Part shown: positions 1-64,000 of the stretch, piece by piece
Numbering within the stretch: position 1 is the stretch's first letter
Layout: every line of letters begins with the position of its first letter
NCBI RefSeq assembly: GCF_022842145.1
Contig: NZ_JALHQD010000009.1
Span: 62,001 to 126,000, forward strand
DNA: 64,000 nucleotides
Source of the DNA: Tabrizicola sp.
GTDB lineage: Bacteria > Pseudomonadota > Alphaproteobacteria > Rhodobacterales > Rhodobacteraceae
Direction: 5' to 3'
Made by a program: the position numbers and the translations under genes
The notes under the pieces: generated by a model
The model's database searches: none
What the model was told of the DNA's origin: nothing
What the model saw: the letters and a program-made list of their open reading frames with translations, nothing else

Positions 1-2
1 TG

Positions 3-476
3 GCAAAGCGGGCAGGGGTCAGCCATGCCGCTCCGGCCCACCACTTCGGCGATGCGCAGGGACTGCTGACCGCCTTGGCCGCCGATGCGTTCCGGCAGTT
101 CCTGGCCGCGCAAGCCGCGCGGGAGGCGGCGGCAGAGACCGATCCCGCATCGCAACTGGTGGCGGCGGGCATGGGCTATGTGGACTTCGCGATAGCCCGC
201 CCAACCCTGTTCCGGCTGATGTGGCAGTCAGACCGTCCGGATTTCGACGTGCCCGACCTTGGATTGGCGGCCCGGGCGGCGTTCCAGCACCTGGTGGATC
301 AGGTCGCGGCGGCGGGCGGGCGAAGCACGGCGGACGAGGCGGCGGTCTGGGCCCTGGCGCACGGGCTGGCCGACCTTTTGGCGTCGAACCGGCTGCGCGG
401 CGTCGGATCGCTTGATCCCCAGGCCCGCGACGTGATGGTGGCCAGCATCATCCGCCGCGCTTTGCCGGGCGCCTAG
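3..476 (+). CDS. TetR/AcrR-family transcriptional regulator, C-terminal part (5' end outside window)
   Basis: The open frame runs from the window edge, so the start codon is outside. The first visible residues (AGVSHAAPAHHFGD) are the recognition helix and YxHF-type end of a TetR helix-turn-helix. About 130 residues of an all-helical ligand-binding domain follow, with the FRLMWQSDRPDF stretch seen in the TetR WHG/C13-type domain. It should be a one-component repressor responding to an unknown ligand. Its stop overlaps, by four bases and tail to tail, the stop of the Lrp-type gene on the other strand, so the two genes are convergent and not an operon. Target genes cannot be read from the window. 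Confidence 0.82.
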   Translation, partial: AKRAGVSHAAPAHHFGDAQGLLTALAADAFRQFLAAQAAREAAAETDPASQLVAAGMGYVDFAIARPTLFRLMWQSDRPDFDVPDLGLAARAAFQHLVDQVAAAGGRSTADEAAVWALAHGLADLLASNRLRGVGSLDPQARDVMVASIIRRALPGA

Positions 477-928
477 ACCGGCAACCCCGCATCGGGCTTT
501 GGCTGCGCCATCACGATCTGGCTTTGCACCCGCGCGACGGCGGGGTTCGGCAAAAGCCGGTGGTGTATCAGATCGTTCAGCGCCGGCAGATCGGCGCACC
601 AGACCCGCAGAAGGTAATCCGCCTCTCCGGTCAGGGTCCAGCAGGCCACGACCTCGGGAAGGGTGGCGACCAGCCGCAGGAACTCGCGCGCCGTGTCGGG
701 CGAATGGGCGGCCATCTGGACCTGGACGAAGGCCTGCACCGTCAGCCCCAGCTTCTGCGGCGACAGCCGGGCCCGGTAGCCGGTTATCAGCCCGTCTGCC
801 TCCAGTTTCGCGCGGCGGCGGGCGGCCTGACTGGCGGAAAGGTGCAGAAGCTGGCCCAGCTCTTGCGCAGTGACCTGCGCATCGGCCTGCACGGCAGCCA
901 GAAGACGTGAATCGGTTTCATCGATCAT
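473..928 (-). CDS. Lrp/AsnC-family transcriptional regulator
   Basis: A 151-residue protein of usual Lrp length. The N-terminal winged helix-turn-helix covers residues 4-60 (MIDETDSRLLAAVQ, then LHLSASQAARRRAKLE as the recognition region). The C-terminal RAM/AsnC ligand-binding domain includes VVACWTLTGEADYLLRV. The frame is open 11 codons further upstream, but the MIDETD start matches the family start. It is divergent from hpd with about 140 bp between them. Lrp-type regulators beside 4-hydroxyphenylpyruvate dioxygenase genes commonly control tyrosine/phenylalanine catabolism, so hpd is the likely target (inference). No operator was recognised with confidence. Confidence 0.9.
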   Translation of the reverse strand: MIDETDSRLLAAVQADAQVTAQELGQLLHLSASQAARRRAKLEADGLITGYRARLSPQKLGLTVQAFVQVQMAAHSPDTAREFLRLVATLPEVVACWTLTGEADYLLRVWCADLPALNDLIHHRLLPNPAVARVQSQIVMAQPKPDAGLPV

Positions 929-1066
929 GCGCGGTTCTCGCGTGCTTTCACGGAATACCACAGGAATGACGCACCAATCCTAGAAAGCAAGCCGAAAGAT
1001 GCGCGCCATCTGCGGGACCAGCGTGGCATTCTATACCCAAGCCGCTTTCACCAAAGGAAACGTCAC

Positions 1067-2158
1067 ATGGGTCCCTTTCCGCACAACGCCCCGCGCGCCG
1101 TGATTTCGCCCGAAAACCCCGCCGGGACCGACGGTTTCGAGTTTGTCGAGTTCGCCCACCCGAACCCGGACGAGTTGCGCGCGCTTTTCGCGCGGATGGG
1201 CTACCAGCTTGCGGCCCGCCACAAGACCAAGGCGATCGAGCTTTGGCAGCAGGGCGACATCACCTACATCCTGAACGACGAACCCGGCAGCCACGCCCGC
1301 AACTTCGTGGACCAGCACGGCCCCTGTGCCCCATCGATGGGGTGGCGGGTGGCCGATGCGGCACATGCCTTCGCGCACGCTGTGAGGAATGGCGCGGAAC
1401 CTTTTGACGGGCCAGAGAAAACTCTGGACCTTCCCGCCATCAAGGGCATCGGCGGATCGTTGATCTACTTCACCGACCGCTATGGCGACGACACCCCTTA
1501 TGACGGGTTCGACTGGCTGACCGCCCCCAAGCCGAAAGGCGTGGGTTTTCACTACCTTGATCACCTGACCCACAACGTCCATCGCGGCAATATGGACACC
1601 TGGTTCGACTTTTACGGTCGGCTTTTCAACTTTCACCAGATCCGCTTCTTCGACATCGAGGGGAAGTTCACCGGCCTGCATTCCCGTGCGCTGACCTCGC
1701 CCTGCGGCCGCATCCGCATCCCGATCAACGAGGACAGGGGCGAGACCGGGCAGATCGTCGAGTACCTGAAACGCTACAAGGGCGAGGGCATCCAGCACAT
1801 CGCCGTCGGCACCGATGACATCTATGCGGCGACCGACGCCATTGCGGCGGCCGGGCTGAAGTTCATGCCGAAGCCGCCGATGGTCTATTACGAATTGTCG
1901 AAGACCCGGGTTGCGGGTCACCAGGAGCCGATCGAGAAGCTTGCAAAGCACGGCATCCTGATCGACGGCGAGGGCGTGGTCGACGGCGGCGAGACGAAGA
2001 TCCTGCTGCAGATATTCTCGAAAACCGTGATCGGCCCGATCTTCTTCGAGTTCATCCAGCGCAAGGGCGACGAAGGCTTTGGCGAAGGCAACTTCCGGGC
2101 GCTGTTCGAATCGATCGAACAGGACCAGATCGACCGGGGGGTGCTGAAGGCGTCCTAG
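1067..2158 (+). CDS. hpd: 4-hydroxyphenylpyruvate dioxygenase
   Basis: A 363-residue protein of normal HPPD length. It converts 4-hydroxyphenylpyruvate and O2 to homogentisate and CO2 in cytosolic tyrosine degradation. Two vicinal-oxygen-chelate halves are visible. Candidate iron ligands are the His in GFHYLDHLTHNV (about residue 165), the His in EGIQHIAVGTDD (about 245) and the Glu in IFFEFIQRKGDEGFGEGNF (about 325), which is the signature C-terminal stretch of the family. The ribosome site AAAGGA lies 9 bases before the ATG. No other homogentisate-pathway gene (hmgA, maiA, fahA) is in the window. The next gene is convergent, so hpd appears monocistronic here. Confidence 0.97.
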   Translation: MGPFPHNAPRAVISPENPAGTDGFEFVEFAHPNPDELRALFARMGYQLAARHKTKAIELWQQGDITYILNDEPGSHARNFVDQHGPCAPSMGWRVADAAHAFAHAVRNGAEPFDGPEKTLDLPAIKGIGGSLIYFTDRYGDDTPYDGFDWLTAPKPKGVGFHYLDHLTHNVHRGNMDTWFDFYGRLFNFHQIRFFDIEGKFTGLHSRALTSPCGRIRIPINEDRGETGQIVEYLKRYKGEGIQHIAVGTDDIYAATDAIAAAGLKFMPKPPMVYYELSKTRVAGHQEPIEKLAKHGILIDGEGVVDGGETKILLQIFSKTVIGPIFFEFIQRKGDEGFGEGNFRALFESIEQDQIDRGVLKAS

Positions 2159-2258
2159 CCTTGGTCAAACGTGTTGACCGCCACGACGACGGTCTGCGAG
2201 CGTTTGCGCTTGCCGTCCGCGGTGACGGCGGACGGACGCGCGACGCTTTTGGCCGACG

Positions 2259-3479
2259 TCAGCTGCCCTTGTCCGCCGCGATCAGCCCCGCCAAGCGTTC
2301 TGCGTCCTTCCAGGCGCCCCAGATGAAGGCCGAACCCCGGCAGGATAACCAGGGGAGGCCCACGAAATAGAGGCCGGGCACTTCTGTCACCCCGTCCTGG
2401 TGGCGGGGGCGGCCGTCCTCGCGGAAGATGGGCAGGTCGATCCAGCCGAAATCCAGCCGGAAACCGGTGGCCCAGATCACGGTGCTGACGCCCTCGCGGG
2501 TCAGGTCCAGCGCAAGCTGCGGCGCCGTCACGCAACCCGGCAGGGGCAGCAGGGTGCGAGCCTCGGGGTCCTCGGGCAGGTCCAGCCCGTGGGCCCTGGC
2601 ATAGGCATCCGCCTCGTCCAGGACCGACAGGTAGTTGCGGTCGCCGTTGGCGATGTTGGTGGCGAGGTCTTCGGCGAAATGGAGCACGCCGTCGTGGTAC
2701 GCCCCCGCGCGGCCCAAGAGGGTCACCCCCAACCCGGCAAGGCGGCGGAAGTCCATCGTGTGCCCGCCATAGGCGCCCGACACGGCGATGGTGACATGCT
2801 CGGTCCCCGGCGTCGGGGCCTTCATGTCCCACTTGCCAAGCTTGCCAAGCCACCAGACGAAATCCTGGCCCCGGTAGCGGCGCGGCGGCCGGTCATGCGG
2901 GCCGACCGAGAGAAAGACCTTGCGGCCTGCCCGCACCAGTTCTTCGGCGATCTGCGCGCCCGAGGAGCCTGCGCCGACGACCAGCACGGCACCTTCGGGC
3001 AATGCGCCGGGGTTGCGGTAGGCGTTGGAGTGCATCTGCGTGATCGCGGGATCGGTGATGACGGTCGGGATCACCGGCTTCTGGAACGGCCCCGTCGCGA
3101 CGACGACGTGTCTGGCGGTGATGACCTCGTCGGGCGTGGTGGCGCGGAAGGCATCACCCTGACGCGACAGGCTGGTGACTTCGACGCCGGTGCGGATCGG
3201 CAGATGGCGGGACGTCGCGAAGTGTTCGAAATAGGCGGCGACGGCCTCTTTGCCGGCAAAGGCTTCGGGGGCGATGTCCTGAAACTCTGCCTCGGGAAAG
3301 CGGTCGTGCCAGGCCGGGCCGTTGGCGACCAGATTGTCCCAGCGCTCGCTCCGCCAGCGCTCGGCGATCCGTGCACGCTCCAGGACCAGATGCGGAACGC
3401 CGTGCTTGGCCAGATGCGCCGAGGTGGCGACGCCCGCCTGTCCGCCGCCGATGACCAGCGTGTCGATGGTTTCGGTCAT
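2259..3479 (-). CDS. flavin-containing monooxygenase / CzcO-like NAD(P)/FAD oxidoreductase
   Basis: A 406-residue protein. The FAD dinucleotide motif is at residues 9-14 (VIGGGQAG) and the NADPH motif at about 165-171 (VVGAGSSGAQIAEEL). The ATG motif (VVVATGPFQKP) and C-terminal VIWATGFRLDF, typical of class B flavin monooxygenases, are present. Such enzymes oxygenate N, S or carbonyl groups with NADPH and O2; the substrate is unknown. It lies at the distal end of the leftward cluster with DUF1028, RidA, an amine-dehydrogenase-like flavoprotein and an amidase. A 102-bp gap before it carries a 13-bp palindrome, so it may have its own control. Confidence 0.85.
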   Translation of the reverse strand: MTETIDTLVIGGGQAGVATSAHLAKHGVPHLVLERARIAERWRSERWDNLVANGPAWHDRFPEAEFQDIAPEAFAGKEAVAAYFEHFATSRHLPIRTGVEVTSLSRQGDAFRATTPDEVITARHVVVATGPFQKPVIPTVITDPAITQMHSNAYRNPGALPEGAVLVVGAGSSGAQIAEELVRAGRKVFLSVGPHDRPPRRYRGQDFVWWLGKLGKWDMKAPTPGTEHVTIAVSGAYGGHTMDFRRLAGLGVTLLGRAGAYHDGVLHFAEDLATNIANGDRNYLSVLDEADAYARAHGLDLPEDPEARTLLPLPGCVTAPQLALDLTREGVSTVIWATGFRLDFGWIDLPIFREDGRPRHQDGVTEVPGLYFVGLPWLSCRGSAFIWGAWKDAERLAGLIAADKGS

Positions 3480-3559
3480 GCGCGATTCCCCTTTCCGGAG
3501 GTTGGGATTTTCCGGGTGGCCACGGGCAATGTGTTGAAAAGGAATGGAAATGGAAATTG

Positions 3560-3572
3560 GTCCACTGTGGAC
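3560..3572. promoter_or_regulatory. perfect 13-bp palindrome upstream of the monooxygenase gene
   Basis: GTCCACTGTGGAC is a perfect inverted repeat with a one-base centre. It lies 81 bases before the monooxygenase start codon, in the short gap between that gene and DUF1028. Position and symmetry fit an operator for a dimeric regulator, but no regulator is identified. Confidence 0.3.
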
Positions 3573-3581
3573 ACGGCAACC

Positions 3582-4253
3582 TTACGCATCCCCCGGCACC
3601 CCGTATTTCGGTGCCTGGGTGGGATCCTCTGCCCGCTGGACATAGGCCGCCATCTGCGGGGCGTAGACCTCCCAGGCCTGCCTCAGCATCCCGATCGGAT
3701 CCTCTGCCCAATCGATCCGAAGATCGACCAGGGGCCAGCCAAGCCGGTCCGCGACCTTCAGCCCGGCCGAGTGCACCGGCCCCGCCTCGCCCCCGGCTTC
3801 AAGGCCCGCTTCCAGCGCCAGCATCAGCCGTTCGCCGAGGGGGCCCTTTGCAGTGGTGAAGGCCTCGACCATCGTCATCGGGACGAGTTCCCCGGCCAGC
3901 AGGTTCCCCCCGGCCGCACAGTCCGTCGCCCGTGCCTCGCCCCAGATGCCCAGCACCTGCCGCCCCGAATGGATCGCCGTCCGCCCCGCCCGGTCGACCA
4001 CCAGAAGCTGACGGTAGTCGATATGGGGACGGTCGCGGGTGACGGCCGCAAGAGCCTTATCCGCCGGAAGGCCCGCTTCCAGCTGGTCGAGAATGAGGGG
4101 GCCAAGGCCCGGATCGGTGATGTTCTGGCTGGCGACCGCCCCAACTGCGGCCCGGACATGCGCGCAGCGGCCCGCGACGGCGGGCGAGGAGGAAGAGATG
4201 GCCATGCCGAACTGCCCCGTCTTCGCGCAGCGGGCGACGATCGAGAAGGTCAT
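3582..4253 (-). CDS. DUF1028 family protein (Ntn-hydrolase-like fold)
   Basis: A 223-residue protein. It starts MTFSIVARCAKTGQFGMAISSSSPAV and continues with VGAVASQN and LEAGLPADKALAAV, the conserved N-terminal block of DUF1028. The family adopts an Ntn-hydrolase-like fold and is often found beside RidA and amidase genes, but its reaction is not established. ATG and TGA of this gene and the upstream RidA gene overlap as ATGA (4 bases), so the two are translationally coupled. Context suggests a hydrolytic or cleanup step in the same catabolic route (inference). Confidence 0.88.
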   Translation of the reverse strand: MTFSIVARCAKTGQFGMAISSSSPAVAGRCAHVRAAVGAVASQNITDPGLGPLILDQLEAGLPADKALAAVTRDRPHIDYRQLLVVDRAGRTAIHSGRQVLGIWGEARATDCAAGGNLLAGELVPMTMVEAFTTAKGPLGERLMLALEAGLEAGGEAGPVHSAGLKVADRLGWPLVDLRIDWAEDPIGMLRQAWEVYAPQMAAYVQRAEDPTQAPKYGVPGDA

Positions 4254-4672
4254 TCCGCGTCGTCCGGAATCACGGCGGTCCCGTCGATCTCGACCAGCCA
4301 GGAGGGACGGGCCAGCGCCGTGACGACCACCCCGGTCGAAACCGGATGCACGCCTTTGATATACTCCCCCATCGTCCGGTAGACGGCCTCGCGGTGGCGC
4401 ACGTCGGTGAGGTAGACCACGACCTTGCAGAGATGCTCCATCTTGCCGCCCACCTCTTCCAGAAGCTGGCGGATGTTCTGCATCACCTTGTGGGTCTGCT
4501 CGACCGGGTCATGGCTGCCGATGTCACGGGCGGTATCCAGGTCCTGCGGGCATTGGCCGCGCAGAAACACGATCCGCCCCCGCGCGACGACGGCCTGTGC
4601 GAGGTCGTTGTCCAGCTTCTGTTCCGGGTAGGTGTCTTTCGTGTTGAACTTGCGGTGGCGGAAGTGGGTCAT
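4250..4672 (-). CDS. RidA family (enamine/imine deaminase-type) protein
   Basis: A 140-residue protein of YjgF/YER057c/UK114 type. Its LRGQCPQDLD, VVYLTDVRHREAVY and ARPSWLVEIDGTAV segments match the family, including the Arg of the ARP motif that binds carboxylate-bearing imines. The frame is open far upstream, but the start at 4672 is preceded by AAGGACC at good spacing and gives the standard length. RidA proteins hydrolyse reactive enamine/imine intermediates; next to an amine-oxidising flavoprotein this would remove imines it releases (inference). It is coupled to DUF1028 by a 4-base overlap. Confidence 0.9.
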   Translation of the reverse strand: MTHFRHRKFNTKDTYPEQKLDNDLAQAVVARGRIVFLRGQCPQDLDTARDIGSHDPVEQTHKVMQNIRQLLEEVGGKMEHLCKVVVYLTDVRHREAVYRTMGEYIKGVHPVSTGVVVTALARPSWLVEIDGTAVIPDDAE

Positions 4673-4738
4673 GTCGGGTCCTTGTGGCGGGCGGTTGTCG
4701 AATGGAGCGCGTTCCGCGCGCGGCTTTTGTCTCGGCCC

Positions 4739-4804
4739 TGCGTGTGAAGAACACGCAAGGCCTCGGCGAGCCTCCGGCGGGGATATTTGGTGCCAGGTGA
4801 AAGC
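4739..4804. repeat. gap with a hairpin and a Rhodobacteraceae-type intergenic repeat element
   Basis: The 139-base gap between the flavoprotein and RidA genes holds a 7-bp hairpin (TGCGTGT/ACACGCA, 4739-4757). It is followed by CCTCCGGCGGGGATATTT (4771-4788) and a GGTGAAAG tail. From memory, this GGCGGGGATATTT element recurs between genes in Rhodobacter, Paracoccus and roseobacter genomes. It occurs once in this window, so repetitiveness cannot be shown here. Confidence 0.35.
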
Positions 4805-4811
4805 TGCGCGG

Positions 4812-6890
4812 TCATGGCAGGAGGCTTGCTTCCGGGGCCAGTGCCGCGATTTCACGGCGGAAGGTGAGGGCGTCGCCCTGGTCGGGCTGGTCGAGGGCTT
4901 CGGCCCAGTTCCGACCGGCGTAGGTGGCCCAGGCGATGGGACCGGGGGCGGCGGCGTCGCCGATAAGTTGGATCGACTTGATGCCGGCGGCCCGCCAGTC
5001 GAGGGATTTTGTCGTGTGGTAGAGCTGGTCGTTCGGGGTGCGGGAGGTGACGTGGACCAGCGCCTCGGTCGGCAGAACGGTGTGGCGGTCGGTCCAGATG
5101 CAGCCAAGAACAATCTCTTTGGCCGCAATGGCTTCCGGTGCCTTGCTGAGGTGGATTTCAACACCGATCTCCAGAAGGCGGCGCATGATGGTGGCCTGTT
5201 CCAGGGTGTTGTGCGTCCATTCCGCGACCTTCACGGCGGGGGTAATGAAATGGACCCTGTTCCCCTTCGCGACGAGAAGCTCGGCCAGGACTGAACCCAT
5301 GTAGAAGTGGTCGTCGTCGTAGAGCGCGACGGTCTGGCCTTCCGGGGAGCGGCCCGCCATCAGGTCGTCGGGGGTGTAGAGCGGCATCGCGGCATCGGTC
5401 GGGATCGGGTGGAGGTGAAGCCGTGCGACGGCATCGCGGCGCCAGGTGGCCCCGGTGGCGATGGCGACGTGGTCGGCACCCATCGCCAGGACATCATCGG
5501 GGGTGAGCGGGCTGTCGCGGTAGATCTCGACGTTGGGCAGGGGGGCCAACTGGCCCGTGCGGTAGTCGGCGACGCGACCCCAGGCGGAGAGGCCGGGGAG
5601 GGTGCGCTCCCGGGCGACGCGGCCGCCGAGGGTGGTGGTGGCTTCGGCCAGTGTGACCTTGTAGCCGCGTCTGGCAGCTTGCAGGGCGGCCTCCAGGCCG
5701 GTGGGGCCCGCGCCGACGATCAACACGCTTTCGGACGGACCCTTGGCGCGCGCACGCTCGGGATGCCAGCCCTTGCGCCATTCCTCCATGAAGGCGGTGT
5801 TCTGGGTGCAACGGCTGATGGCGCCGGTCATGTCACCAGAGACGCAGATGTTGCAGCCGATGCATTCGCGGATGTCTTCATAGCGGCCTTCCTGGACTTT
5901 GAGCGGCAGGAAGGGGTCGGCGATCGAGGGACGCGCGGCGCCGATGAAGTCGAGGATCCCCGCCCTGATCTGGCGGACCATCGCATCGGGCGAAGTGAAG
6001 CGGCCGACGCCGACGACGGGTTTCGGGGTAAGTTCCTTGATGCCGCGAACGAGGTCTTCCTGCGCGCCTTCGTCCTTGAAACGGGACGTGCCAGAGCAGC
6101 CTTCCCAAGTGCCTTGGGCCAGGTCCCAGAGGTCGGGGAGGTCTGCGTGCATGGCGATGAAGTCGCGCAGTTCGGCGTTGGAAAAGCCGTAGGCACCGGC
6201 TTCGTGCAAGCTCATCCGCAGGGTGACGGCAAGTTCGCCTTTTGTGGTTTCGCGTGCATCTTCAACGATCTCGCGCAGGAACCTCGACCGGTTTGTGAGG
6301 TCGCCCCCGTATTCGTCGGTCCGATGGTTGGTGGCGCGGCTGAGGAAGTGCTGCAGGATGCCGAAGCCATGCGCGCCGTACAGGCAGATGAGGTCGAAGC
6401 CCGTTTGCTGGCTGCGGCGGAAGGCGTTGCGGAACCAGCGGCGGAGGTTGCGGATATCCTCCTTGTCCATCGTGCGGGCCTGGACCGGGTCGGAGGTGAA
6501 GGTCAGGATCGGGCCGCCGGTGACGGCCAAGGGCACTTCGCGGCTGTAGAGGTTCGGGCCATTGATGCCGGAGTAGGCGAGCTGGACGCCCGCGAGCGCG
6601 CCGTGGGACTTCATCGCCTCGGCCATGTGGGACAGTGCGGGGAGATCGCGGTCGTCCCAGAGGTGCTGTTCGATGAAGGGGGTGATTTCGGAGGTCGGAT
6701 GGATCTCGGTCTGTTCGGTGAAGATGACGCCCCAGCCGCCCTCGGCCTTGGTGCGGCGCATCTCGACCACGGCGGAGGGGTCGCGGTAGCCGCCGCCGTT
6801 GCAGTGGGGGACCTGGTAGAAGCGGTTCTTGGCGGTCTTGGGTCCGATCTGCAGGGGTGTGAACAGGATGTCGTGGCGGGGGTCGCGCAT
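4812..6890 (-). CDS. trimethylamine/histamine dehydrogenase-type iron-sulfur flavoprotein (amine dehydrogenase)
   Basis: A 692-residue protein matching trimethylamine dehydrogenase (TMADH) from the N-terminus on (RDPRHDILFTPLQIGPKTAK). Domains: an FMN TIM barrel (1-340), a 4Fe-4S site with Cys343, Cys346, Cys349 and Cys361, then FAD/NAD-like domains from about 390 (VLIVGAGPTGLEAAL). Cys30 in FYQVPHCNGGG corresponds to the Cys that links FMN covalently in TMADH. The TMADH substrate bowl (Tyr60, Trp264, Trp355) aligns here with Gln60, Trp262 and Asp353, the combination I recall for histamine dehydrogenase. Expected reaction: oxidative deamination of an amine to aldehyde plus ammonia, with electrons passed to a flavoprotein. 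Its start overlaps the amidase stop by one base (TGATG). Confidence 0.88.
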   Translation of the reverse strand: MRDPRHDILFTPLQIGPKTAKNRFYQVPHCNGGGYRDPSAVVEMRRTKAEGGWGVIFTEQTEIHPTSEITPFIEQHLWDDRDLPALSHMAEAMKSHGALAGVQLAYSGINGPNLYSREVPLAVTGGPILTFTSDPVQARTMDKEDIRNLRRWFRNAFRRSQQTGFDLICLYGAHGFGILQHFLSRATNHRTDEYGGDLTNRSRFLREIVEDARETTKGELAVTLRMSLHEAGAYGFSNAELRDFIAMHADLPDLWDLAQGTWEGCSGTSRFKDEGAQEDLVRGIKELTPKPVVGVGRFTSPDAMVRQIRAGILDFIGAARPSIADPFLPLKVQEGRYEDIRECIGCNICVSGDMTGAISRCTQNTAFMEEWRKGWHPERARAKGPSESVLIVGAGPTGLEAALQAARRGYKVTLAEATTTLGGRVARERTLPGLSAWGRVADYRTGQLAPLPNVEIYRDSPLTPDDVLAMGADHVAIATGATWRRDAVARLHLHPIPTDAAMPLYTPDDLMAGRSPEGQTVALYDDDHFYMGSVLAELLVAKGNRVHFITPAVKVAEWTHNTLEQATIMRRLLEIGVEIHLSKAPEAIAAKEIVLGCIWTDRHTVLPTEALVHVTSRTPNDQLYHTTKSLDWRAAGIKSIQLIGDAAAPGPIAWATYAGRNWAEALDQPDQGDALTFRREIAALAPEASLLP

Positions 6891-7645
6891 CAGATGGCTC
6901 GGAAGTCGGCGGACTGGGTGGACAACCGCGCGGGGTCACGCGGGGGGATGTCGGCGATCAGGAGGGTGGGCGTCTCGCCGGCCTGGGCCAGGACTTCGCC
7001 GTGGGGACCGGCGATGGTGGAGAGGCCGACGTAGGTCAGGTCGCCTTCGGTCCCGCAGTAGTTGGCGTAGACGATGGTGACGCCCTGGCTTGCGGCCATT
7101 GCGGGGACCGTGGCGCGCGGGACGTAGGTGAAGGGGGCCATGTTCGCGGTGGGCACCAGGATGAGGGTGGCGCCGCGGTCGGTCAGGGCCTTCACGTGGG
7201 GTGCGAACTCGATATCGTAACAGATCAGGATGGCTGCGGTTTCGGTCCCGAGCCGGAAGGTGGGCAGGCTGTCACCCGGGCGGTAGAGCGCGGCCTCACG
7301 CGGGCCGTAAAGCTGCACCTTGCGGTAGTTGCAAAGGAGTGTGCCGTCGGGGCCGAAGCAGGCGGCCGAGTTGTAGACGCGGTCGCCGTCGCGTTCGGCA
7401 TAGCCGATGACCAGGGCTGTCGCGTGGCTTTTGGCGGCGGCGGCGAGGCGCTGCATGGGCGCACTGTCGAGAGAAAGCGCCTGCGCAGTGATGTCGGGCT
7501 GGTTGTAGCCGGGAAGCCAGACTTCGGGCAGGACGAGGGCCTGCGCGCCCAGTGCCGAGGCGGCGGTAAGGGCGGCCTCGGCCTGGGCGCAGGCGGCTTC
7601 GAGGTCGGAGGCTGGGGACGTGCCCTGCCAGAGTGCCAAACGCAT
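6890..7645 (-). CDS. carbon-nitrogen hydrolase (nitrilase superfamily amidase)
   Basis: A 251-residue protein with the nitrilase-superfamily catalytic triad: Glu41 (VLPEVW), Lys109 (NYRKVQLYG) and Cys142 (ILICYDIEF). The frame opens nine codons earlier, but AGGAG lies 7 bases before the ATG at 7645, and MRLALWQG is a normal family start. It should hydrolyse an amide or carbamoyl C-N bond of a small molecule; the substrate is unknown. It is first in the leftward cluster, one base overlapping the amine-dehydrogenase-type gene and divergent from the LuxR-type regulator. Acting on an N-acyl or carbamoyl amine before oxidation is plausible (inference). Confidence 0.92.
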   Translation of the reverse strand: MRLALWQGTSPASDLEAACAQAEAALTAASALGAQALVLPEVWLPGYNQPDITAQALSLDSAPMQRLAAAAKSHATALVIGYAERDGDRVYNSAACFGPDGTLLCNYRKVQLYGPREAALYRPGDSLPTFRLGTETAAILICYDIEFAPHVKALTDRGATLILVPTANMAPFTYVPRATVPAMAASQGVTIVYANYCGTEGDLTYVGLSTIAGPHGEVLAQAGETPTLLIADIPPRDPARLSTQSADFRAI

Positions 7646-7740
7646 CGGGTTCTCCTGTCGTTGCTTGGCCATCCTGAGTGAGGCCCGGTGCGTCGGCTAT
7701 ACCCCTTGGAATTCCTCCCACTGCTAGTTTAACTGGTCCC

Positions 7741-7756
7741 GGGGGTATATACCCCC
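7741..7756. promoter_or_regulatory. perfect 16-bp palindrome, candidate operator of the LuxR-type regulator
   Basis: GGGGGTATATACCCCC is perfectly symmetrical and sits in the divergent control region, 13 bases before the regulator ATG and 95 bases before the amidase ATG. A half-site-like ATACCCC recurs at about 7699-7705. This fits autoregulation plus control of the amine cluster (inference). Confidence 0.5.
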
Positions 7757-7768
7757 AGTGAGGTATGC

Positions 7769-8551
7769 ATGAGGGAACCCGCGACGGGGGTCGAACCGCA
7801 GCTGGCCAGGGTCATCGCAGCCCTAGGCAAGCCCCAGTTCGAGGAGGCGCTTTGGCAGATGCTGCTGGCGCTTGCGCGACCGGACAACATGCTGGTGCTG
7901 GGCTACAGCGATGGCGGGCCGGCGCTGGAGCTGTGCCGTCGGGCGGGGAACGAGCGGGTCTTTGCGCGGCTGCAAAGCACCTACATGGCGGGCGCGTTCC
8001 GGCTGAGCCCTTTTTACGGGCTGCACCTGCAGCGCGCCGATGAGGGGCTTTACCGGCTGCGCGACATTGCGCCGGACGCGTTCCAGCGGAGCCGCTTTTA
8101 TGTCGAATACTTCGGGCAGACGACGATCATCGACGAGGTGGCGTTCACTGTCTGGCTGGGCGCGGGGCTTTCACTGAACCTGTTTCTGGGCCGGGATGGT
8201 CAATCGGGGAAGGTCTTCTCGCCCGCCGAGATTGCGGCCTGCCGCCGGATCGCGCCGGTTGTCGCGGAACTTGCGCGGGCGCATTGGCCGGTGCCGAAAC
8301 TGGCAGCGCCGCTGGTCGAGGATACCCCGGCCCGGCTTGCGGCCGCGGCCGAGCAGCGCCTGGGGATCGGGTTGTCGCCCCGGCAGGCTCAGGTGGCGGT
8401 GCTGATCCTGAAGGGGCATTCGACGCTGTCGATCGGGCTGAAGCTGGGGCTCTCGCCGCAAACGGTGAAGGTCTTCCGCAAGCAGCTTTACGCGCGTTGC
8501 GCGATCTCCTCGCAAGCTGAACTTTTCGCGCTGATGCTGCCCTTGCTGTAG
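7769..8551 (+). CDS. LuxR-family (GerE-type helix-turn-helix) transcriptional regulator
   Basis: A 260-residue protein. The C-terminal 65 residues form a LuxR/GerE helix-turn-helix (LSPRQAQVAVLILKGHSTLS, then LGLSPQTVKVFRKQLYAR). The N-terminal 180 residues are not a recognisable autoinducer-binding or response-receiver domain; no phospho-acceptor Asp pocket is obvious, so a small-molecule sensor is likely. It is divergent from the amine-catabolism cluster and shares the palindrome at 7741-7756 with it, making it the probable local regulator. Its stop is 3 bases from the convergent pstA stop. Confidence 0.88.
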   Translation: MREPATGVEPQLARVIAALGKPQFEEALWQMLLALARPDNMLVLGYSDGGPALELCRRAGNERVFARLQSTYMAGAFRLSPFYGLHLQRADEGLYRLRDIAPDAFQRSRFYVEYFGQTTIIDEVAFTVWLGAGLSLNLFLGRDGQSGKVFSPAEIAACRRIAPVVAELARAHWPVPKLAAPLVEDTPARLAAAAEQRLGIGLSPRQAQVAVLILKGHSTLSIGLKLGLSPQTVKVFRKQLYARCAISSQAELFALMLPLL

Positions 8552-8554
8552 CGC

Positions 8555-9904
8555 CTACCAGCGGCGTTCGAACTTTCGGCGCAGGAGGATGGCGGCGACG
8601 TTCATCACGACGAGGAAGACCAGAAGCACGATGATCGCGCCGTTCGAGCGTTCGATGAAGGCCGGGTCGGCGCGGCTGGCCCAGGAGTAGACCTGGACGG
8701 GCAGGGCAGTCGCGGGATCGAGGAAGCCCTCCGGCGGGGCAGAGGGGTAGTTGTCGACGAAAGCCACCATGCCGATCAGCAGAAGGGGCGCGGTTTCGCC
8801 AAGGGCCGAGGCAAGCCCCAGAATGGTGCCGGTCAGGATGCCGGGCATCGCCAAGGGCAGGACGTGGTGGAAGACGGTCTGCATCTTCGACGCCCCGACC
8901 CCAAGTGCTGCATCGCGGATCGAGGGCGGCACGGCCCGGATCGCAGAGCGGGTTGCGATGATGATGGTGGGCAGGGTCATCAGGCTGATGACGAGCGCGC
9001 CGACAAGCGAGGAAGATTGCGGCAGGCCCGCGAAGTTGATGAAGACGGCAAGGCCGAGGATGCCGAAGACGATGGAGGGCACCGCGGCAAGGTTCGAAAT
9101 GTTGACCTCGATCGCGTCGGTCCAGCGGTTCTTTGGCGCAAATTCTTCAAGGTAGATCGAGGCGGCGACGCCGACAGGAACGCACATCACCAGAACCATC
9201 AGCATCATGTAGGCCGAGCCGAGGAGGGCCACGCCCAGGCCGGCGGCCTCGGGGCGCTGGTCGGAGGCGTCGGGATTGGTGAAGAAGGTCCAGTTGAAGG
9301 AGGACCGGACGATGCCCGCGTCGCGCAGCTGTTCGACAAGACGCAGCTGATCCGGGCTGATCTGGTTGTCCCGTTCCGCCGTCTCATAGGTCACGCGGCC
9401 CTTGAGAAAACCGTCCACTCGTCCCGCGGCAAGGATGGTCGCGTCGATTGTGGTTCCGATCAGATCGGGGTTCGCAAGAACCTGGGCGCGCAGGGTGCCC
9501 GCGGCGTCCTTCGAGATCAGCTCGCCGATTTCCTTGTCCGAGACGCCTTCCTGCGTGATTCCGCGCGCGTCGAGTTCCGCCAGGAACGCCTTGGACAGCA
9601 CCTTCTGGTAGCCGACGGTGGTGACCTTGCCCATTTCCTCGGGGTTGCGGTTGCCCTTCGGGTCCAGCGTCTGGGCCGACAGCTCGACCGGATAGGTGAG
9701 CGTGGCTTGATTGAAGGACGACACGCCGTCGCGCAGGATGGTGAAAAGCATCACCGCCAGCGTGAGAAGCGAGATGGCGATGGCCGCCAGACCATAAAGC
9801 CGGAAGCGGACCTCGGCGGCGTTGCGCCGTTTCATGTCGGCGCTGGCGGTCAGGATCGACTGCCGGGGGCGCTTGGTCGGGTTGGCGGCGGAGATATCGG
9901 TCAT
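8555..9904 (-). CDS. pstA: phosphate ABC transporter permease PstA
   Basis: A 449-residue inner-membrane permease with the long cytoplasmic/periplasmic N-terminal extension of alphaproteobacterial PstA proteins (E. coli PstA is about 300). After a first membrane segment (residues 38-60) comes an extracytoplasmic domain of about 180 residues. The MetI-like permease core follows, with the EAA-type loop (AALGVGASKMQTVFHHVLPLA). It works with PstC, PstS and a PstB ATPase to import phosphate. ATG overlaps the pstC stop by 4 bases. The operon ends here: the next gene is convergent, and no pstB or phoU follows. Confidence 0.96.
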   Translation of the reverse strand: MTDISAANPTKRPRQSILTASADMKRRNAAEVRFRLYGLAAIAISLLTLAVMLFTILRDGVSSFNQATLTYPVELSAQTLDPKGNRNPEEMGKVTTVGYQKVLSKAFLAELDARGITQEGVSDKEIGELISKDAAGTLRAQVLANPDLIGTTIDATILAAGRVDGFLKGRVTYETAERDNQISPDQLRLVEQLRDAGIVRSSFNWTFFTNPDASDQRPEAAGLGVALLGSAYMMLMVLVMCVPVGVAASIYLEEFAPKNRWTDAIEVNISNLAAVPSIVFGILGLAVFINFAGLPQSSSLVGALVISLMTLPTIIIATRSAIRAVPPSIRDAALGVGASKMQTVFHHVLPLAMPGILTGTILGLASALGETAPLLLIGMVAFVDNYPSAPPEGFLDPATALPVQVYSWASRADPAFIERSNGAIIVLLVFLVVMNVAAILLRRKFERRW

Positions 9905-11361
9905 TCGTACTGCTCCCGGTACTTCCGGACGATCCAGAGGGCGAAGATGTTGAGGCCGAGGGTGATGACGAAGAGCGTCATGCCAAGCGCGAAGGCGACA
10001 AGCGTTTCCGGTGCGGCGAAATCGGTGTCGCCGGTCAGCTGGCCGACGATCTTGACGGTCATCGTGGTCATCGCCTCGAACGGGTTGAGCGACAGCTTGG
10101 CGGCGGCGCCCGCACCCATCACGACGATCATCGTCTCGCCGATGGCACGCGACGCGGCCATCAGAATCGCGCCGACGATGCCGGGAAGGGCTGCGGGCAG
10201 GAGCACCTGGCGCACGGTTTCGGACTTGGTGGCCCCAAGTCCCAGGCTGCCGTCGCGCAGGGATTGCGGCACGGCGTTGATGATGTCGTCCGACAGCGAG
10301 GAGATGAAGGGGATGTTGAGGATGCCGATCACGATGCCCGCGGTCATTACGGACGATCCGGAGTTGCCGAGGCCCAAGGGTTCGGCGAACCAGTCGCGCA
10401 GCGCGGGGCCCACGGTCACCAGGGCGAAGATGCCGAAGACCACGGTGGGGATGCCGGCGATGATCTCGATCAGCGGCTTGACCCAGGCGCGAGTCCGGCG
10501 CGAGGCGTATTCGGCAAGGTAGATCGCGGCGAACAGGCCGATGGGGATGGCGACCAGCATCGAGATGAGGGTGATGTAAAGCGTGCCCCAGATCAGCGGG
10601 ATGATGCCCAGGTCGGAGCCGCCGCGGAAATTGGGCGACCAGGTCAGGCTGAAGAAGAAGTCCTGCGCCGGGTATTTCGTGAAGAAGTCGAAGGTTTCCG
10701 ACACCATCGACCAGACGATTCCCACGGTGGTCAGGATCGCGATGGACGAGGCGGCGATCAGCAGCGCCAGGATCACGCGTTCTACCCGGTTGCGTGCGCG
10801 AAAGTCGGGCCGGGCTCGCGTCAAGCCCCAGAAGACGCCCAGGATGGCAAGAACCAGCACGAGGACCGTGCGGCCCGCGGCCCCCCAGTGCGACTGCGCG
10901 CGGTAGTCCTGCGCGGCGGTCAGAACTTCGGGGGAAACCTCGGCGGCCAGAGCCACGCCGGAGGCGGCGAGGAGGGCGCGCACATCGGTCGAGCCGGTGC
11001 CAAGGGCCTGCACCTCGCTCTCGCTTACCGCTCCGCTGGCGATTGCGGCGTCAAGACCGCCCGCGACGCGCCGGATGTCGGCCAGGGTCAGCTCGGCCGT
11101 GGTCGCGTCCGCGACCAGCGCAGCGGGAAGACCAGAGGAAATGCGGGCCTCGATCACCATCGGCTGCACGATCAGCCAGACGACCAGGGCGGCAAGGGCG
11201 GGGATGAGCACCGACAGGGCGGCATACCAACCGTAGTAGCCGGGCAGGGAGTGCAGAAGCCGCGGATTGCCCCGGACCGAGGCCAAGGAGCGTTGCCGGC
11301 CCAGGAAGAAGGCGGCGATGGCCAGCACGGCGACGGCGGCAAGAAGCATCAGGACGGACAT
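9901..11361 (-). CDS. pstC: phosphate ABC transporter permease PstC
   Basis: A 486-residue permease with the extended N-terminal PstC domain. There is a first membrane helix at residues 2-18, a second at about 45-65, and a periplasmic stretch. From about residue 195 the permease core appears, with the EAA-type loop (GSLGLGATKSETVRQVLLPAA). It forms the membrane channel with PstA. It lies 63 bases after pstS, separated by a strong hairpin that probably lowers its expression relative to the binding protein. Confidence 0.96.
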   Translation of the reverse strand: MSVLMLLAAVAVLAIAAFFLGRQRSLASVRGNPRLLHSLPGYYGWYAALSVLIPALAALVVWLIVQPMVIEARISSGLPAALVADATTAELTLADIRRVAGGLDAAIASGAVSESEVQALGTGSTDVRALLAASGVALAAEVSPEVLTAAQDYRAQSHWGAAGRTVLVLVLAILGVFWGLTRARPDFRARNRVERVILALLIAASSIAILTTVGIVWSMVSETFDFFTKYPAQDFFFSLTWSPNFRGGSDLGIIPLIWGTLYITLISMLVAIPIGLFAAIYLAEYASRRTRAWVKPLIEIIAGIPTVVFGIFALVTVGPALRDWFAEPLGLGNSGSSVMTAGIVIGILNIPFISSLSDDIINAVPQSLRDGSLGLGATKSETVRQVLLPAALPGIVGAILMAASRAIGETMIVVMGAGAAAKLSLNPFEAMTTMTVKIVGQLTGDTDFAAPETLVAFALGMTLFVITLGLNIFALWIVRKYREQYE

Positions 11362-11394
11362 GCGGGGCTTCCGGAAGCGTTCGGGAAAGGGAAA

Positions 11395-11416
11395 GGCGGG
11401 GCCCGAAGGCCCCGCC
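11395..11416 (-). terminator. pstS-pstC intercistronic hairpin (attenuating terminator)
   Basis: A perfect 9-bp GC stem (GGCGGGGCC/GGCCCCGCC) with a TTCG tetraloop on the transcribed strand, followed by TTTCCCTTTCCC. It sits 8 bases after the pstS stop. It likely partly terminates transcription or protects the pstS mRNA, giving more PstS than permease. Confidence 0.7.
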
Positions 11417-11424
11417 CGATCAGT

Positions 11425-12474
11425 TTATTCCAGCGGACCCATCGGGGTCTCGGCGGCGAGCGCCTCTTGCGTCGCGGCCAGTTCCGGGTCGGACACGAGG
11501 CCGTATTCCGCCAGCGGGCCATCAGGACCGGCCATGTCATCGCTGACGAAGAACTCGATGTATTCCTTAAGGCCGGGGATGACGCCGATATGCGCCTTCT
11601 TGACGTAGAAGTAGAGCGGGCGGGACACCGGGTATTCGCCCGAGGAGATCGATTCGGTCGAAGGGACGATGCCGGACATGGTCGCCACTTGCAGCTTGTC
11701 GGTGTTGTTCTGGTAGAACGACAGGCCGAACACGCCGACGGCGTTCTTGTCGGCTTCGAGGCGCGACAGCGTCTCGGTGTAGTCGCCGTCGATGTCGACC
11801 GACTTGCCATCGGTGCGCAGCTCCATGCAGGCCTTGTCCGCGTTGCCGGCCTTTTCCTTGTCGTCCGCGCCTTCAGCGGTGGCCAGGAACAGGTCATGCG
11901 CGCCGGTTTCCTTGCAGCCGGCAATGATCACCTTGGTGTCGAACACTTCGCGGGTGCCGTGTTTGGTGCCGGGAACGAAGGCCAGGATGTCCTGGGCGGG
12001 CAGGGCCGGGTTCACTTCGGCCCATTGGGCGGCGGCGTTGTCGGCAAGGGCACCGTCCTTGACGGTCTTGGCGGCCAAGGCGTTGTAGACGTCGGCCGGG
12101 GTCAGGGCAAAGGCCGGACCTTCGACGGCCGAGGCGAAGACGATGCCATCATAGCCGAAGCGGACTTCCATGATCTCTTCGACGCCGTTGGTCTTGCACA
12201 GGTCGATGTCGGACTGCGAAATGCGGCTGGACGAGTTTGCGATGTCGACGGTGTTCTCGCCAACGCCTTCGCAAAGCTTCTTGCGGCCCGCACCCGAGCC
12301 GCCGCCTTCCACGACCGGGGTCGGGAAGTCGAAGTTCTCGCCGAAGGCCTCGGCGACGATGGTGGCGTAGGGCAGCACGGTGGACGAGCCGGTGACCTGG
12401 ATCTGGTCGCGGGCAGCGGCGGGCATCGCGGCGGCGAAGGCCAGCACCGAAACGGTGAGGGGGAAGGATTTCAT
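11425..12474 (-). CDS. pstS: periplasmic phosphate-binding protein PstS
   Basis: A 349-residue protein with a Sec signal peptide (cleavage near AAMPAAA-RDQ, about residue 22). Phosphate-binding hallmarks are TGSSTVLPY near the mature N-terminus, VEGGGSGAGRKKLCEG and the PGTKHGTREVF segment. It captures phosphate in the periplasm and delivers it to PstCA. It is first in the pstS-pstC-pstA operon and is preceded by a Pho-box-like repeat array, as expected for PhoB control under phosphate limitation. Confidence 0.96.
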   Translation of the reverse strand: MKSFPLTVSVLAFAAAMPAAARDQIQVTGSSTVLPYATIVAEAFGENFDFPTPVVEGGGSGAGRKKLCEGVGENTVDIANSSSRISQSDIDLCKTNGVEEIMEVRFGYDGIVFASAVEGPAFALTPADVYNALAAKTVKDGALADNAAAQWAEVNPALPAQDILAFVPGTKHGTREVFDTKVIIAGCKETGAHDLFLATAEGADDKEKAGNADKACMELRTDGKSVDIDGDYTETLSRLEADKNAVGVFGLSFYQNNTDKLQVATMSGIVPSTESISSGEYPVSRPLYFYVKKAHIGVIPGLKEYIEFFVSDDMAGPDGPLAEYGLVSDPELAATQEALAAETPMGPLE

Positions 12475-12545
12475 CGTAGCACTCCTGATATCGTGCAGCG
12501 TCTTTTGGCGGCCCTTCTGGGCTGACCCGGCTCTAGTCCCGTCGG

Positions 12546-12585
12546 GTGACGCTTAGATTGCAGAATTGTAAAAGCTGTGTGACAG
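12546..12585 (-). promoter_or_regulatory. Pho box: four direct repeats with 11-bp period upstream of pstS
   Basis: Read on the minus strand, 7-mers start every 11 bases: CTGTCAC (12579-12585), CTTTTAC (12568-12574), CTGCAAT (12557-12563) and GCGTCAC (12546-12552). The consensus PhoB half-site is CTGTCAY with 11-bp spacing. The array ends 72 bases before the pstS start codon. Confidence 0.7.
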
Positions 12586-12594
12586 CGGGATGTC

Positions 12595-14178
12595 TCAGGC
12601 ACGCCCAAGCATCATCCGGGCGATGTTTTCCGCGATCATCATGGTGGGGGCGTTGGTGTTGCCCGCCACGAGCTGCGGCATGAGCGAGGCATCGACGACG
12701 CGCAGACCCTCCACGCCCCTGACCCGGCCCTGCGGGTCGGTGACCGACGCGGGATCGAGACCCATCCGACAGGTGCCGACCGGGTGATAGATCGTCTCGG
12801 CCCGGGCGCGGATGTCAGCTTCCAGTTGGGCATCGGTGGTCACCGCGGGGCCGGGAAGCGTTTCCCGGGCGATGTGTCGGGCGAGGGCGGGTGCTCTGGT
12901 GATCGCGCGGGCGATCTTCAGGCCGTCCAGCAGCACCGGCAGGTCGTCCGGGTGGGACAGGTAGTTCGGCGAAATCCGGGCGGCCGCCATCGGGTCCGGC
13001 GAGGCCAGGCTGATCGACCCCCGGCTTTTCGGCATGAGGTCGCAGACATGCAGCGTCAGCCCGTATCCCCAGGACAAACTCCGCCCGTGGTCATGAAGAA
13101 AGGCGGGGATGAAGTGGAATTGCAGGTTTGGCCGGTCTCGGCTGGAGTCCGAGCGGACAAATCCCCCGGCTTCGGCCACGTTCGAGGTGAACTCTCCCTG
13201 ACCGCGGCGGAGGTAGGCCCAGGCGGCGCGGACGGCCCGTGGCAGGAACGAGGGTGCGATGCCGATGGCCGTGCGGTCGGCCAGCGCGGCCTGCACCGTG
13301 ATGTCCAGATGATCGGCCAGGTTGGCCCCGACCTCGGGCGCGTCCTGAAGGACCGGCAGACCCATGTGCCGCAGATGCGCGCCGGGGCCGATGCCCGACA
13401 GCATCAGCAGTTGCGGCGAGTTGATGGCCCCGCCCGACAGGATGACCTCGCCACCGTCCAGCACCTCGATAGTCCGGTCGCGCAGTTGCACGGCTTTGGC
13501 GCGGCGGCCCTGGAAGATCACGCGCAGGACCTGCTCTTTGGTCAGGACGGTCAGATTGGGACGGTGGCGCACCGGAGCCAGAAAGGCGCTTGCGGCGTTC
13601 CAGCGCCGCCCGTCGCGCTGGGTGACCTGGAAGAGCCCGATGCCGTCCTGGACGGCACCGTTGAAGTCGGGGTTTTCCGGGTGGTTCAGTTGGTGTCCCG
13701 CCTCGACGAAGGCGCGGCTTAGCGGATTTGCCTGTGTGAGGTCGCTTACGGTCAGCGGTCCGCCCTGACCGTGATGGTCGTCCTTGATGGACCTGTTGTC
13801 CTCAAGGCTCTTGAAGATGCTGCGAACCTGGGGCCAGTCCCAGTCCGGCCCTGCTGCCCTGGCCCAGTCGTGGTAGTCCTGCGGGTGGCCGCGCATGTAG
13901 ATCATCGCGTTGATCGAGGACGAGCCGCCCAGCACCCGGCCGCGCGGCCACCAGAGACGGCGGTTCCTCAGCTGCGGCTCCGGGTCGGTCTCGTACCCCC
14001 AGCTCAGCCAGCGCATGTGGGCAAGCGCCGCCAGGCCGAAGGGCATGTGGATCATCGGATTGCGGTCGGGCGGACCGGCTTCGATCAGGCAGACGCGGAT
14101 GGCCGGGTCCGAGGAGAGGCGGTTTGCCAGCAGGCAGCCCGCCGATCCTGCGCCGACGATGACGTAGTGGAAGCTCAT
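12595..14178 (-). CDS. GMC-family FAD oxidoreductase (alcohol/choline dehydrogenase-like)
   Basis: A 527-residue protein. The N-terminal FAD motif is at residues 6-12 (IVGAGSAGC), with the GMC signatures GRVLGGSSSINAMIYMRG and SGGAINSPQLLMLSG. The C-terminal His pair region is YHPVGTCRMG and GNTNAPTMMIAENIA. Similar enzymes (AlkJ-type) oxidise medium and long-chain alcohols to aldehydes, feeding the respiratory chain. The frame is open far upstream, but the start overlaps the aldehyde dehydrogenase stop as ATGA and gives the standard length. The pairing with an aldehyde dehydrogenase supports primary-alcohol oxidation; choline is less likely, since no bet genes are present. Confidence 0.92.
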   Translation of the reverse strand: MSFHYVIVGAGSAGCLLANRLSSDPAIRVCLIEAGPPDRNPMIHMPFGLAALAHMRWLSWGYETDPEPQLRNRRLWWPRGRVLGGSSSINAMIYMRGHPQDYHDWARAAGPDWDWPQVRSIFKSLEDNRSIKDDHHGQGGPLTVSDLTQANPLSRAFVEAGHQLNHPENPDFNGAVQDGIGLFQVTQRDGRRWNAASAFLAPVRHRPNLTVLTKEQVLRVIFQGRRAKAVQLRDRTIEVLDGGEVILSGGAINSPQLLMLSGIGPGAHLRHMGLPVLQDAPEVGANLADHLDITVQAALADRTAIGIAPSFLPRAVRAAWAYLRRGQGEFTSNVAEAGGFVRSDSSRDRPNLQFHFIPAFLHDHGRSLSWGYGLTLHVCDLMPKSRGSISLASPDPMAAARISPNYLSHPDDLPVLLDGLKIARAITRAPALARHIARETLPGPAVTTDAQLEADIRARAETIYHPVGTCRMGLDPASVTDPQGRVRGVEGLRVVDASLMPQLVAGNTNAPTMMIAENIARMMLGRA

Positions 14179-15563
14179 CCAAGTATCCGCTTGATCAGAC
14201 CGATCAGTCGCATGACGCTGGGGGTGTAAGGCGGGAAGATCAGTGGCAGCACCAGAAACCGGTTCCGCAGCACGGCCCGTTCGTGGCTGAAGGCGACGAA
14301 CCCATGTTCGCCATGCGCGGCCCCGATGCCCGAGGTATTGACGCCGCCGAACGGCAGGTTGGGATGGGTGAACTGGACAAGGGTCAGGTTCACGCCCACC
14401 CCGCCCGAGGTGGTGGCGCGGATGATCCGGTCGACGCGCGCCCCGTCCCGGTCGAAGACGTAAAGCGCCAGCGGTTTGTCCCCGGCATTGATCGCCGAAA
14501 GCACGCTGTCGAGGTCGGTATAGGTCAGGATCGGCAGGATCGGACCAAAGATCTCCTCCTGCGACAGTCGCATGTCGGGCGTGATGTCGGTGACAAGCTG
14601 CGGTGGCATCGCCTGACCGTCGGGTTTTGCGGGAAGCAAGGGCCGCCCGCCTTTCTGCACGGCGTCCGCGAGCAGGGCCGTCAGGCGCTGGGCATGGTCG
14701 GGCGTCACGATCCGGGCCAGATGCGGGCTGGCCTCCCCTTCGCCATAAGCCCGCGAGATGCGCGCGCGCAGCGCGGCAAGGAAGGGTTCGCGGACCGAGG
14801 CGTGGACGTAAAGGTGGTCGGGCGCGATGCAGGTCTGACCCGCGTTCACGAACTTGCCGAAGGTGATCCAGTCCGCCGCGCGCTTCAGGTCGGCGTCCGG
14901 GCCGACGATGACGGGGGACTTGCCCCCAAGTTCCAGCGTGACGGACGCCAGCGTCCTTGCCGCAGCCGCCATGACGATCCGACCAACAGCGGGGGAGCCG
15001 GTAAAGAAGATGTGGTCGAAGGGCAGGGCGAGAAGCTCTTCGGCCACGCTCTTGTCGCCCTCTACCACGGTGACAAGGTCCGGCGAGAAGGTCTCGGCGA
15101 TCAGGCGGGCGAGCAGGGCGCTGGTGGCGGGCGTCATCTCGGACGGCTTCAGGATTGCCGCGTTTCCCGCCGCGAGGCAGGATACCAGCGGGCCGATCGC
15201 CAGCTGGAAGGGGAAGTTCCACGGCGCGATGATCAGGCAGGTGCCGCGCGGCTGGCGTTCGATCCGGCCCGAGGCACCGAAGCTGGCAAGTGCGGGCCAG
15301 ACCCGGCGCGGACGCATCCAGCGGCGCAGGTGGCGGCGGACGTGGGCGATGTCCTGAAGCACCGGCAGGTAATCGGACAGGATCGCCTCGGCCTCGGGTC
15401 GGCCAAGATCAGCCTGGAGTGCCGCGATCAGGGCCGCTTCGTTCCGCCGGACGGCACTGGCCAGACGGTCCAGCGCGGCGCGACGTTCGGACAGACCGAA
15501 GGACAGGCGACGGGTGTCGTTGCCCGCCTTCATGCGGGCGAAAAGGGAAGCGGCGCTGGTCAT
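14175..15563 (-). CDS. aldehyde dehydrogenase, class 3 / coniferyl- or fatty-aldehyde type
   Basis: A 462-residue NAD(P)-dependent dehydrogenase. Visible motifs are APWNFPF (about 112), KPSEMTPATSALLA, FTGSPAVGR, the general-base Glu in VTLELGGKSP (about 210) and the nucleophile Cys in NAGQTCIAPDH (about 245). The C-terminal tail (PSVMRLIGLIKRILG) is short and amphipathic, like the membrane-associating tails of class-3 fatty-aldehyde dehydrogenases. It oxidises an aldehyde to the acid and is coupled by 4-base overlap to the downstream GMC enzyme, so the pair would take an alcohol to a carboxylic acid. Confidence 0.93.
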   Translation of the reverse strand: MTSAASLFARMKAGNDTRRLSFGLSERRAALDRLASAVRRNEAALIAALQADLGRPEAEAILSDYLPVLQDIAHVRRHLRRWMRPRRVWPALASFGASGRIERQPRGTCLIIAPWNFPFQLAIGPLVSCLAAGNAAILKPSEMTPATSALLARLIAETFSPDLVTVVEGDKSVAEELLALPFDHIFFTGSPAVGRIVMAAAARTLASVTLELGGKSPVIVGPDADLKRAADWITFGKFVNAGQTCIAPDHLYVHASVREPFLAALRARISRAYGEGEASPHLARIVTPDHAQRLTALLADAVQKGGRPLLPAKPDGQAMPPQLVTDITPDMRLSQEEIFGPILPILTYTDLDSVLSAINAGDKPLALYVFDRDGARVDRIIRATTSGGVGVNLTLVQFTHPNLPFGGVNTSGIGAAHGEHGFVAFSHERAVLRNRFLVLPLIFPPYTPSVMRLIGLIKRILG

Positions 15564-15610
15564 GGCGCAAGCTTAGTCGATCCTTGCGTCACTCCTAGTG
15601 CGACGCAGCG

Positions 15611-16093
15611 TCAGGCAAGCTCGGGCAGGAAGGCGGGGCAGGCAAGTTCCAGCCCTTCGGCATAGATCACCTCGTCTTCGTCGAAGCGCAGGGTGAACAG
15701 GCGGACCTGAGCATGGGTTTCAAGGCAGATGAACTCGCCATCCGCCAACCGGGCTGCGGGGACGGCCGCGACCGGGGTCCCGAAGATCGCCCTGGCACGC
15801 CAGTCGCGGATCAGGATCGGTTGGCCGGGCGACACCAGAAGGTCCTGTTCGGGCCGGTCGTGGCCCAGAGTGGAAGCGCGGATCCGCACGAGGTCGACCA
15901 TCTTGCGGGCCTGGACCGAAACCGAGGTCAGCTTTCGCGTGCCGCTGCGGGTGACGATCCGGTCGCCCGGCGTCAGGTATTCGACGGGCAGGACGCCGTC
16001 GAGCGTCCGGACCATGGTGCCCGCCAGCATACCCGCCTGGGGTTCCACCCCCGCGCCACCGGCCGATCTGGAAAACGGAGCCTCGAAGTCCAT
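15611..16093 (-). CDS. Hint-domain protein, lacking the catalytic cysteine
   Basis: A 160-residue protein with a Hedgehog/intein (Hint_2-type) fold. Motifs are GTMVRTLDGVLPVEYLTPGD (about 25-44), RIVTRSGTRKLTSV, then LLVSPGQPILI, the Hint B-box-like block. Family members usually begin the domain CFTPGT; here the matching segment is GMLAGT, so the splice-site Cys is replaced and self-cleavage is unlikely. Such proteins are abundant in Rhodobacteraceae, often tied to secreted calcium-binding proteins, but none is adjacent here. It stands alone 48 bases before the aldehyde dehydrogenase gene. Confidence 0.82.
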   Translation of the reverse strand: MDFEAPFSRSAGGAGVEPQAGMLAGTMVRTLDGVLPVEYLTPGDRIVTRSGTRKLTSVSVQARKMVDLVRIRASTLGHDRPEQDLLVSPGQPILIRDWRARAIFGTPVAAVPAARLADGEFICLETHAQVRLFTLRFDEDEVIYAEGLELACPAFLPELA

Positions 16094-16277
16094 TCCCGCG
16101 TCCCTTCTTCAATCTTCGACCCAGTTCTGATGCCGGTTTGTGGTCCGCATTCGATGCCAGTTCGTTGATTTCGGGGCAGATGTGTCCGCAAATCGGCGGC
16201 TGTGGCGCAATTGGGGCAGCGCATTTGACCCCTCGCGCCCCGGTCAAGCCTTTGCTAGAAGGCCCACAGGCTGGTCG

Positions 16278-16362
16278 GCGGGTGTGGCGAAACTGGCAGA
16301 CGCACTGGATTTAGGTTCCAGCGCCGCAAGGCATGGGGGTTCAAGTCCCTTCACCCGCACCA
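16278..16362 (+). tRNA. tRNA-Leu (anticodon TAG)
   Basis: An 85-base gene with encoded CCA. The acceptor stem is GCGGGTG (16278-16284) with CACCCGC (16352-16358), discriminator A, CCA at 16360-16362. The anticodon stem is CTGGA/TCCAG around loop TTTAGGT, with TAG at 16312-16314. The long variable arm (CGCCGCAAGGCATG) and TTCAAGTC T-loop are typical class II tRNA-Leu features. The anticodon reads CUN codons. A TTGACC hexamer lies at 16225-16230, but no convincing -10 was found. Confidence 0.97.
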
Positions 16363-16510
16363 GCCGCAACCCGTGCGTCCGGCTGGCGATTCCCCCTTAC
16401 ATCGGACCAAAAGCTTTGCTATCAGGCCCGCCAACGCGCGCAGGGTTCCGCCCTGTGCCCGCGGACTATTGCGCATCCGCGCCCGAATGAACCAGGAAGG
16501 ACGTCCCCCC

Positions 16511-17845
16511 ATGCAGGTCACCGAGACCCTGAACGAAGGCCTCAAGCGCGGCTACACCATCACGGTGACGGCGGCCGAACTGGACGCGAAGGTCCAGGAA
16601 AAGCTGCTTGAGGCGCAGCCCGAGGTCGAGATCAAGGGCTTCCGCAAGGGCAAGGTCCCGCTGGCGATCCTGAAAAAGCAGTTCGGCACCCGCATCCTGG
16701 GCGACGCGATGCAGGAAGCCATCGATGCTGCGATGAAGGACCACTTCGACAAGTCCGGCGACCGCCCGGCGCTGCAGCCGGAAGTCAAGATGGTTGGCGG
16801 CGACGCCTGGAAAGAGGGCCAGGATGTCGTGGTCGAGATGTCCTACGACGCGCTGCCTCCGATCCCCGAGGTCGACGCCGGCAAGCTGAAGCTGGACCGT
16901 CTGATCGTGAAGGCCGACGAGAAGGCGATCGAAGAAGCTTTGACCAACCTGGCCGGTTCGGCACAATCCTTCGATGACCGCAAGAAGGGCGCCAAGGCCA
17001 AGGACGGCGACCAGATCACCATCGACTTCAAGGGCTCGGTCGACGGTGAGCTCTTCGAGGGCGGCTCGGCCGAGGATTACCCGCTGGTGCTGGGCTCCAA
17101 CTCGTTCATCCCGGGCTTCGAGGCGCAACTGGTCGGTGCCAAGGTCGGTGACGAAGTGTCGGTGAACGTCTCGTTCCCGGAAAACTACGGCGCGGCCCAC
17201 CTGGCCGGCAAGGCTGCCGTCTTCGCCTGCACCGTCAAGGCGGTGAAGGAGCCGAAAGCGGCCGAGATCGACGACGAGCTGGCCAAGAAGTTCGGCGCTG
17301 AGGATCTGGCTGCCCTGAAGGCCCAGATCGCCGAGCGTCTGGAAGCCGAGTACAAGGGCGCTGCCCGCGCCGTGATGAAGCGGTCGCTACTGGACCAGCT
17401 GGACGGCATGGTCACGTTCGACCTGCCTGCGAACCTGGTCGATGCGGAAGCCAACCAGATCGCCCACCAGCTGTGGCACGAAGAGCATCCCGAAGAGCAC
17501 GGCCATAACCACGGCACCATCGAGACCACGGACGAGCACAAGAAGCTGGCCGTGCGTCGCGTGCGTCTGGGCCTTCTCCTCGCCGAAATCGGTCGCAAGG
17601 CCGACGTCACCGTGACCGACGCCGAGATGACCCAAGCTGTTCTTGCCGCTGCCCGCCAGTATCCGGGGCAGGAGCGTCAGTTCTTCGAATTCGTCCAGAA
17701 GAACCAGCAGATGCAGCAGCAGCTGCGCGCGCCGCTTTTCGAGGACAAGGTCGTCGATCACCTGGTGAGCCTGGCCAAGGTCAGCGACAAGGAAATCTCG
17801 AAAGAGAAGCTTCAGAAGGCCGTCGAGGCCCTGGACGAGATGTAA
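16511..17845 (+). CDS. tig: trigger factor, ribosome-associated chaperone and peptidyl-prolyl isomerase
   Basis: A 444-residue protein. The N-terminal ribosome-binding domain has the signature GFRKGKVP (about residues 43-50). The FKBP-type isomerase domain follows at about 160-245 ([36 protein letters not shown]), then the helical C-terminal chaperone domain. It binds ribosomal protein L23 and folds nascent chains. The ATG at 16511 is preceded by AGGAAGG; an in-frame ATG at 16487 is upstream of that site and less likely. A weak promoter (TTACAT, 16 bases, CTATCA at 16419-16424) lies between tRNA-Leu and tig. A His/Glu-rich stretch ([12 protein letters not shown]) occurs at about 326-337. Confidence 0.97.
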
Positions 17846-17870
17846 TCGGACCTCAGGTCCGACAGGATGG

Positions 17871-17897
17871 GGCCGCACCTTCGGGTGCGGCCTTTTT
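17871..17897 (+). terminator. intrinsic terminator after tig
   Basis: The 9-bp stem GGCCGCACC/GGTGCGGCC with a TTCG tetraloop is followed by TTTTT. A second small hairpin (TCGGACC/GGTCCGA, 17846-17862) precedes it directly after the stop codon. Confidence 0.9.
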
Positions 17898-17901
17898 CGT
17901 T

Positions 17902-19068
17902 TCAGAAGATGCGTGAGACGTCGCCGCCCGTCGCCAGCGTTCCGGCATAAAGTGCGGCCCGGTCCGCCCGCATCGGGTGATAGCGCGCGCCCTGGATGTC
18001 GCGGAAGATCCGCTCCAACCCGGTCTTGCGCAGGAAGCCTTCGCCGCCCGCGAGGTCCATCGCCAGACTTGCGGTTGCCAGGGCGGCCTCGACCACCAGG
18101 GTCCGGTCCTGCATCACGCGGTTGATGCTTTGCGCCGAGGGTGGCTCTTCGGCAATGGTGCTGACCATGTCCGCCAGAGCCAGACGGGCTGCGCGCAGTT
18201 GGGTCTCCATCTCTCCCGTGAGGTGCGCGTTGCGCCGCGCCTCGGGACGGGAGGTTTCCAGCGCCACCGCGCGGTCGCGGGCGGCTTCGGCCAGACCGGT
18301 ATAGACCGCGTAGATCAGCGGGATGGCGATGGTGCCGATGATGTGGAACAGAGGGTGCCATTCGCCGGCCTTGCGCTTCAGGGCGATCTTGTCGTCGGGG
18401 ATGACCAGCCCGTCGAAGTGCACGTCCTGCGATCCCGTTCCGCGCATGCCCATCGCGTTCCAGACTTCGTCGACGCGGACGCCCTTTGCGGTCAGAGCTG
18501 CGCCGAAATGCAAGACCATGGGCCCTTCCGGTTCATCCGCCACGGCCGCGGTCATCAGGACGGCGCCAAGGGGCGCCCCCGAGGCAAAGGCCTTGCGCGC
18601 GTCGATCCTGTAGCCGCCTTCGACCTTCTCGGCCCGGCCTGCGCCCCCGACCCAATCCCCGCCGCCGGAGGACATCAGCACGATGCGTTCGGTGGCGATC
18701 CGGCGCAGCAAAGGTTCCACCGCCGCCTTCGCCGCCGGTTGGTTCTGCCAGCGCCAGGCCGGGATCGCGACCTGGTGGGTGTGCATCGCGAAGGCCAGTG
18801 CCGTCGCTCCGCAGCCATGCGCCAGACGGCGCAGCATGTCGGCCAGTTCGGCGACCGAGGCCCCGCCGCCCCCCAGTTCCACGGGCACCCCCGCCTCGAT
18901 CAGACCTTCCTCTTTCAAACGCGCGTAGTTCTCTGCTACAAATGACCCCTCGGTGTCGTGGCGTTCGGCCCGCGTGGCGAAGTCCTGGGCCAGCCGGTCG
19001 GCCTTCTGCGCAAGGGTTTCAGACACTGCGGTGCCAGTGTGTCCGTCCAGTTCAGTCGCAAGTGACAT
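17902..19068 (-). CDS. acyl-CoA dehydrogenase family flavoprotein
   Basis: A 388-residue protein of the acyl-CoA dehydrogenase fold. It has an N-terminal helical domain, a middle beta domain (MSSGGGDWVGGAGRAEKVEG, MRGTGSQDVHFDGLVIPDD) and a C-terminal helical domain of the type-2 class (GGEGFLRKTGLERIFRDIQG). The end (RDIQGARYHPMRAD) resembles the DszC/SfnB monooxygenase-like branch more than true beta-oxidation dehydrogenases, where a catalytic Glu is expected; the reaction may be dehydrogenation or flavin monooxygenation. It is divergent from an HxlR regulator, its likely controller (inference). Confidence 0.85.
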   Translation of the reverse strand: MSLATELDGHTGTAVSETLAQKADRLAQDFATRAERHDTEGSFVAENYARLKEEGLIEAGVPVELGGGGASVAELADMLRRLAHGCGATALAFAMHTHQVAIPAWRWQNQPAAKAAVEPLLRRIATERIVLMSSGGGDWVGGAGRAEKVEGGYRIDARKAFASGAPLGAVLMTAAVADEPEGPMVLHFGAALTAKGVRVDEVWNAMGMRGTGSQDVHFDGLVIPDDKIALKRKAGEWHPLFHIIGTIAIPLIYAVYTGLAEAARDRAVALETSRPEARRNAHLTGEMETQLRAARLALADMVSTIAEEPPSAQSINRVMQDRTLVVEAALATASLAMDLAGGEGFLRKTGLERIFRDIQGARYHPMRADRAALYAGTLATGGDVSRIF

Positions 19069-19175
19069 TTGGTGCTCCTATGCATTTGGTCCCTTTCGGA
19101 CTGGGTACAGGGTCGATCCACAGGCCCGAGTCGGTCCAGTTCTGGGACTGAACCGCGGGCCGCAGGGAGGATGCG

Positions 19176-19862
19176 ATGACGAACGCCAGCTATGGACAGT
19201 TCTGCCCCCTCGCGATGGTGTCCGAGATCCTGTGTACGAGGTGGACGCCTCTGGTCCTGCGCGAGCTGCATTGCGGCAGCACGCGCTTCAACGATCTGCG
19301 GCGGGGCGTGCCGAAGATGTCGCCGGCACTTCTGTCCAAGAGATTGAAAGAATTGACGTCGGTCGGCGTGGTCGAGGTCCGCCGGCGCGATGGCAACCCG
19401 GAATATCACCTGACGCAAGCGGGGCTGGAGCTGCGCCCTCTGGTTGATGCGATGATGCTGTGGGGGCATGTCTGGGTGGAATCGACTGTCACGCTGTCCA
19501 AGCTCGATCCCTCACTTCTGATGTGGGACATCCGTCGCGGGATCCGACCGGACCCGCCGCTGCCCAACCGGCGAACGATACAGTTTCTGTACCCCGACCT
19601 GGTGCCGGCCGATCAGAACTGGTGGCTGGTGGTCGAGGACAGCGAGGTTGGCCTTTGCTACGTCGATCCGGGTTACGAGATCGACCTCCTGGTCACCGGT
19701 TCCCTGCGGTCGGTGACTTCGGTCTGGATGGGCCTGTCCCGGCTGTCGCAAGAGGTTGCGGCAAAGCAGGTGCAGATCGACGGCGATCCGACACTGGCGC
19801 GGCAGATGGGGCTTTGGCTGGAAAGCCACCCGATGAACAAGGTACCGCGCCGGGTATCGTGA
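19176..19862 (+). CDS. HxlR-family winged-helix regulator with C-terminal extension
   Basis: A 228-residue protein. The N-terminal 100 residues are a clear HxlR winged helix: CPLAMVSEILCTRWTPLVLR, FNDLRRGVPKMSPALLSKRL, and a wing near VRRRDGNPEYHLT. The Cys at residue 10 is positioned like the redox- or ligand-sensing Cys of the family. The last 110 residues form an extra domain of SCP2-like size, present in long HxlR members. It is divergent from the acyl-CoA dehydrogenase gene with 107 bp between them and probably regulates it. Its stop directly abuts the stop of the convergent DMT gene. Confidence 0.9.
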   Translation: MTNASYGQFCPLAMVSEILCTRWTPLVLRELHCGSTRFNDLRRGVPKMSPALLSKRLKELTSVGVVEVRRRDGNPEYHLTQAGLELRPLVDAMMLWGHVWVESTVTLSKLDPSLLMWDIRRGIRPDPPLPNRRTIQFLYPDLVPADQNWWLVVEDSEVGLCYVDPGYEIDLLVTGSLRSVTSVWMGLSRLSQEVAAKQVQIDGDPTLARQMGLWLESHPMNKVPRRVS

Positions 19863-20816
19863 TCAGGCGGTGGCCGGTTCCGGATCCTTGCGGATCACGA
19901 TCAACCCCGCGCCGATGATCACCGCAATGCCCGCCCAGGCGAGGGTGTCCGGGATGTTGTCCCAGAAAAGCCAGCCCCAGAGCAGGCCCCAGAACATGAA
20001 GCTGTACTCGAACGGCGCCACGCTGGCCGATGGCGCGACGCGGTAGGCATAGGTCAGAAGCGTCAGCCCGATCGCGGCGATCAACCCACATGATGCCATG
20101 AGCAGCAGGTCGGTCATCGGAGGCGTGACCCAGCCCCGTGTCATGAAGGCGAGCGAGGGGTGCGACGCCCCGGCGAAGGCTCCGCTGCCGTAGATCGCGG
20201 ACAGGGCCAGCGCGCAGAGAAAGAAGCAGACATTGCCCCAGAACGCCATTGCGGCGGCGGATTCGGTGCGCCCGAGGCGTCCGGCCGCGATCATGGAGAG
20301 GGCATAGCCAAGCGCGCCGAGGATCGGCAGCAGAGCGGCCAGATCGAACCCGCTGCCCCCGGGTTTGACCACAAGGAGGACACCGGCAAACCCCACGGCC
20401 ACTGCGACAAGCGACGCCGTGCTGACCCGCTCGCGCAGGATCAGGACGGCGGCCAGGGTGATGAAGAGCGGGCTGGTGAAGAACAGCGCGATGGTGTCGG
20501 CCAGGGGCAGATAGGCCAGACCCAGGTAATAGGCGGTGTAGGCCACGAAGTTCAGCAGGCCGCGCGCCAGCATCTTCCACCAGCCCGGCGTGGTGATGGT
20601 CGAGAGCCTGCCGTCGAACCACCAGACGATGGCCAGGTGGAAGGGGAGCGCGGTGAGGCTGCGGATCAGCATCGCCTGGTGCAGCGGATAGTCACCCGAC
20701 AGAAGCTTCAGGATGACGTCCTGGACCGAAAAGATCGCGATGCCCAAGGTCAGGGCCAGGATACCGCGGTGGGTGGCTGTCATCTGCATGGGGGCCACGC
20801 TATCCGGGCGGGACAC
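19863..20816 (-). CDS. DMT-superfamily (EamA) transporter
   Basis: A 317-residue integral membrane protein with ten predicted hydrophobic segments in two EamA repeats; for example, IFSVQDVILKLLSGDYPLHQ opens the first repeat and AFWGNVCFFLCALALSA the second. It is likely a metabolite or drug exporter; the substrate is not predictable. ATG codons at 20789 and 20783 are equally good starts, and no clear ribosome site separates them. It is transcribed leftward and convergent with the HxlR gene. Confidence 0.88.
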   Translation of the reverse strand: MSRPDSVAPMQMTATHRGILALTLGIAIFSVQDVILKLLSGDYPLHQAMLIRSLTALPFHLAIVWWFDGRLSTITTPGWWKMLARGLLNFVAYTAYYLGLAYLPLADTIALFFTSPLFITLAAVLILRERVSTASLVAVAVGFAGVLLVVKPGGSGFDLAALLPILGALGYALSMIAAGRLGRTESAAAMAFWGNVCFFLCALALSAIYGSGAFAGASHPSLAFMTRGWVTPPMTDLLLMASCGLIAAIGLTLLTYAYRVAPSASVAPFEYSFMFWGLLWGWLFWDNIPDTLAWAGIAVIIGAGLIVIRKDPEPATA

Positions 20817-20924
20817 CGGGGCTATCCTGCGCCCGACACGGGCTGGTCAACGCGCGGCAAGCTTTGCGGCGGTTGCCGCTGACAGTGCGGCGCCCGCTCC
20901 ATCCCTTGATTTACCTGACCCGCA

Positions 20925-20959
20925 GAAAGAAAAACCGCGCCCGGTTGCCCTGGCGCGGT
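20925..20959 (-). terminator. intrinsic terminator of the rpsF-rpsR-rplI operon
   Basis: On the minus strand the stem ACCGCGCC/GGCGCGGT with a 10-base loop is followed by TTTTCTTTC. It starts 23 bases after the rplI stop. Confidence 0.85.
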
Positions 20960-20981
20960 CTGGTCGTTTTGGTGCGCGAGA

Positions 20982-21566
20982 TCAGTCGCGGCCGAGGTCG
21001 GCCCCGTCTTGGGCAGCGCCCATTTCGTCGAAGAGCTCGGCGATTTCGAACTCGGCTTCGGCTTCCGCTTCGGCCGCAAGCTCGGCAATCGACTTGCCCG
21101 AGGCCTGCAGTTCGGCTTCTTCCACCGAGCGGGCCACGTTCAGGCGGACCTTCACGGTGACTTCCGGGTGAAGCTGCACGGAGACGGTGTGCAGGCCCAG
21201 GTCCTTGATCGGACGATCCAGGATGATCTGGCCACGGTGGACGGTGAAGCCCGCGTCGGTCGCGGCTTCCGCGGCGTCGCGCGGGGTGACCGAGCCGTAA
21301 AGTGCGCCAGCGTCCGATGCCGAACGGATCACCACGAAGGTCTGGCCGTCCAGCTTGGTGCCGACAGATTCGGCTTCCTTGCGGGTTTCCAGGTTGGTGG
21401 CTTCCAGCTGGGCTTTCTTCGCTTCGAACGATTTTACGTTGCTGTCGTTCGCGCGCAGCGCCTTGCCCTGCGGCAGCAGGTAGTTGCGAGCATAGCCGTC
21501 CTTGACGTTGACGACTTCGCCCATCTGGCCAAGCTTGGCCACGCGTTCCAGAAGGATCACTTGCAT
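20982..21566 (-). CDS. rplI: 50S ribosomal protein L9
   Basis: A 194-residue protein. The N-terminal L9 signature ([21 protein letters not shown], then [13 protein letters not shown]) binds 23S rRNA. The central helix and C-terminal domain follow ([30 protein letters not shown]). It is longer than E. coli L9 (149) by an acidic Ala/Glu-rich tail, common in alphaproteobacteria. It is last in the rpsF-rpsR-rplI operon, 12 bases after rpsR. Confidence 0.98.
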
Positions 21567-21578
21567 GTCATGTGCTCC

Positions 21579-21806
21579 TTATTTCACGGCATAGGGCAGC
21601 AGGGCCAGGAAGCGGGCGCGCTTGATGGCCTGGGCCAGTTCACGCTGCTTCTTCGCCGAGACTGCGGTGATGCGGGACGGAACGATCTTGCCGCGCTCGG
21701 AGATGTAGCGCTGCAGAAGACGCGTGTCCTTGTAGTCGATTGCCGGAGCATTGTCGCCCGAGAAGGGGCAAACCTTGCGGCGGCGGAAAAACGGTTTGTT
21801 CGCCAT
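21579..21806 (-). CDS. rpsR: 30S ribosomal protein S18
   Basis: A 75-residue protein of normal length with the S18 core ([40 protein letters not shown]). It binds S6 on the 30S platform, and its gene sits between rpsF and rplI as in most Proteobacteria. AAAGGA precedes the ATG. Confidence 0.98.
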
Positions 21807-21826
21807 GATATGTGTCCTTTCTCAGA

Positions 21827-22279
21827 TCAACGACGCGGAGCGCCGAACGACGGGCGGTCGCCACGGTCGCCGCGGTCACCACCGAAGCTGGGGCGTTCGC
21901 GACGTTCGCCGCCGAAACCACCACGGTCGCCGCGGTCGCCACGCTCTTCACGCTCGTCGCGCTTCTGCATCTGGACCGACACGCCCTCGGTGTGCTTGTC
22001 GACCTTGATGGTCAGCACGCGCATCACGTCGTCGTGCAGGCGCATCAGGCGTTCCATTTCCTGAACGGCCGCGGCAGGCGCGTCCGACTTCAGGAAGGCA
22101 TAGTGGCCCTTGCGGTTCTTGTTGATCTTGTAGGCCATCGTCTTGACGCCCCAGTACTCGTTCTCAACGACTTTGCCGCCGTTGTCCGCGAGGACGGTCG
22201 AGAAGTGTTCGATAAGGCCTTCGGCTTGCGCGTTGGACAGGTCCTGGCGCGCAATGAAGACATGCTCGTAAAGAGGCAT
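21827..22279 (-). CDS. rpsF: 30S ribosomal protein S6
   Basis: A 150-residue protein. The S6 core (MPLYEHVFIARQDLSNAQAE, then VENEYWGVKTMAYKINKNRK) is followed by a disordered, Arg/Gly/Asp-rich tail with repeated GDRG units, accounting for the extra 50 residues over E. coli S6. It is the first gene of the operon with rpsR and rplI and partners S18 on the small subunit. AAGGAAG precedes the ATG. Confidence 0.98.
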   Translation of the reverse strand: MPLYEHVFIARQDLSNAQAEGLIEHFSTVLADNGGKVVENEYWGVKTMAYKINKNRKGHYAFLKSDAPAAAVQEMERLMRLHDDVMRVLTIKVDKHTEGVSVQMQKRDEREERGDRGDRGGFGGERRERPSFGGDRGDRGDRPSFGAPRR

Positions 22280-22386
22280 GCTGGCTTCCTTCGTTTCAGG
22301 GCGGCTTCATAGGACGGGCAAAGAACCTTTCCGCAGCCCGTCCACGAGAGGCATCGCCGGTTCATGGATAAGCGGAAAGATGCGGC

Positions 22387-22414
22387 CTTATACAGTGTGC
22401 CGCTTTGGGCGCAA
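22387..22414 (-). promoter_or_regulatory. sigma-70-type promoter of rpsF operon
   Basis: On the minus strand, TTGCGC (22409-22414) and TATAAG (22387-22392) are 16 bases apart. They lie about 110 bases before the rpsF start. Confidence 0.5.
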
Positions 22415-22440
22415 GGCTTATCGGGCGGGGGGGCCTGGTC

Positions 22441-23049
22441 TTACACCTTGCCGGTGCGCGCGACCTTCGCGCCCAGCACCAGCGCGCCGACCAGGGCCGC
22501 CACCTCCTGTCGCAGAAACGGCTCGGGCACGCCCACCAGGCGGCCCTGCAAGGCGAGATGCACCACGCCATGTACGGCACCGAACAGCGTGCGCGCGCGC
22601 AGGCGGATCTCGTCGTCCGGCAGGTCGGGGCGCAGGCTTTTCAGAGGTGCCATGATGCGGGCAATCAGCACCTCGTGCTCCTGCCGGTACCAGTCGGGCA
22701 TGTCGACCCCTTCGGGCAGGCGATGTTCAAACAGCGCCGACCAGAGGCGCCGGTTTTCCAAGGCAAAAACGGCGTAGGCATCGGCCAGGCCCAGCGTCAC
22801 CGCCTCGGGGCCTTCCGCGCCAGAGGTGGCGGCAAGGGCCGCGCCCATTCGCTCCAGCGTGCGGGAATTGACGCGCATCACCAGTTCATCAAGGTCCGCC
22901 ACCGCATTGTAGATCGCCCCCAGCGCGCAACCCGCCCGCTGTGTCACATCGCGCGCCTTCAGACCCATGAGGCCTTTTTCGGCGATCTCCGTCTCGGCGG
23001 CCGCGATCAGGCGGGTACGAAGATCGGTCTTTCGGTCCGTGTCCGGCAT
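22441..23049 (-). CDS. TetR/AcrR-family regulator of the divergent PspA-YiaA unit
   Basis: A 202-residue protein. The N-terminal TetR helix-turn-helix runs from RTRLIAAAETEIAEKGLMGL to AGCALGAIYNAVADLDELVM. The C-terminal helical domain is of the WHG type (FALENRRLWSALFEHRLPEG). It is divergent from the PspA-like gene, and the 110-bp gap contains three copies of TGAAC-N3-GTTCA, almost certainly its binding sites. It therefore likely represses itself and the PspA-YiaA operon until an envelope-related signal appears (inference). Confidence 0.9.
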   Translation of the reverse strand: MPDTDRKTDLRTRLIAAAETEIAEKGLMGLKARDVTQRAGCALGAIYNAVADLDELVMRVNSRTLERMGAALAATSGAEGPEAVTLGLADAYAVFALENRRLWSALFEHRLPEGVDMPDWYRQEHEVLIARIMAPLKSLRPDLPDDEIRLRARTLFGAVHGVVHLALQGRLVGVPEPFLRQEVAALVGALVLGAKVARTGKV

Positions 23050-23077
23050 GGCGGTCTCCTGGTGACGCTACGTTACT

Positions 23078-23142
23078 TGAACGACGTTCAGAAAAGAACT
23101 TGAACGGTGTTCACGATTGCTGCATCTTGTGAACACTGTTCA
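23078..23142. promoter_or_regulatory. three TGAAC-N3-GTTCA operators
   Basis: Perfect inverted repeats occur at 23078-23090 (TGAACGACGTTCA), 23101-23113 (TGAACGGTGTTCA) and 23130-23142 (TGAACACTGTTCA), all in the divergent TetR/PspA control region. Five-base arms with three-base centres fit a TetR dimer. Confidence 0.8.
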
Positions 23143-23159
23143 TACACCGGGAGATGCCG

Positions 23160-23837
23160 ATGTTCAATACGATCATCACGCTGGTCAGGGGGCGCAGTCA
23201 CGATGCCGCCCAGGCCCTTGAGGACGCCAACGCGCTGTCGATCCTGCGCCAGCAGCTGCGCGATGCGGCGGCTGGGGTGGAGGCGGCGCGCCGCTCGGTC
23301 GCGGTCGTCATGGCCTATGCCGAACGCGAGCGGAAATCGCTGCCGCGGATCAATGCCCAGATCGCCGACCTTGAGGGCAGAGCCATCGCCGCCCTGGCGC
23401 AGGGGCGCGAGGACCTTGCAACCGAAGCCGCCGCCGCCATCGCCCAGCTTGAGGCCGAGCGGAGGACGACCGAGGCGGCCCTTGCGACCTATGAGACGGA
23501 AATCGCCCGCCTGCGCGACGAACTGGGCGGGGCGGAACTGCGGCTGCGCGACTTGAAGCGGGGACTGCAACTGGCCGACGCGGCGCAGAAATCGCAGACC
23601 GTGCGCGGTGTCGTCAGCCGCCCGGTCACGGCGTCGCTGGCCGAGGCCGAAGCAACCCTGACCCGCCTGCAATCGCGGCAACTGCACGCCGAGGCAACTG
23701 CCCTTGCCGTAGTGGAGCTGTCGGCGGGTCAGTCCGCCGAAGCGATCTCGGCCCGTCTGGCCGCGGCAGGCTGCGGCCCGAAGGTCCGCCCCGATGCCGC
23801 GGCCGTCCTGGAACGGCTGAAACTGAAATCCGCCTGA
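23160..23837 (+). CDS. PspA/IM30-family coiled-coil protein
   Basis: A 225-residue, almost wholly helical protein. The start MFNTIITLVRGRSHDAAQAL and following long heptad-rich coiled coils (about residues 25-150, many Ala/Glu/Arg) match the PspA/IM30 (ESCRT-III-like) family, which binds and stabilises stressed inner membrane. ATG 23160 is chosen over 23154 because GGGAG directly abuts 23154 but is well spaced for 23160. It is followed 40 bases later by a YiaA-type membrane gene and controlled by the divergent TetR. It lacks an adjacent pspF or pspBC, so the regulation differs from the enterobacterial system. Confidence 0.82.
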   Translation: MFNTIITLVRGRSHDAAQALEDANALSILRQQLRDAAAGVEAARRSVAVVMAYAERERKSLPRINAQIADLEGRAIAALAQGREDLATEAAAAIAQLEAERRTTEAALATYETEIARLRDELGGAELRLRDLKRGLQLADAAQKSQTVRGVVSRPVTASLAEAEATLTRLQSRQLHAEATALAVVELSAGQSAEAISARLAAAGCGPKVRPDAAAVLERLKLKSA

Positions 23838-23877
23838 CCCCCTGACCTGATCTCAAATCCATAGAAGGAACCCTGAA

Positions 23878-24162
23878 ATGAGCGATATCATGCAACCGAC
23901 GATCCGCACCTCGCAGGCTTACACGATGTTCAGCTACGTGAACTTCGCGGTGGCCGCCGTGATGATGGCGGGCGGCGTCTACTTCCTGGAGGCCAGCTTC
24001 GCCGCCAAGGGCTTCTATGCCATGGCCGCGCTGATGCTGGTCTCGTCGACCGTCGGCATCACCAAGGCCGTGCGCGACAAGGAGGAGTCCGACCGGCTGC
24101 ACAACAAGCTGGAGGAAGCCCGGACCGAGCGGCTTCTGGCCGAGGTTTCGCGCGACCGCTGA
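23878..24162 (+). CDS. YiaA/YiaB-domain inner-membrane protein
   Basis: A 94-residue protein with two membrane helices (SYVNFAVAAVMMAGGVYFLE and FYAMAALMLVSSTVGITKAV) and a charged cytoplasmic coiled C-terminus, the layout of the YiaA/B domain. Its role is unknown; the family is repeatedly found beside PspA-like genes. It is preceded by AAGGAA and shares an operon with the PspA-like gene. A strong terminator follows. Confidence 0.85.
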   Translation: MSDIMQPTIRTSQAYTMFSYVNFAVAAVMMAGGVYFLEASFAAKGFYAMAALMLVSSTVGITKAVRDKEESDRLHNKLEEARTERLLAEVSRDR

Positions 24163-24178
24163 TTGACCGCAGATCACC

Positions 24179-24206
24179 AGCCGGGGCCGCACAGGCCCCG
24201 GCTTTT
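24179..24206 (+). terminator. intrinsic terminator after the PspA-YiaA operon
   Basis: A 10-bp stem AGCCGGGGCC/GGCCCCGGCT with a 5-base loop is followed by TTTT. It lies 17 bases after the YiaA-like stop and just before the convergent PACE gene. Confidence 0.85.
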
Positions 24207-24213
24207 CCATGAC

Positions 24214-24633
24214 CTACCGCGCCGAGACGGGCAGGCCGAAGATCCGGTCGAAACCCCAGGTGAAGAGGTAGGTGTAGATCATGAAGATCGCGATCAGCCC
24301 CGCCTCGTACCCCAGCGCCTCCAGATATCCGACCTGCAGCCACCAGGCCATGACCGGGATGCAGATCAGGACGAGGCCGCCCTCGAACAGGACGGCGTGG
24401 GCCGTGCGCCGGCGGAGTGAGCGGCCCTTGACCGCCTGTCGCGCCTCCCAGGCTTCGAAGATCGTGTTGAAGGCGTAGCTCCAGCAGAGCGCGATGGTCG
24501 CGGTCAGGGTCGACAGGGCCAGCGAGGACCCGGCACTGGCGTCGGACAGAAGCCAGAGATAGCCCGCTCCGAAAAGCGTCCCCAGCGCCTCGAACGAGAC
24601 GGCGTAGACGATCTTTCGGCGGGTCGGCGTCAT
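24214..24633 (-). CDS. PACE-family efflux transporter
   Basis: A 139-residue protein with four membrane helices in two repeats, each a bacterial transmembrane pair domain: RKIVYAVSFEALGTLFGAG starts the first and RRTAHAVLFEGGLVLICIP the second. The Glu in each first helix (FEALG, FEGGL) and the N-W-x-Y-type helix ends (CWSYAFNTIFEAWE, FMIYTYLFTWGFDRIF) are family hallmarks. PACE proteins export biocides such as chlorhexidine or polyamines by proton antiport. Start 24633 overlaps the flavin reductase stop as ATGA. Confidence 0.9.
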   Translation of the reverse strand: MTPTRRKIVYAVSFEALGTLFGAGYLWLLSDASAGSSLALSTLTATIALCWSYAFNTIFEAWEARQAVKGRSLRRRTAHAVLFEGGLVLICIPVMAWWLQVGYLEALGYEAGLIAIFMIYTYLFTWGFDRIFGLPVSAR

Positions 24634-25217
24634 CCCTTGGCAGGGTCTTTCGGGCGGCGGAGTTCCCGCACTTCGCGGACGAAGGTGTAGTCGTGATAGC
24701 CAAGCCGCGCGGCGGGGACGTAGCGCGACGGGTCCAGGCGACCGTCGACCAGGCAATCGTCGCGGATGTGGATGCCCACGACCTCGCCCAGCATCAGCTT
24801 TTCCGGGCCGATCAGGTCGACAAGCTTGACCACCCTACACTCCAGCGTCGCGGGCGCGTCGGCCACACGGGGGCAGTCGATGGAGACGCATTCCGCCTTG
24901 GCCACGCCTGCGGCCAGAAATTCGTCGGTCCCGCGCGGGAACCGCGCCGAGGTTGCGTTCATTGCCTCCAGCGCCACTTCGGCCACGATGTTCACCGCGA
25001 AGACCCCGGTTTCCATCGCGTTGACCATGCTGTCGCGGTAGTCGCCGGCGAACATCACCTGCGGCGGGGTGTAGCCCACGGCGTTGAAGAAGGAATACGG
25101 CGCGAGGTTGTCGCCCGTCCCTGCGCGGGTGGAAATCCAGGCAATAGGCCGGGGTGAGACGATGGCCGAGAAGGGACTGTGCGGCAGCCCGTGACCCTCG
25201 GCGGGACGGTAGAACAT
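24630..25217 (-). CDS. flavin reductase-like (FMN-binding split-barrel) protein
   Basis: A 195-residue protein. SPRPIAWISTRAGTGDNLAP, YSFFNAVGYTPPQVMFAGD and FAVNIVAEVALEAMNATSAR are the conserved blocks of the flavin-reductase split barrel that binds FMN. Members reduce flavin with NAD(P)H or act in unknown oxidoreductions. It is translationally coupled to the PACE gene. The link between flavin chemistry and efflux is unexplained. Confidence 0.9.
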   Translation of the reverse strand: MFYRPAEGHGLPHSPFSAIVSPRPIAWISTRAGTGDNLAPYSFFNAVGYTPPQVMFAGDYRDSMVNAMETGVFAVNIVAEVALEAMNATSARFPRGTDEFLAAGVAKAECVSIDCPRVADAPATLECRVVKLVDLIGPEKLMLGEVVGIHIRDDCLVDGRLDPSRYVPAARLGYHDYTFVREVRELRRPKDPAKG

Positions 25218-25341
25218 GATGGACCCTGTTTCACAAATTGATCGTCACACTGCGCCATGTTACGGCGCGATTCCAGTGGGTTCGCGCGAGTGATTTTTGG
25301 CCCGCGGATTCGGCAGGCACTTCGGGTGGGATCATCAGCGC

Positions 25342-25827
25342 GTGTACAAGCTTGAGGAAGAGACCGAGGACGACTGGTGGGAGGTCGAGGCGCTTTATGA
25401 CCTCTGCTTTGCCCCCGGCCGTACGGCGTTGTCCTCATACCGGCTGCGCGACGGGGTGCCCACGGTCGCACCCCTTTGTCTGACGCTGCGCGACGACAGC
25501 GGGGCACTGGCCGCCGTCATCCGCTACTGGCCCGCGCTGATTGGCGAGCACGACATCCTGCTTCTTGGTCCCATCGCGGTCCACCCGACGCACCAGGGCG
25601 AAGGCCTTGGCGCGCTCTTGATCAACGAAAGCCTGGCCGAAGCCCGGCGTCTGGGGTGGGAGCGGGTGATGCTGGTGGGCGACGCCCCCTATTACAGCCG
25701 CTTCGGCTTTCGCAAGCTGGACGGGATAGAGATGCCGCCGCCGACGAACCCCGACCGCATCCTGGGGCTGGAGCTGAAAGCCGGAGCCTGGCAAGGCGTC
25801 ACCGGGATGGTCACCAAAGCGACCTGA
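25342..25827 (+). CDS. GNAT-family N-acetyltransferase
   Basis: A 161-residue protein if started at GTG 25342 (VYKLEEETEDDW); TTG 25297 would add 15 residues. The acetyl-CoA binding motif A is LGPIAVHPTHQGEGLGALLI (Q-x-G-x-G). The C-terminal PYYSRFGFRKLDG is the motif B end typical of YhbS-like acetyltransferases. The substrate is unknown. It is divergent from the flavin reductase gene. The ribosome site is weak, so the exact start is uncertain. Confidence 0.88.
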   Translation: MYKLEEETEDDWWEVEALYDLCFAPGRTALSSYRLRDGVPTVAPLCLTLRDDSGALAAVIRYWPALIGEHDILLLGPIAVHPTHQGEGLGALLINESLAEARRLGWERVMLVGDAPYYSRFGFRKLDGIEMPPPTNPDRILGLELKAGAWQGVTGMVTKAT

Positions 25828-25909
25828 GCCGGCTGCTTTCGCATTGCCCCGACTTCCCATTGCCCCGCCTTCCCATTGCACAGAATACAAGCGGCCCCAT
25901 ATCAAGCGG

Positions 25910-26656
25910 ATGGAAAATACCCTGCCCACTTCGCCCGACTTTCCCGCCCAGGTCGCTGACCTCGCCCGCCGCTACAAGCGCGCGAATGGCCCGGTGATCC
26001 GCCTGGTCAACCGGCTTGGCGGGACGCTGGAAAACCAGCTTTCGGCGCTGCCCGATGGCTTCCGGGGACAGATCGAGCGACTGACCGCCCAGGCGCTGGA
26101 GACATCCTACGGACTGGCCTCTCGGGCACCGGACATGGGGCAGCGTGCTCCGATGGTGGCGGCGATGGCGGCCGGGGCTGCAGGCGGGGCCGGGGGGTTG
26201 GCGACGTCGCTTGCCGAACTGCCGGTGACGGTGACGCTGTTCCTGAACACGATCCGCAGCGTGGCGCGGGAGGCCGGGCTTGATCCCGACGAGGACTGGG
26301 TGCGGGCCGAATGCCTGCAGGTCTTTGCCGCGGGCAGTCCCCTGGCGCAGGACGACGGGGTGAACACGTCGTTCGTTGCGTCCCGGCTGGCGTTGTCGGG
26401 GTCGGCTGTGCAAAGCCTGATCACCAGTATCGCACCGAAGCTGGCGGCCGTGCTGGGCCAGAAGCTGGCCGCACAGGCGGTGCCGATCCTGGGTGCAGTG
26501 TCGGGGGCGGCCCTGAATGCGGCCTTCCTGTCCTATTACCGCGAGGTCGCGCGTGTCCGGTTCGAGCTGGTGAAATTGGGTCAGCTTCACGGAGCCGATG
26601 TAGTGGAGGCCGAATTCCGCCTTGCCACCACTCCGCCAAAGGTGATCCGGGCTTGA
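25910..26656 (+). CDS. EcsC family protein
   Basis: A 248-residue protein. After a hydrophilic N-terminus come a Gly/Ala-rich helical segment (MAAGAAGGAGGLATSLAELP, about 85-105), VTLFLNTIRSVAREAGLDPD and a Gly-rich hydrophobic C-terminal part (LGAVSGAALNAAFLSYYREV), the EcsC architecture. EcsC proteins are poorly understood and membrane-associated; the name comes from the Bacillus Ecs transporter locus. ATG 25910 begins the conserved region; an upstream extension in the same frame looks non-coding. There is no ABC transporter nearby. Confidence 0.85.
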   Translation: MENTLPTSPDFPAQVADLARRYKRANGPVIRLVNRLGGTLENQLSALPDGFRGQIERLTAQALETSYGLASRAPDMGQRAPMVAAMAAGAAGGAGGLATSLAELPVTVTLFLNTIRSVAREAGLDPDEDWVRAECLQVFAAGSPLAQDDGVNTSFVASRLALSGSAVQSLITSIAPKLAAVLGQKLAAQAVPILGAVSGAALNAAFLSYYREVARVRFELVKLGQLHGADVVEAEFRLATTPPKVIRA

Positions 26657-26713
26657 CCCGGTTGCAGTCTGCTCCGCCCCTTGGATAAATGCCCCGAAAG
26701 AGGGGAACGCGGC

Positions 26714-28186
26714 ATGAGCACCGATGTCATCGCAAAGCTGAAGCAGATGGCAGCCGATCCGGCCCGTGTCTGGCAGGTGGGAGGCGCGACATACGGCGAC
26801 CTTCTGGCCGAGACGGGGCGGCTGGCGAATGCGTTGGTCTCGCTTGGTCTGCGGAAAGGCGACCGTCTGCTTCTGCAAGTCGAGAAATGCGAAGCCATGC
26901 TTTCGCTGTATTTCGCCTGCCTGCGGACCGGCGTGATCTTCCTGCCGGTGAACCCCGGCTACACCGTGGCCGAGACCGAGCATTTCCTGCGGGACGCCGA
27001 GCCCGCGCTGTCGGTGACCGACCCCGGCCGGGTGGCAGGGCTGCAAGCCCTGGGCTCGAAGGTGATCGACCTGCCTGCGCTGCTGGCGCTGGCGAAGGGG
27101 CAGGGGGCGGACTTCGCTGATCCTGCAACCGGGCCGGATGATCTGGCGGCGATCCTTTACACCTCGGGTACGACGGGGCGGTCGAAGGGCGTGATGCTGA
27201 CGCGGGAGAACCTGGCCTCCAACGCAGAGGCTCTGGTGGGCCTGTGGCGCTTTACCGACCGCGACGTCCTGCTTCACGCGCTGCCGGTGTTTCACACCCA
27301 CGGGTTGTTCGTGGCCACGAACTGCGTCCTTTATTCCGGCGCGCGCATGATATTCCAACGCGCCTTCCAGCCTGCCGCCGTGCTGGCGGCGCTTCCGCAG
27401 GCGACGGTGATGATGGGCGTGCCCACCTTCTACACCCGCCTTCTGTCCGACCCCGGCCTGACACGCGAGGCCACTGGGCATCTGCGGCTTTTCATCTCCG
27501 GCTCCGCCCCCCTGTCGCCCGCCACCCATGCCGAATGGCAGGCCCGCACCGGCCATGCGATCCTGGAACGCTACGGGATGACCGAGACCAACATGATCAC
27601 CTCGAACCCCTACGACGGCGCCCGCCGTGCCGGGACGGTGGGGATGCCCCTGCCGGGGGTCGAGGTCCGCATTGCCGGCGCTGACGGCGAGGTCCTGCCC
27701 CAGGGTGAAGCCGGATCCATCGAGGTGCGCGGCCCGAACGTCTTCAAGGGCTACTGGCGCCTTCCTGAAAATACCGCCGAGGAGTTCAGGGACGGCTGGT
27801 TCGTCACCGGAGACATGGGCGCGTTGGATGCGCAGGGCTATCTGTCGATCCTGGGTCGGGCGAAGGATCTGGTGATCTCGGGCGGGTTGAACGTCTATCC
27901 CGCCGAGGTCGAAGCGGCGCTGGACGATCTACCAGGGGTGGCAGCTTCGGCGGTGATCGGCGTGGCTCACCCTGATTTCGGCGAGGCAGTCGTGGCCTGC
28001 CTGGTGCCGGGCCCCGGTGCCGTCCTATCCGAAGACGCGATCCGCACCGCGCTTCGGGACCGGCTGGCAGCCTTCAAGCTGCCGAAGCGGGTCCTGATTC
28101 TGGACGACCTGCCGCGCAATGCGATGGGCAAGGTGCAGAAAGCCGAACTGCGCCGGATTTACCAGAAGCTGTTTGCCGCCATCTGA
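26714..28186 (+). CDS. matB: malonyl-CoA synthetase-like acyl-CoA ligase
   Basis: A 490-residue ANL-superfamily enzyme: P-loop LYTSGTTGRSKGVMLT (about 145-160), HALPVFHTHGLFVATNC, ERYGMTETNMITSNP, the hinge Asp in GWFVTGDMGALD, and the C-terminal Lys in AMGKVQK. The FHTHGLF and TNMI-type substrate residues are those of malonate-CoA ligases (MatB), which make malonyl-CoA from malonate, ATP and CoA. AGGGGAA precedes ATG 26714. It stands alone, without malonyl-CoA decarboxylase (matA) or a malonate transporter, so assignment to malonate rests on motif similarity only. Confidence 0.85.
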   Translation: MSTDVIAKLKQMAADPARVWQVGGATYGDLLAETGRLANALVSLGLRKGDRLLLQVEKCEAMLSLYFACLRTGVIFLPVNPGYTVAETEHFLRDAEPALSVTDPGRVAGLQALGSKVIDLPALLALAKGQGADFADPATGPDDLAAILYTSGTTGRSKGVMLTRENLASNAEALVGLWRFTDRDVLLHALPVFHTHGLFVATNCVLYSGARMIFQRAFQPAAVLAALPQATVMMGVPTFYTRLLSDPGLTREATGHLRLFISGSAPLSPATHAEWQARTGHAILERYGMTETNMITSNPYDGARRAGTVGMPLPGVEVRIAGADGEVLPQGEAGSIEVRGPNVFKGYWRLPENTAEEFRDGWFVTGDMGALDAQGYLSILGRAKDLVISGGLNVYPAEVEAALDDLPGVAASAVIGVAHPDFGEAVVACLVPGPGAVLSEDAIRTALRDRLAAFKLPKRVLILDDLPRNAMGKVQKAELRRIYQKLFAAI

Positions 28187-28228
28187 TAGGTAGCGACGGC
28201 GCCCGGGGCGGGTTGTTGCTTATACCTT

Positions 28229-28253
28229 GGGTTTAATTGGGCCGATTAAACCC
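28229..28253. promoter_or_regulatory. inverted repeat upstream of the Ser-rich protein gene
   Basis: GGGTTTAAT and ATTAAACCC (9-bp arms, 7-base spacer) lie 43 bases after matB and 113 bases before the Ser-rich gene. It lacks a T-run, so an operator is at least as likely as a terminator. Confidence 0.45.
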
Positions 28254-28365
28254 CTGATCACTGGCCAACGCCATTTTCCTGCCGCAGTCCAAGGGAACGT
28301 GAAGGGGACAAAGTGACCCGGACCGGGACAGATGAAGGACAACTCCTAGCAGAAGGAATTCGACA

Positions 28366-28659
28366 ATGAGCGAACCGAAAGACAGCCTTTTCTCCCGCCG
28401 CAAGGCCCTGAGCCGGATCGGTGCCCTTGCCCTTGCCGCCTATGCGGCCCCGGCGATGACCACGGTCAGCGTGGCGCAGGCCAGCAGCGGGTCCAGCGGA
28501 TCCAGCGGGTCGAGCAGCTCCAGCGGCTCCAGCAGCCCAAGCCCCACCTCCGCGCCAAGCAAGACCAGCACGCCGACGTCCTCGTCGTCCAGCACCTCGC
28601 CCAGCACCTGCTCGGGCCCGACGGATGATGATGCGGGCTGTGCGACCACCGCGCCCTGA
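28366..28659 (+). CDS. small Ser-rich exported protein with Tat-like leader, candidate modification substrate
   Basis: A 97-residue protein of no recognised family. The N-terminus has a twin-arginine-like leader (SRRKALSRIGALALAAYAAP, then a VAQA cleavage-like site near residue 39). The rest is low complexity: runs of Ser with Gly, Pro and Thr, then a short acidic tail with two Cys (CSGPTDDDAGC). The ribosome site AGAAGGA is strong. It is followed by a stable hairpin and an HPr-kinase/PqqD fusion gene on the same strand. This pattern (abundant small substrate, hairpin, modifying enzyme) suggests it is phosphorylated or otherwise modified at Ser by that neighbour (inference). Confidence 0.75.
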   Translation: MSEPKDSLFSRRKALSRIGALALAAYAAPAMTTVSVAQASSGSSGSSGSSSSSGSSSPSPTSAPSKTSTPTSSSSSTSPSTCSGPTDDDAGCATTAP

Positions 28660-28669
28660 CGACATGATC

Positions 28670-28703
28670 TCCCCTTCGGCGAGGCTCCCTGCGCCGGAGG
28701 GGA
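28670..28703 (+). terminator. stable intercistronic hairpin between Ser-rich gene and HprK-PqqD gene
   Basis: TCCCCTTCGGCG pairs with CGCCGGAGGGGA (12 bp, one G-U pair) around a 10-base loop. There is no T-run, so mRNA stabilisation or partial attenuation is likelier than full termination. It would favour expression of the upstream small protein. Confidence 0.6.
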
Positions 28704-28720
28704 CACTGCAGGTGTGACAG

Positions 28721-29920
28721 GTGGTGCGGGACATCTTCTTTCAGGGCGTTGACGCTCCGCTACGCTTGGTCGGGGCTGATGCGGTGCTGGAGCTTCTGCC
28801 CGGGGTCGCCTGGGGCTGGCCGTACCGGATTGCTGAAGCCGGCCTTTCCACCAGCCCCTTCTTCACGATCCGTGCCGTGCCGGGCGACATCAGGCTGCGC
28901 TGCGAGAGCCATGTCGAGGACCGCCCGCCGCAGCTTTGGGACCCGGTGAACGCGGTTTGCGATGCGATGACCGGCCTTGCGATCGCCCTGCCGATGTCGA
29001 ACCCGCGGCTGATCTGCCTGCACGCGGCGGGGGTCGCACTGGGGGGGCGGCTCCTCGTGTTCCCGAACATCCGCCGGGCGGGAAAAAGCACGCTTTCCGC
29101 GGCGCTTGCCCGGGCAGGGCATCGGGTCTTCAGTGATGACGTGGTGCCGCTCTCCTTTCCTGCAAAGGGTCCGGCCGTCGGCCATGGGTTGGGGCTTGCT
29201 CCGCGGTTGCGCCTGCCGCTGCCTGAAAGTCTCCCTGCCGGGTTCCGCGACTGGGCCGAGGCCGTGCCGGGACCGCGAAACCGGCAGTATCACTACCTGC
29301 CGCTTCCCGGTCAGCCGGTGCACGGCGAGAGGTTGCCGATGGGGGCCTTCGTTCTACTGGACCGGAGGGACATGCCGACCCCGGCGCGGCTGAGCCCGGT
29401 TCCGCCGGACACGGCGATGGATGCGCTGCTTCACCAGAATTTCACCCGCGACCGCCACTCCGGCGAGGTGCTGGAGGTGATGGCGGCCACTCTGGCGGCG
29501 ACGCCAGTCTGGCAGCTGACCTATGCGGACCTGGCCGAGGCGGTGGCCTGTCTGGCTGGGGTCGCTGGCTGGCCGGACCCGGCCCCGCCGCAGGGCGAGG
29601 AGCGGCGGTTCGGGCCGGCAGATCTGGGGTTCCGTGCAGGGCCGCTGGGGGCCGTGGTTCACCGGCGGGACAGGTGCGTGGAGAGGTGGATCGGGGAGGT
29701 GCTTTACCTCGCCGATCCGGAGGGGCGGGCGATCCAGCGGATGGACCCGCTGGCGGCGGCCATCTGGGCGATGCTGGAGGAGCCGGTCGCCCCGGAGGAG
29801 CTGGAAGTGGCGCTGGGGGAGGCCTTCCCGGAGACCCCGCGGGAGAGGATCGCGGCGGACCTTTTCGCGCTGCTGGCCGGGCTGGCGGAGGCGGGTCTGA
29901 TTGGGAATGTCGGGGCCTAG
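28721..29920 (+). CDS. HPr kinase-like domain fused to a PqqD-like domain
   Basis: A 399-residue protein. Residues about 95-160 carry an HprK-like nucleotide-binding core: LICLHAAGVALGGRLLVFPN, the P-loop end RRAGKSTLSAAL (Gly121-Lys122-Ser123) and the SDD motif (Asp139-Asp140). The classical first Gly of the P-loop is missing. Residues about 325-395 (LYLADPEGRAIQRMDPLAAA, EAFPETPRERIAADLFALLA) look like PqqD, the peptide-chaperone domain that presents leader peptides to modifying enzymes. GTG codons at 28721 and 28724 are both possible starts. HprK homologues phosphorylate Ser in HPr and, in some lasso-peptide clusters, Ser of a precursor peptide. The neighbouring Ser-rich protein is the obvious candidate substrate (inference). 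Confidence 0.78.
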   Translation: MVRDIFFQGVDAPLRLVGADAVLELLPGVAWGWPYRIAEAGLSTSPFFTIRAVPGDIRLRCESHVEDRPPQLWDPVNAVCDAMTGLAIALPMSNPRLICLHAAGVALGGRLLVFPNIRRAGKSTLSAALARAGHRVFSDDVVPLSFPAKGPAVGHGLGLAPRLRLPLPESLPAGFRDWAEAVPGPRNRQYHYLPLPGQPVHGERLPMGAFVLLDRRDMPTPARLSPVPPDTAMDALLHQNFTRDRHSGEVLEVMAATLAATPVWQLTYADLAEAVACLAGVAGWPDPAPPQGEERRFGPADLGFRAGPLGAVVHRRDRCVERWIGEVLYLADPEGRAIQRMDPLAAAIWAMLEEPVAPEELEVALGEAFPETPRERIAADLFALLAGLAEAGLIGNVGA

Positions 29921-29997
29921 TCTGACTGAACGCCGCGCGTGGTGCGCCATCCGGTACAATAGAAATCAATGGCTTGTAGGCGGGCGTTCAGGATCTG

Positions 29998-30789
29998 TTA
30001 ACGCCTCTCCGGCAGCCGGGCGCTGGTCTTCCAGGGCTGGACGCGGATGGCGTCCACCGCATCGGCAGCTGAGACCGGGCCTTCACAGCGATCCCGTTCC
30101 AGGAAGGTCGCAAGGCTGGTGGAGTCGGTTTCCTCGAAGGTTTCGGCGGTCCTTGACAGGTCCAGTATCCGGTCGAAGCGGAAGGTCCGGAAATCGGCGC
30201 GAAGCTCGCACCAGGCGGTGAACATCCAGCCTTCGGTGAAGCCCCAGATCGCCAACGGGCGCACCCGCCGGTGCGAGACGCGGTCGGCCCCATCGCGGTA
30301 GCTCATTTGCACCACCTGCCGCTTGCGGATCGCTTCACGCAGCAGCCGCGCCTGCGGTGGCATCCGGGCGTGAAGACTGAAATAGGGCGCGTCGGCCAGA
30401 GTCCGATCCTCGGGCCGGGGCATTCCGGCCTGCAACTTCGCCCGCGCCTCGCGCGCGGCCTGGGCGAGGACCGGATCGCCCGCGCGTTCCGCGTAGGCGA
30501 GGCCCAGGGCCAGAGCCTCGACCTGGTCATGGGTGAAGGCAACCGGGGCGAGGTCAAAGCCGGGGCGGAGGAGATAGCCGATTCCGGCTTCGCCTTCGAT
30601 GGGCAGACCGGAGGCCTGCAGATGCGCGATGTCGCGGTAAATGGTGCGGGGGCTGACCTCTAGCCGCCGCGCCATGTCTTCGGCGCGGGCAACCCCGTGG
30701 GCGCGCAGGTCCTGCACCAGTCTGAACAGTCTTTCGGCGCGACGAATCTGAAAGCTCCTTTCAGGGTGTCCCGGCCACCAGATTAGCAC
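29998..30789 (-). CDS. YafY-type helix-turn-helix regulator with WYL domain
   Basis: A 263-residue protein. The N-terminal HTH_11 winged helix (RRAERLFRLVQDLRA, LEVSPRTIYRDIAHLQASG) is followed by a WYL ligand-sensing domain (VVQMSYRDGADRVSHRRVRP, FTEGWMFTAWCELRADFRTF). The annotated ATG at 30789 adds 14 residues absent from most relatives. An AAGGAG site sits 7 bases before an ATT codon at 30747, which would give the typical N-terminus RRAERLF, so a non-ATG start is possible. It lies 15 bases after the RidA gene on the same strand, so the two probably form an operon. Confidence 0.88.
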   Translation of the reverse strand: MLIWWPGHPERSFQIRRAERLFRLVQDLRAHGVARAEDMARRLEVSPRTIYRDIAHLQASGLPIEGEAGIGYLLRPGFDLAPVAFTHDQVEALALGLAYAERAGDPVLAQAAREARAKLQAGMPRPEDRTLADAPYFSLHARMPPQARLLREAIRKRQVVQMSYRDGADRVSHRRVRPLAIWGFTEGWMFTAWCELRADFRTFRFDRILDLSRTAETFEETDSTSLATFLERDRCEGPVSAADAVDAIRVQPWKTSARLPERR

Positions 30790-30804
30790 GGCCGGGACCT
30801 GCGG

Positions 30805-31200
30805 TCAGTCGGCTGCCGTGGCTTCAAGCTCGATCAGCAGGGGCGGCAGGGCCAGCCGGGTCACGCCAAGGAGCGTCATCGGCGGGGCCACGCCCAATGG
30901 CCCGAAACGCAGGCCCAAGAGGTCGAAGTTCTGCATCGCTGCCTCCACGTCCGTGGCATAGACGTTAAGCCGGACGATATTGGACAAGGACATCCCCGCG
31001 GCTTCGACCACGGCCTGCAGGTTGTCGAGCGCCAGCCCCAACTGCCCGCGCATGTCGGCGGGATGCTGTGGGGCGCCGGAGGCATCGACGGCTGTCTGCC
31101 CGGCGCAGATCAACTGCCGGGAAATGCCAGCGACGATCTCGGCCTGATTGTAGCCAAGGGGCAGGGACCAGGGCCAGGGATTGACGGGTGTGCGGTGCAT
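30805..31200 (-). CDS. RidA family protein (second copy in window)
   Basis: A 131-residue protein. LICAGQTAVDASGAPQHPAD, VRLNVYATDVEAAMQNF and LGVTRLALPPLLIELEATA match YjgF/RidA proteins, with the conserved Arg retained in TRLALP. It is only distantly similar to the RidA at 4250-4672, so it is not a recent duplicate. It shares an operon with the WYL regulator. The leader has a hairpin overlapping its ribosome site. Confidence 0.88.
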   Translation of the reverse strand: MHRTPVNPWPWSLPLGYNQAEIVAGISRQLICAGQTAVDASGAPQHPADMRGQLGLALDNLQAVVEAAGMSLSNIVRLNVYATDVEAAMQNFDLLGLRFGPLGVAPPMTLLGVTRLALPPLLIELEATAAD

Positions 31201-31210
31201 GAACGGGCTC

Positions 31211-31269
31211 CTTTCCGGTTTGGGTGCCGGAAAGAAAGCACGGCACTCCTGACAACGTGGTGTCAGGAG
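31211..31269 (-). promoter_or_regulatory. two hairpins in the RidA leader
   Basis: CTCCTGACA/TGTCAGGAG (9-bp stem, 6-base loop, 31246-31269) is followed on the minus strand by CTTTCCGG/CCGGAAAG (8-bp stem, 31211-31234). The second runs into the RidA ribosome site GGAAAGGAG, so it could limit initiation. The first may end ptsP transcription but lacks a T-run. Confidence 0.45.
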
Positions 31270-31278
31270 ACTTGGCCG

Positions 31279-33525
31279 TCAGACGGTTTCCTGGGTCGCC
31301 AGCCAATCCATCAGCATCGGGCGGGCACTTTCCTCGCCTGCCGCGCGGGCCCGGTCGATCACCGCCCGTGCTTCGTCCAGATCGACCTTGCGCAAAAGCG
31401 CCTTGACCGGTCCGACCGAGGCGGGGCGCATCGAGAGGGTGCGGAAGCCGATGGCGGCGAGGGCCAGCGCCTCGATCGGGCGTCCGGCATCTTCGCCGCA
31501 GAACGAGAGCGGCGTCGAAGTCTCGGCACAGCGGGCGATGATCTGTTCCAGGAAAGCCAGGAAGGACAGGTTCAGCGTGTCGTAGCGGCGGCGCACCAGT
31601 TCGTTCTCGCGGTCGGCCGCGAAGAAGAACTGCTTGAGGTCGTTGCCGCCGACGCTGATGAAATCGGTCAGTTCGAAAAAGCTTTTCGGCGCGTAGGCGA
31701 GGGAGGGTGTCTCCATCATCGCGCCGATCTCGATCCGTTCCGGCACGGCGTGTCCAAGCGATTTCTCGCGGTGCAACTCGCGCAGGACGTGGCCGCGCGC
31801 GGCCTGGAATTCGCTCATCTCGGTGACGAGGGGGAACATCACGGTCAACGGCCGACCAGCGGCAGCCCGGATCAGCGCCTGGACCTGCATCCGGAGCACG
31901 CCCGGCTTGTCGAGCCCGACCCGGACGGCGCGCCAGCCCATCGCGGGGTTCGGTTCCTCGGGCGGCTTCATGTAGGGCAGCACCTTGTCCGAGCCGATGT
32001 CGAGCGTGCGGAAAGCCACGCGCTTGCCTTTGGCCGCGTCCATGACACGAGCGTAAAGGCGGGCAAGTTCGGCGCGCTGCGGCATCTTCGAGCGGATCAG
32101 GAATTGCAGTTCGGTGCGGAAAAGCCCGACACCATCGGCGCCCGAGCCGTCAAGGCTGGGCAGGTCGGCCATCAGGCCCGCGTTCATGTGGAGCGCGATG
32201 GTGGTGCCGCAGAGTGTCGTCGCAGGCAGGCCGCGCAGGGAGGCGTAACGCTTTTGCGCCTCGGCCTGCATGGCGATCTTGTCGCGGAAGGCGCGGGCGA
32301 CGGTTTCCTCGGGGCGGAGGTGGACGATGCCCTGGTCGCCGTCGACAAGGATATGGTCTCCGTTCAGCGCCTCGGCGACCAGCCGCTGGGCGTTGATGAC
32401 CAGCGGGATCGCCAGCGCGCGGGCGACGATGGCCGCATGGCTGCCGACGGAGCCTTCTTCCAGCACCACGCCCTTCAGCTTGCGGCCGTATTCCAGAAGT
32501 TCGGCCGGGCCGATGTTACGGGCGACGAGGACCGGGTTTTCGGGCATCTCGGCGCCGGTGTCGCGGCCTTGGCCGGTCAGGATGCGGAGAAGCCGGTTCG
32601 AGAGGTCATCGAGGTCCTGCAGACGTTCGCGCAGATACTGGTCGGGCACCTGTTCCATGCGGCTGCGGGCGGCGGACTGTTCCTTTTCGACGGCGGCCTC
32701 GGCCGAAAGGCCGCGCATGATGTCCTCTTCCATCCGGCGCAGCCAGCCGCGCGAATGGGCGAACATCCGGTAGGCTTCCAGAACCTGCTTCTGTTCCTTG
32801 TCCAGCTGCTGGGCTTCGAGAAGGTCGTCGATGGAGACGCGCAGCTCGCCCACGGCGGTCTTGATGCGGTCGATCTCGGTCAGGGGATCGTCGGCCACGG
32901 GGTTGGTGATGACGACGCGGGGTTCGTGAAGCCAGACCCGGCCCTCGGCGGCGCCTTCCTGGCCGGAGGTGGCGCGGAACATCACCGGCTGCTTGTGGAG
33001 CGCGCGCATTGCCCCGTCGCCCGAGGTGAAGGCGCCAAGCTCGGTCATCTCGGCCAGCACCATCGCGACGACGTCGAGGGCGTAGATCTCGTCCTCGTTG
33101 AACTGGCGGGCGGTCTTGGACTGCACGACAAGGACGCCGAGTTTCTCGCCGACGCGCTGGATCGGGACGCCGAGGAAGGAGGAGAAGAGTTCCTCGCCGG
33201 TTTCCGGCATGTAGCGGAAGCCCTTCTGCGAGGGCGCGTCGGCTGTGTTCACCGGCTGGCCGAAGCGCGCGACGCGGCCGACAAGACCTTCGCCCAGCTT
33301 CATCCGGGTCTGGTGGACGGCTTCCTTCTTCAACCCTTCGGTGGCGCAAAGCTCCAGCGTCTCGGGGTCGCGGAAGAGGTAGATCGAGCAGACCTCGGTC
33401 CCCATGCTGTCGGCGATGAGATGGGTGATGCTGTCGAGACGGTCCTGGCCCTCGCCCGGGACGGAAAGGACGTCGCGCAGGCGGCGGAGAAGCTTGCGGC
33501 TTTCGCTTTCTGTGCGTTCGGGCAT
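31279..33525 (-). CDS. ptsP: PTS-Ntr enzyme I, phosphoenolpyruvate-protein phosphotransferase
   Basis: A 748-residue protein. The N-terminal GAF domain (about 1-160: DRLDSITHLIADSMGTEVCS, SFLGVPIQRVGEKLGVLVVQ) is followed by the enzyme I region. The phosphohistidine motif is GSVGSHAAIVARAL (about residue 360), and the PEP-binding barrel includes GVGLFRTELQFLI, ISVGGNDLKQFF and LSFCGEDAGRPIEALAL. It transfers phosphate from PEP to NPr in the nitrogen-related PTS, a regulatory rather than sugar-uptake pathway. The start at 33525 follows AAGGACC and gives the standard length. ptsO and ptsN are not in the window. Confidence 0.95.
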   Translation of the reverse strand: MPERTESESRKLLRRLRDVLSVPGEGQDRLDSITHLIADSMGTEVCSIYLFRDPETLELCATEGLKKEAVHQTRMKLGEGLVGRVARFGQPVNTADAPSQKGFRYMPETGEELFSSFLGVPIQRVGEKLGVLVVQSKTARQFNEDEIYALDVVAMVLAEMTELGAFTSGDGAMRALHKQPVMFRATSGQEGAAEGRVWLHEPRVVITNPVADDPLTEIDRIKTAVGELRVSIDDLLEAQQLDKEQKQVLEAYRMFAHSRGWLRRMEEDIMRGLSAEAAVEKEQSAARSRMEQVPDQYLRERLQDLDDLSNRLLRILTGQGRDTGAEMPENPVLVARNIGPAELLEYGRKLKGVVLEEGSVGSHAAIVARALAIPLVINAQRLVAEALNGDHILVDGDQGIVHLRPEETVARAFRDKIAMQAEAQKRYASLRGLPATTLCGTTIALHMNAGLMADLPSLDGSGADGVGLFRTELQFLIRSKMPQRAELARLYARVMDAAKGKRVAFRTLDIGSDKVLPYMKPPEEPNPAMGWRAVRVGLDKPGVLRMQVQALIRAAAGRPLTVMFPLVTEMSEFQAARGHVLRELHREKSLGHAVPERIEIGAMMETPSLAYAPKSFFELTDFISVGGNDLKQFFFAADRENELVRRRYDTLNLSFLAFLEQIIARCAETSTPLSFCGEDAGRPIEALALAAIGFRTLSMRPASVGPVKALLRKVDLDEARAVIDRARAAGEESARPMLMDWLATQETV

Positions 33526-33691
33526 GGGGAGGTCCTTCCGGGGTCTTCCCCTTTCTATAGGGGCCTGTTGCGCGGATGGAAACGGAATTGCGGCAGATTG
33601 TGCGGGCGCGCGGCGCGATGCTTGCGGATTGGGCAGGGGAACCGGATGCGGGCGCGGGGGCTTGGGAGGGACGCAAGCAGGAGCAGGCAGG

Positions 33692-34594
33692 ATGATCGAG
33701 GCGGATGTGGCGGTGGTGGGCGGCAGTTTTGCCGGGGTGTCCGCGGCGATCATGCTGGCGCGGGGGCGGCGGCGGGTGGTGATCATCGACGAGGGGGCGA
33801 CGCGAAACCGCTATGCCCATGCCTCGCACGGGTTTCTGGGGATGGACGGGGCGGCCCCGGCGGCTATCCGCGAGAAGGGGTTGGCCGAGGTGCTGGCCTA
33901 CCCCACGGCGCAACATCTGGAGGGCCGGGTGACGGCGATCCGTGGGAAGGTCGGCGCCTTCGTGCTGGAGGGGCCGGAGGAGGTTCGTGCGCAGCGGGTG
34001 ATCCTGGCCTTCGGGCAGCGCGACAGATTGCCGGAGATCCCGGGGATCGCCGAGTGCTGGGGCAAGACCGTGGCGCAGTGCCCTTACTGCCACGGCTATG
34101 AACTGGCCGACCGGACGACGGGCCTGCTGGCCTGGGAGGCGATCCCGATGCACCACTCGGTCCATCTGGCGGACTGGACGGACGACCTGATTCTTCTGGA
34201 GAACGGCGTGGCGGTGACGTCTGAGGAGGCGGCCAAGCTTGACCGTCCGGGCCTGCGGCGGCAGGCGGGGCGGGTGGTGCGGGTGCATCATTCGGGGGGG
34301 GCCATCGAGGCGGTGGAGCTTGAGGGCGGCACGCGCGTGGACATGCGGGCGCTTTATCTGGTGACGTGGCAGGAGCCGGCTTCACCGCTTGCCGAAGAGC
34401 TGGGCTGCGAGGTGGTGGAAACGCGGATGGGGCGGCATCTGAAGGTGGACGACCACCAGCGGACCACGGTGCCGGGGGTCTTCGCGGCGGGCGACCTCGC
34501 GCGGCCCTTCCCGTCAGCCACGCAGGCCGCATCGACGGGCAACCGGGCGGGGGCGGCCTGCCATCAGGACCTCTTGGGGATATTGGACGATTGA
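33692..34594 (+). CDS. thioredoxin reductase-like NAD(P)/FAD oxidoreductase
   Basis: A 300-residue protein. The FAD motif is at residues 7-14 (VVGGSFAGVSAA). The redox-active CPYC (QCPYCHGYE, about residue 130) and the C-terminal FAD motif (GVFAAGDLARPFPSATQAAS) are those of class II thioredoxin-reductase-like proteins. The NADPH-binding GxGxxA motif between them is degenerate (GLLAWEAIPMHHS), so hydride donor and partner are uncertain; ferredoxin- or glutathione-linked relatives exist. The start at 33692 follows AGGAGCAGG. It is divergent from ptsP and does not overlap another gene. Confidence 0.85.
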   Translation: MIEADVAVVGGSFAGVSAAIMLARGRRRVVIIDEGATRNRYAHASHGFLGMDGAAPAAIREKGLAEVLAYPTAQHLEGRVTAIRGKVGAFVLEGPEEVRAQRVILAFGQRDRLPEIPGIAECWGKTVAQCPYCHGYELADRTTGLLAWEAIPMHHSVHLADWTDDLILLENGVAVTSEEAAKLDRPGLRRQAGRVVRVHHSGGAIEAVELEGGTRVDMRALYLVTWQEPASPLAEELGCEVVETRMGRHLKVDDHQRTTVPGVFAAGDLARPFPSATQAASTGNRAGAACHQDLLGILDD

Positions 34595-34699
34595 CGGGAA
34601 GTGGGCGGATCGCCCACCCTACCTGGGGTTCGTTTGCCGGTGCTGCAGGGTCAGTGACCGGCGTGGGTGCAAATTACAGAAGACCACACCCTTTCCGAC

Positions 34700-35509
34700 C
34701 TAGCGCCGGGCCGTGAAGACGATCGCCTGCATCGTACTGTCGATGCGCCCCGGTCCGAACCGTTTCGCGAGAAAAGCTGCCATCGCCTCGGCCGCGGCCG
34801 AAACGCCGTTCGGGTCCCGAGCGACGATCTCGCCCCGTACGGGCGAGCCTTGGCACTGGCCGTTCGCGGCATCCTCGGGCGAGGGGCAGGTGTTTGGAAA
34901 GGTCACGACATCCGCTTTGACGTCAGTAAAACCAGCTTCGGCAAGTTCCCGACGCGTCAGATCGACGTCCGAATGACCGTAAGGCGTACGACGCAGGAAG
35001 AGGGGCGGATCTTGCGGAAACCGTTCGGCAAGCGCGTCGGACATGGCGAGGGCGATCGGGTTCGCCTCGATGGGACCCCAGACGCTGAAGAGATAATGGC
35101 CGCCGGGTTTCAGCACCCGGTGGGCCTCCCGGTAGCCGGTCAGCTGGGCGGGAAAGAACATGACGCCGAACTGGCAGACGACACAATCGAACGAAGCATC
35201 GTCGAAGGGCAGTTTCGTCGCATCACAGGCCTGCCATGTGATCTGGCGCGGGGCGGGTTTTGCGGCGGCGAAATCGATCATCGCCTGGTTGAGGTCGGTC
35301 GCGGTGATCTCAGTGGAAAACGGCAGGCGCTCCGCCAGCTTAAGGGTGACTATCCCGGTGCCTGCCGCCGTTTCGAGGACGGCTTGCGGTGCAGCCTTCA
35401 CGACGCGTTCCGCCAGATCGGCAGCATAGGGCGCAAACAGCATCGGCCCGAGAACGCGGTCGTAGTTGGCCGGGATCGAGCCCGTAAACACGGTGTCCAG
35501 GTGTTCCAT
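34700..35509 (-). CDS. class I SAM-dependent methyltransferase
   Basis: A 269-residue protein. SAM motif I is VLETAAGTGIVTLKLAERLP (about 45-64). Motif II acidic residue is in EITATDLNQAMIDFA, motif post-I in WQACDATKLPFDDASFDCVV, and HRVLKPGGHYLFSVWG is typical of UbiE-like methyltransferases. The substrate is unknown; the C-terminal variable domain gives no clue. It stands alone between a convergent oxidoreductase and lysC, 170 bases from lysC. Confidence 0.9.
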   Translation of the reverse strand: MEHLDTVFTGSIPANYDRVLGPMLFAPYAADLAERVVKAAPQAVLETAAGTGIVTLKLAERLPFSTEITATDLNQAMIDFAAAKPAPRQITWQACDATKLPFDDASFDCVVCQFGVMFFPAQLTGYREAHRVLKPGGHYLFSVWGPIEANPIALAMSDALAERFPQDPPLFLRRTPYGHSDVDLTRRELAEAGFTDVKADVVTFPNTCPSPEDAANGQCQGSPVRGEIVARDPNGVSAAAEAMAAFLAKRFGPGRIDSTMQAIVFTARR

Positions 35510-35679
35510 CTTGGTTGCCTTCCAGGGTCAGGATGGCAGAAATGGTCCCATAGACGGCGTGACGCAGGTCAGCGCTGGGGGGACAAGGCCGATCTCCACC
35601 CAAACCTCGGCATGTCGGGGCAGGGTCTCATGCACCGGCAGGTCTGGCAACGATCAACTGCGACTGACCAGGGCGCGCT

Positions 35680-36936
35680 TCAGGCCTTGTCCAGTTCGAA
35701 CGTGTCGTGCAGGGCCTGGACGGCAAGCTCCATGTACTTGCGGTCGATCAGGACGCTGATCTTGATCTCGGAGGTGGTGATGACCTTGATGTTCACGTTC
35801 TCGGCCGCGAGGGCTGCGAACATCCGGGCGGCGACGCCGACCTGGCTGCGCATCCCGATGCCGACGACCGAGACCTTGGCGACGTCGCTGTCGGTGACCA
35901 GCGTGGTGTAGACGAACTTGCCTGCCGCCGAGGCGTCCTCGATCGCCTTCTTCGCGCGGTCGACCTGGTTCGTGGGCAGGCTGAAGGTCATGTCGGTGTG
36001 GGCGCGCTTGTCGGTCGGGTCGTCCTGTTCCGAGATGTTCTGGACGATCATGTCCACGTTGACACCGGCATCCGCCAGCGTGCCGAAGATCGCGGCGGCC
36101 ACGCCGGGGCGGTCCTCAACCTTCAGGAGGGTCATCTTCGCCTCGTCGCGGGAATAGGCGACGCCGGACACAACTTTCGATTCCATGATTTCATCCTCGT
36201 CGCAGACCAGGGTTCCAGAGTTTTCGTCGACCTCTTCGAAGGAAGAGACGACCCGCAGCCGCACCTTGTAGCGCATCGCCAGTTCGACGGACCGGGTCTG
36301 CAGGACCTTGGCGCCCAGCGAGGCGAGTTCCAGCATCTCCTCGAAGGCGATCTTGTCCAGCTTGCGAGCCTTGGGGCTGATGCGGGGGTCGGTGGTGTAG
36401 ACGCCATCGACGTCGGTGTAGATGTCGCAGCGTTCGGCCCCGAAGGCGGCCGCGAAGGCGACAGCGGTGGTGTCCGAGCCGCCACGGCCCAAGGTGGTGA
36501 TCCGGCCCTCGGCGCTGACGCCCTGGAAGCCGGCCACGACGGCGACCTTGAAGCCTTCGGAGAACTTGGCGTCGATGTTGTCGCGGGGGATCGAGACGAA
36601 ACGGGCCTGGCCGTGGGCCGAGGTCGTGTTGATCGGCACCTGCCAGCCCTGCCAGCTGCGCGCTGGCACGTCCATTTCCTGCAGGCGCAGCGCCATAAGG
36701 CCAGCGGTCACGTTCTCACCACTGGACACCACGGCGTCGTATTCGCGGGCGTCGTAAAGCTTGGAGGTCGTCTCGACCCAGCCCACCATCTCGTTGGTCT
36801 TGCCGGACATCGCCGAGACGATGACGATGACGTCATAGCCACGGTCAACCTCGGCCTTCACCTTCCTGGCGGCGTTCTCGATCCGCGCCAGATCCGCGAC
36901 CGAGGTTCCGCCGAATTTCATCACCAGAAGCGGCAT
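35680..36936 (-). CDS. lysC: aspartate kinase
   Basis: A 418-residue protein catalysing ATP-dependent phosphorylation of aspartate, the first step to Lys, Thr, Met and diaminopimelate. The kinase signature LVMKFGGTSV is at about residues 4-13; TTLGRGGSDTTAVAFAAAFG and YTDVDGVYTTDPR follow. Two ACT regulatory domains fill the C-terminal 150 residues (VEDRPGVAAAIFGTLADAGV, VGIGMRSQVGVAARMFAALA), implying feedback inhibition. The start at 36936 is preceded by GGGGGAGGG. An upstream in-frame ATG at 36999 lacks a matching site. Confidence 0.97.
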   Translation of the reverse strand: MPLLVMKFGGTSVADLARIENAARKVKAEVDRGYDVIVIVSAMSGKTNEMVGWVETTSKLYDAREYDAVVSSGENVTAGLMALRLQEMDVPARSWQGWQVPINTTSAHGQARFVSIPRDNIDAKFSEGFKVAVVAGFQGVSAEGRITTLGRGGSDTTAVAFAAAFGAERCDIYTDVDGVYTTDPRISPKARKLDKIAFEEMLELASLGAKVLQTRSVELAMRYKVRLRVVSSFEEVDENSGTLVCDEDEIMESKVVSGVAYSRDEAKMTLLKVEDRPGVAAAIFGTLADAGVNVDMIVQNISEQDDPTDKRAHTDMTFSLPTNQVDRAKKAIEDASAAGKFVYTTLVTDSDVAKVSVVGIGMRSQVGVAARMFAALAAENVNIKVITTSEIKISVLIDRKYMELAVQALHDTFELDKA

Positions 36937-37011
36937 GCACCCTCCCCCTTGGGTCTGCGAAAACGTGGGCTTCTTATGCGGGGGTTCGCCCCTGCGCAAG
37001 GGGCGGCGCCG

Positions 37012-37890
37012 TCAGTCCAGCCGGTAGTCCACGGGCTGTAGCGGCGGGGGCGCGGGCTCATCGAGGTGGGGGGCAAGCGATATCTCCGCCGTGCGGCAGA
37101 TCGCGTCCAGGGGGAGCGCGTTGGCGGTCTTGCCGAAGGGATGGGCAAGCTCCTCGGTCACCTCGGCCAGGCCGAAGAAGGTGTAGGCGACGATGACGGC
37201 GAAAAGGGGGGTGAGCCAGCCGGTGGGTTCGAGAAGTGCGAAGGGCAGAAGGAGGCAGTAGAGCCAGCTCGTCCGGAAGATGAGGAGCGAGTAGACGTAA
37301 GGCAGCGGGGTCAGCCTGATCCGCTCGCACCCGGCCTGGGCCAGCGCGATGGTGGAAAGGCGGGTGGAGAGCGTGCGCGCGCCAAAGCCGTCCAGACGGC
37401 CGTGGCGCAGGGCGTCGCCGAGATGAACGCTCATCGCGTCAAGGGTGGCGTCGGGGGTCGGTGCGGCGTGAGCGTCGCGCAGGGCCTCGGCGTCGGGGGG
37501 CAGATCGCGGAGCGCGCAGCGGTGCTGGTGCAGGAAGGCGCGCATCGCGGTCAGGAGGCGGCGGCGGTCGGCTGGGTCGTTGAGGAAGATTTCCGCCTCA
37601 CGCGCGATGCTGCGGGCGTCGGCGAGGAGGCCGCCCCAAAGCCGTCGCGCTTCCCACCAGCGGTCGTAGGCGGCGTTGTTGCGGAACCCGAGGAAAAGCG
37701 AGAGGGCGACGCCGAAGACGGCCAGCGGCGCGGCCTGGACATGGGGCAGCGTCAGGACATGCCGGTCGATGGCGACGATGGCGGCAGAAAAGAGGGCGAC
37801 GAACAAGAGTTGCGGCGCGATATGCGGCAGGACCGAGCCGCGGACGGCGAAAAGGAGGGCGAGGATGCCGGGCTTGTCGCGGAGGATCAT
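37012..37890 (-). CDS. bestrophin-family ion channel protein
   Basis: A 292-residue membrane protein with four hydrophobic segments. The bestrophin/UPF0187 signature [20 protein letters not shown] lies at about residues 65-85, and [20 protein letters not shown] near the C-terminus is the second hallmark. Bacterial homologues form pentameric ion channels. Its start overlaps the purD stop by 4 bases (ATGA), so it is translationally coupled to a purine biosynthesis gene; the physiological link is unclear. Confidence 0.9.
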
Positions 37891-39155
37891 TCGGGCAGCG
37901 CGCGCCAGCCGATGTCGGATCGGCAGAAGCCCTCGGGCCAGTCGAGAAGGTCGATCATCGCATAGGCGCGGTGGTGGGCTTCCTCCAGCGTGGCCCCCCG
38001 GGCGGTGATGTTCAGGACGCGGCCGCCGTTGGCGGTGACAAGGCCGTCGCGCAGGGTGGTGCCGGCGTGGAAGACCATGTGGCGGCTGTCCTCGGGCATC
38101 CGGTCGAGGCCGTTGATCACGCTGCCCCTGGCATAGGCGCCGGGGTAGCCCTTTGCGGCCATGACCACGGTCAGGGCGTGGTCGTCGGCCCAGTTGACCT
38201 GGGCCTCGGCCAGACGACCCTCGGCGGTCGCCAGCATCAGGTCCAAAGCCTGAGCGCCGAGGCGCATCATCAGGACCTGGGCTTCCGGGTCGCCGAAGCG
38301 GGCGTTGTATTCGACGAGGCGCGCGCGGCCGTTCTCGATCATCAGACCGGCGTAGAGGACGCCCTGATAGGGTGTGCCGCGGCGGGCCATCTCGCGGATG
38401 GTGGGCAGGACGATCATGTCCATCGCCTGCTGTTGCAGGGCTTCGGTCAGGACGGGGGCGGGGGAATAGGCGCCCATGCCGCCGGTGTTGGGGCCGGTGT
38501 CGCCGTCGCCGACGCGTTTGTGGTCCTGGGCGGTGCCGATGGGCAGGGCGTTGGTGCCGTCGGTCAGGATGAAGAAGCTGGCTTCCTCGCCCGCCATGAA
38601 TTCCTCGATCACCACCTCGGCCCCCGCTGCACCGAACTCGCCGCCGAACATGTCGTCGATGGCGGCAAGGGCTTCAGCTTCCGTCATTGCGACGATGACG
38701 CCCTTGCCGGCGGCGAGGCCGTCCGCCTTGACGACGATGGGTGCGCCCTGCTGGCGGATGTAGGCCTTGGCGGGTTCGGCTTCCGTGAAGCGGGCGTAGG
38801 CGGCGGTGGGGGCGGCGCAGGCGTCGCAGATTTCCTTGGTGAAGGCCTTCGACGCCTCCAGCTTGGCCGCGGCGACGGAGGGGCCGAAGGTCAGAAGGCC
38901 CGCCGCGCGGCAGGCGTCGGCGACCCCGGCGGCCAGCGGCGCCTCGGGGCCGACGATGACGAAGTCGATGGTGTTTTCCTCGCAGAAGGTGACCACGGTC
39001 GCCCCGTCGAGGATGTCGATGTCGGCGCATTCGGCCAGCATGGCGATGCCCGCATTGCCGGGGGCGACGATCAGCCGGTCGCACTTGGGGTTCTGCTTCA
39101 CCGCCCAGGCGAGGGCATGTTCGCGGCCACCGGAGCCGAGGATGAGGATATTCAT
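37887..39155 (-). CDS. purD: phosphoribosylamine-glycine ligase
   Basis: A 422-residue ATP-grasp enzyme of purine synthesis making glycinamide ribonucleotide. Visible are [70 protein letters not shown] and [17 protein letters not shown], the family blocks in the expected order and length. It is followed without gap by the bestrophin gene. Confidence 0.98.
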
Positions 39156-39219
39156 GGCCGCGCCCCCGCTTGGAAATCTGGTGCTTGCGTCATAGGGTCA
39201 GGTGGGCAGGGAGGCAAGC

Positions 39220-39492
39220 ATGGACCCGGACGCAGGCCTTGGGATCGGACAGGACAAAGCGACAGGCGGTGCGCAAAGGCCGCGGCCATCGGTCTTCGTG
39301 CGAGGGCTTGAGATGGCGGGCCTTGGGCTGGTGATCTACGGGCTGGCGACCTCTCGCATCTGGCTGGCTGTGCTGGGTGGGGCCGTGATCCTGGGCAGCT
39401 ATGCGCTTTACCGCAGGACGCATCGCGAGGCTGTGGACCGCGGACCCGACTATGGACCTGACGGCCCGGATGCCGATGGCGGGGGCGACTAA
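39220..39492 (+). CDS. small membrane protein of unknown function
   Basis: A 90-residue protein with one long or two short hydrophobic segments (VRGLEMAGLGLVIYGLATS, IWLAVLGGAVILGSYALYRR). A basic loop precedes an acidic Asp/Gly-rich tail. ATG 39220 is preceded by GGGAGG; an upstream GTG at 39202 is not. No family was recognised. It is divergent from purD, so it may share the purD control region. A hypothetical inner-membrane protein is the best call. Confidence 0.6.
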   Translation: MDPDAGLGIGQDKATGGAQRPRPSVFVRGLEMAGLGLVIYGLATSRIWLAVLGGAVILGSYALYRRTHREAVDRGPDYGPDGPDADGGGD

Positions 39493-39587
39493 GCGCCGAC
39501 GCCGCGCTGCGCATGTGCAGCGGCGGAACCCTGCCAGACGCTTTGACGTTGGCTGCGTGACATTCCCTTACAAGATAGGACCATGCC

Positions 39588-40148
39588 ATGCAGAGCATTC
39601 AAGGCAAGCGCATTGCCATTCTGGCGACCCACGGGTTCGAGCAATCCGAGCTTGAGGTGCCGCTGGAGAAACTCCGCGCCGCTGGTGCGGAAGTTCACGT
39701 CATCGCGCCAGAGGGGGGCGAGATCAAAGGCTGGCAAGGCAAGGACTGGGGCAACGCGGTGCCGGTCGATGCGGTGCTGTCCGAGGTTGATGCCTCGGCC
39801 TATGACGCGCTGGTCCTGCCGGGCGGGCAGATGAATCCGGACCTGCTGAGGGTTGAGGGGGAAGCCATCGCCTTCATCAAGTCGTTCTGGACGGCCGGCA
39901 AGGTGATCGGTGCGATCTGCCATGCGCCCTGGCTGCTGATCGAGGCGGGCATCGCCGACGGTCGCAGGATGACGTCCTACGGGTCGATCAAGACCGATGT
40001 GAAGAATGCTGGCGCGGACTGGATCGACGCCGAAGTGGTGACGGACCAGGGCCTTGTCACCAGCCGCAAGCCCGAGGACCTGCCGGCCTTCTGCGCCAAG
40101 CTGATCGAAGAGATCGCCGAAGGCACGCACCAGCGCGCAGCGGCGTGA
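39588..40148 (+). CDS. DJ-1/PfpI family glutamine-amidotransferase-like protein
   Basis: A 186-residue protein of PfpI/YhbO type. IAILATHGFEQSELEVPLEK opens the domain, YDALVLPGGQMNPDLLR carries the conserved Glu-side region, and GAICHAPWLLIEAGI holds the nucleophile Cys (about residue 107) followed by His. Members act as deglycases, chaperones or stress hydrolases against aldehyde damage. It is monocistronic, and ATG is 57 bases before the end of a GC-poor leader. Confidence 0.93.
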   Translation: MQSIQGKRIAILATHGFEQSELEVPLEKLRAAGAEVHVIAPEGGEIKGWQGKDWGNAVPVDAVLSEVDASAYDALVLPGGQMNPDLLRVEGEAIAFIKSFWTAGKVIGAICHAPWLLIEAGIADGRRMTSYGSIKTDVKNAGADWIDAEVVTDQGLVTSRKPEDLPAFCAKLIEEIAEGTHQRAAA

Positions 40149-40202
40149 TCCTTTCCGATTCCGGCGCTTCATCTTCGCGTCGGGATCGGGCATCAATGGC
40201 CT

Positions 40203-41771
40203 ATGAGCGAGTTATTCGAAGACGACTCCGCCGCTCCTATCGGCAACCAGCCCGAATACACCGTGTCCGAGCTTTCGGGCGCGGTGAAACGCGTGATCGA
40301 GGGTGAGTTCGGGCTGGTGCGGGTCCGGGGTGAGGTGGGGCGGGTGTCGCGTCCGGCCTCGGGGCATCTTTACTTCGATCTGAAGGATGACCGCAGCGTC
40401 ATCGCGGCGATCATCTGGAAGGGGCAGGTTGCCCGGATGCAGGTCCGCCCCGAAGAGGGGATGGAGGTCGTCGCCACCGGGCGGATGACGACGTTTCCGG
40501 GGCAATCCAAGTATCAGCTGATCGTCGATGACGTCGCCCCGGCGGGCGCAGGCGCGCTGATGGCGATGCTGGAAAAGCGGAAAGCGGCGCTGGGGGCCGA
40601 GGGGCTGTTCGACGCCGCGCGCAAGAAGCCGATCCCCTATCTGCCCAAGGTGATCGGGGTCGTGACCTCGCCCAGCGGCGCGGTGATCCGGGACATCCTG
40701 CACCGCCTCCGCGACCGTTTTCCCCGGCATGTGCTGATCTGGCCGGTTGCGGTGCAGGGGCAGGGCTGCGCGGCAGAGGTTGCGGCGGCGATCCGGGGTT
40801 TCAATGCGATCGAGCCCGGCGGGCCGATCCCGCGGCCGGACGTGCTGATCGTCGCGCGGGGCGGCGGGTCGCTGGAGGACCTTTGGGGGTTCAACGAAGA
40901 GATCGTCGTCCGGGCGGCGGCGGGGTCGGCGATCCCGCTGATCTCGGCTGTGGGCCACGAGACGGATACCACGCTGATCGACTATGCGGCGGACCTGCGG
41001 GCCCCGACGCCCACGGCGGCGGCGGAGCTGGCGGTGCCGGTGCGGCTGGAGCTTCTGGCAACGCTGGAGGCGCTGGGCGCGCGGCTGGTGCGGGGGATCG
41101 GGCAGGGGGTGACCTCGCGCCGGCAGCGGTTGCGCGATCTGTCGCGCGCCTTGCCGCGGGTGGAGACGCTGGTGGCAACGCCCCGGCAACGGCTGGATAC
41201 CTGCGGGATGCGGCTGGGGTCTGGCCTTGGGCTGGCGGTGGCGAAGAAGCATCGCGAGTTCGACCGGGTGGCGGGACGGTTGCAGCCAGCGGCGCTGCGG
41301 GGGCTGGTGGCGCGGCAGCGGGACCTGCTGGCGGCGCGGGAGGAGCGGCTGGCCCGCGCGATCCTGCTTCGGCTGGAGCGGCGGGGCGAGCGGCTGGAGG
41401 CTCTGGCGGCGCGGCTGGCCCCGGCGCTGGCGCGGATGCTGGGCGAGGCGGGGCGGAAGGTCGGCGACGGGCGGCGGGACCTGGCGCGGCTGGGCGACCG
41501 GCTGGAGGCGGCACCGGCTGCACGTTTCGCGCGGCTGAAGGACCGGCTGGAGGCGCTGGACCGGACCCGGACGACGCTGGGCTATGCCGAGACCTTGAAG
41601 CGGGGCTACGCGGTCGTGCGGGGGGACGGGGCGGTCGTCACCTCGAAGGCGGGGGCGGAGAAGGCGGCGGCGCTGGAGATCGAGTTCCAGGATGGGCGGC
41701 TTCTGGTCGGGGGACGGGGCGGGAAGAAGGGTCGGGGCGAGGGCGAAAGCGGGCAGGGAAGTCTGTTCTGA
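40203..41771 (+). CDS. xseA: exodeoxyribonuclease VII large subunit
   Basis: A 522-residue protein with an N-terminal OB fold (FGLVRVRGEVGRVSRPASGH, LYFDLKDDRSVIAAIIWKGQ). The catalytic XseA core has VIGVVTSPSGAVIRDILHRL, VLIVARGGGSLEDLWGFNEE and VGHETDTTLIDYAADLRAPT. A long Arg/Ala/Leu-rich coiled coil and a C-terminal segment (TLGYAETLKRGYAVVRGDGA) follow. With XseB it degrades single-stranded DNA in repair. It is longer than E. coli XseA (456) through the coiled coil and a Gly/Arg-rich tail. xseB is not nearby. Confidence 0.96.
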   Translation: MSELFEDDSAAPIGNQPEYTVSELSGAVKRVIEGEFGLVRVRGEVGRVSRPASGHLYFDLKDDRSVIAAIIWKGQVARMQVRPEEGMEVVATGRMTTFPGQSKYQLIVDDVAPAGAGALMAMLEKRKAALGAEGLFDAARKKPIPYLPKVIGVVTSPSGAVIRDILHRLRDRFPRHVLIWPVAVQGQGCAAEVAAAIRGFNAIEPGGPIPRPDVLIVARGGGSLEDLWGFNEEIVVRAAAGSAIPLISAVGHETDTTLIDYAADLRAPTPTAAAELAVPVRLELLATLEALGARLVRGIGQGVTSRRQRLRDLSRALPRVETLVATPRQRLDTCGMRLGSGLGLAVAKKHREFDRVAGRLQPAALRGLVARQRDLLAAREERLARAILLRLERRGERLEALAARLAPALARMLGEAGRKVGDGRRDLARLGDRLEAAPAARFARLKDRLEALDRTRTTLGYAETLKRGYAVVRGDGAVVTSKAGAEKAAALEIEFQDGRLLVGGRGGKKGRGEGESGQGSLF

Positions 41772-41880
41772 ACGGCCATGTCCAGGCTGGACGGATTTGC
41801 GTTTACGCGCGGATCAATGGCTTGTCTGTGGACGTTCAGGTCCCTAACCAATTGGCGCGCCGTTCGGGATGGAGAGCGGG

Positions 41881-41928
41881 AAATTCCTTGAGTAAGGAAT
41901 TTGACAAATTTCTTGCTTGAGAAATTTG
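41881..41928. repeat. two tandem AT-rich inverted repeats between convergent units
   Basis: AAATTCCTT/AAGGAATTT (9-bp arms, GAGT loop, 41881-41902) and CAAATTTCT/AGAAATTTG (9-bp arms, TGCTTG loop, 41905-41928) stand two bases apart. They are starkly AT-rich against the GC-rich background. They lie between the ends of xseA and the leftward six-gene array. Bidirectional termination is possible, but neither has a U-tract. Confidence 0.7.
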
Positions 41929-41963
41929 GTTCCCGGTTGGGGTGCGGTGCTTTGGCGAGTCTC

Positions 41964-42377
41964 TCAGACGCCGAAGAAGCCTTCGCAGGTGACCACCTCT
42001 TCGGCGGGATAGAGCATGATCGGAGCGGTCGCCCGGTCGCCGTCGAGCCAGGCCATCAGCCAGTCGCCGCGGTCGTGGTAGGTCCAGCAATAGGGGAAGG
42101 GCTCGCCCTGGTAATCGAAGCAGATCTGGTCGCCTTGCGGCCGCCAGGTGCCTTCAAGGCATTGATCCGCATCGCGCCAGATCGCGCGGCGGCCGGGCAG
42201 GAAGGTCTCGACGCCGTAGCGGCCGGTCTGGTCGTGGGTGTCGAAGGTGCGGCCCTGGACGAAGGCTTCGAAGTCCTCGACCGAGAGCGGCGGGTCGCTG
42301 TCGGCCAGGGCTGGGGCAGGCGGAAGCGCGAGGGCGCACAACAGGGCGAGGGTCAGCGCAGGCCGGAGGCGGGACAT
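41964..42377 (-). CDS. secreted four-cysteine protein, array copy 6 (last in operon)
   Basis: A 137-residue protein of unrecognised family, sixth and most diverged of six tandem paralogues. The Sec signal peptide spans residues 1-25 (ALALPPAPALA). The mature part has LSVEDFEAFVQGRTF, YGVETFLPGRRAIWR, ICFDYQGEP and YCW, with four cysteines (in DQC, ICF, YCW, VTC). It ends in EGFFGV rather than the GPxVGV of its siblings. ATG overlaps the previous copy's stop by one base (TGATG). Predicted periplasmic and disulfide-bonded, with an all-beta, DUF995-like look (tentative). Function unknown. Confidence 0.85.
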   Translation of the reverse strand: MSRLRPALTLALLCALALPPAPALADSDPPLSVEDFEAFVQGRTFDTHDQTGRYGVETFLPGRRAIWRDADQCLEGTWRPQGDQICFDYQGEPFPYCWTYHDRGDWLMAWLDGDRATAPIMLYPAEEVVTCEGFFGV

Positions 42378-42766
42378 CACGCGCCGACCTCGGGTCCGAA
42401 GCAGGCGAGGGGTTCGGTCGTCTCGGCCACGACGACCGGCTCGGAGTCCGGGGCAGTGCCGGCGTAACGGGCGTGCAGGCCGGAGGCGGCTGCGGTGATC
42501 TCCCAGCAGTCGGGGGCCGGGTCGCCCTCATACTGAAAGCAGATCATCCGGCCTTCGGGATACCAGTGGCCGACCTTGCAATCGTCACCCAGCACGGTCC
42601 AGCGGACGCGGCGGCCGGGCAGGTATTGCTCGACCCCGTAGACCTGGCCGAATTCGGCCCAGGTCATGGTGCGGCCCTGGGTGAGGGCGTCGAAGGTTTC
42701 GGCGGTCAGGGGGGCTTCGGCAGAGGCGGGGATGGCCAGGAGGAGGAGAAGGCAGGCTGCGCGCAT
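42377..42766 (-). CDS. secreted four-cysteine protein, array copy 5
   Basis: A 129-residue protein. Signal peptide 1-16 (MRAACLLLLLAIPASA). The mature domain shares LTAETFDALTQGRTMTW, YGVEQYLPGRRVRW, GHWYPEGRMICFQYEG and DCW with its neighbours, and ends ACFGPEVGA. Four Cys are placed as in the other copies (one extra in the signal). It starts one base after the stop of copy 4 (TGACATG), so re-initiation or coupling is expected. No enzymatic motif is visible. Confidence 0.87.
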   Translation of the reverse strand: MRAACLLLLLAIPASAEAPLTAETFDALTQGRTMTWAEFGQVYGVEQYLPGRRVRWTVLGDDCKVGHWYPEGRMICFQYEGDPAPDCWEITAAASGLHARYAGTAPDSEPVVVAETTEPLACFGPEVGA

Positions 42767-42767
42767 G

Positions 42768-43151
42768 TCAGACGCCCACCTCGGGGGCACAGGTCAGGGG
42801 CGTGGTGGCGGGCGTGACGGTCTGGGCGGCATCGTCCGGACCGGCGTTCTGGGGCTTGGCGCGGATTATGCCGCCCTCGCGCCAGTAAAGCCAGCAGTGG
42901 CGCTGGTCGCTGCCGTCGTAGACGAAGCAGACGGCGGGGCCGTCGGGATACCACAACCCGTCGCGGCAGGGGCCGCCGGTATCGGCGTCGCGGACGCGGC
43001 GGTCGGGAAGATAGGCCTCGGACCCCAGGATCGTGCCGTGCCCGGAATAATCGAGCGTGCGGCCGGTGGCGAAGGTCTCGAACTCTTCGGGGGTCATCGG
43101 CTGGGCGGCGGCCATCGGGGCTGCGACGACAAGGGCCAAGGCCAGCCGCAT
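42768..43151 (-). CDS. secreted four-cysteine protein, array copy 4
   Basis: A 127-residue protein. Signal peptide 1-16 (MRLALALVVAAPMAAA). The mature part contains MTPEEFETFATGRTLDY, LGSEAYLPDRRVRD, GLWYPDGPAVCFVYDG, HCW and the tail LTCAPEVGV. The aromatic after the RRVR motif is lost (DAD instead of W-x), so this copy has drifted at a site conserved elsewhere. The longer open frame upstream lies inside copy 3 and is not used. The start overlaps the copy 3 stop as TGATG. Confidence 0.87.
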   Translation of the reverse strand: MRLALALVVAAPMAAAQPMTPEEFETFATGRTLDYSGHGTILGSEAYLPDRRVRDADTGGPCRDGLWYPDGPAVCFVYDGSDQRHCWLYWREGGIIRAKPQNAGPDDAAQTVTPATTPLTCAPEVGV

Positions 43152-43540
43152 CAGACCCCGACCTCGGGTCCGGGGCAAGGGAGCGGCTTGTCGCTGGATT
43201 CGACCTCGTAAAGCTCTTCGCCAGGCTGGCTGTCGGTCGACAGGGCGACGAGCGCCCCGTCCTTCAACCAGAAGGTCCAGCAATGCGGGACCGGGTCGTA
43301 TTCGTAGACAAAGCAGATGTCGTCCTCTTGCGGATACCAGCTGCCGTATTGGCAGAGGTCGGGCGAGACCGACCAGCGGACCTTGCGGTCGGGCAGGTAT
43401 TCCTCGGTACCGAAGACATAGTCGAGTTGGCGGTAGGTCACGGTCTTGCCGGTGACATGGGCATCGAACTGGTCGGCCGTCATCGGGATTTCAGCAAGCG
43501 CGGGGGAGGCGAGGAGGAGGGCGAGCCAAAGGGAGCGCAT
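43151..43540 (-). CDS. secreted four-cysteine protein, array copy 3
   Basis: A 129-residue protein and a good reference copy. Signal peptide 1-16 (MRSLWLALLLASPALA). Mature motifs are MTADQFDAHVTGKTVTY, FGTEEYLPDRKVRW, GSWYPQEDDICFVYEY, HCW and PLPCPGPEVGV. Four Cys suggest two disulfides. It starts one base after the stop of copy 2. Many Asp/Glu and aromatic residues are spread as in a small beta barrel or sandwich. Confidence 0.88.
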   Translation of the reverse strand: MRSLWLALLLASPALAEIPMTADQFDAHVTGKTVTYRQLDYVFGTEEYLPDRKVRWSVSPDLCQYGSWYPQEDDICFVYEYDPVPHCWTFWLKDGALVALSTDSQPGEELYEVESSDKPLPCPGPEVGV

Positions 43541-43541
43541 G

Positions 43542-43943
43542 TCAGACCCCTACGTCCGGGCCGGGGCAGGCGAGCGGGTCTCTCGATCGGCCGGTTTCGC
43601 GGATTTCGATCGGCGCGGAACTGCCCGAGCCGAGTTCGGTGGCGGTGCCACGGAGACCTTCGCCGTCCTGGAAGATATGCCAGCAGGCCGAAAGGCGGCC
43701 GTCGGGGTAGGCGAAGCAGATCTCGTCGGTTCGGGCAAACCAGAGGCCGTCGAAGCAGGGTTCCCCCTCGAAGGCCCACCGAAGGGTGCGGTCCGGTCCG
43801 TAATCGGCCGAGCCGCGTTCGCCGGTGCTGTAGACGTAGGTGACCGTATCGGTGCCGACATGGGCGGCGAAGGCATCGGCTGTCAGCGGAGTATCAGCCA
43901 GGGTCGGGCCGGCCAGAAGGCAGGCAAAGACAGCCGCGCGCAT
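43542..43943 (-). CDS. secreted four-cysteine protein, array copy 2
   Basis: A 133-residue protein. Signal peptide 1-16 (MRAAVFACLLAGPTLA). Mature motifs are LTADAFAAHVGTDTVTY, YGPDRTLRWAFEGEPC, GLWFARTDEICFAYPDG, ACW and ACPGPDVGV. It shares RWAFEG with copy 1, suggesting these two are the closest pair. A longer frame upstream belongs to noise across copy 1 and the alkB-like region. TGATG overlap with copy 1. Confidence 0.87.
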   Translation of the reverse strand: MRAAVFACLLAGPTLADTPLTADAFAAHVGTDTVTYVYSTGERGSADYGPDRTLRWAFEGEPCFDGLWFARTDEICFAYPDGRLSACWHIFQDGEGLRGTATELGSGSSAPIEIRETGRSRDPLACPGPDVGV

Positions 43944-44335
43944 CAGACGCCGACGTCCGGTCCGGCGCAGGGCAAGGGGCCGCCGTCGCGGGAGGATTCC
44001 AGGATCTCCCAGCCGCCGCCGTCGCCCATGTAGCGACCGCGGATCTTGCCGTCTTCCAGGAAGTAGAGCCAGCAGGCCGCGCCGGGTTCGTTTTCGTATT
44101 CGAAGCAGATCTCGTCGTCCTTCTGATACCATACGCCGTAGATGCAGAGGTCGCCCTCGAAGGCCCAGCGGACGCGGCGGTCGTCGAGGTATTCCTCGGT
44201 GCCGAAGAGGCCGTCGCCGTAGTCGTAGGTGATGGTATCGCCGCGGGTGGCGGCGTCGAATTGATCGGCGTTGAGCGGGGTCTCGGCGAAGGCCGGGGTC
44301 GAGGAGAGGATCAATGAGACGAGAAGAATGCGCAT
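43943..44335 (-). CDS. secreted four-cysteine protein, array copy 1 (first in operon)
   Basis: A 130-residue protein. Signal peptide 1-17 (MRILLVSLILSSTPAFA). Mature motifs are LNADQFDAATRGDTITY, FGTEEYLDDRRVRWAFEG, GVWYQKDDEICFEYEN, ACW and PLPCAGPDVGV. ACGGAG precedes the ATG, the only copy with a free-standing ribosome site. It lies 56 bases after the AlkB-like gene on the same strand, so the array may be read through from it or from a promoter in that gap. Function unknown. Confidence 0.88.
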   Translation of the reverse strand: MRILLVSLILSSTPAFAETPLNADQFDAATRGDTITYDYGDGLFGTEEYLDDRRVRWAFEGDLCIYGVWYQKDDEICFEYENEPGAACWLYFLEDGKIRGRYMGDGGGWEILESSRDGGPLPCAGPDVGV

Positions 44336-44391
44336 CCGGGGCTCCGTAGGAAATTGTCGGGAGAGTGCCAGACCTGCGCCCGGTTGGCCAG

Positions 44392-45453
44392 TCAAGCCGC
44401 CGTGTCCGCAGGGGCCGGGGCGGGTGGGGAATTCCGCAGGCGGGCAAGGTGCGGGGCCATCGCGCGACGCCAGAGGCGGGGAGCAAGGGCGAGCATGCAG
44501 GCCAGCGGCAGGGGCCAGGGCAGGCGCGGCGCGGCGTCCGGCAGCCGAAGCGCGGGGAAGGGGCGCGAGGGGTGGACGTGGTGGTCGGAATGGCGCGGGG
44601 CGTTCAGCATCAGGGCCGAGGTGAACCAGTGGGCGGTGTTCCAGCTGTGCCCCAGGCCCACGGGTTCCACCTTGCCGCCGGGCAGGCGGGCGCGCGTGAG
44701 GCCGTAGTGCTGGACGTAGTCCGACAGCAGGATCTGGCTTTGGGCGTGCAGGGCAAGGCCGGTCCAGACCAGAAGGCCCGGCAGGCCCGCAATCAGGGTC
44801 GCAAGGACAAGGGCCACCGCGCTGCCAGTCAGGTAAAGCGTGTAGGGGTGGAGGCCGGTATGGGTTTTGCGCAAGGCGGTCTCGGCGCGGGCGCCTGCGC
44901 GGAAGCTGCCGATCCAGGCGCGGCGGGCAAAGCGGTAGAAGCTTTCGCCGTCGCGGGCGGTGTTGGGATCGTCGCGCGTGGCCACCGCGCGGTGGTGCAC
45001 GAGGCGGTGGGCGCTAGCGTGCTGGCCAAAAAGGATCGCCGCGTAACAGGCCGCGCCCAAGCGGAAGAGGCTGCGCTGCGGGCGGTGGATCAGTTCATGC
45101 GCGGCAGGGTGGGCGACTTGGCCGAGCCAGAAGCCGGTGGCGCAAAAGAGGAGGACCTTTTCGCCCGCATCCAGCCCGCTGTCGCCGGCGATGGCCCAGG
45201 TGGTGACAGGCAGAACGGCGAACGCTCCGAGGCCCACCGCGACAAGGAGGGCATCGGCCGCGGGAAACTCGGCGTCTTCGGCGGTTCCTGCGGTCACGGG
45301 GACAAGCTGGTCGAGGAGCAGCGTGAGGACGCCCATGTAGAGAAAGGCCGCCCAGAGCCAGGCCCCGCCCTGAGCGACCCCGAACGCAAGGAGCGGCAGC
45401 GGCAGGAGGGCCGCGAAGGCGAAGGCGGTCAGGGGCAGGGGGCGGGCTTGCAT
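44392..45453 (-). CDS. AlkB-like alkane/fatty-acyl membrane hydroxylase (di-iron)
   Basis: A 353-residue integral membrane protein with six or more hydrophobic segments. Histidine boxes of the AlkB/desaturase superfamily are HPAAHELIHR (about 112-121), SAHRLVHH (about 146-153) and PRHSDHHVHP (about 285-294), plus the SDYVQHYGL motif typical of alkane hydroxylases. It should hydroxylate a terminal methyl of an alkane or alkyl chain using O2 and rubredoxin electrons; no rubredoxin gene is nearby. A GMC alcohol oxidase and aldehyde dehydrogenase pair about 30 kb away could complete the route. Confidence 0.9.
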   Translation of the reverse strand: MQARPLPLTAFAFAALLPLPLLAFGVAQGGAWLWAAFLYMGVLTLLLDQLVPVTAGTAEDAEFPAADALLVAVGLGAFAVLPVTTWAIAGDSGLDAGEKVLLFCATGFWLGQVAHPAAHELIHRPQRSLFRLGAACYAAILFGQHASAHRLVHHRAVATRDDPNTARDGESFYRFARRAWIGSFRAGARAETALRKTHTGLHPYTLYLTGSAVALVLATLIAGLPGLLVWTGLALHAQSQILLSDYVQHYGLTRARLPGGKVEPVGLGHSWNTAHWFTSALMLNAPRHSDHHVHPSRPFPALRLPDAAPRLPWPLPLACMLALAPRLWRRAMAPHLARLRNSPPAPAPADTAA

Positions 45454-45503
45454 CAGGGCTTGGTCCGGAGAAAGCTGGCGGGCAGTAGGGTGCAGGGACG
45501 GCT

Positions 45504-45818
45504 ATGCCGGACAACTTGGGCGAAACGCTGGCGCTTGCAACTGCAATGATGGCGCTGGCGGCGGCTGTGGCCTACGGGCGGGGTTTCGCGACGCGGGACG
45601 TGGCGGGCACGACAGGGGCTGCGGTCAAGACGGTCTCGACGGGCCTGCTTTCGGCACTGGCGCTGGTGATGCCCTTTGGCTGCTGGTTCTGGATCCCGCT
45701 GGGGCTTGCCCTGGGCGCGTTGGGCGATCTTTCGCTGGCGCGTATGGGGGGGCGGCGTCTGGCCTTGGCCCTGGAGCGCGGGTCTGACGGCCTTCCAATG
45801 CGGGGGCAAAGGGACTAG
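45504..45818 (+). pseudogene. truncated YhhN (lysoplasmalogenase-like) remnant
   Basis: A 104-residue open frame. The segment AAVKTVSTGLLSALALVMPF then GLALGALGDLSLAR matches the N-terminal half of YhhN membrane proteins (usually about 210 residues), including the GD-x-x-L-A-R motif. After LAR the sequence turns polar and stops; no second half with further membrane helices exists before ftsY 30 bases later. A deletion during fusion with the ftsY leader is the simplest reading. It could still be translated as a short membrane protein. Confidence 0.6.
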
Positions 45819-45848
45819 GTGAAAGAAAACAGCCCGGAGAGCCTGCCC

Positions 45849-47027
45849 ATGTCGTTCTTCAAGAAGCTCAAGGAGCGGATGTTCCGGTCTTCGGACAAGA
45901 TCGGCGAGGGGCTGGAGGCGCTGGTCTCGGAGGGGGCGGAGGACGTCAAGGACCCGGGGCAAGCGATCCCCGAGCCGGTGCTGGACGTGAGCCAGGCCGT
46001 CGCGCCGGGCCTGCCGGAGGTTGACGAGCCCGAGGCCGCCGCGTCCATTGACCCGGCCCCTGCCGCCCGTCGCGCCGCTTCGGTCGCGCCCCAGCCCGAG
46101 TCCCGGACCCAACCCCAACCCGAGCCCGAGCCGGAGGCCGCCAAACCCGGCCTTCTGGGGCGGCTTTTCGGGCGGGTGGCGGTCGAGGAGCCTAAGCGCG
46201 TCCTGGACGATGCCATGCTGGAAAGCCTGGAAGAGTTGCTGATCCAGGCCGACATGGGCGTCGACACGGCGGTCAGGGTGACGGCGAACATCGCCGAGGG
46301 GCGGTTCGGCCGCAGGATTTCCACCAGCGAGTTGCGCGCGGCACTGGCGGCGGAAGTCGCCCGGATCATGGAGCCGGTGGCGCGGCCGATGCCCTTGTAT
46401 CCGCAGAAGCCTCAGGTCGTGCTGGTCGTGGGCGTGAACGGGTCGGGCAAGACGACGACGATCGGCAAGCTGGCGTCGCAGTTCAAGGCCGCGGGCAAGA
46501 CCGTGGTGATTGCGGCGGGCGACACCTTCCGGGCGGCTGCGGTGGAGCAGTTGCAGATCTGGGGCCAGCGGGCCGGGGTGCCGGTGCTGACCGCGCCGGA
46601 GGGGTCAGACCCGGCCTCGCTGGCGTTCGACGCGCTGACCAAGGCGCGGGCAGATGGCGCGGACCTTCTGATGATCGACACCGCGGGGCGCTTGCAGAAC
46701 CGGCAGGACCTGATGGAGGAGTTGGCGAAGATCGTGCGGGTGATCCGCAAGGTCGACCCGACGGCGCCGCACAACACTCTGTTGGTGCTGGACGCGACGA
46801 CGGGGCAGAACGCGGTGGCGCAGGTCGAGATCTTCCGCAAGATCGCCGATGTCTCGGGGCTGGTGATGACCAAGCTCGACGGCACGGCCAAGGGCGGCGT
46901 CCTTGTGGCGCTGGCCGACAAGTTCGGGCTGCCGATCCATGCCATCGGCGTCGGCGAGCAGATCGACGACCTGGCGCCCTTCGACCCGGAGGAGTTCGCC
47001 CGCGCGCTGGTCGGGGCCGAGGGGTGA
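45849..47027 (+). CDS. ftsY: signal recognition particle receptor FtsY
   Basis: A 392-residue protein. A variable acidic, Pro/Glu-rich A domain (about 1-105) precedes the NG domain. GTPase motifs are VVGVNGSGKTTTIGKLASQF, DTFRAAAVEQLQIW, LLMIDTAGRLQNRQDLMEEL and TKLDGTAKGG. It docks ribosome-SRP complexes at the inner membrane. Start 45849 (MSFFKKLKERMFRSSDKIGE) matches the family and follows GGAGA. The gene heads a chain of overlapping genes ending with yciB. Confidence 0.97.
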   Translation: MSFFKKLKERMFRSSDKIGEGLEALVSEGAEDVKDPGQAIPEPVLDVSQAVAPGLPEVDEPEAAASIDPAPAARRAASVAPQPESRTQPQPEPEPEAAKPGLLGRLFGRVAVEEPKRVLDDAMLESLEELLIQADMGVDTAVRVTANIAEGRFGRRISTSELRAALAAEVARIMEPVARPMPLYPQKPQVVLVVGVNGSGKTTTIGKLASQFKAAGKTVVIAAGDTFRAAAVEQLQIWGQRAGVPVLTAPEGSDPASLAFDALTKARADGADLLMIDTAGRLQNRQDLMEELAKIVRVIRKVDPTAPHNTLLVLDATTGQNAVAQVEIFRKIADVSGLVMTKLDGTAKGGVLVALADKFGLPIHAIGVGEQIDDLAPFDPEEFARALVGAEG

Positions 47028-47938
47028 TCCGGGCGGGGCTTTTCGCGCTGCTGCTGGCTTCGCCGGCGGGGGCGGAAAGCTTCTGTGCAACGGCTTGGGA
47101 GAAGGTCGCGGCCGGATTGACGGCCCTTGGCACGGTCAGCGGCAGCGTGGCGCAGGACGGCGACTGGTGCGTTGTTCAGGGCGCGGTTCTGGACCTTGAC
47201 GGGCCGTACCTGCCGGATTGGCACGTGGACCGGCTGCGGTTCCGCGGCGCGGCGCTGGGCTGGCTGGTGGACGGCACAGGTGCTCCGGACGGGCTGGAGA
47301 TCGGCGTCGAGGGGCTGCGGCTGGTGGTCCAGACCGGCGATGCGCAGATGGACTGGCTTTTGGCGGCGCAGGCGCGGCCGAATGCGATCCGGGCCGAGGC
47401 TTCGCTGGCCTGGGATGCGGCGGCGCGGGAGTTGCGGCTTGAAGGGCTGAGCATCGACTTTCCGGGCGAGAACCTGGTGGAGCTTTCGACTGTCGTGGCC
47501 GGGGTGGACCTGTCCTCGACCGGGGCGATGCAGATGTCGGCCACAAGTTTTGCGGTGACCGAGGCGGACCTGGCGGTCACGACACATGGTCTGTTCGAAT
47601 GGTATCTGCTGATGGCGGTGGGGCCGAGCGTTCTGCCGACCGAGGGCGACATGGAGGCCGCGGCGGAGGGTCTGCGGGCCGCGATGCGCGCCGCTGTGGC
47701 TGACCTGCCCGGGATCAGTTTTTCGGACGCCAGCAAGGCTGCGCTGGGCGCGCTGATTGGCGAACTGCCAAACCCATCGGGCGACCTGGTGGTGTCCTTG
47801 CGGTCCGAGGCCGGTTTCGGGCCGTCGCGCCTGATGCCTTGGGCGATGACCGGGGTGCCAAAGACTTTGGCCGAGGCGGCGGGGGTGCTGAACGGCGTCA
47901 CCGTCGAGATCGGATGGACCCATGCCGATGCTCCGTAA
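47024..47938 (+). CDS. secreted protein of unknown function, paralogue A
   Basis: A 304-residue protein starting at a GTG that overlaps the ftsY stop (GTGA). Signal peptide 1-17 (LFALLLASPAGA). The mature N-terminus has CATAWEKVAAGLTALG and WCVVQGAVLDLDGPYLPDWH then VDRLRFRGAALGW. This block reappears in the next gene, so the two are diverged tandem duplicates. No known domain was recognised. A long amphipathic beta-rich repeat layout suggests a periplasmic or outer-membrane-associated role (inference). Confidence 0.75.
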   Translation: MIRAGLFALLLASPAGAESFCATAWEKVAAGLTALGTVSGSVAQDGDWCVVQGAVLDLDGPYLPDWHVDRLRFRGAALGWLVDGTGAPDGLEIGVEGLRLVVQTGDAQMDWLLAAQARPNAIRAEASLAWDAAARELRLEGLSIDFPGENLVELSTVVAGVDLSSTGAMQMSATSFAVTEADLAVTTHGLFEWYLLMAVGPSVLPTEGDMEAAAEGLRAAMRAAVADLPGISFSDASKAALGALIGELPNPSGDLVVSLRSEAGFGPSRLMPWAMTGVPKTLAEAAGVLNGVTVEIGWTHADAP

Positions 47939-48794
47939 GATCGGACTTCTGGGGCTGCTTGCAGGGCCGGTTGCGGCGGAGCCTGCGGGCTGCCCCGAGC
48001 TTGCAGCGGCGCTGGAGGGCCTGACAGGGTATCAGGTCACCGCCCCTCCCGCGGGGCCGGAAGGCGGGTGGTGCGTCTTTGACCGGGCGGTGCTGAAGGC
48101 GGAAGGCGGGCCGGATTTTGCAGCAGAACGGTTGCGGCTGCGTGGGGAGCTGGCCGATGGCGCGCTGGTGGAACTGGCGGTGGAGGCGGACGGGGTCCGA
48201 CTGGCGCCCGGCCTTGGGCAGCGGGACCTGGACCCGGTTCTGCGTGAGACGCTGCGGTTTCAGACGGCGGCGGTGGCGTTCGTTGTGACGGTCGGCCCCG
48301 AGGGGCTGGGGCTGCGGGGCGGGGTGGTTCGGCTTTCGGGCGGAACTGAGCTGAAGGTCGAAGCGGATCTGGCGGGGGCGGGGTTGTCGGCGGGGTCGCT
48401 TCTGCTGGGGCGGCTGACCTGGGCGCGGCTGGACTGGCGGAACGATGGAAAGCTGTTGCGGCCGGTGACGGAGCGGTGGGGCGAAAGTCTGGTGGACGGC
48501 GCCCTTGGCGGAAAAGCGGTCGATGCCGCGCGACTGGCGTTGCAGCATATGGTCCTAAACCTGCCGACGTCCCTGCTTCCGGAAGATGGGAAGGACAGGC
48601 TGGACGACGTGCTGGACGCCGTGCCGCAAGGCCGGGGGCGGGTGTTCCTGGAGTTCCGCTTGGCCGAGGGGATCGGTGCGGCGCAGGTCGCCGTAGCGAT
48701 GCTGTCCGGAGACCCGCTTGGCCCGGAGGCTCTGGCGCGGTTGTTCGCCGGGGCAGAGCTGGCGGTGGACTGGCAGCCGGGGCTGGTCCCTTGA
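47922..48794 (+). CDS. secreted protein of unknown function, paralogue B
   Basis: A 290-residue protein overlapping paralogue A by 17 bases. Signal peptide 1-19 (GLLGLLAGPVAA). CPELAAALEGLTGYQV, WCVFDRAVLKAEGG and ERLRLRGELADG align with paralogue A, including the paired cysteines. ATG 47922 or 47928 could start it. Downstream the two proteins share overall length and pattern but little identity. Function unknown; conservation of the pair next to ftsY and yciB would be informative. Confidence 0.75.
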   Translation: MPMLRKIGLLGLLAGPVAAEPAGCPELAAALEGLTGYQVTAPPAGPEGGWCVFDRAVLKAEGGPDFAAERLRLRGELADGALVELAVEADGVRLAPGLGQRDLDPVLRETLRFQTAAVAFVVTVGPEGLGLRGGVVRLSGGTELKVEADLAGAGLSAGSLLLGRLTWARLDWRNDGKLLRPVTERWGESLVDGALGGKAVDAARLALQHMVLNLPTSLLPEDGKDRLDDVLDAVPQGRGRVFLEFRLAEGIGAAQVAVAMLSGDPLGPEALARLFAGAELAVDWQPGLVP

Positions 48795-49690
48795 CCGAAT
48801 ACCTGCGGTCGATCGAGGGGACGCCTGCGGGGCATGACATGGCCTTGGCGCTCGCGCTTCTGGCGGCGGTGCTGCATGCGCTGTTCGGGGCGTTGCAGAA
48901 GGGTCGGCATGATCCCTGGCTGTCACGGGCGGCCATCGACGCGAGTTACGGGGTGATCGCGCTGCCCTTCGCGCTGTTCGTGGTGCCCTGGCCCGAGCCG
49001 CACATGTGGCCGATCTTCGCAGGCGCCGTGCTGATCCACATCGTCTACAAGGTCTTGCAGGCGATGACCTATACGCGGGGAGCCTTCACCGTAGTCTATC
49101 CGGTGGTGCGTGGGACGGGGCCGTTCTTCACGGTGATCGGGGCGGGGATCGTCTTTGGCGAGACCTTTGCGCCCGGCCAGTGGGCGGGGCTGGCGCTGCT
49201 GGTGGGCGGAATCCTGGGGCTGGCGGTCTGGAACCTGACCCATGTCACGGTGGACCGGGCGACGATGGTCCCCGCACTGTGGCTGGCGGTGGCGACGGGG
49301 GCGATGGTGGCGGTCTACACCACCTATGACGCCTACGGCATCCGGGCGACGGCGGACCCGTTCACCTTCCTGGCGTGGTTTTTCCTGCTGGACGGCATCT
49401 TCATCCCGCTGGTCACGCAGCGCCGCTGGCGGCAGCTTCCCGCCGCCGAGATCGTGCCCTTGCTGAAGCGGGGTGTTCTGGGGGCTTTCGTCGCCTATTT
49501 CAGCTTCGGCTCGATCATGCTGGCGACCCGGCTGGACAAGGTCGGCGAGGCGGCGGTGTTGCGCGAAACCTCGACCGTATTTGCCGCCTTGATCGGCTGG
49601 CTGGTTCTGGGCGAGAAGGTGGGGCCCGTCAGGGCAGGTCTGATGGCGCTGATCGCCGTTGGCGCAGTGATCATGGAATGGGCGGGATAA
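48791..49690 (+). CDS. DMT-superfamily (EamA) membrane protein
   Basis: A membrane protein with ten hydrophobic segments: LLAAVLHALFGALQKGRHDP begins the core, VYPVVRGTGPFFTVIGAGIV ends the first EamA half, and TRLDKVGEAAVLRETSTVFA lies in the second. The TTG at 48791 overlaps the previous stop (TTGA) and gives 299 residues; ATG 48839 would give 283. The upstream start is preferred because the chain of overlaps continues and the extra residues lead straight into the first helix, but this is uncertain. Likely a metabolite transporter. Confidence 0.8.
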   Translation: MTEYLRSIEGTPAGHDMALALALLAAVLHALFGALQKGRHDPWLSRAAIDASYGVIALPFALFVVPWPEPHMWPIFAGAVLIHIVYKVLQAMTYTRGAFTVVYPVVRGTGPFFTVIGAGIVFGETFAPGQWAGLALLVGGILGLAVWNLTHVTVDRATMVPALWLAVATGAMVAVYTTYDAYGIRATADPFTFLAWFFLLDGIFIPLVTQRRWRQLPAAEIVPLLKRGVLGAFVAYFSFGSIMLATRLDKVGEAAVLRETSTVFAALIGWLVLGEKVGPVRAGLMALIAVGAVIMEWAG

Positions 49691-50298
49691 TGGCCGAGCG
49701 GAAGATCAACCCGATACTGAAGCAGGTCCTGGAGCTGGGACCGACGATTCTGTTCTTCCTGGTCTACATGCGGATCAAGGACGACAGCTACAGCTTCGCG
49801 GGGACCGAATATTCTGGCTTCATTGTGGCAGCCCTGATTCTGGTGCCGCTTCTGCTCGCTTCGACCTTTACGCTGTGGTTGTTGACGGGAACGATCAGCC
49901 GGATGCAGATATTCGTGGCCGTGATGGTGATCTTTTTCGGCGGGCTGACTGCCTGGTTCAACGACGAGCGGTTCTTCAAGATGAAGACCACCATCGTCTA
50001 CGGGACTTTCGCGGTGATCCTGGGGATCGGGTTGATGCGCGGGAAAAGCCTGCTGCAATGGGTGATGGCCGAGGCTCTGCCCATGAAACCAGAGGGTTGG
50101 ATGATCTTGACCCGGCGGCTGACGGTCATGTTCGCAGCGCTGGCCGTGGTGAACGAGATCATCTGGCGGACCCAGTCGACCGAGCTTTGGGTCAAGCTGG
50201 AGACCTTTGCGATGCCCGCGGCATTGTTTCTGTTCCTGATGGTAAACTTCATGGCACTGCAGCGCTTCATGATCGAGCCCGAGGCCGGGAAGGACTGA
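49690..50298 (+). CDS. yciB: YciB/IspZ inner-membrane septation protein
   Basis: A 202-residue protein with about five membrane helices. NPILKQVLELGPTILFFLVY at the N-terminus, MVIFFGGLTAWFNDERFFKM and NEIIWRTQSTELWVKLETFA are the family blocks. YciB affects cell-envelope integrity and septation, interacting with divisome proteins in E. coli. TAATG overlap with the DMT gene shows coupling. The ftsY-to-yciB stretch reads as one envelope/secretion operon. Confidence 0.94.
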   Translation: MAERKINPILKQVLELGPTILFFLVYMRIKDDSYSFAGTEYSGFIVAALILVPLLLASTFTLWLLTGTISRMQIFVAVMVIFFGGLTAWFNDERFFKMKTTIVYGTFAVILGIGLMRGKSLLQWVMAEALPMKPEGWMILTRRLTVMFAALAVVNEIIWRTQSTELWVKLETFAMPAALFLFLMVNFMALQRFMIEPEAGKD

Positions 50299-50394
50299 CC
50301 GGAGCGGGGCAAATGCCGCGCTTGGGGCCGCGTTCTGCCGCAGGTCTGCCTTGATGCGGGGCTAGACCTTTCGGCAAGACAGAAGGGTCCTGCC

Positions 50395-51027
50395 ATGTAT
50401 CGCTCTCCGCTTGATCTCGTCCGCATCTTCCTCAGCCTGTTCCAGGACCTGCCGCCGATGTCGCGGTCGCTGTACCTGCCCGGCGCGGTGCTGCTGATCG
50501 GTTATCCGCTGCTGTCGGTGCTGCTGGGTCCGGATCATAACGGCCAGGCCTTCGCCACGGCTTTCCTTGCGGCGCTGGCGGTGCGGATCGGTATGGGGTT
50601 CGAGGGCATGGTGCGGCGGATGCTGACCCGCTATTCGGCTACTCAATCGGTGGTCTTCGCGCTGATCTTCGCCTGTGCGCCGCTGGCCGTGCTGGCGATG
50701 GTCGATGATCCGCTGTGGTGCCAGCGCATGCAGAGCATGTTCTATGTCGTGATTGCCGGTGTCTTCCTGCAGGACGTGCTGAATGGTCGCAGCACCACCG
50801 CCGCCAGCTTCTGGCCGGACGAGGAGATGCGCGCCCACCTGCCGAACCTGACCAAGATGATGGTGGTCTACAACTTCACCTTCCTCCTGCTGAACGAAAC
50901 CATGATCCGTTTGGTCGAGCCGTCGCAGTGGCTGCTGTTCTGGGCCGTGCTGCCGGTGATCGGCCACATGGTGCTGCGTGCCATGGTGCTGACGGTGATC
51001 AACCTGGACGACGGCCAGGCGGTCTGA
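50395..51027 (+). CDS. multi-pass membrane protein of unknown function
   Basis: A 210-residue protein with five or six hydrophobic helices (LYLPGAVLLIGYPLLSVLLG, VVFALIFACAPLAVLAMV, MVVYNFTFLLLNETMIRLVE, WLLFWAVLPVIGHMVLRAMV). The amphipathic N-terminus is MYRSPLDLVRIFLSLF. No family was recognised. It lies 96 bases after yciB and is followed by a symmetrical terminator shared with the convergent TPR gene. Confidence 0.75.
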   Translation: MYRSPLDLVRIFLSLFQDLPPMSRSLYLPGAVLLIGYPLLSVLLGPDHNGQAFATAFLAALAVRIGMGFEGMVRRMLTRYSATQSVVFALIFACAPLAVLAMVDDPLWCQRMQSMFYVVIAGVFLQDVLNGRSTTAASFWPDEEMRAHLPNLTKMMVVYNFTFLLLNETMIRLVEPSQWLLFWAVLPVIGHMVLRAMVLTVINLDDGQAV

Positions 51028-51053
51028 GGGTTTTTGCAGACACCGACGATACG

Positions 51054-51078
51054 AAAGGGCGCCCCGGAGGCGCCCTTT
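51054..51078. terminator. bidirectional intrinsic terminator
   Basis: AAAGGGCGCC/GGCGCCCTTT (10-bp stem, CCGGA loop) has A-runs and T-runs on both sides. It serves the membrane protein gene (+) and the TPR gene (-), which converge here. Confidence 0.85.
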
Positions 51079-51079
51079 G

Positions 51080-52198
51080 TCATTTTGCCATGACGCAGGC
51101 GGTCTTCTTGACATCGGTGCAGCGGCGGAGCGCGGTCAGGACCCCGGCAGGGGCGTTCGACAGCGGCAGAAAGCCGAGTTCGGAGAGCTTGCGGGCATAG
51201 GTCTTGGACAGCGCCGGGTCGATGTTCAGCGCAGCTTCGTAATTGGCATAGGCGTCCTCCATCCGGCCGAGCGTCGCGTCGATCCGGGCGAGGGTGTCGT
51301 GGTAGACCGCCTCCATCCGCGCGCCGTCGGGGTTCTGGCGCAGGACCTGGGTCACCTGGTCGGCTTCGGCAACCTTGCCTTCGGACAGAAGGGCGGCGCC
51401 CTGCACGTTCACCGCGGCCAGATTCTGCGGATAGCGTTGCAGAAGGGCTGCCGCCTCGGCCGCAACGGTGGCGGGCGGCGCGTATTCCCCAAGCGCGAGC
51501 AGGCGGCGGGCCAGGATGTCTTCTTCGATGGCGGGGTTGGGGTCGGTCACGGTGCCCGGTGCGAGCGCCTGATCGGCAACCGAGACCACCTCTTCGTATT
51601 GGCCAAGTGCTGCCAGCGCGGCAAGCTTGTTGCGGTAGGCATTCTGGTAGCCCGGAGCGAGCGCGATGGCGGTGTCGAAGTAGGACAGCGCCTCGTCCGC
51701 GCGGCCAAGGTCGACCAGACATCGCCCCTTGATTTCGTTGGCGTAGGCGTATTGCGGGTCAAGGCGCAGCGCGTTGTCGGCATCATCGGCGCAGCGCTGC
51801 CCTTCGCGGAACTGCCACCAGGTTTCGGCCCGGTTGGCCCAGGCCGAGATGTAATCCTCGGTCGCAAGGGCGGCGGAGTAATGCGCGAGCGCCCCGGCGC
51901 TGTCACCCTGGTCGTAGCGGACATTGCCAAGCTCGACCCAGACCCAGGCGCTGGCGGGGGTATAGCCAAGGGCCTGCTGCAGGGTGGCCGCGGCCGCGTC
52001 ATATTGGCCGAGCATCCGCTGTGCCTCGCCCTTGTAGGACAGCGCCAGCGAGGCGTCCTCGGGTGTGGCGGCGGCCTGGAAGGCCTGGTCGCAAAGCGTG
52101 ACCTGGGCGTCGGGGTCCGAGGTCCGGTCAGTGCAGGATTGCGCCCAGCCCGGTGCGGCGGGGGCAAGCGTGGCGAAGACGAAGAGGAGCCGGCGCAT
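51080..52198 (-). CDS. secreted tetratricopeptide-repeat protein
   Basis: A 372-residue protein with a signal peptide (FVFATLAPAAPGWA). At least six TPR units follow (LSYKGEAQRMLGQYDAAAAT, LGNVRYDQGDSAGALAHYSA, IKGRCLVDLGRADEALSYFD, NKLAALAALGQYEEVVSVAD, HDTLARIDATLGRMEDAYAN). The protein also has paired Cys near both ends (SCTD, LCDQ; RRCTDVKKTAC). It is probably a periplasmic protein-interaction scaffold; partners are unknown. Start 52198 is chosen at the signal peptide; the upstream frame is not coding. Confidence 0.85.
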   Translation of the reverse strand: MRRLLFVFATLAPAAPGWAQSCTDRTSDPDAQVTLCDQAFQAAATPEDASLALSYKGEAQRMLGQYDAAAATLQQALGYTPASAWVWVELGNVRYDQGDSAGALAHYSAALATEDYISAWANRAETWWQFREGQRCADDADNALRLDPQYAYANEIKGRCLVDLGRADEALSYFDTAIALAPGYQNAYRNKLAALAALGQYEEVVSVADQALAPGTVTDPNPAIEEDILARRLLALGEYAPPATVAAEAAALLQRYPQNLAAVNVQGAALLSEGKVAEADQVTQVLRQNPDGARMEAVYHDTLARIDATLGRMEDAYANYEAALNIDPALSKTYARKLSELGFLPLSNAPAGVLTALRRCTDVKKTACVMAK

Positions 52199-52303
52199 GG
52201 GGGCCTTTGGGTGGGGACATTGCGGGCAAGCGTCCTTTACCGGGCGCGAGAAATCAAGGGCGACGGGAGGGCGACTGGAGGGCGACGGGGCGGTCGATCC
52301 GGG

Positions 52304-52332
52304 TTGACCATGGCTGGGTGCAGGCGTATTCA
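52304..52332 (+). promoter_or_regulatory. sigma-70-type promoter of metZ
   Basis: TTGACC (52304-52309) and TATTCA (52327-52332) are 17 bases apart. Initiation would fall at about 52339, at the 5' edge of the SAM-II aptamer. Confidence 0.65.
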
Positions 52333-52335
52333 GGC

Positions 52336-52391
52336 GGCCGTGGCGATTTGTCCTCCGGATTGCGGGCCACGTTAAACAAACCGCTAAAGAG
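52336..52391 (+). promoter_or_regulatory. SAM-II riboswitch
   Basis: Conserved SAM-II elements are present in order: CGTGGCGATTTG (52339-52350), GCCACGTTAAACAAA (52366-52380) and CGCTAAAG (52382-52389). Helix P1 is CGTGGC with GCCACG, and TTTG pairs with CAAA to make the pseudoknot. It binds S-adenosylmethionine and lowers metZ expression. The variable P1 loop (TCCTCCGGATTGCGG region) is normal in size. Confidence 0.93.
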
Positions 52392-52404
52392 GTGAAGGGC
52401 ATGG

Positions 52405-52436
52405 CCCCGGCACCTTTCGGTTGTCCGGGGTTTTTT
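52405..52436 (+). terminator. leader terminator between SAM-II aptamer and metZ
   Basis: CCCCGG/CCGGGG (6-bp stem, 14-base loop) is followed by six T. Placed 16 bases after the aptamer and 22 before the metZ ATG, it points to transcription attenuation. Confidence 0.75.
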
Positions 52437-52457
52437 ATTGGCCGGGAGGCCCGCGAC

Positions 52458-53639
52458 ATGACGAAGGACTGGAAGACCCGCACAAGCCTGGTGCACGAAG
52501 GCACCCGCCGCAGCCAGTATGGCGAGATGGCCGAGGCGATCTTCCTGACGCAAGGGTTCGTCTACCCCACCGCCGAAGCCGCCGAGGCGCGGTTCGTCAA
52601 GGCCGGCGAGGACGAGTTCATCTATGCGCGCTACGGCAACCCCACGACCCGGATGTTCGAGGAACGGATCGCCGCGCTGGAGGGCACGGAGGATGCTTTT
52701 GCGACGGCTTCGGGCATGGCGGCGGTCAGTGGCGCGCTGATGGCCTGCCTGCGGGCGGGGGACCATGTGGTCAGCGCGCGGGCGCTGTTCGGCTCCTGCC
52801 TTTACGTGCTGGAAGAGGTGCTGCAGCGGTTCGGCGTCAAGGTCACCTTCGTCGACGGCGCGGATCTGGAGCAGTGGCGCAAGGCCGTGGTTCCGGGGAC
52901 CAGGGCGGTGTTCTTCGAGTCGATGTCGAACCCCACGCTGGAGCTGGTGGACATCCGCGCCGTCAGCGAGATCGCCCACAAGGCGGGCGCGCTGGTGATC
53001 TGCGACAACGTCTTTGCGACGCCGATCTTTTCCCGGGCAGTGGAGCAGGGAGCGGATGTCGTGGTCTATTCGACCACCAAGCACATTGACGGGCAGGGGC
53101 GAGCGTTGGGCGGCGTGGTCTGCGGCACGAAAGAGTTCGTCAGGAAGACGCTTGAGCCCTACATGAAGCACACCGGCGGCTCGATGAGCCCCTTCACCGC
53201 CTGGATGCACCTGAACGGAATGGCCACGCTGGATCTGCGGTGCCGGGCGATGGCGGATACCGCGCTGACGGTGGCACGGGCGTTGGAGGCGCATGGCAAG
53301 GTCACCAAGGTGATCTATCCGGGGCTGTCAAGCCACCCGCAGCATCAGCTGGCGATGGACCAGATGGGGTCGGGGGGGACGCTGGTCACCTTCGAGATCT
53401 CAGGTGGGAAGGAGGCGGCCTTCCGCTTCATGAACGCGCTGGAAATCACGAAGATTTCCAACAACCTGGGCGATGCGAAGTCGATCGCGACCCATCCGGC
53501 GACGACGACTCATCAGCGGCTGCCGCAGGACCAGAAGGACATGCTGGGGATCACGCCGGGCCTGATCCGGCTGTCGCTGGGTCTGGAGGACGCGGGCGAT
53601 CTGATCGCCGACTTGACGCAGGCCCTGGCGCTGGCCTGA
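52458..53639 (+). CDS. metZ: O-succinylhomoserine (or O-acetylhomoserine) sulfhydrylase
   Basis: A 393-residue cystathionine-gamma-synthase-family PLP enzyme. It condenses an activated homoserine with sulfide to give homocysteine for methionine synthesis. Motifs are YARYGNPTTRMFEERIAALE, SGMAAVSGAL, FFESMSNPTLELVDI and the PLP-binding Lys in VYSTTKHIDGQGRALGG (about residue 210). GGGAGG precedes ATG 52458. An in-frame ATG at 52401, close to the aptamer, would add 19 residues encoded across the leader terminator, so it is unlikely. Control by SAM-II fits the pathway. Confidence 0.95.
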   Translation: MTKDWKTRTSLVHEGTRRSQYGEMAEAIFLTQGFVYPTAEAAEARFVKAGEDEFIYARYGNPTTRMFEERIAALEGTEDAFATASGMAAVSGALMACLRAGDHVVSARALFGSCLYVLEEVLQRFGVKVTFVDGADLEQWRKAVVPGTRAVFFESMSNPTLELVDIRAVSEIAHKAGALVICDNVFATPIFSRAVEQGADVVVYSTTKHIDGQGRALGGVVCGTKEFVRKTLEPYMKHTGGSMSPFTAWMHLNGMATLDLRCRAMADTALTVARALEAHGKVTKVIYPGLSSHPQHQLAMDQMGSGGTLVTFEISGGKEAAFRFMNALEITKISNNLGDAKSIATHPATTTHQRLPQDQKDMLGITPGLIRLSLGLEDAGDLIADLTQALALA

Positions 53640-54022
53640 CCTGGTGCGCCAGCCGGGGGGCCGGTTTGGACCGGTCCCCTGGCCGTGGCCGTTGGTCGCG
53701 ATTTGGCCGTTGGGTGCAAGGATTTCCTAAAAGACACTTGCGCGCTCTGAGGATACTCCGGGAGATTTCCATTGATAATGCGCAGGCAAGGTCCAGACGT
53801 CCAAGCCAGTCAGGATTGGGCGCTTCGACCGTGGATTGCGCCGCCTTGGTCGCAAACGGCGGGAATGCGTCCGAATTTGGCTTGCGTCGCTGCCGGGAAT
53901 CCCTATCTGATGGACATCTGCCCCGGACCAGGGTGATCCGGCGGCGGGTTCTCTGCGTAATACTATCCGGAAATTGACGGCGCATGCCCGCGGGCGCGCC
54001 CGAACCGAAAGGACCTGCCCTA
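53640..54022. other. 383-base intergenic region
   Basis: No coding frame or RNA was recognised. A GC hairpin (CCGGT/ACCGG with G- and C-run flanks, about 53655-53681) may end metZ transcription but lacks a T-run. The right end has AAAGGA for folE2. No clear promoter or Zur box was found. Confidence 0.6.
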
Positions 54023-55108
<1,086 letters not shown>

Positions 55109-55168
55109 ACGCAGGGCCGACGGGCGGCGGTTGACCAATGGCGCAGGGCCGCGTAGCCATGCCCGACC

Positions 55169-56617
55169 ATGGTTGACTTCCGCCCTGTCGCCTACGTCAT
55201 CGGCCGCATCCTGATCGTGCTTGCGATCCTGATGCTGGCGCCCGCCATCATCGACTGGCGGGCGGGGCTGGCGAATGGCTATGACTTCCTGGCCTGCGCT
55301 GCGCTGACAGGCGTCGTCGGTGCGGCGCTTACGCTGTCGACCGGCAACGCGCTGGGGCAGGGGCTGGACACGCGGCAGGCCTATCTGCTGACGGCGGGGA
55401 TCTGGTTCCTGGTCCCCTTCTTCGGGGCATTGCCCTTCTGGATCGGGGCGCCGGGGCTGTCGCTGCAATATGCCTATTTCGAGGCCGTCTCGGGGATCAC
55501 GACAACCGGGGCGACGGTGATCTATGGGCTTGAGGACCTGCCGGCGGGGATGAACCTGTGGCGCGGCATGCTGAACTGGCTGGGTGGGCTCGGGATCGCT
55601 TTCATCGCGATGATCTTCCTGCCGCTGATGCGGATCGGGGGGATGCAGTTCTTCCGGACCGAAGGGTTCGACACTTTCGGCAAGGCCCTGCCGCGCGCGA
55701 CTGACATCGCACGGCAGCTCCTGTTCGTCTATTCGGCCCTGACCGTGGCCTGCATCGCCACCTATTCGGCCATCGGGATGGAGACGCTGGACGCCGTGGT
55801 CGGCGGCTTTGCGACCATCGCCACGGGCGGGTTCTTCCCGGCGGACGTGTCGTTCAACAAATATGCCGGGGCGGGCGAGTATTTCGGGGCGCTGTTCATG
55901 ATCCTCGGCAGCCTGCCCTATATCCGCTATGTCCAGCTGGTGAACGGGAGCGCTCTGCCGCTGTGGCAGGACAGTCAGGCGCGGGCCTATCTGCGCTGGC
56001 TGGCCTATGCGGTGTTGTCCGTCACCGTCTGGCGGGTCTGGACGACCGGCGACCCGGTCGAGCCCATCTTCCGCGAAGCGCTGTTCAACCTGACGTCGAT
56101 CATGTCCTCAACCGGGTTCTTTTCCGGCAGTTTCCCGGTCTGGGGCGGGTTCATGCTGGTGGTGGCTTTTGTGATCGGTATCGTCGGGGCCTGTTCGGGA
56201 TCATCCGCGGCCGGGCTGTCGGTGTTCCGGGTCCAGCTTGTTCTGGCGGTGATGAAGCGTGAGGTACGCAGGATCGGCAATCCGTCTACGGTCGATCCGA
56301 TCCGCTATGACGGACGCGCGGTCGAAGAGGACGTGCTGAACGCGCTGATCCTGTTCGTGTCGAGTTTCATCCTGATCCTGGGCGTGATGAGCGTGGGAAT
56401 GACGCTGATGGGGGTCGACACCGTTTCGGCGCTGTTCGCGGTCTGGACGTCGCTGGGCAACGTGGGTTACGGCTTCGGCCCGCTCGTGGAACGCACCGGC
56501 ACCTTCATCGACTTTCCGCCCGGTGCCATCGCGATCATGACGCTGTGCATGATCCTTGGCCGTCTCGGCCTGCTGGCGATCCTTGTCCTGGTGCTGCCCA
56601 GCTTCTGGCGGCGCTAG
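55169..56617 (+). CDS. trkH: TrkH-family potassium uptake membrane subunit
   Basis: A 482-residue protein with about ten membrane helices and four selectivity-filter loops (GITTTGATVI, GFATIATGGF, SIMSSTGFFSG, SLGNVGYGFG). The Gly at each filter and the YAYFEAVSGITTTGATVIYG region are typical. It conducts K+ with a cytoplasmic TrkA gate, which is not in the window. Its stop overlaps by four bases the stop of the convergent pseudo-protease gene. Confidence 0.95.
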   Translation: MVDFRPVAYVIGRILIVLAILMLAPAIIDWRAGLANGYDFLACAALTGVVGAALTLSTGNALGQGLDTRQAYLLTAGIWFLVPFFGALPFWIGAPGLSLQYAYFEAVSGITTTGATVIYGLEDLPAGMNLWRGMLNWLGGLGIAFIAMIFLPLMRIGGMQFFRTEGFDTFGKALPRATDIARQLLFVYSALTVACIATYSAIGMETLDAVVGGFATIATGGFFPADVSFNKYAGAGEYFGALFMILGSLPYIRYVQLVNGSALPLWQDSQARAYLRWLAYAVLSVTVWRVWTTGDPVEPIFREALFNLTSIMSSTGFFSGSFPVWGGFMLVVAFVIGIVGACSGSSAAGLSVFRVQLVLAVMKREVRRIGNPSTVDPIRYDGRAVEEDVLNALILFVSSFILILGVMSVGMTLMGVDTVSALFAVWTSLGNVGYGFGPLVERTGTFIDFPPGAIAIMTLCMILGRLGLLAILVLVLPSFWRR

Positions 56618-58371
56618 TCCCAGCAGGAGACGAGCGCGGTCATCCCGGTCGCGGTTTCGGCCAGCGCGCCGGGCGCAAGGGGCGTGGCTGCGGTCGCGGC
56701 TTGCGGGGCAAGGCCCGCCTGGGTGAGGAGGCGGTTGATCTCGGACCCCGCCAGCGCGAAAGCCACCCCGGCGGGAAGCTGCTTGCCGCCTTGCGCGGAA
56801 GCTGGCAGCAGCATCCCGACCACCGTGCCGGTCCCGTCCAGCACCGCGCCGCCAGCATCGCCGGGCAGGCTTTGCAGCGCCAGGCGGGCAAGACCGGCCT
56901 CGCCGTTCAGGCCCTTGGCGTCCTCGAACGTGCCGAAGGTCAGGACCGGAGCGGGCAGCCGGTCTTCGTAGGAATAGCCGGACACGGTGATTTCCGCACC
57001 GATCCGGGTCGAAGCACTGGCAAGGGCCGCCACGGCGCGGGGCGCAAGCGGGGCCTGCGGTTTCAGGAGTGCCAGGCCCGTGGAGGCGTCCGAGAGCGCA
57101 ACCTCGGCCTCCGTTGTGCGGTCGATGGTGACGCGAGCGCACTGGGCGACGGCCTCGACGGTGGTTGCGACCATACCGTCGGCCGACACGAAGAAACCCG
57201 TCCGGCTGAACTTCGGTTTGCGCACCTCGAGCCCGGCCAGAAGCCCGGCCTTGGTGCCGGCGTCCATCGCCACCATTCCGGGATCGAGGACCTTTTCGCC
57301 GTCGGGCGAGAAACTGTCCTGCAGCACCTTCAGAATGCGGGCGTCGCGGGGTTCGTTTCCGGGGGTCGACATCAGCATCCAGCCCTTGATCCGGTCGCCG
57401 TTCAGTTCGGCGAACACCGTGGTGTCGAGCTGGGCCGAGGTGCCGCGGATGCGGAAACTGCGGTCGTCGCGGTCGCGCACACCGTCCAGCGGTACGGATT
57501 GCAGCGTCTGCAGCACGTCGTAAAGGCCGTTGAGTGCGGCCTGATCGCCCGGCTGCGAGATCAGCACGATCTTCGGAGCGCCCTCGATCTTGGCACGGTA
57601 GTGGACGAAGGGCGGCTCGTAATGGTCGAACTCGACCAGAGCGAGGGGCAGGATGACGGTGATACCGGATTCCGTCTCGACCACCTGTTCAAAGCCGTAG
57701 GCAGCCAGCTCGCCCTGCCAGGCGTCCAGAAGCTCGCGACGCTGGCGTGTAGTCAGGATGCCGGTGGCCTCATAGCCCCGTGCGTCCTGCCAGGCCGACA
57801 TTGACGTGCGGGTGCCGGGACCGAAGGCGCCATCGATGGCCGAGGGGTAGTAGCCGAACCATTTCAGCGCGGTCTGCAGGTCCTGGCGTTCTTCCAGGGT
57901 CAGCAATGCTTCGCCGTCGCGGGCCTGCTGGCGGTCTTCGTCGGGGGTGGCGGCGGGCTCAGGCTCGGGCGCGGGCTCAGGCTCGGCGGCCGTCGTCTCG
58001 GTCGCGGGATCGACGGCCGCCGGGGCAGGCGTCCCCGCGGCGGGCCAGAACTGCTCGCGGAGATCGCGGCGAAAGGCGATGAAGCTGTCGGAGGGGATCA
58101 GCCGTTCCGACTTGAGCTGGGCGAGGAGGTCCGCCGCTTCGGCTTGCGGGAAGGGGCCGATCAGGACGCCGAACCAGCCCGAACGCAGATCGAAGCCCGC
58201 CGTTTCGGGGAAAAGCGCGCCATAGGACTGGGCACGGGCTTCTGCCGTGGCGCGGTCGGGATGCGCCTCGACCTGAATGTAGACCTCGCCGTCCTGGGCC
58301 GCGCCTGCTGTGGGGTGCATCAGCAGCAGAACGGACAGAAGAAGGGCCAACACGGCAACGGGTCTGAACAT
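56614..58371 (-). CDS. secreted SPOR/peptidoglycan-binding protein with inactive trypsin-like domain
   Basis: A 585-residue protein. Order: signal peptide (1-25); a SPOR-like repeat (29-105: VYIQVEAHPDRATAEARAQS); a Pro/Glu linker; a peptidoglycan-binding domain (157-215: LQTALKWFGYYPSAIDGAFG, then TRTSMSAWQ); a middle region; and a C-terminal trypsin-like fold (about 385-550). The catalytic His position reads VEAV (404-407) and the nucleophile motif is GDAGGAV with Ala506 instead of Ser; Asp428 remains. It is therefore probably a non-cleaving, cell-wall-binding protein. It is divergent from glyQ and convergent with trkH. Confidence 0.88.
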   Translation of the reverse strand: MFRPVAVLALLLSVLLLMHPTAGAAQDGEVYIQVEAHPDRATAEARAQSYGALFPETAGFDLRSGWFGVLIGPFPQAEAADLLAQLKSERLIPSDSFIAFRRDLREQFWPAAGTPAPAAVDPATETTAAEPEPAPEPEPAATPDEDRQQARDGEALLTLEERQDLQTALKWFGYYPSAIDGAFGPGTRTSMSAWQDARGYEATGILTTRQRRELLDAWQGELAAYGFEQVVETESGITVILPLALVEFDHYEPPFVHYRAKIEGAPKIVLISQPGDQAALNGLYDVLQTLQSVPLDGVRDRDDRSFRIRGTSAQLDTTVFAELNGDRIKGWMLMSTPGNEPRDARILKVLQDSFSPDGEKVLDPGMVAMDAGTKAGLLAGLEVRKPKFSRTGFFVSADGMVATTVEAVAQCARVTIDRTTEAEVALSDASTGLALLKPQAPLAPRAVAALASASTRIGAEITVSGYSYEDRLPAPVLTFGTFEDAKGLNGEAGLARLALQSLPGDAGGAVLDGTGTVVGMLLPASAQGGKQLPAGVAFALAGSEINRLLTQAGLAPQAATAATPLAPGALAETATGMTALVSCWD

Positions 58372-58530
58372 GGGACGGTCCTGCGCAAGGCGTTTTGCGC
58401 ACCTTTAGTCAGTGCGCGTGTGGCGGCAAGGGTGAAACCGGTCACGTTTGCGCCGGTCCTTTCCGGAATTGACCCTTTCGCCCCCAGTGGATAGGGAAGG
58501 CGCCAGTCCAGCCCCTGCCAGAGGCCGCCC

Positions 58531-59457
58531 ATGTCCGACGCCCCCTCCACGCCCCGAAGCTTCCAGGAGATCATCCTGCGGCTGCAGTCCTACTGGGCGG
58601 CACAGGGCTGCGCGGTCCTGCAGCCCTATGACATGGAAGTGGGCGCGGGCACCTTTCACCCGGCGACGACGCTGCGCAGCCTGGGCACGAAGCCCTGGGC
58701 CGCCGCTTACGTGCAGCCCTCCCGCCGCCCCACGGACGGGCGCTATGGCGAGAACCCGAACCGGCTGCAGCACTATTACCAATATCAGGTCATCATCAAA
58801 CCCAGCCCGCCCGACCTGCAGGCGTTGTATCTGGGCTCGCTTCAGGCGATCGGGATCGACCTTGGCCTCCATGACATCCGCTTTGTCGAGGACGACTGGG
58901 AAAGCCCGACGCTGGGCGCCTGGGGTCTGGGCTGGGAGGTCTGGTGCGACGGGATGGAGGTCAGCCAGTTCACCTATTTCCAGCAGGTCGGCGGGCATGA
59001 CTGCAAGCCCGTGTCCGGCGAGCTGACCTATGGTCTGGAGCGGCTGGCGATGTACGTGATGGGCATCGATCATGTGATGGACATGCCATTCAACGATCCC
59101 GCCAGCCCGATCCCTTTGAAATACGGCGACATCTTCCGGCAGTCGGAAGAGGAATACAGCCGCCACAACTTCGACGGGGCGGATACCGAGATGCTGTTTC
59201 GGCACTTCGAGGCGGCAGAAAAGGAATGCGCGCGTCTTCTGGCGTTCGAGCCCGAGGACCCGAAATCCGGCAAGCGGATCATCATGGCGCATCCGGCCTA
59301 TGACCAGACGATCAAGGCCAGCCACCTGTTCAACCTTCTCGACGCCCGGGGCGTGATCTCGGTCACCGAACGGCAGGCCTATATCGGTCGGGTGCGGGCC
59401 TTGGCAAAGCAATGCGCCGATGCTTTCCGCCAGACCGAAGCGGGGGCGGATCAGTGA
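58531..59457 (+). CDS. glyQ: glycyl-tRNA synthetase alpha subunit
   Basis: A 308-residue class II synthetase subunit holding the Gly-adenylate active site. [60 protein letters not shown] and [11 protein letters not shown] are the family blocks. It pairs with GlyS to charge tRNA-Gly. Two small genes separate it from glyS, all four overlapping or nearly so. Confidence 0.98.
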
Positions 59458-59930
59458 ATGCTGGCAAGATCATCGTGGGGGTCATCTTGATCGTCGCAGC
59501 CGCCGCTGGCGCTTTCCTGTGGTACACCGCCGAACGCGCATTTTATGAACCCGTGGCCTTCCAGCCCGGCGCGGAAATCCGGCTGGTGCCGCTGACCGGC
59601 GACCAGCCCGAGGCCATCGTGGTCGAGGGGGTCGAGGGGATCGACGCGGTCAGCTCTCCCATCAAGTTCCGCGCCTGCTTCACCACGCCCCTGTCGTTGG
59701 CGATGCTGACCGAAACCTACCGCGACTACCCTAAGGCCGAGCCGCTGGTCGCCCCGCGCGGCTTTGACTGCTTTGACGCGCAGGCCATCGGGCAGGCGCT
59801 GGAAAGCGGCGAGGCGCTGGCCTTCCTGTCCGAGCCCGAGATCCATCCCGGCGTCGACCGGGTCGTCGCCGTTTTCCCCGACGGGCGCGCCTTCGCCTGG
59901 CACCAGCTGAACGGCAACCTCGCGGAGTGA
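59454..59930 (+). CDS. small membrane-anchored protein, DUF6446-like
   Basis: A 158-residue protein starting at a GTG that overlaps the glyQ stop (GTGA). One N-terminal membrane anchor ([20 protein letters not shown]) precedes a periplasmic domain with [38 protein letters not shown] and [21 protein letters not shown] recall such proteins between glyQ and glyS in Rhodobacteraceae (DUF6446), but their role is unknown. Two Cys could form a disulfide. Confidence 0.75.
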
Positions 59931-59932
59931 GC

Positions 59933-60598
59933 ATGGCCGAGGCCGAGGACGCCCTGAGGAAGCTGAAGCGCCGTCACAAGCGCGACCTGCGCCATGCGCG
60001 GGCCGAGGGGCTGCTGGCTGGCGTCGTGTCGATGTTGCGGCCGGGGGATGTGGCGGTGGACTGCGGCGCGAACCGGGGCGACGTGACCGAGGTGCTGGCG
60101 TCGTCGGGTGCGACGGTTCATGCCTTCGAGCCCGATCCCTATAATCTGGCCCACCTGCAGGATCGCTTTGCCACGGCGTCGAACGTGACGTTGCATTCGG
60201 CGGCGGTGGGGGTGGAGGCCGGGACCGTGCGGCTGATGCGGGCGGCAAACTGGGACGACAACCCGGACTTTGCGTCGGTGAAAAGCACCGTCGTTGCGGG
60301 GGGCCACAACATCGCGGAAGGCGAGGGGATCGACGTGCCGATGATCGACTTCCCGGCCTTTCTGCGCGGGCTTCTGGACGCGCAGGACCGGATCGCCTTC
60401 ATCAAGATGGACATCGAGGGCGCCGAGCTGGACCTGCTTGAGGCGATGCTGGACGCCCGCCTTTTCGATCATATCCAGCTGACCGTCGCCGAAACCCATG
60501 AGCACAAGTTCAAGGACCTGCGCCCGCGCTTTGCCGATCTTCGCGCTGCCATCGCCGCCGCCTATCCGCCCGCCCGCGTGAACCTCGACTGGATCTAG
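59933..60598 (+). CDS. FkbM-family SAM-dependent methyltransferase
   Basis: A 221-residue protein. SAM motif I is VAVDCGANRGDVTEVLASSG (about 35-55), then VHAFEPDPYNLAHLQDRFA. IAFIKMDIEGAELDLLEAML is the FkbM signature with its acidic pair. It methylates an unknown hydroxyl or similar group. ATG 59933 follows GGAG at five bases; a GTG at 59927 overlapping the previous stop is the alternative. Its place inside the gly operon is conserved in relatives as far as I recall. Confidence 0.88.
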   Translation: MAEAEDALRKLKRRHKRDLRHARAEGLLAGVVSMLRPGDVAVDCGANRGDVTEVLASSGATVHAFEPDPYNLAHLQDRFATASNVTLHSAAVGVEAGTVRLMRAANWDDNPDFASVKSTVVAGGHNIAEGEGIDVPMIDFPAFLRGLLDAQDRIAFIKMDIEGAELDLLEAMLDARLFDHIQLTVAETHEHKFKDLRPRFADLRAAIAAAYPPARVNLDWI

Positions 60599-60607
60599 GA
60601 ACCTGAA

Positions 60608-62776
60608 ATGCCCGACCTTCTGATCGAACTCTTCTCCGAGGAAATCCCGGCCCGGATGCAGGCTCGCGCCCGCGAGGACCTGCGCAGGCTGGTGACCGAC
60701 GGGCTGGTCGAGGCGGGGCTGACCTATGCCTCGGCGGGCGCGTTTTCCACGCCCCGGCGGCTGGTGCTTTCGGTCGAGGGACTGACCGGTGAGAGCCGCC
60801 CGGTGCGGGAAGAGCGGAAGGGGCCGTCCGTGTCGGCCCCGGCGCAGGCGGTCGAGGGGTTCCTGCGGTCCACCGGTCTGACGCCGGAGCAACTGGAACG
60901 GCGCGCGGACAAGAAGGGCGAGACCTTTTACGCCGTCGTGGAAAAGCCCGGCCGTCAGGCCTCCGAGATCGTGGCCGAGGTGCTGGAAGCGGTGATCCGC
61001 ACCTTCCCCTGGCCGAAGTCGATGCGCTGGGGCTCGGGGACCTTGCGCTGGGTGCGGCCGTTGCAGTCGATCGTCTGCCTCCTGTCGGATGAGACCGGCG
61101 CGCATGTCGTGCCGCTGACGGTGGACGGGATCGTTGCGGGCAACGTGACCGAGGGGCATCGGTTCATGGGCAACGGGCGGTTCGTGGTGAACGGGTTCGA
61201 CGACTATGCCGTGAAGCTGAAGCGCGCCAAGGTGGTGCTGGATTCCGCCGAGCGCGAGGCCGCGATCTGGCAGGGCGCGCAGAACCTGGCCTTCGCCTCG
61301 GGCATGGAAGTGGTCGCGGACCCCGGTTTGCTGGCCGAGGTCGCGGGGCTGGTAGAATGGCCGGTTCCGTTGATGGGCCGGATCGGCGAGGCCTTCCTGA
61401 GCCTGCCGCCCGAAGTCCTGCAGACCAGCATGAAGGAACACCAGAAGTTCTTTTCGGTCCGGAATCCGAAGACCGGGCGGATCGAGGGTTTTGTGACCGT
61501 CGCCAACATCGAGGCGGCGGATGGCGGCGAGGTGATCCTGAAGGGGAACCAGAAGGTCCTGGCCGCCCGCCTGTCGGACGCGAAGTTTTTCTGGGAGAAC
61601 GACTTGCGCGTCGCCAAGGCAGGCATGGGCGAGTGGGTGGAGGGGCTGAAGTCGGTGACCTTCCAGGCGAAGCTGGGCTCGCAGGCGGAGCGGATCGAGC
61701 GGATCGCTGCGCTGGCGCGGGAGATTGCGCCGCTGGTCGGGGCCGATGCCGACGACACCGAACGCGCCGCGCGGATTGCCAAGCTGGACCTGCGGTCGGC
61801 GATGGTGGGGGAGTTCCCGGAACTGCAGGGCGTCATGGGCCGCTACTATGCGCTGGAGGCCGGGGAGAAGGCGTCCATCGCCGATGCCGCTCGCGACCAC
61901 TGGCGGCCGAAGGGGGAGAGTGACTCCGTCCCGACCGAGCCGGTCTCGGTCGCCGTGGCGCTGGCCGACAAGATCGACACGCTGGCCGGCTTCTGGGCGA
62001 TTGACGAGAAACCGACGGGGTCGAAGGATCCCTACGCGCTGCGGCGGGCGGCGCTGGGGGTGATCCGGTTGGTGCTGGGGAATGGGGTGAGGTCAAGTCT
62101 GGTGGTACTATTTGACGGGCACCTGAATCGCGTTCTTGCCGAAGCTGCTGAGAGGCACGCTGCGGAAGCTAGAAAACACGGTGGCGACTATGCCTCCGCA
62201 ACCGGCACGGCATTGACTGAATCTGACGGAAGAATGGTTTCGACGAACGCGGTAGACCTCCTCTCCTTCTTCCACGACCGCCTCAAGGTCTACCTCAAGG
62301 ACCAGGGCATCCGGCACGACATCATCGACGCCTGCCTTGCCATGCCGGGGAACGACGACCTGACGCTCCTCGTGAAACGGGCCGAGGCGCTGGCGGCGGT
62401 GATGAAGACCGAGGACGGGGCGAACCTGATCCAGGGCTACAAGCGGGCGGCCAACATCCTGAGCCAGGCCGAGGCGAAGGACGGGGTCGAATACTCGTTC
62501 GGGGCAGACCCGAAGTTCGCGGAAACCGACGAGGAGCGGGCGCTGTTCGCGGCGCTGGACCAGGCCGAGGCGGCGATTGCTCCGGCGATGGCGCAAGAGG
62601 ACTTCGGCACCGCGATGGCTGCGATGGCCGCCCTTCGCGCGCCGATAGATGCCTTCTTCACCACGGTCCAGGTGAACTCGGACAACGCCATCGTCCGGCG
62701 GAACCGGCTCAACCTTCTGCACCGCATCCGGGCGATCTGTTCCGGCGTTGCCGATCTGACGCGCATCGAAGGCTGA
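60608..62776 (+). CDS. glyS: glycyl-tRNA synthetase beta subunit
   Basis: A 722-residue protein. The N-terminal block (LLIELFSEEIPARMQARARE), KSMRWGSGTLRWVRPLQSIV, LPPEVLQTSMKEHQKFFSVR, an HD-like region (ALADKIDTLAGFWAIDEKPT, GSKDPYALRRAALGVIRLVL) and the anticodon-binding C-terminus (FFTTVQVNSDNAIVRRNRLN) are all intact. Residues about 495-548 (62090-62250) use many codons rare elsewhere in the window (AGG, AGT, CTA, TTT, AGA, TCT, GTA, ACT), suggesting a locally exchanged or newly acquired loop. It is fully in frame and so presumably functional. Confidence 0.97.
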   Translation: MPDLLIELFSEEIPARMQARAREDLRRLVTDGLVEAGLTYASAGAFSTPRRLVLSVEGLTGESRPVREERKGPSVSAPAQAVEGFLRSTGLTPEQLERRADKKGETFYAVVEKPGRQASEIVAEVLEAVIRTFPWPKSMRWGSGTLRWVRPLQSIVCLLSDETGAHVVPLTVDGIVAGNVTEGHRFMGNGRFVVNGFDDYAVKLKRAKVVLDSAEREAAIWQGAQNLAFASGMEVVADPGLLAEVAGLVEWPVPLMGRIGEAFLSLPPEVLQTSMKEHQKFFSVRNPKTGRIEGFVTVANIEAADGGEVILKGNQKVLAARLSDAKFFWENDLRVAKAGMGEWVEGLKSVTFQAKLGSQAERIERIAALAREIAPLVGADADDTERAARIAKLDLRSAMVGEFPELQGVMGRYYALEAGEKASIADAARDHWRPKGESDSVPTEPVSVAVALADKIDTLAGFWAIDEKPTGSKDPYALRRAALGVIRLVLGNGVRSSLVVLFDGHLNRVLAEAAERHAAEARKHGGDYASATGTALTESDGRMVSTNAVDLLSFFHDRLKVYLKDQGIRHDIIDACLAMPGNDDLTLLVKRAEALAAVMKTEDGANLIQGYKRAANILSQAEAKDGVEYSFGADPKFAETDEERALFAALDQAEAAIAPAMAQEDFGTAMAAMAALRAPIDAFFTTVQVNSDNAIVRRNRLNLLHRIRAICSGVADLTRIEG

Positions 62777-62815
62777 TAGCGCCCAAAGATTTGTCACCGG
62801 ACTGACATGTCACGC

Positions 62816-62843
62816 TTGATTGACAGGGGTTTCGGCGTATTCT
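62816..62843 (+). promoter_or_regulatory. promoter of the PPDK-like gene
   Basis: TTGATT (62816-62821) and TATTCT (62838-62843) are 16 bases apart. A perfect palindrome TGACATGTCA (62803-62812) lies just upstream of the -35 and may be an activator or repressor site. Confidence 0.5.
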
Positions 62844-62867
62844 GCACCTGAACAAAAAGGTGCTGCG

Positions 62868-64000
62868 GTGCAGAAACACGACCCCATCGCGGAATTCGCG
62901 CAGATCACGCCCAGTGCGCAGATCGCGACCGCAAGCCACGGCTGGCGGGCCAAGTGCCTGCAGCGGCTGGTGCGGCTTGACCTGCCGGTGCCGAAATCCG
63001 TGGCACTGCCCGCCACTACCGTCCGGTCCATCGCGGCGGGGCACGGGGTGGATGCGGCTGGAATCCTTGACCATTTCGGCGACGGCCCGCTGATCAGCGT
63101 GCGCCCCAGCCCGGCGAACCCGGATTGGGGCGGCCCGTCCACGATCCTGAACATCGGCTTGAACGCCAAGCGCCACGCCCGGCTGGCCGAGACGCATGGC
63201 GAGGCGGCGGCGGATGCGCTGTTCCTGCGCTTTGTGCAGGCCTATGCGATCCACGTGGCGCGGCTGGACCCCGATGTCTTCGACGGTCTGAAGCCGGGAC
63301 CCGGTGCCCTGCGCGAGGCGTTGCGGCAGTACGAGATCGAGACCGAGGCCCCGTTCCCCGAGGACCCGGCCCGCCAGCTTTCCGAGGTCTTGCGCAGCAT
63401 GGCGCGGGCCTGGGAGGGGACCTCGGCCCGGCTACTGCGCCAGGCCAAGGGCGCGCCGGAGGTGGCGGCGCTGGGACTGGTCGTGCAGGAGATGGCGCAG
63501 GGGATCGGGCAGGGGATTTCGGGCTCGGGCGTGATCCAGTTCGTTGATCCGGTGACCGGCCAACGCCAGATCACGGGGCGCTATCTGGGGCAAAGCCAGG
63601 GCCGCGACGCGCTGAAGACGACCGAGGCGTTGTACCTGACGCGCGACCCACGAGGGCCGTCGCTGGAGGATGTGGCGCCCGAGATCTTTGCGACGCTCGT
63701 CGATTATGGCGCCACGTGCCGCGCGCGGCTGCGCGAGGAGATGCAGGTCGAGTTCACCATCGAGGATGGGCGTCTGGCCGTGCTGGATGCGGTCAAGGTA
63801 CAGCGGTCGGCCCGAGCGGGGCTGCGGATCGCGGTGGCGCTGGCCGAGGACGGGGTGATCCCGCGGAATGAGGCGGTGCTGCGGGTGGAGCCGCGCGCGC
63901 TGTCGGAACTTCTGCACCATCAGGTCGATCCGCGCGGGGCGCGCGATGTGATTGCCCGGGGGATCGCGGCCTCGCCCGGGGCGGCGACGGGAATACTGGT
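62868..64000 (+). CDS. pyruvate phosphate dikinase-like PEP/pyruvate-binding protein (3' end outside window)
   Basis: Starts at GTG 62868, preceded by AAAGGTG, and stays open for 377 codons to the window edge. Early residues (WRAKCLQRLVRLDLPVPKSV) and the segment LISVRPSPANPDWGGPSTIL fit the ATP-grasp of pyruvate phosphate dikinases. GSGVIQFVDPVTGQRQITGR and FTIEDGRLAVLDAVKVQRSA follow as in that family. The last visible residues (RGIAASPGAATG) begin the phosphohistidine domain. The ATP-grasp is shorter than in classic PpdK, so function may differ from PEP-pyruvate interconversion. Its position directly after glyS is usual in Rhodobacteraceae. Confidence 0.85.
   Translation, partial: MQKHDPIAEFAQITPSAQIATASHGWRAKCLQRLVRLDLPVPKSVALPATTVRSIAAGHGVDAAGILDHFGDGPLISVRPSPANPDWGGPSTILNIGLNAKRHARLAETHGEAAADALFLRFVQAYAIHVARLDPDVFDGLKPGPGALREALRQYEIETEAPFPEDPARQLSEVLRSMARAWEGTSARLLRQAKGAPEVAALGLVVQEMAQGIGQGISGSGVIQFVDPVTGQRQITGRYLGQSQGRDALKTTEALYLTRDPRGPSLEDVAPEIFATLVDYGATCRARLREEMQVEFTIEDGRLAVLDAVKVQRSARAGLRIAVALAEDGVIPRNEAVLRVEPRALSELLHHQVDPRGARDVIARGIAASPGAATGIL

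Follow-up and report, generated by a model that had tools for sequence, protein, structure and literature searches.

The six tandem genes at 41964-44335 of the window, the 64,000-nucleotide stretch of Tabrizicola sp. contig NZ_JALHQD010000009.1 analyzed here, represent an expansion of a Rhodobacteraceae protein family that is usually encoded by a single gene at the xseA-ftsY locus. A tentative functional reading, to which we assign a probability of roughly 0.38, is that each product is an exported barrel with a small hydrophobic ligand of its own, the array constituting a ligand set. The genes of the array and their neighbors are arranged as follows.

40203-41771, plus strand: xseA, convergent neighbor (TIGR00237, E 1.9e-127); purD lies past it
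41964-44335, minus strand: array of six paralogous open reading frames, 127-137 aa
41964-42377, minus strand: g6 (slot 6), 137 aa, ATG at 42377; farthest from the one-copy consensus (identity 0.34)
42377-42766, minus strand: g5 (slot 5), 129 aa
42768-43151, minus strand: g4 (slot 4), 127 aa; W56 is lost in this slot
43151-43540, minus strand: g3 (slot 3), 129 aa; closest to the one-copy form (mean identity to the one-copy consensus 0.53); structure predicted
43542-43943, minus strand: g2 (slot 2), 133 aa; the rarest slot
43943-44335, minus strand: g1 (slot 1), 130 aa; the slowest-evolving slot, in a clade with copies from 30 loci
44392-45453, minus strand: AlkB-like alkane 1-monooxygenase homolog, 353 aa, 56 bases upstream of g1 on the same strand (PF00487, E 2.9e-23; PDB 8f6t, alkane 1-monooxygenase, E 4.7e-33)
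45819-47027, plus strand: ftsY, conserved neighbor (TIGR00064, E 4.5e-100)

The first-pass annotation had described six tandem paralogs with strictly alternating junctions. Their homology is beyond chance: with g3 as query, the five sister copies of the same genome are matched with E-values of 3e-38 to 6e-17, and an alignment of the six contains 18 invariant columns, four of which are cysteines. One-base overlaps (TGATG) do alternate with one-base gaps (TGACATG) across all five junctions of the window, but this regularity is a property of the window only. Among 118 junctions from the genus arrays and two arrays of other genera, 100 have intergenic gaps of -4 to +5, the commonest being -1 (n=27), +1 (n=24) and +4 (n=20), and the gap at one slot pair differs from genome to genome. 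The possibility that the alternation is a relic of gene-pair duplication was dropped, since slots 1, 3 and 5 versus slots 2, 4 and 6 do not form two groups in the tree; the variation of gaps among genomes also counters it. The tight junctions suggest that the set may be co-translated. No RNA feature matched Rfam at gathering scores between 36000 and 50000 of the window.

As the same annotation had anticipated, none of the profile searches assigned the proteins to a named family. Pfam and NCBIfam searches with 66 members, including the six, yielded weak scattered matches at most (the top Pfam match, E 0.005, in only two of the 66; the top NCBIfam match, 0.02, in one single-copy relative), and searches of the PDB by sequence or profile reached a best E-value of 0.39. 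PADLOC and PHROGs searches with the six array proteins were both empty, and a role in anti-phage defense was rejected on that basis. The DUF995-like look that had been tentatively noted held only at the level of remote similarity. PF06191 itself matched none of the 66 members at an E-value of 0.5 or better and none of 41 relatives including the genome of the window, where the controls matched nowhere either; its matches among 190 genomes of the class are confined to two, with the genome of the window not among them. However, when two PF06191 proteins served as reference (three domains in all; 28.9 and 20.9 bits, the cut-off being 20), the profile of the mature array proteins aligned with an hhalign score of 34.3 (probability 82.7), and none of 30 column shuffles exceeded 17.0. 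Judged from these profiles, the array proteins are remote relatives of DUF995-type proteins. Both groups consist of small exported proteins with G-N/K-T, G-x-W and C-F/W-like spots and a second cysteine, whereas the four cysteines and the C-x-GP-x-VGV tail belong to the array family. In the portion of the literature on DUF995 that was available, only an unrelated rice gene was found. A further relative is encoded in the same genome, away from the array.

C1:593275-593580 (= L007:1459-1815): two-cysteine relative, with 291 database relatives and no Pfam family

This protein scores 37.2 in profile comparison with the array family (maximum of 16.0 in 30 shuffles) and presents the same predicted order of one helix and eight strands. 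Counterparts of C76 and C87 are present in it and those of C63 and C122 are absent, which suggests that the two disulfides predicted for the array proteins are probably C76-C87 and C63-C122. The four cysteines, already reported as fixed from the six window genes, are kept in all 185 sequences of the genus slots and one-copy relatives. The N-terminus of each array protein is a short hydrophobic stretch with positive charge that closes with an A-x-A-like site, in agreement with the earlier description of a separate Sec signal on every gene ahead of a shared exported domain. An export-leader motif was detected in 155 of 163 family members, using a loose motif test without negative control, and a lipobox in none of them, and hence the family probably consists of Sec-exported soluble proteins. 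For a Gram-negative host, the predicted destination would be the periplasm first, or beyond, and secretion in the strict sense is not implied.

The AlphaFold prediction comprises one helix and eight strands, which probably form a small calycin-like barrel, and its top structural neighbors are TP0435, ToxS and bacterial lipocalin-like proteins, together with potempin E and Omp19; the best match in a viral fold library, searched with Foldseek, had an E-value of 0.017. What the family shares with TP0435, ToxS and the lipocalin-like proteins is the predicted helix plus eight strands, whereas no sequence similarity to calycins was found and the lipobox is absent from the 163 members. Moreover, the calycin/lipocalin G-x-W motif sits in the first strand, which in the family starts at T33, while its G66-x-W68 is part of strand 4 (62-71). 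Potempins and Omp19-type proteins are barrel inhibitors of proteases, and the overall predicted barrel would be common to them and to the array family. The predicted structure would equally support a set of exported enzyme inhibitors, with each barrel blocking a different protease, lysozyme-like enzyme or other hydrolase, either in the periplasm or outside the cell, an explanation that we consider rather unlikely in itself and yet nearly as likely as a ligand set. Genes for potempin-like inhibitors adjoin the gene of their target protease, whereas no cognate protease gene adjoins the array, which is bordered by the AlkB-like gene, xseA and ftsY, then purD; nor was any sequence match to these inhibitors or any inhibitor-family match found (Pfam E 0.5, NCBIfam E 0.01).

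The first-pass annotation had proposed a survey of copy number and synteny, which recovered mostly a single gene in Rhodobacteraceae and the six-slot array in Tabrizicola and its relatives. The family is present in 203 of 248 sampled Rhodobacteraceae genomes (approximately one genome per genus), mostly in one copy, with copy numbers representing lower bounds, as at most 17 candidates were scored per genome. A class-wide draw matched 12 of 289 genomes, four of them Rhodobacteraceae, including the genome of the window, and eight outside this family, with E-values of 1e-12 to 3e-4. Of 59 one-copy proteins, 52 served as reference after removal of five repeat loci and of two slot-1 copies that lay on short contigs of the genus; among the 52, L152 and L161 derive from the same fragmented assembly and are possibly not single-copy.

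The locus of the one-copy gene is conserved, with divergent ftsY on one side, convergent xseA on the other and the AlkB-like gene often directly upstream on the same strand. Where the contig leaves room, xseA is the convergent neighbor at 21 of 24 genus loci, and the AlkB-like gene is adjacent at 27 of 28 genus loci (window excluded) and at 40 of 50 loci of L145-L197, a series that includes seven multi-copy loci, L155 and L181 as short contigs of the genus, and repeated genomes. Among one-copy loci from other genera, the AlkB-like gene is adjacent at 8 of 14. Calling the locus type of AlkB at an E-value of 1e-60 or better, in a distribution of best E-values that has no entries between 1e-66 and 6e-51, both genes co-occur in 108 of 248 genomes, with AlkB only in 15, the barrel only in 95 and neither in 30. 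The resulting association is weak (odds ratio 2.3, p 0.02, uncorrected for kinship), and the idea of a strong tie between barrel and AlkB is weakened by these counts. The AlkB-like gene of the locus forms a class apart from the other AlkB homologs of the family, as 123 of the 248 genomes present a best E-value of 1e-66 or better and the best matches of the remaining ones are at 6e-51 or weaker.

A search of the genus returned family matches in 31 of 32 genomes, and the locus was examined in 30 of them: the window, G191 and 28 others, the matching genome G289 being left out. In trees built from whole copies only (163 sequences; clade supports are FastTree SH-like values), each window gene falls in a separate genus-wide clade that excludes the other five. 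For slots 1 to 6, these clades hold 30, 6, 29, 22, 23 and 24 members, with supports of 0.91, 0.99, 1.00, 0.72, 0.96 and 1.00. Read from the AlkB side, slot labels ascend from 1 to 6, with gaps. The exceptions are a long-branch second copy at the base of clade 4 in L042, which was excluded from slot 4 in the residue and selection tests, and a doubled slot 6 in L096; three extra copies before slot 3 (L103, L107, L111) match no window gene and were kept without a slot. The array therefore probably arose before the genus did, and the earlier claim of old duplications is borne out at every position. The genus trees give no sign of homogenization among copies, and the deep relations between slots differ among the three trees. 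A second copy from outside the genus falls near slot 6 in two of these, for Rhodobacter SW2 and Gemmobacter in one and for SW2 only in another; in the third, the SW2 second copy does not group with slot 6.

Slot content was compared in 23 intact arrays, defined by at least 500 bases on both sides, after excluding 8 of 31 loci for contig edges or incomplete copies. All 23 have slots 1 and 3; slots 5 and 6 each occur in 19 arrays, slot 4 in 16 and slot 2 in 5. Slots 2, 4, 5 and 6 have been lost independently, giving rise to combinations such as 13456, 1356, 134, 136 and 135, and copies have probably been lost one at a time with slot order kept. These losses bear on the suggestion that the proteins are subunits of a mixed oligomer, or accessory or chaperone barrels of an envelope complex, that diversified to assemble as a fixed set. 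Although the tight junctions, the fixed order and the presence of ToxS (a heterodimer with ToxR according to the title of 8alo) among the top structural neighbors are all compatible with such an assembly, independent loss of four slots argues against an obligate hexamer and most genera carry a single copy, making this explanation improbable. One genus array (L105, at 3385-3642 and 4445-4801) contains two incomplete copies with stop codons among whole ones (genome G265).

The divergence of the copies had been attributed in the first-pass annotation to selection to diversify, an interpretation that within-slot comparisons do not support as an ongoing process. Median dN/dS among orthologs of slots 1 to 6 is 0.15, 0.48, 0.32, 0.40, 0.29 and 0.25 (420, 14, 406, 193, 253 and 251 pairs; Nei-Gojobori, dS 0.05-1.5), and no usable pair exceeds 0.83; absolute values are rough in these GC-rich, partly saturated sequences, and paralog ratios near 1 were not used. 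Mean mature identity follows as 0.84, 0.52, 0.69, 0.55, 0.66 and 0.75. Orthologs within a slot are under purifying selection, stronger in slot 1 and weaker in slots 2 and 4, and the idea of positive selection acting on whole genes was abandoned, since pairwise dN/dS is below 1. Given this constraint, we see past specialization followed by conservation as the likelier course, rather than ongoing diversifying selection. Purifying selection within slots is also unlike the arms race that would go with an inhibitor set.

The residues that distinguish the slots were sought among positions near-invariant in the 52 one-copy proteins. Slots 1, 3, 4, 5 and 6 differ by 112.6 bits, compared with a maximum of 26.3 in 20 label shuffles (slot 2, with six members, was excluded from this test). 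F25, G44, C63, G66, W68, C76, F77, C87, W88, C122 and G128 are retained by 80% or more of the members in every slot, whereas other sites have been re-set in particular slots: Y28 to H in slot 3 (25/29) and L in slot 5 (23/23); F101 to Y in slot 1 (28/30) and S in slot 3 (27/29); Q86 to A in slot 1 (29/30) and H in slot 4 (18/21); L110 to P in slots 5 (20/23) and 6 (23/24); F58 to D in slots 4 (18/21) and 6 (24/24); and W56, found in 52 of 52 one-copy proteins, to D in slot 4 (20/21). The re-set sites weakly favor the end of the barrel that carries loops 1-2, 3-4, 5-6 and 7-8 (p 0.033, 0.051), and the inner and outer strand faces, guessed by alternation, do not differ (p 0.31).

A constant scaffold with re-set one-copy sites is what would be expected if one binding protein had given rise to several that differ in ligand or target, and paralogous binding proteins encoded in tandem are of a known kind. 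In the ligand-set reading, each product would pass through Sec into the periplasm, or further out, fold as a helix plus eight-stranded calycin-like barrel with two disulfides and bind a small ligand of hydrophobic or amphipathic nature. The ligand of the one-copy protein would be single and conserved, and the slots, co-translated through their tight junctions, would have changed their binding residues, allowing the array to handle related ligands, with the upstream AlkB-like membrane hydroxylase as their possible consumer or producer. The ligand step is one that we infer, and the small preference given to hydrophobic ligands over protein targets comes from the predicted calycin-like fold, the AlkB-like neighbor and the constrained slots. 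Within the literature searched, which covered subscription papers to a small extent, the family, its broad distribution across Rhodobacteraceae and the arrays of fixed slots appear to be new: no description of the array was found in the accessible work on Tabrizicola, potempins, lipocalins, TP0435 and ToxS, and nothing on periplasmic tandem paralogs or lipocalins in that on Rhodobacteraceae. The family occurs in most sampled Rhodobacteraceae genera and is recognized by no Pfam or NCBIfam model, and no function for it was found in that literature. Its arrays amount to a natural experiment, with one barrel in six slots across 30 genomes, on which residues change and which do not after duplication, and swapping a few residues among the slots of an aquatic bacterium would put ligand or target specificity directly to the test.

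Sets of copies also occur in other genera. Four copies lie at a locus of the same xseA-ftsY type in L245; three copies each were found in L248 (5004-6330) and L249 (5421-6753) and, with looser spacing, in L246 (4618-6228) and L247 (3661-5207); L244 (5090-7778) holds five copies with one wider gap at another locus, and L250 one copy plus a pair approximately 2 kb off. In L244, L246 and L247, none of the three usual neighbors lies within the fetched stretch. The copies of L248 and L249, and those of L246 and L247, match position by position and in order between genera, so slot-keeping extends to lineages beyond the Tabrizicola group. Tandem copying repeated in several lineages, like the two stop-codon copies of G265, could point to duplication that was neutral or served dosage, with no labor divided among the copies, but the genus-wide separation of slot identities, dN/dS well below 1 and the presence of slots 1 and 3 in every intact array leave this account very little probability. 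More broadly, and as a speculation that we hold to be doubtful, the one-copy protein of this array-forming barrel family might partner the AlkB-type hydroxylase, with the genus arrays acting as a fixed-order, co-translated panel of ligand-specific carriers that evolved several times independently; by analogy, such a panel would be a bacterial counterpart of odorant-binding-protein clusters. Divergent copies were also observed outside the arrays, one beyond xseA (L252:7907-8302) and one approximately 3 kb away on the opposite strand (L168:7438-7830), and the L252 and L244 copies group together in one tree, apart from the window slots.
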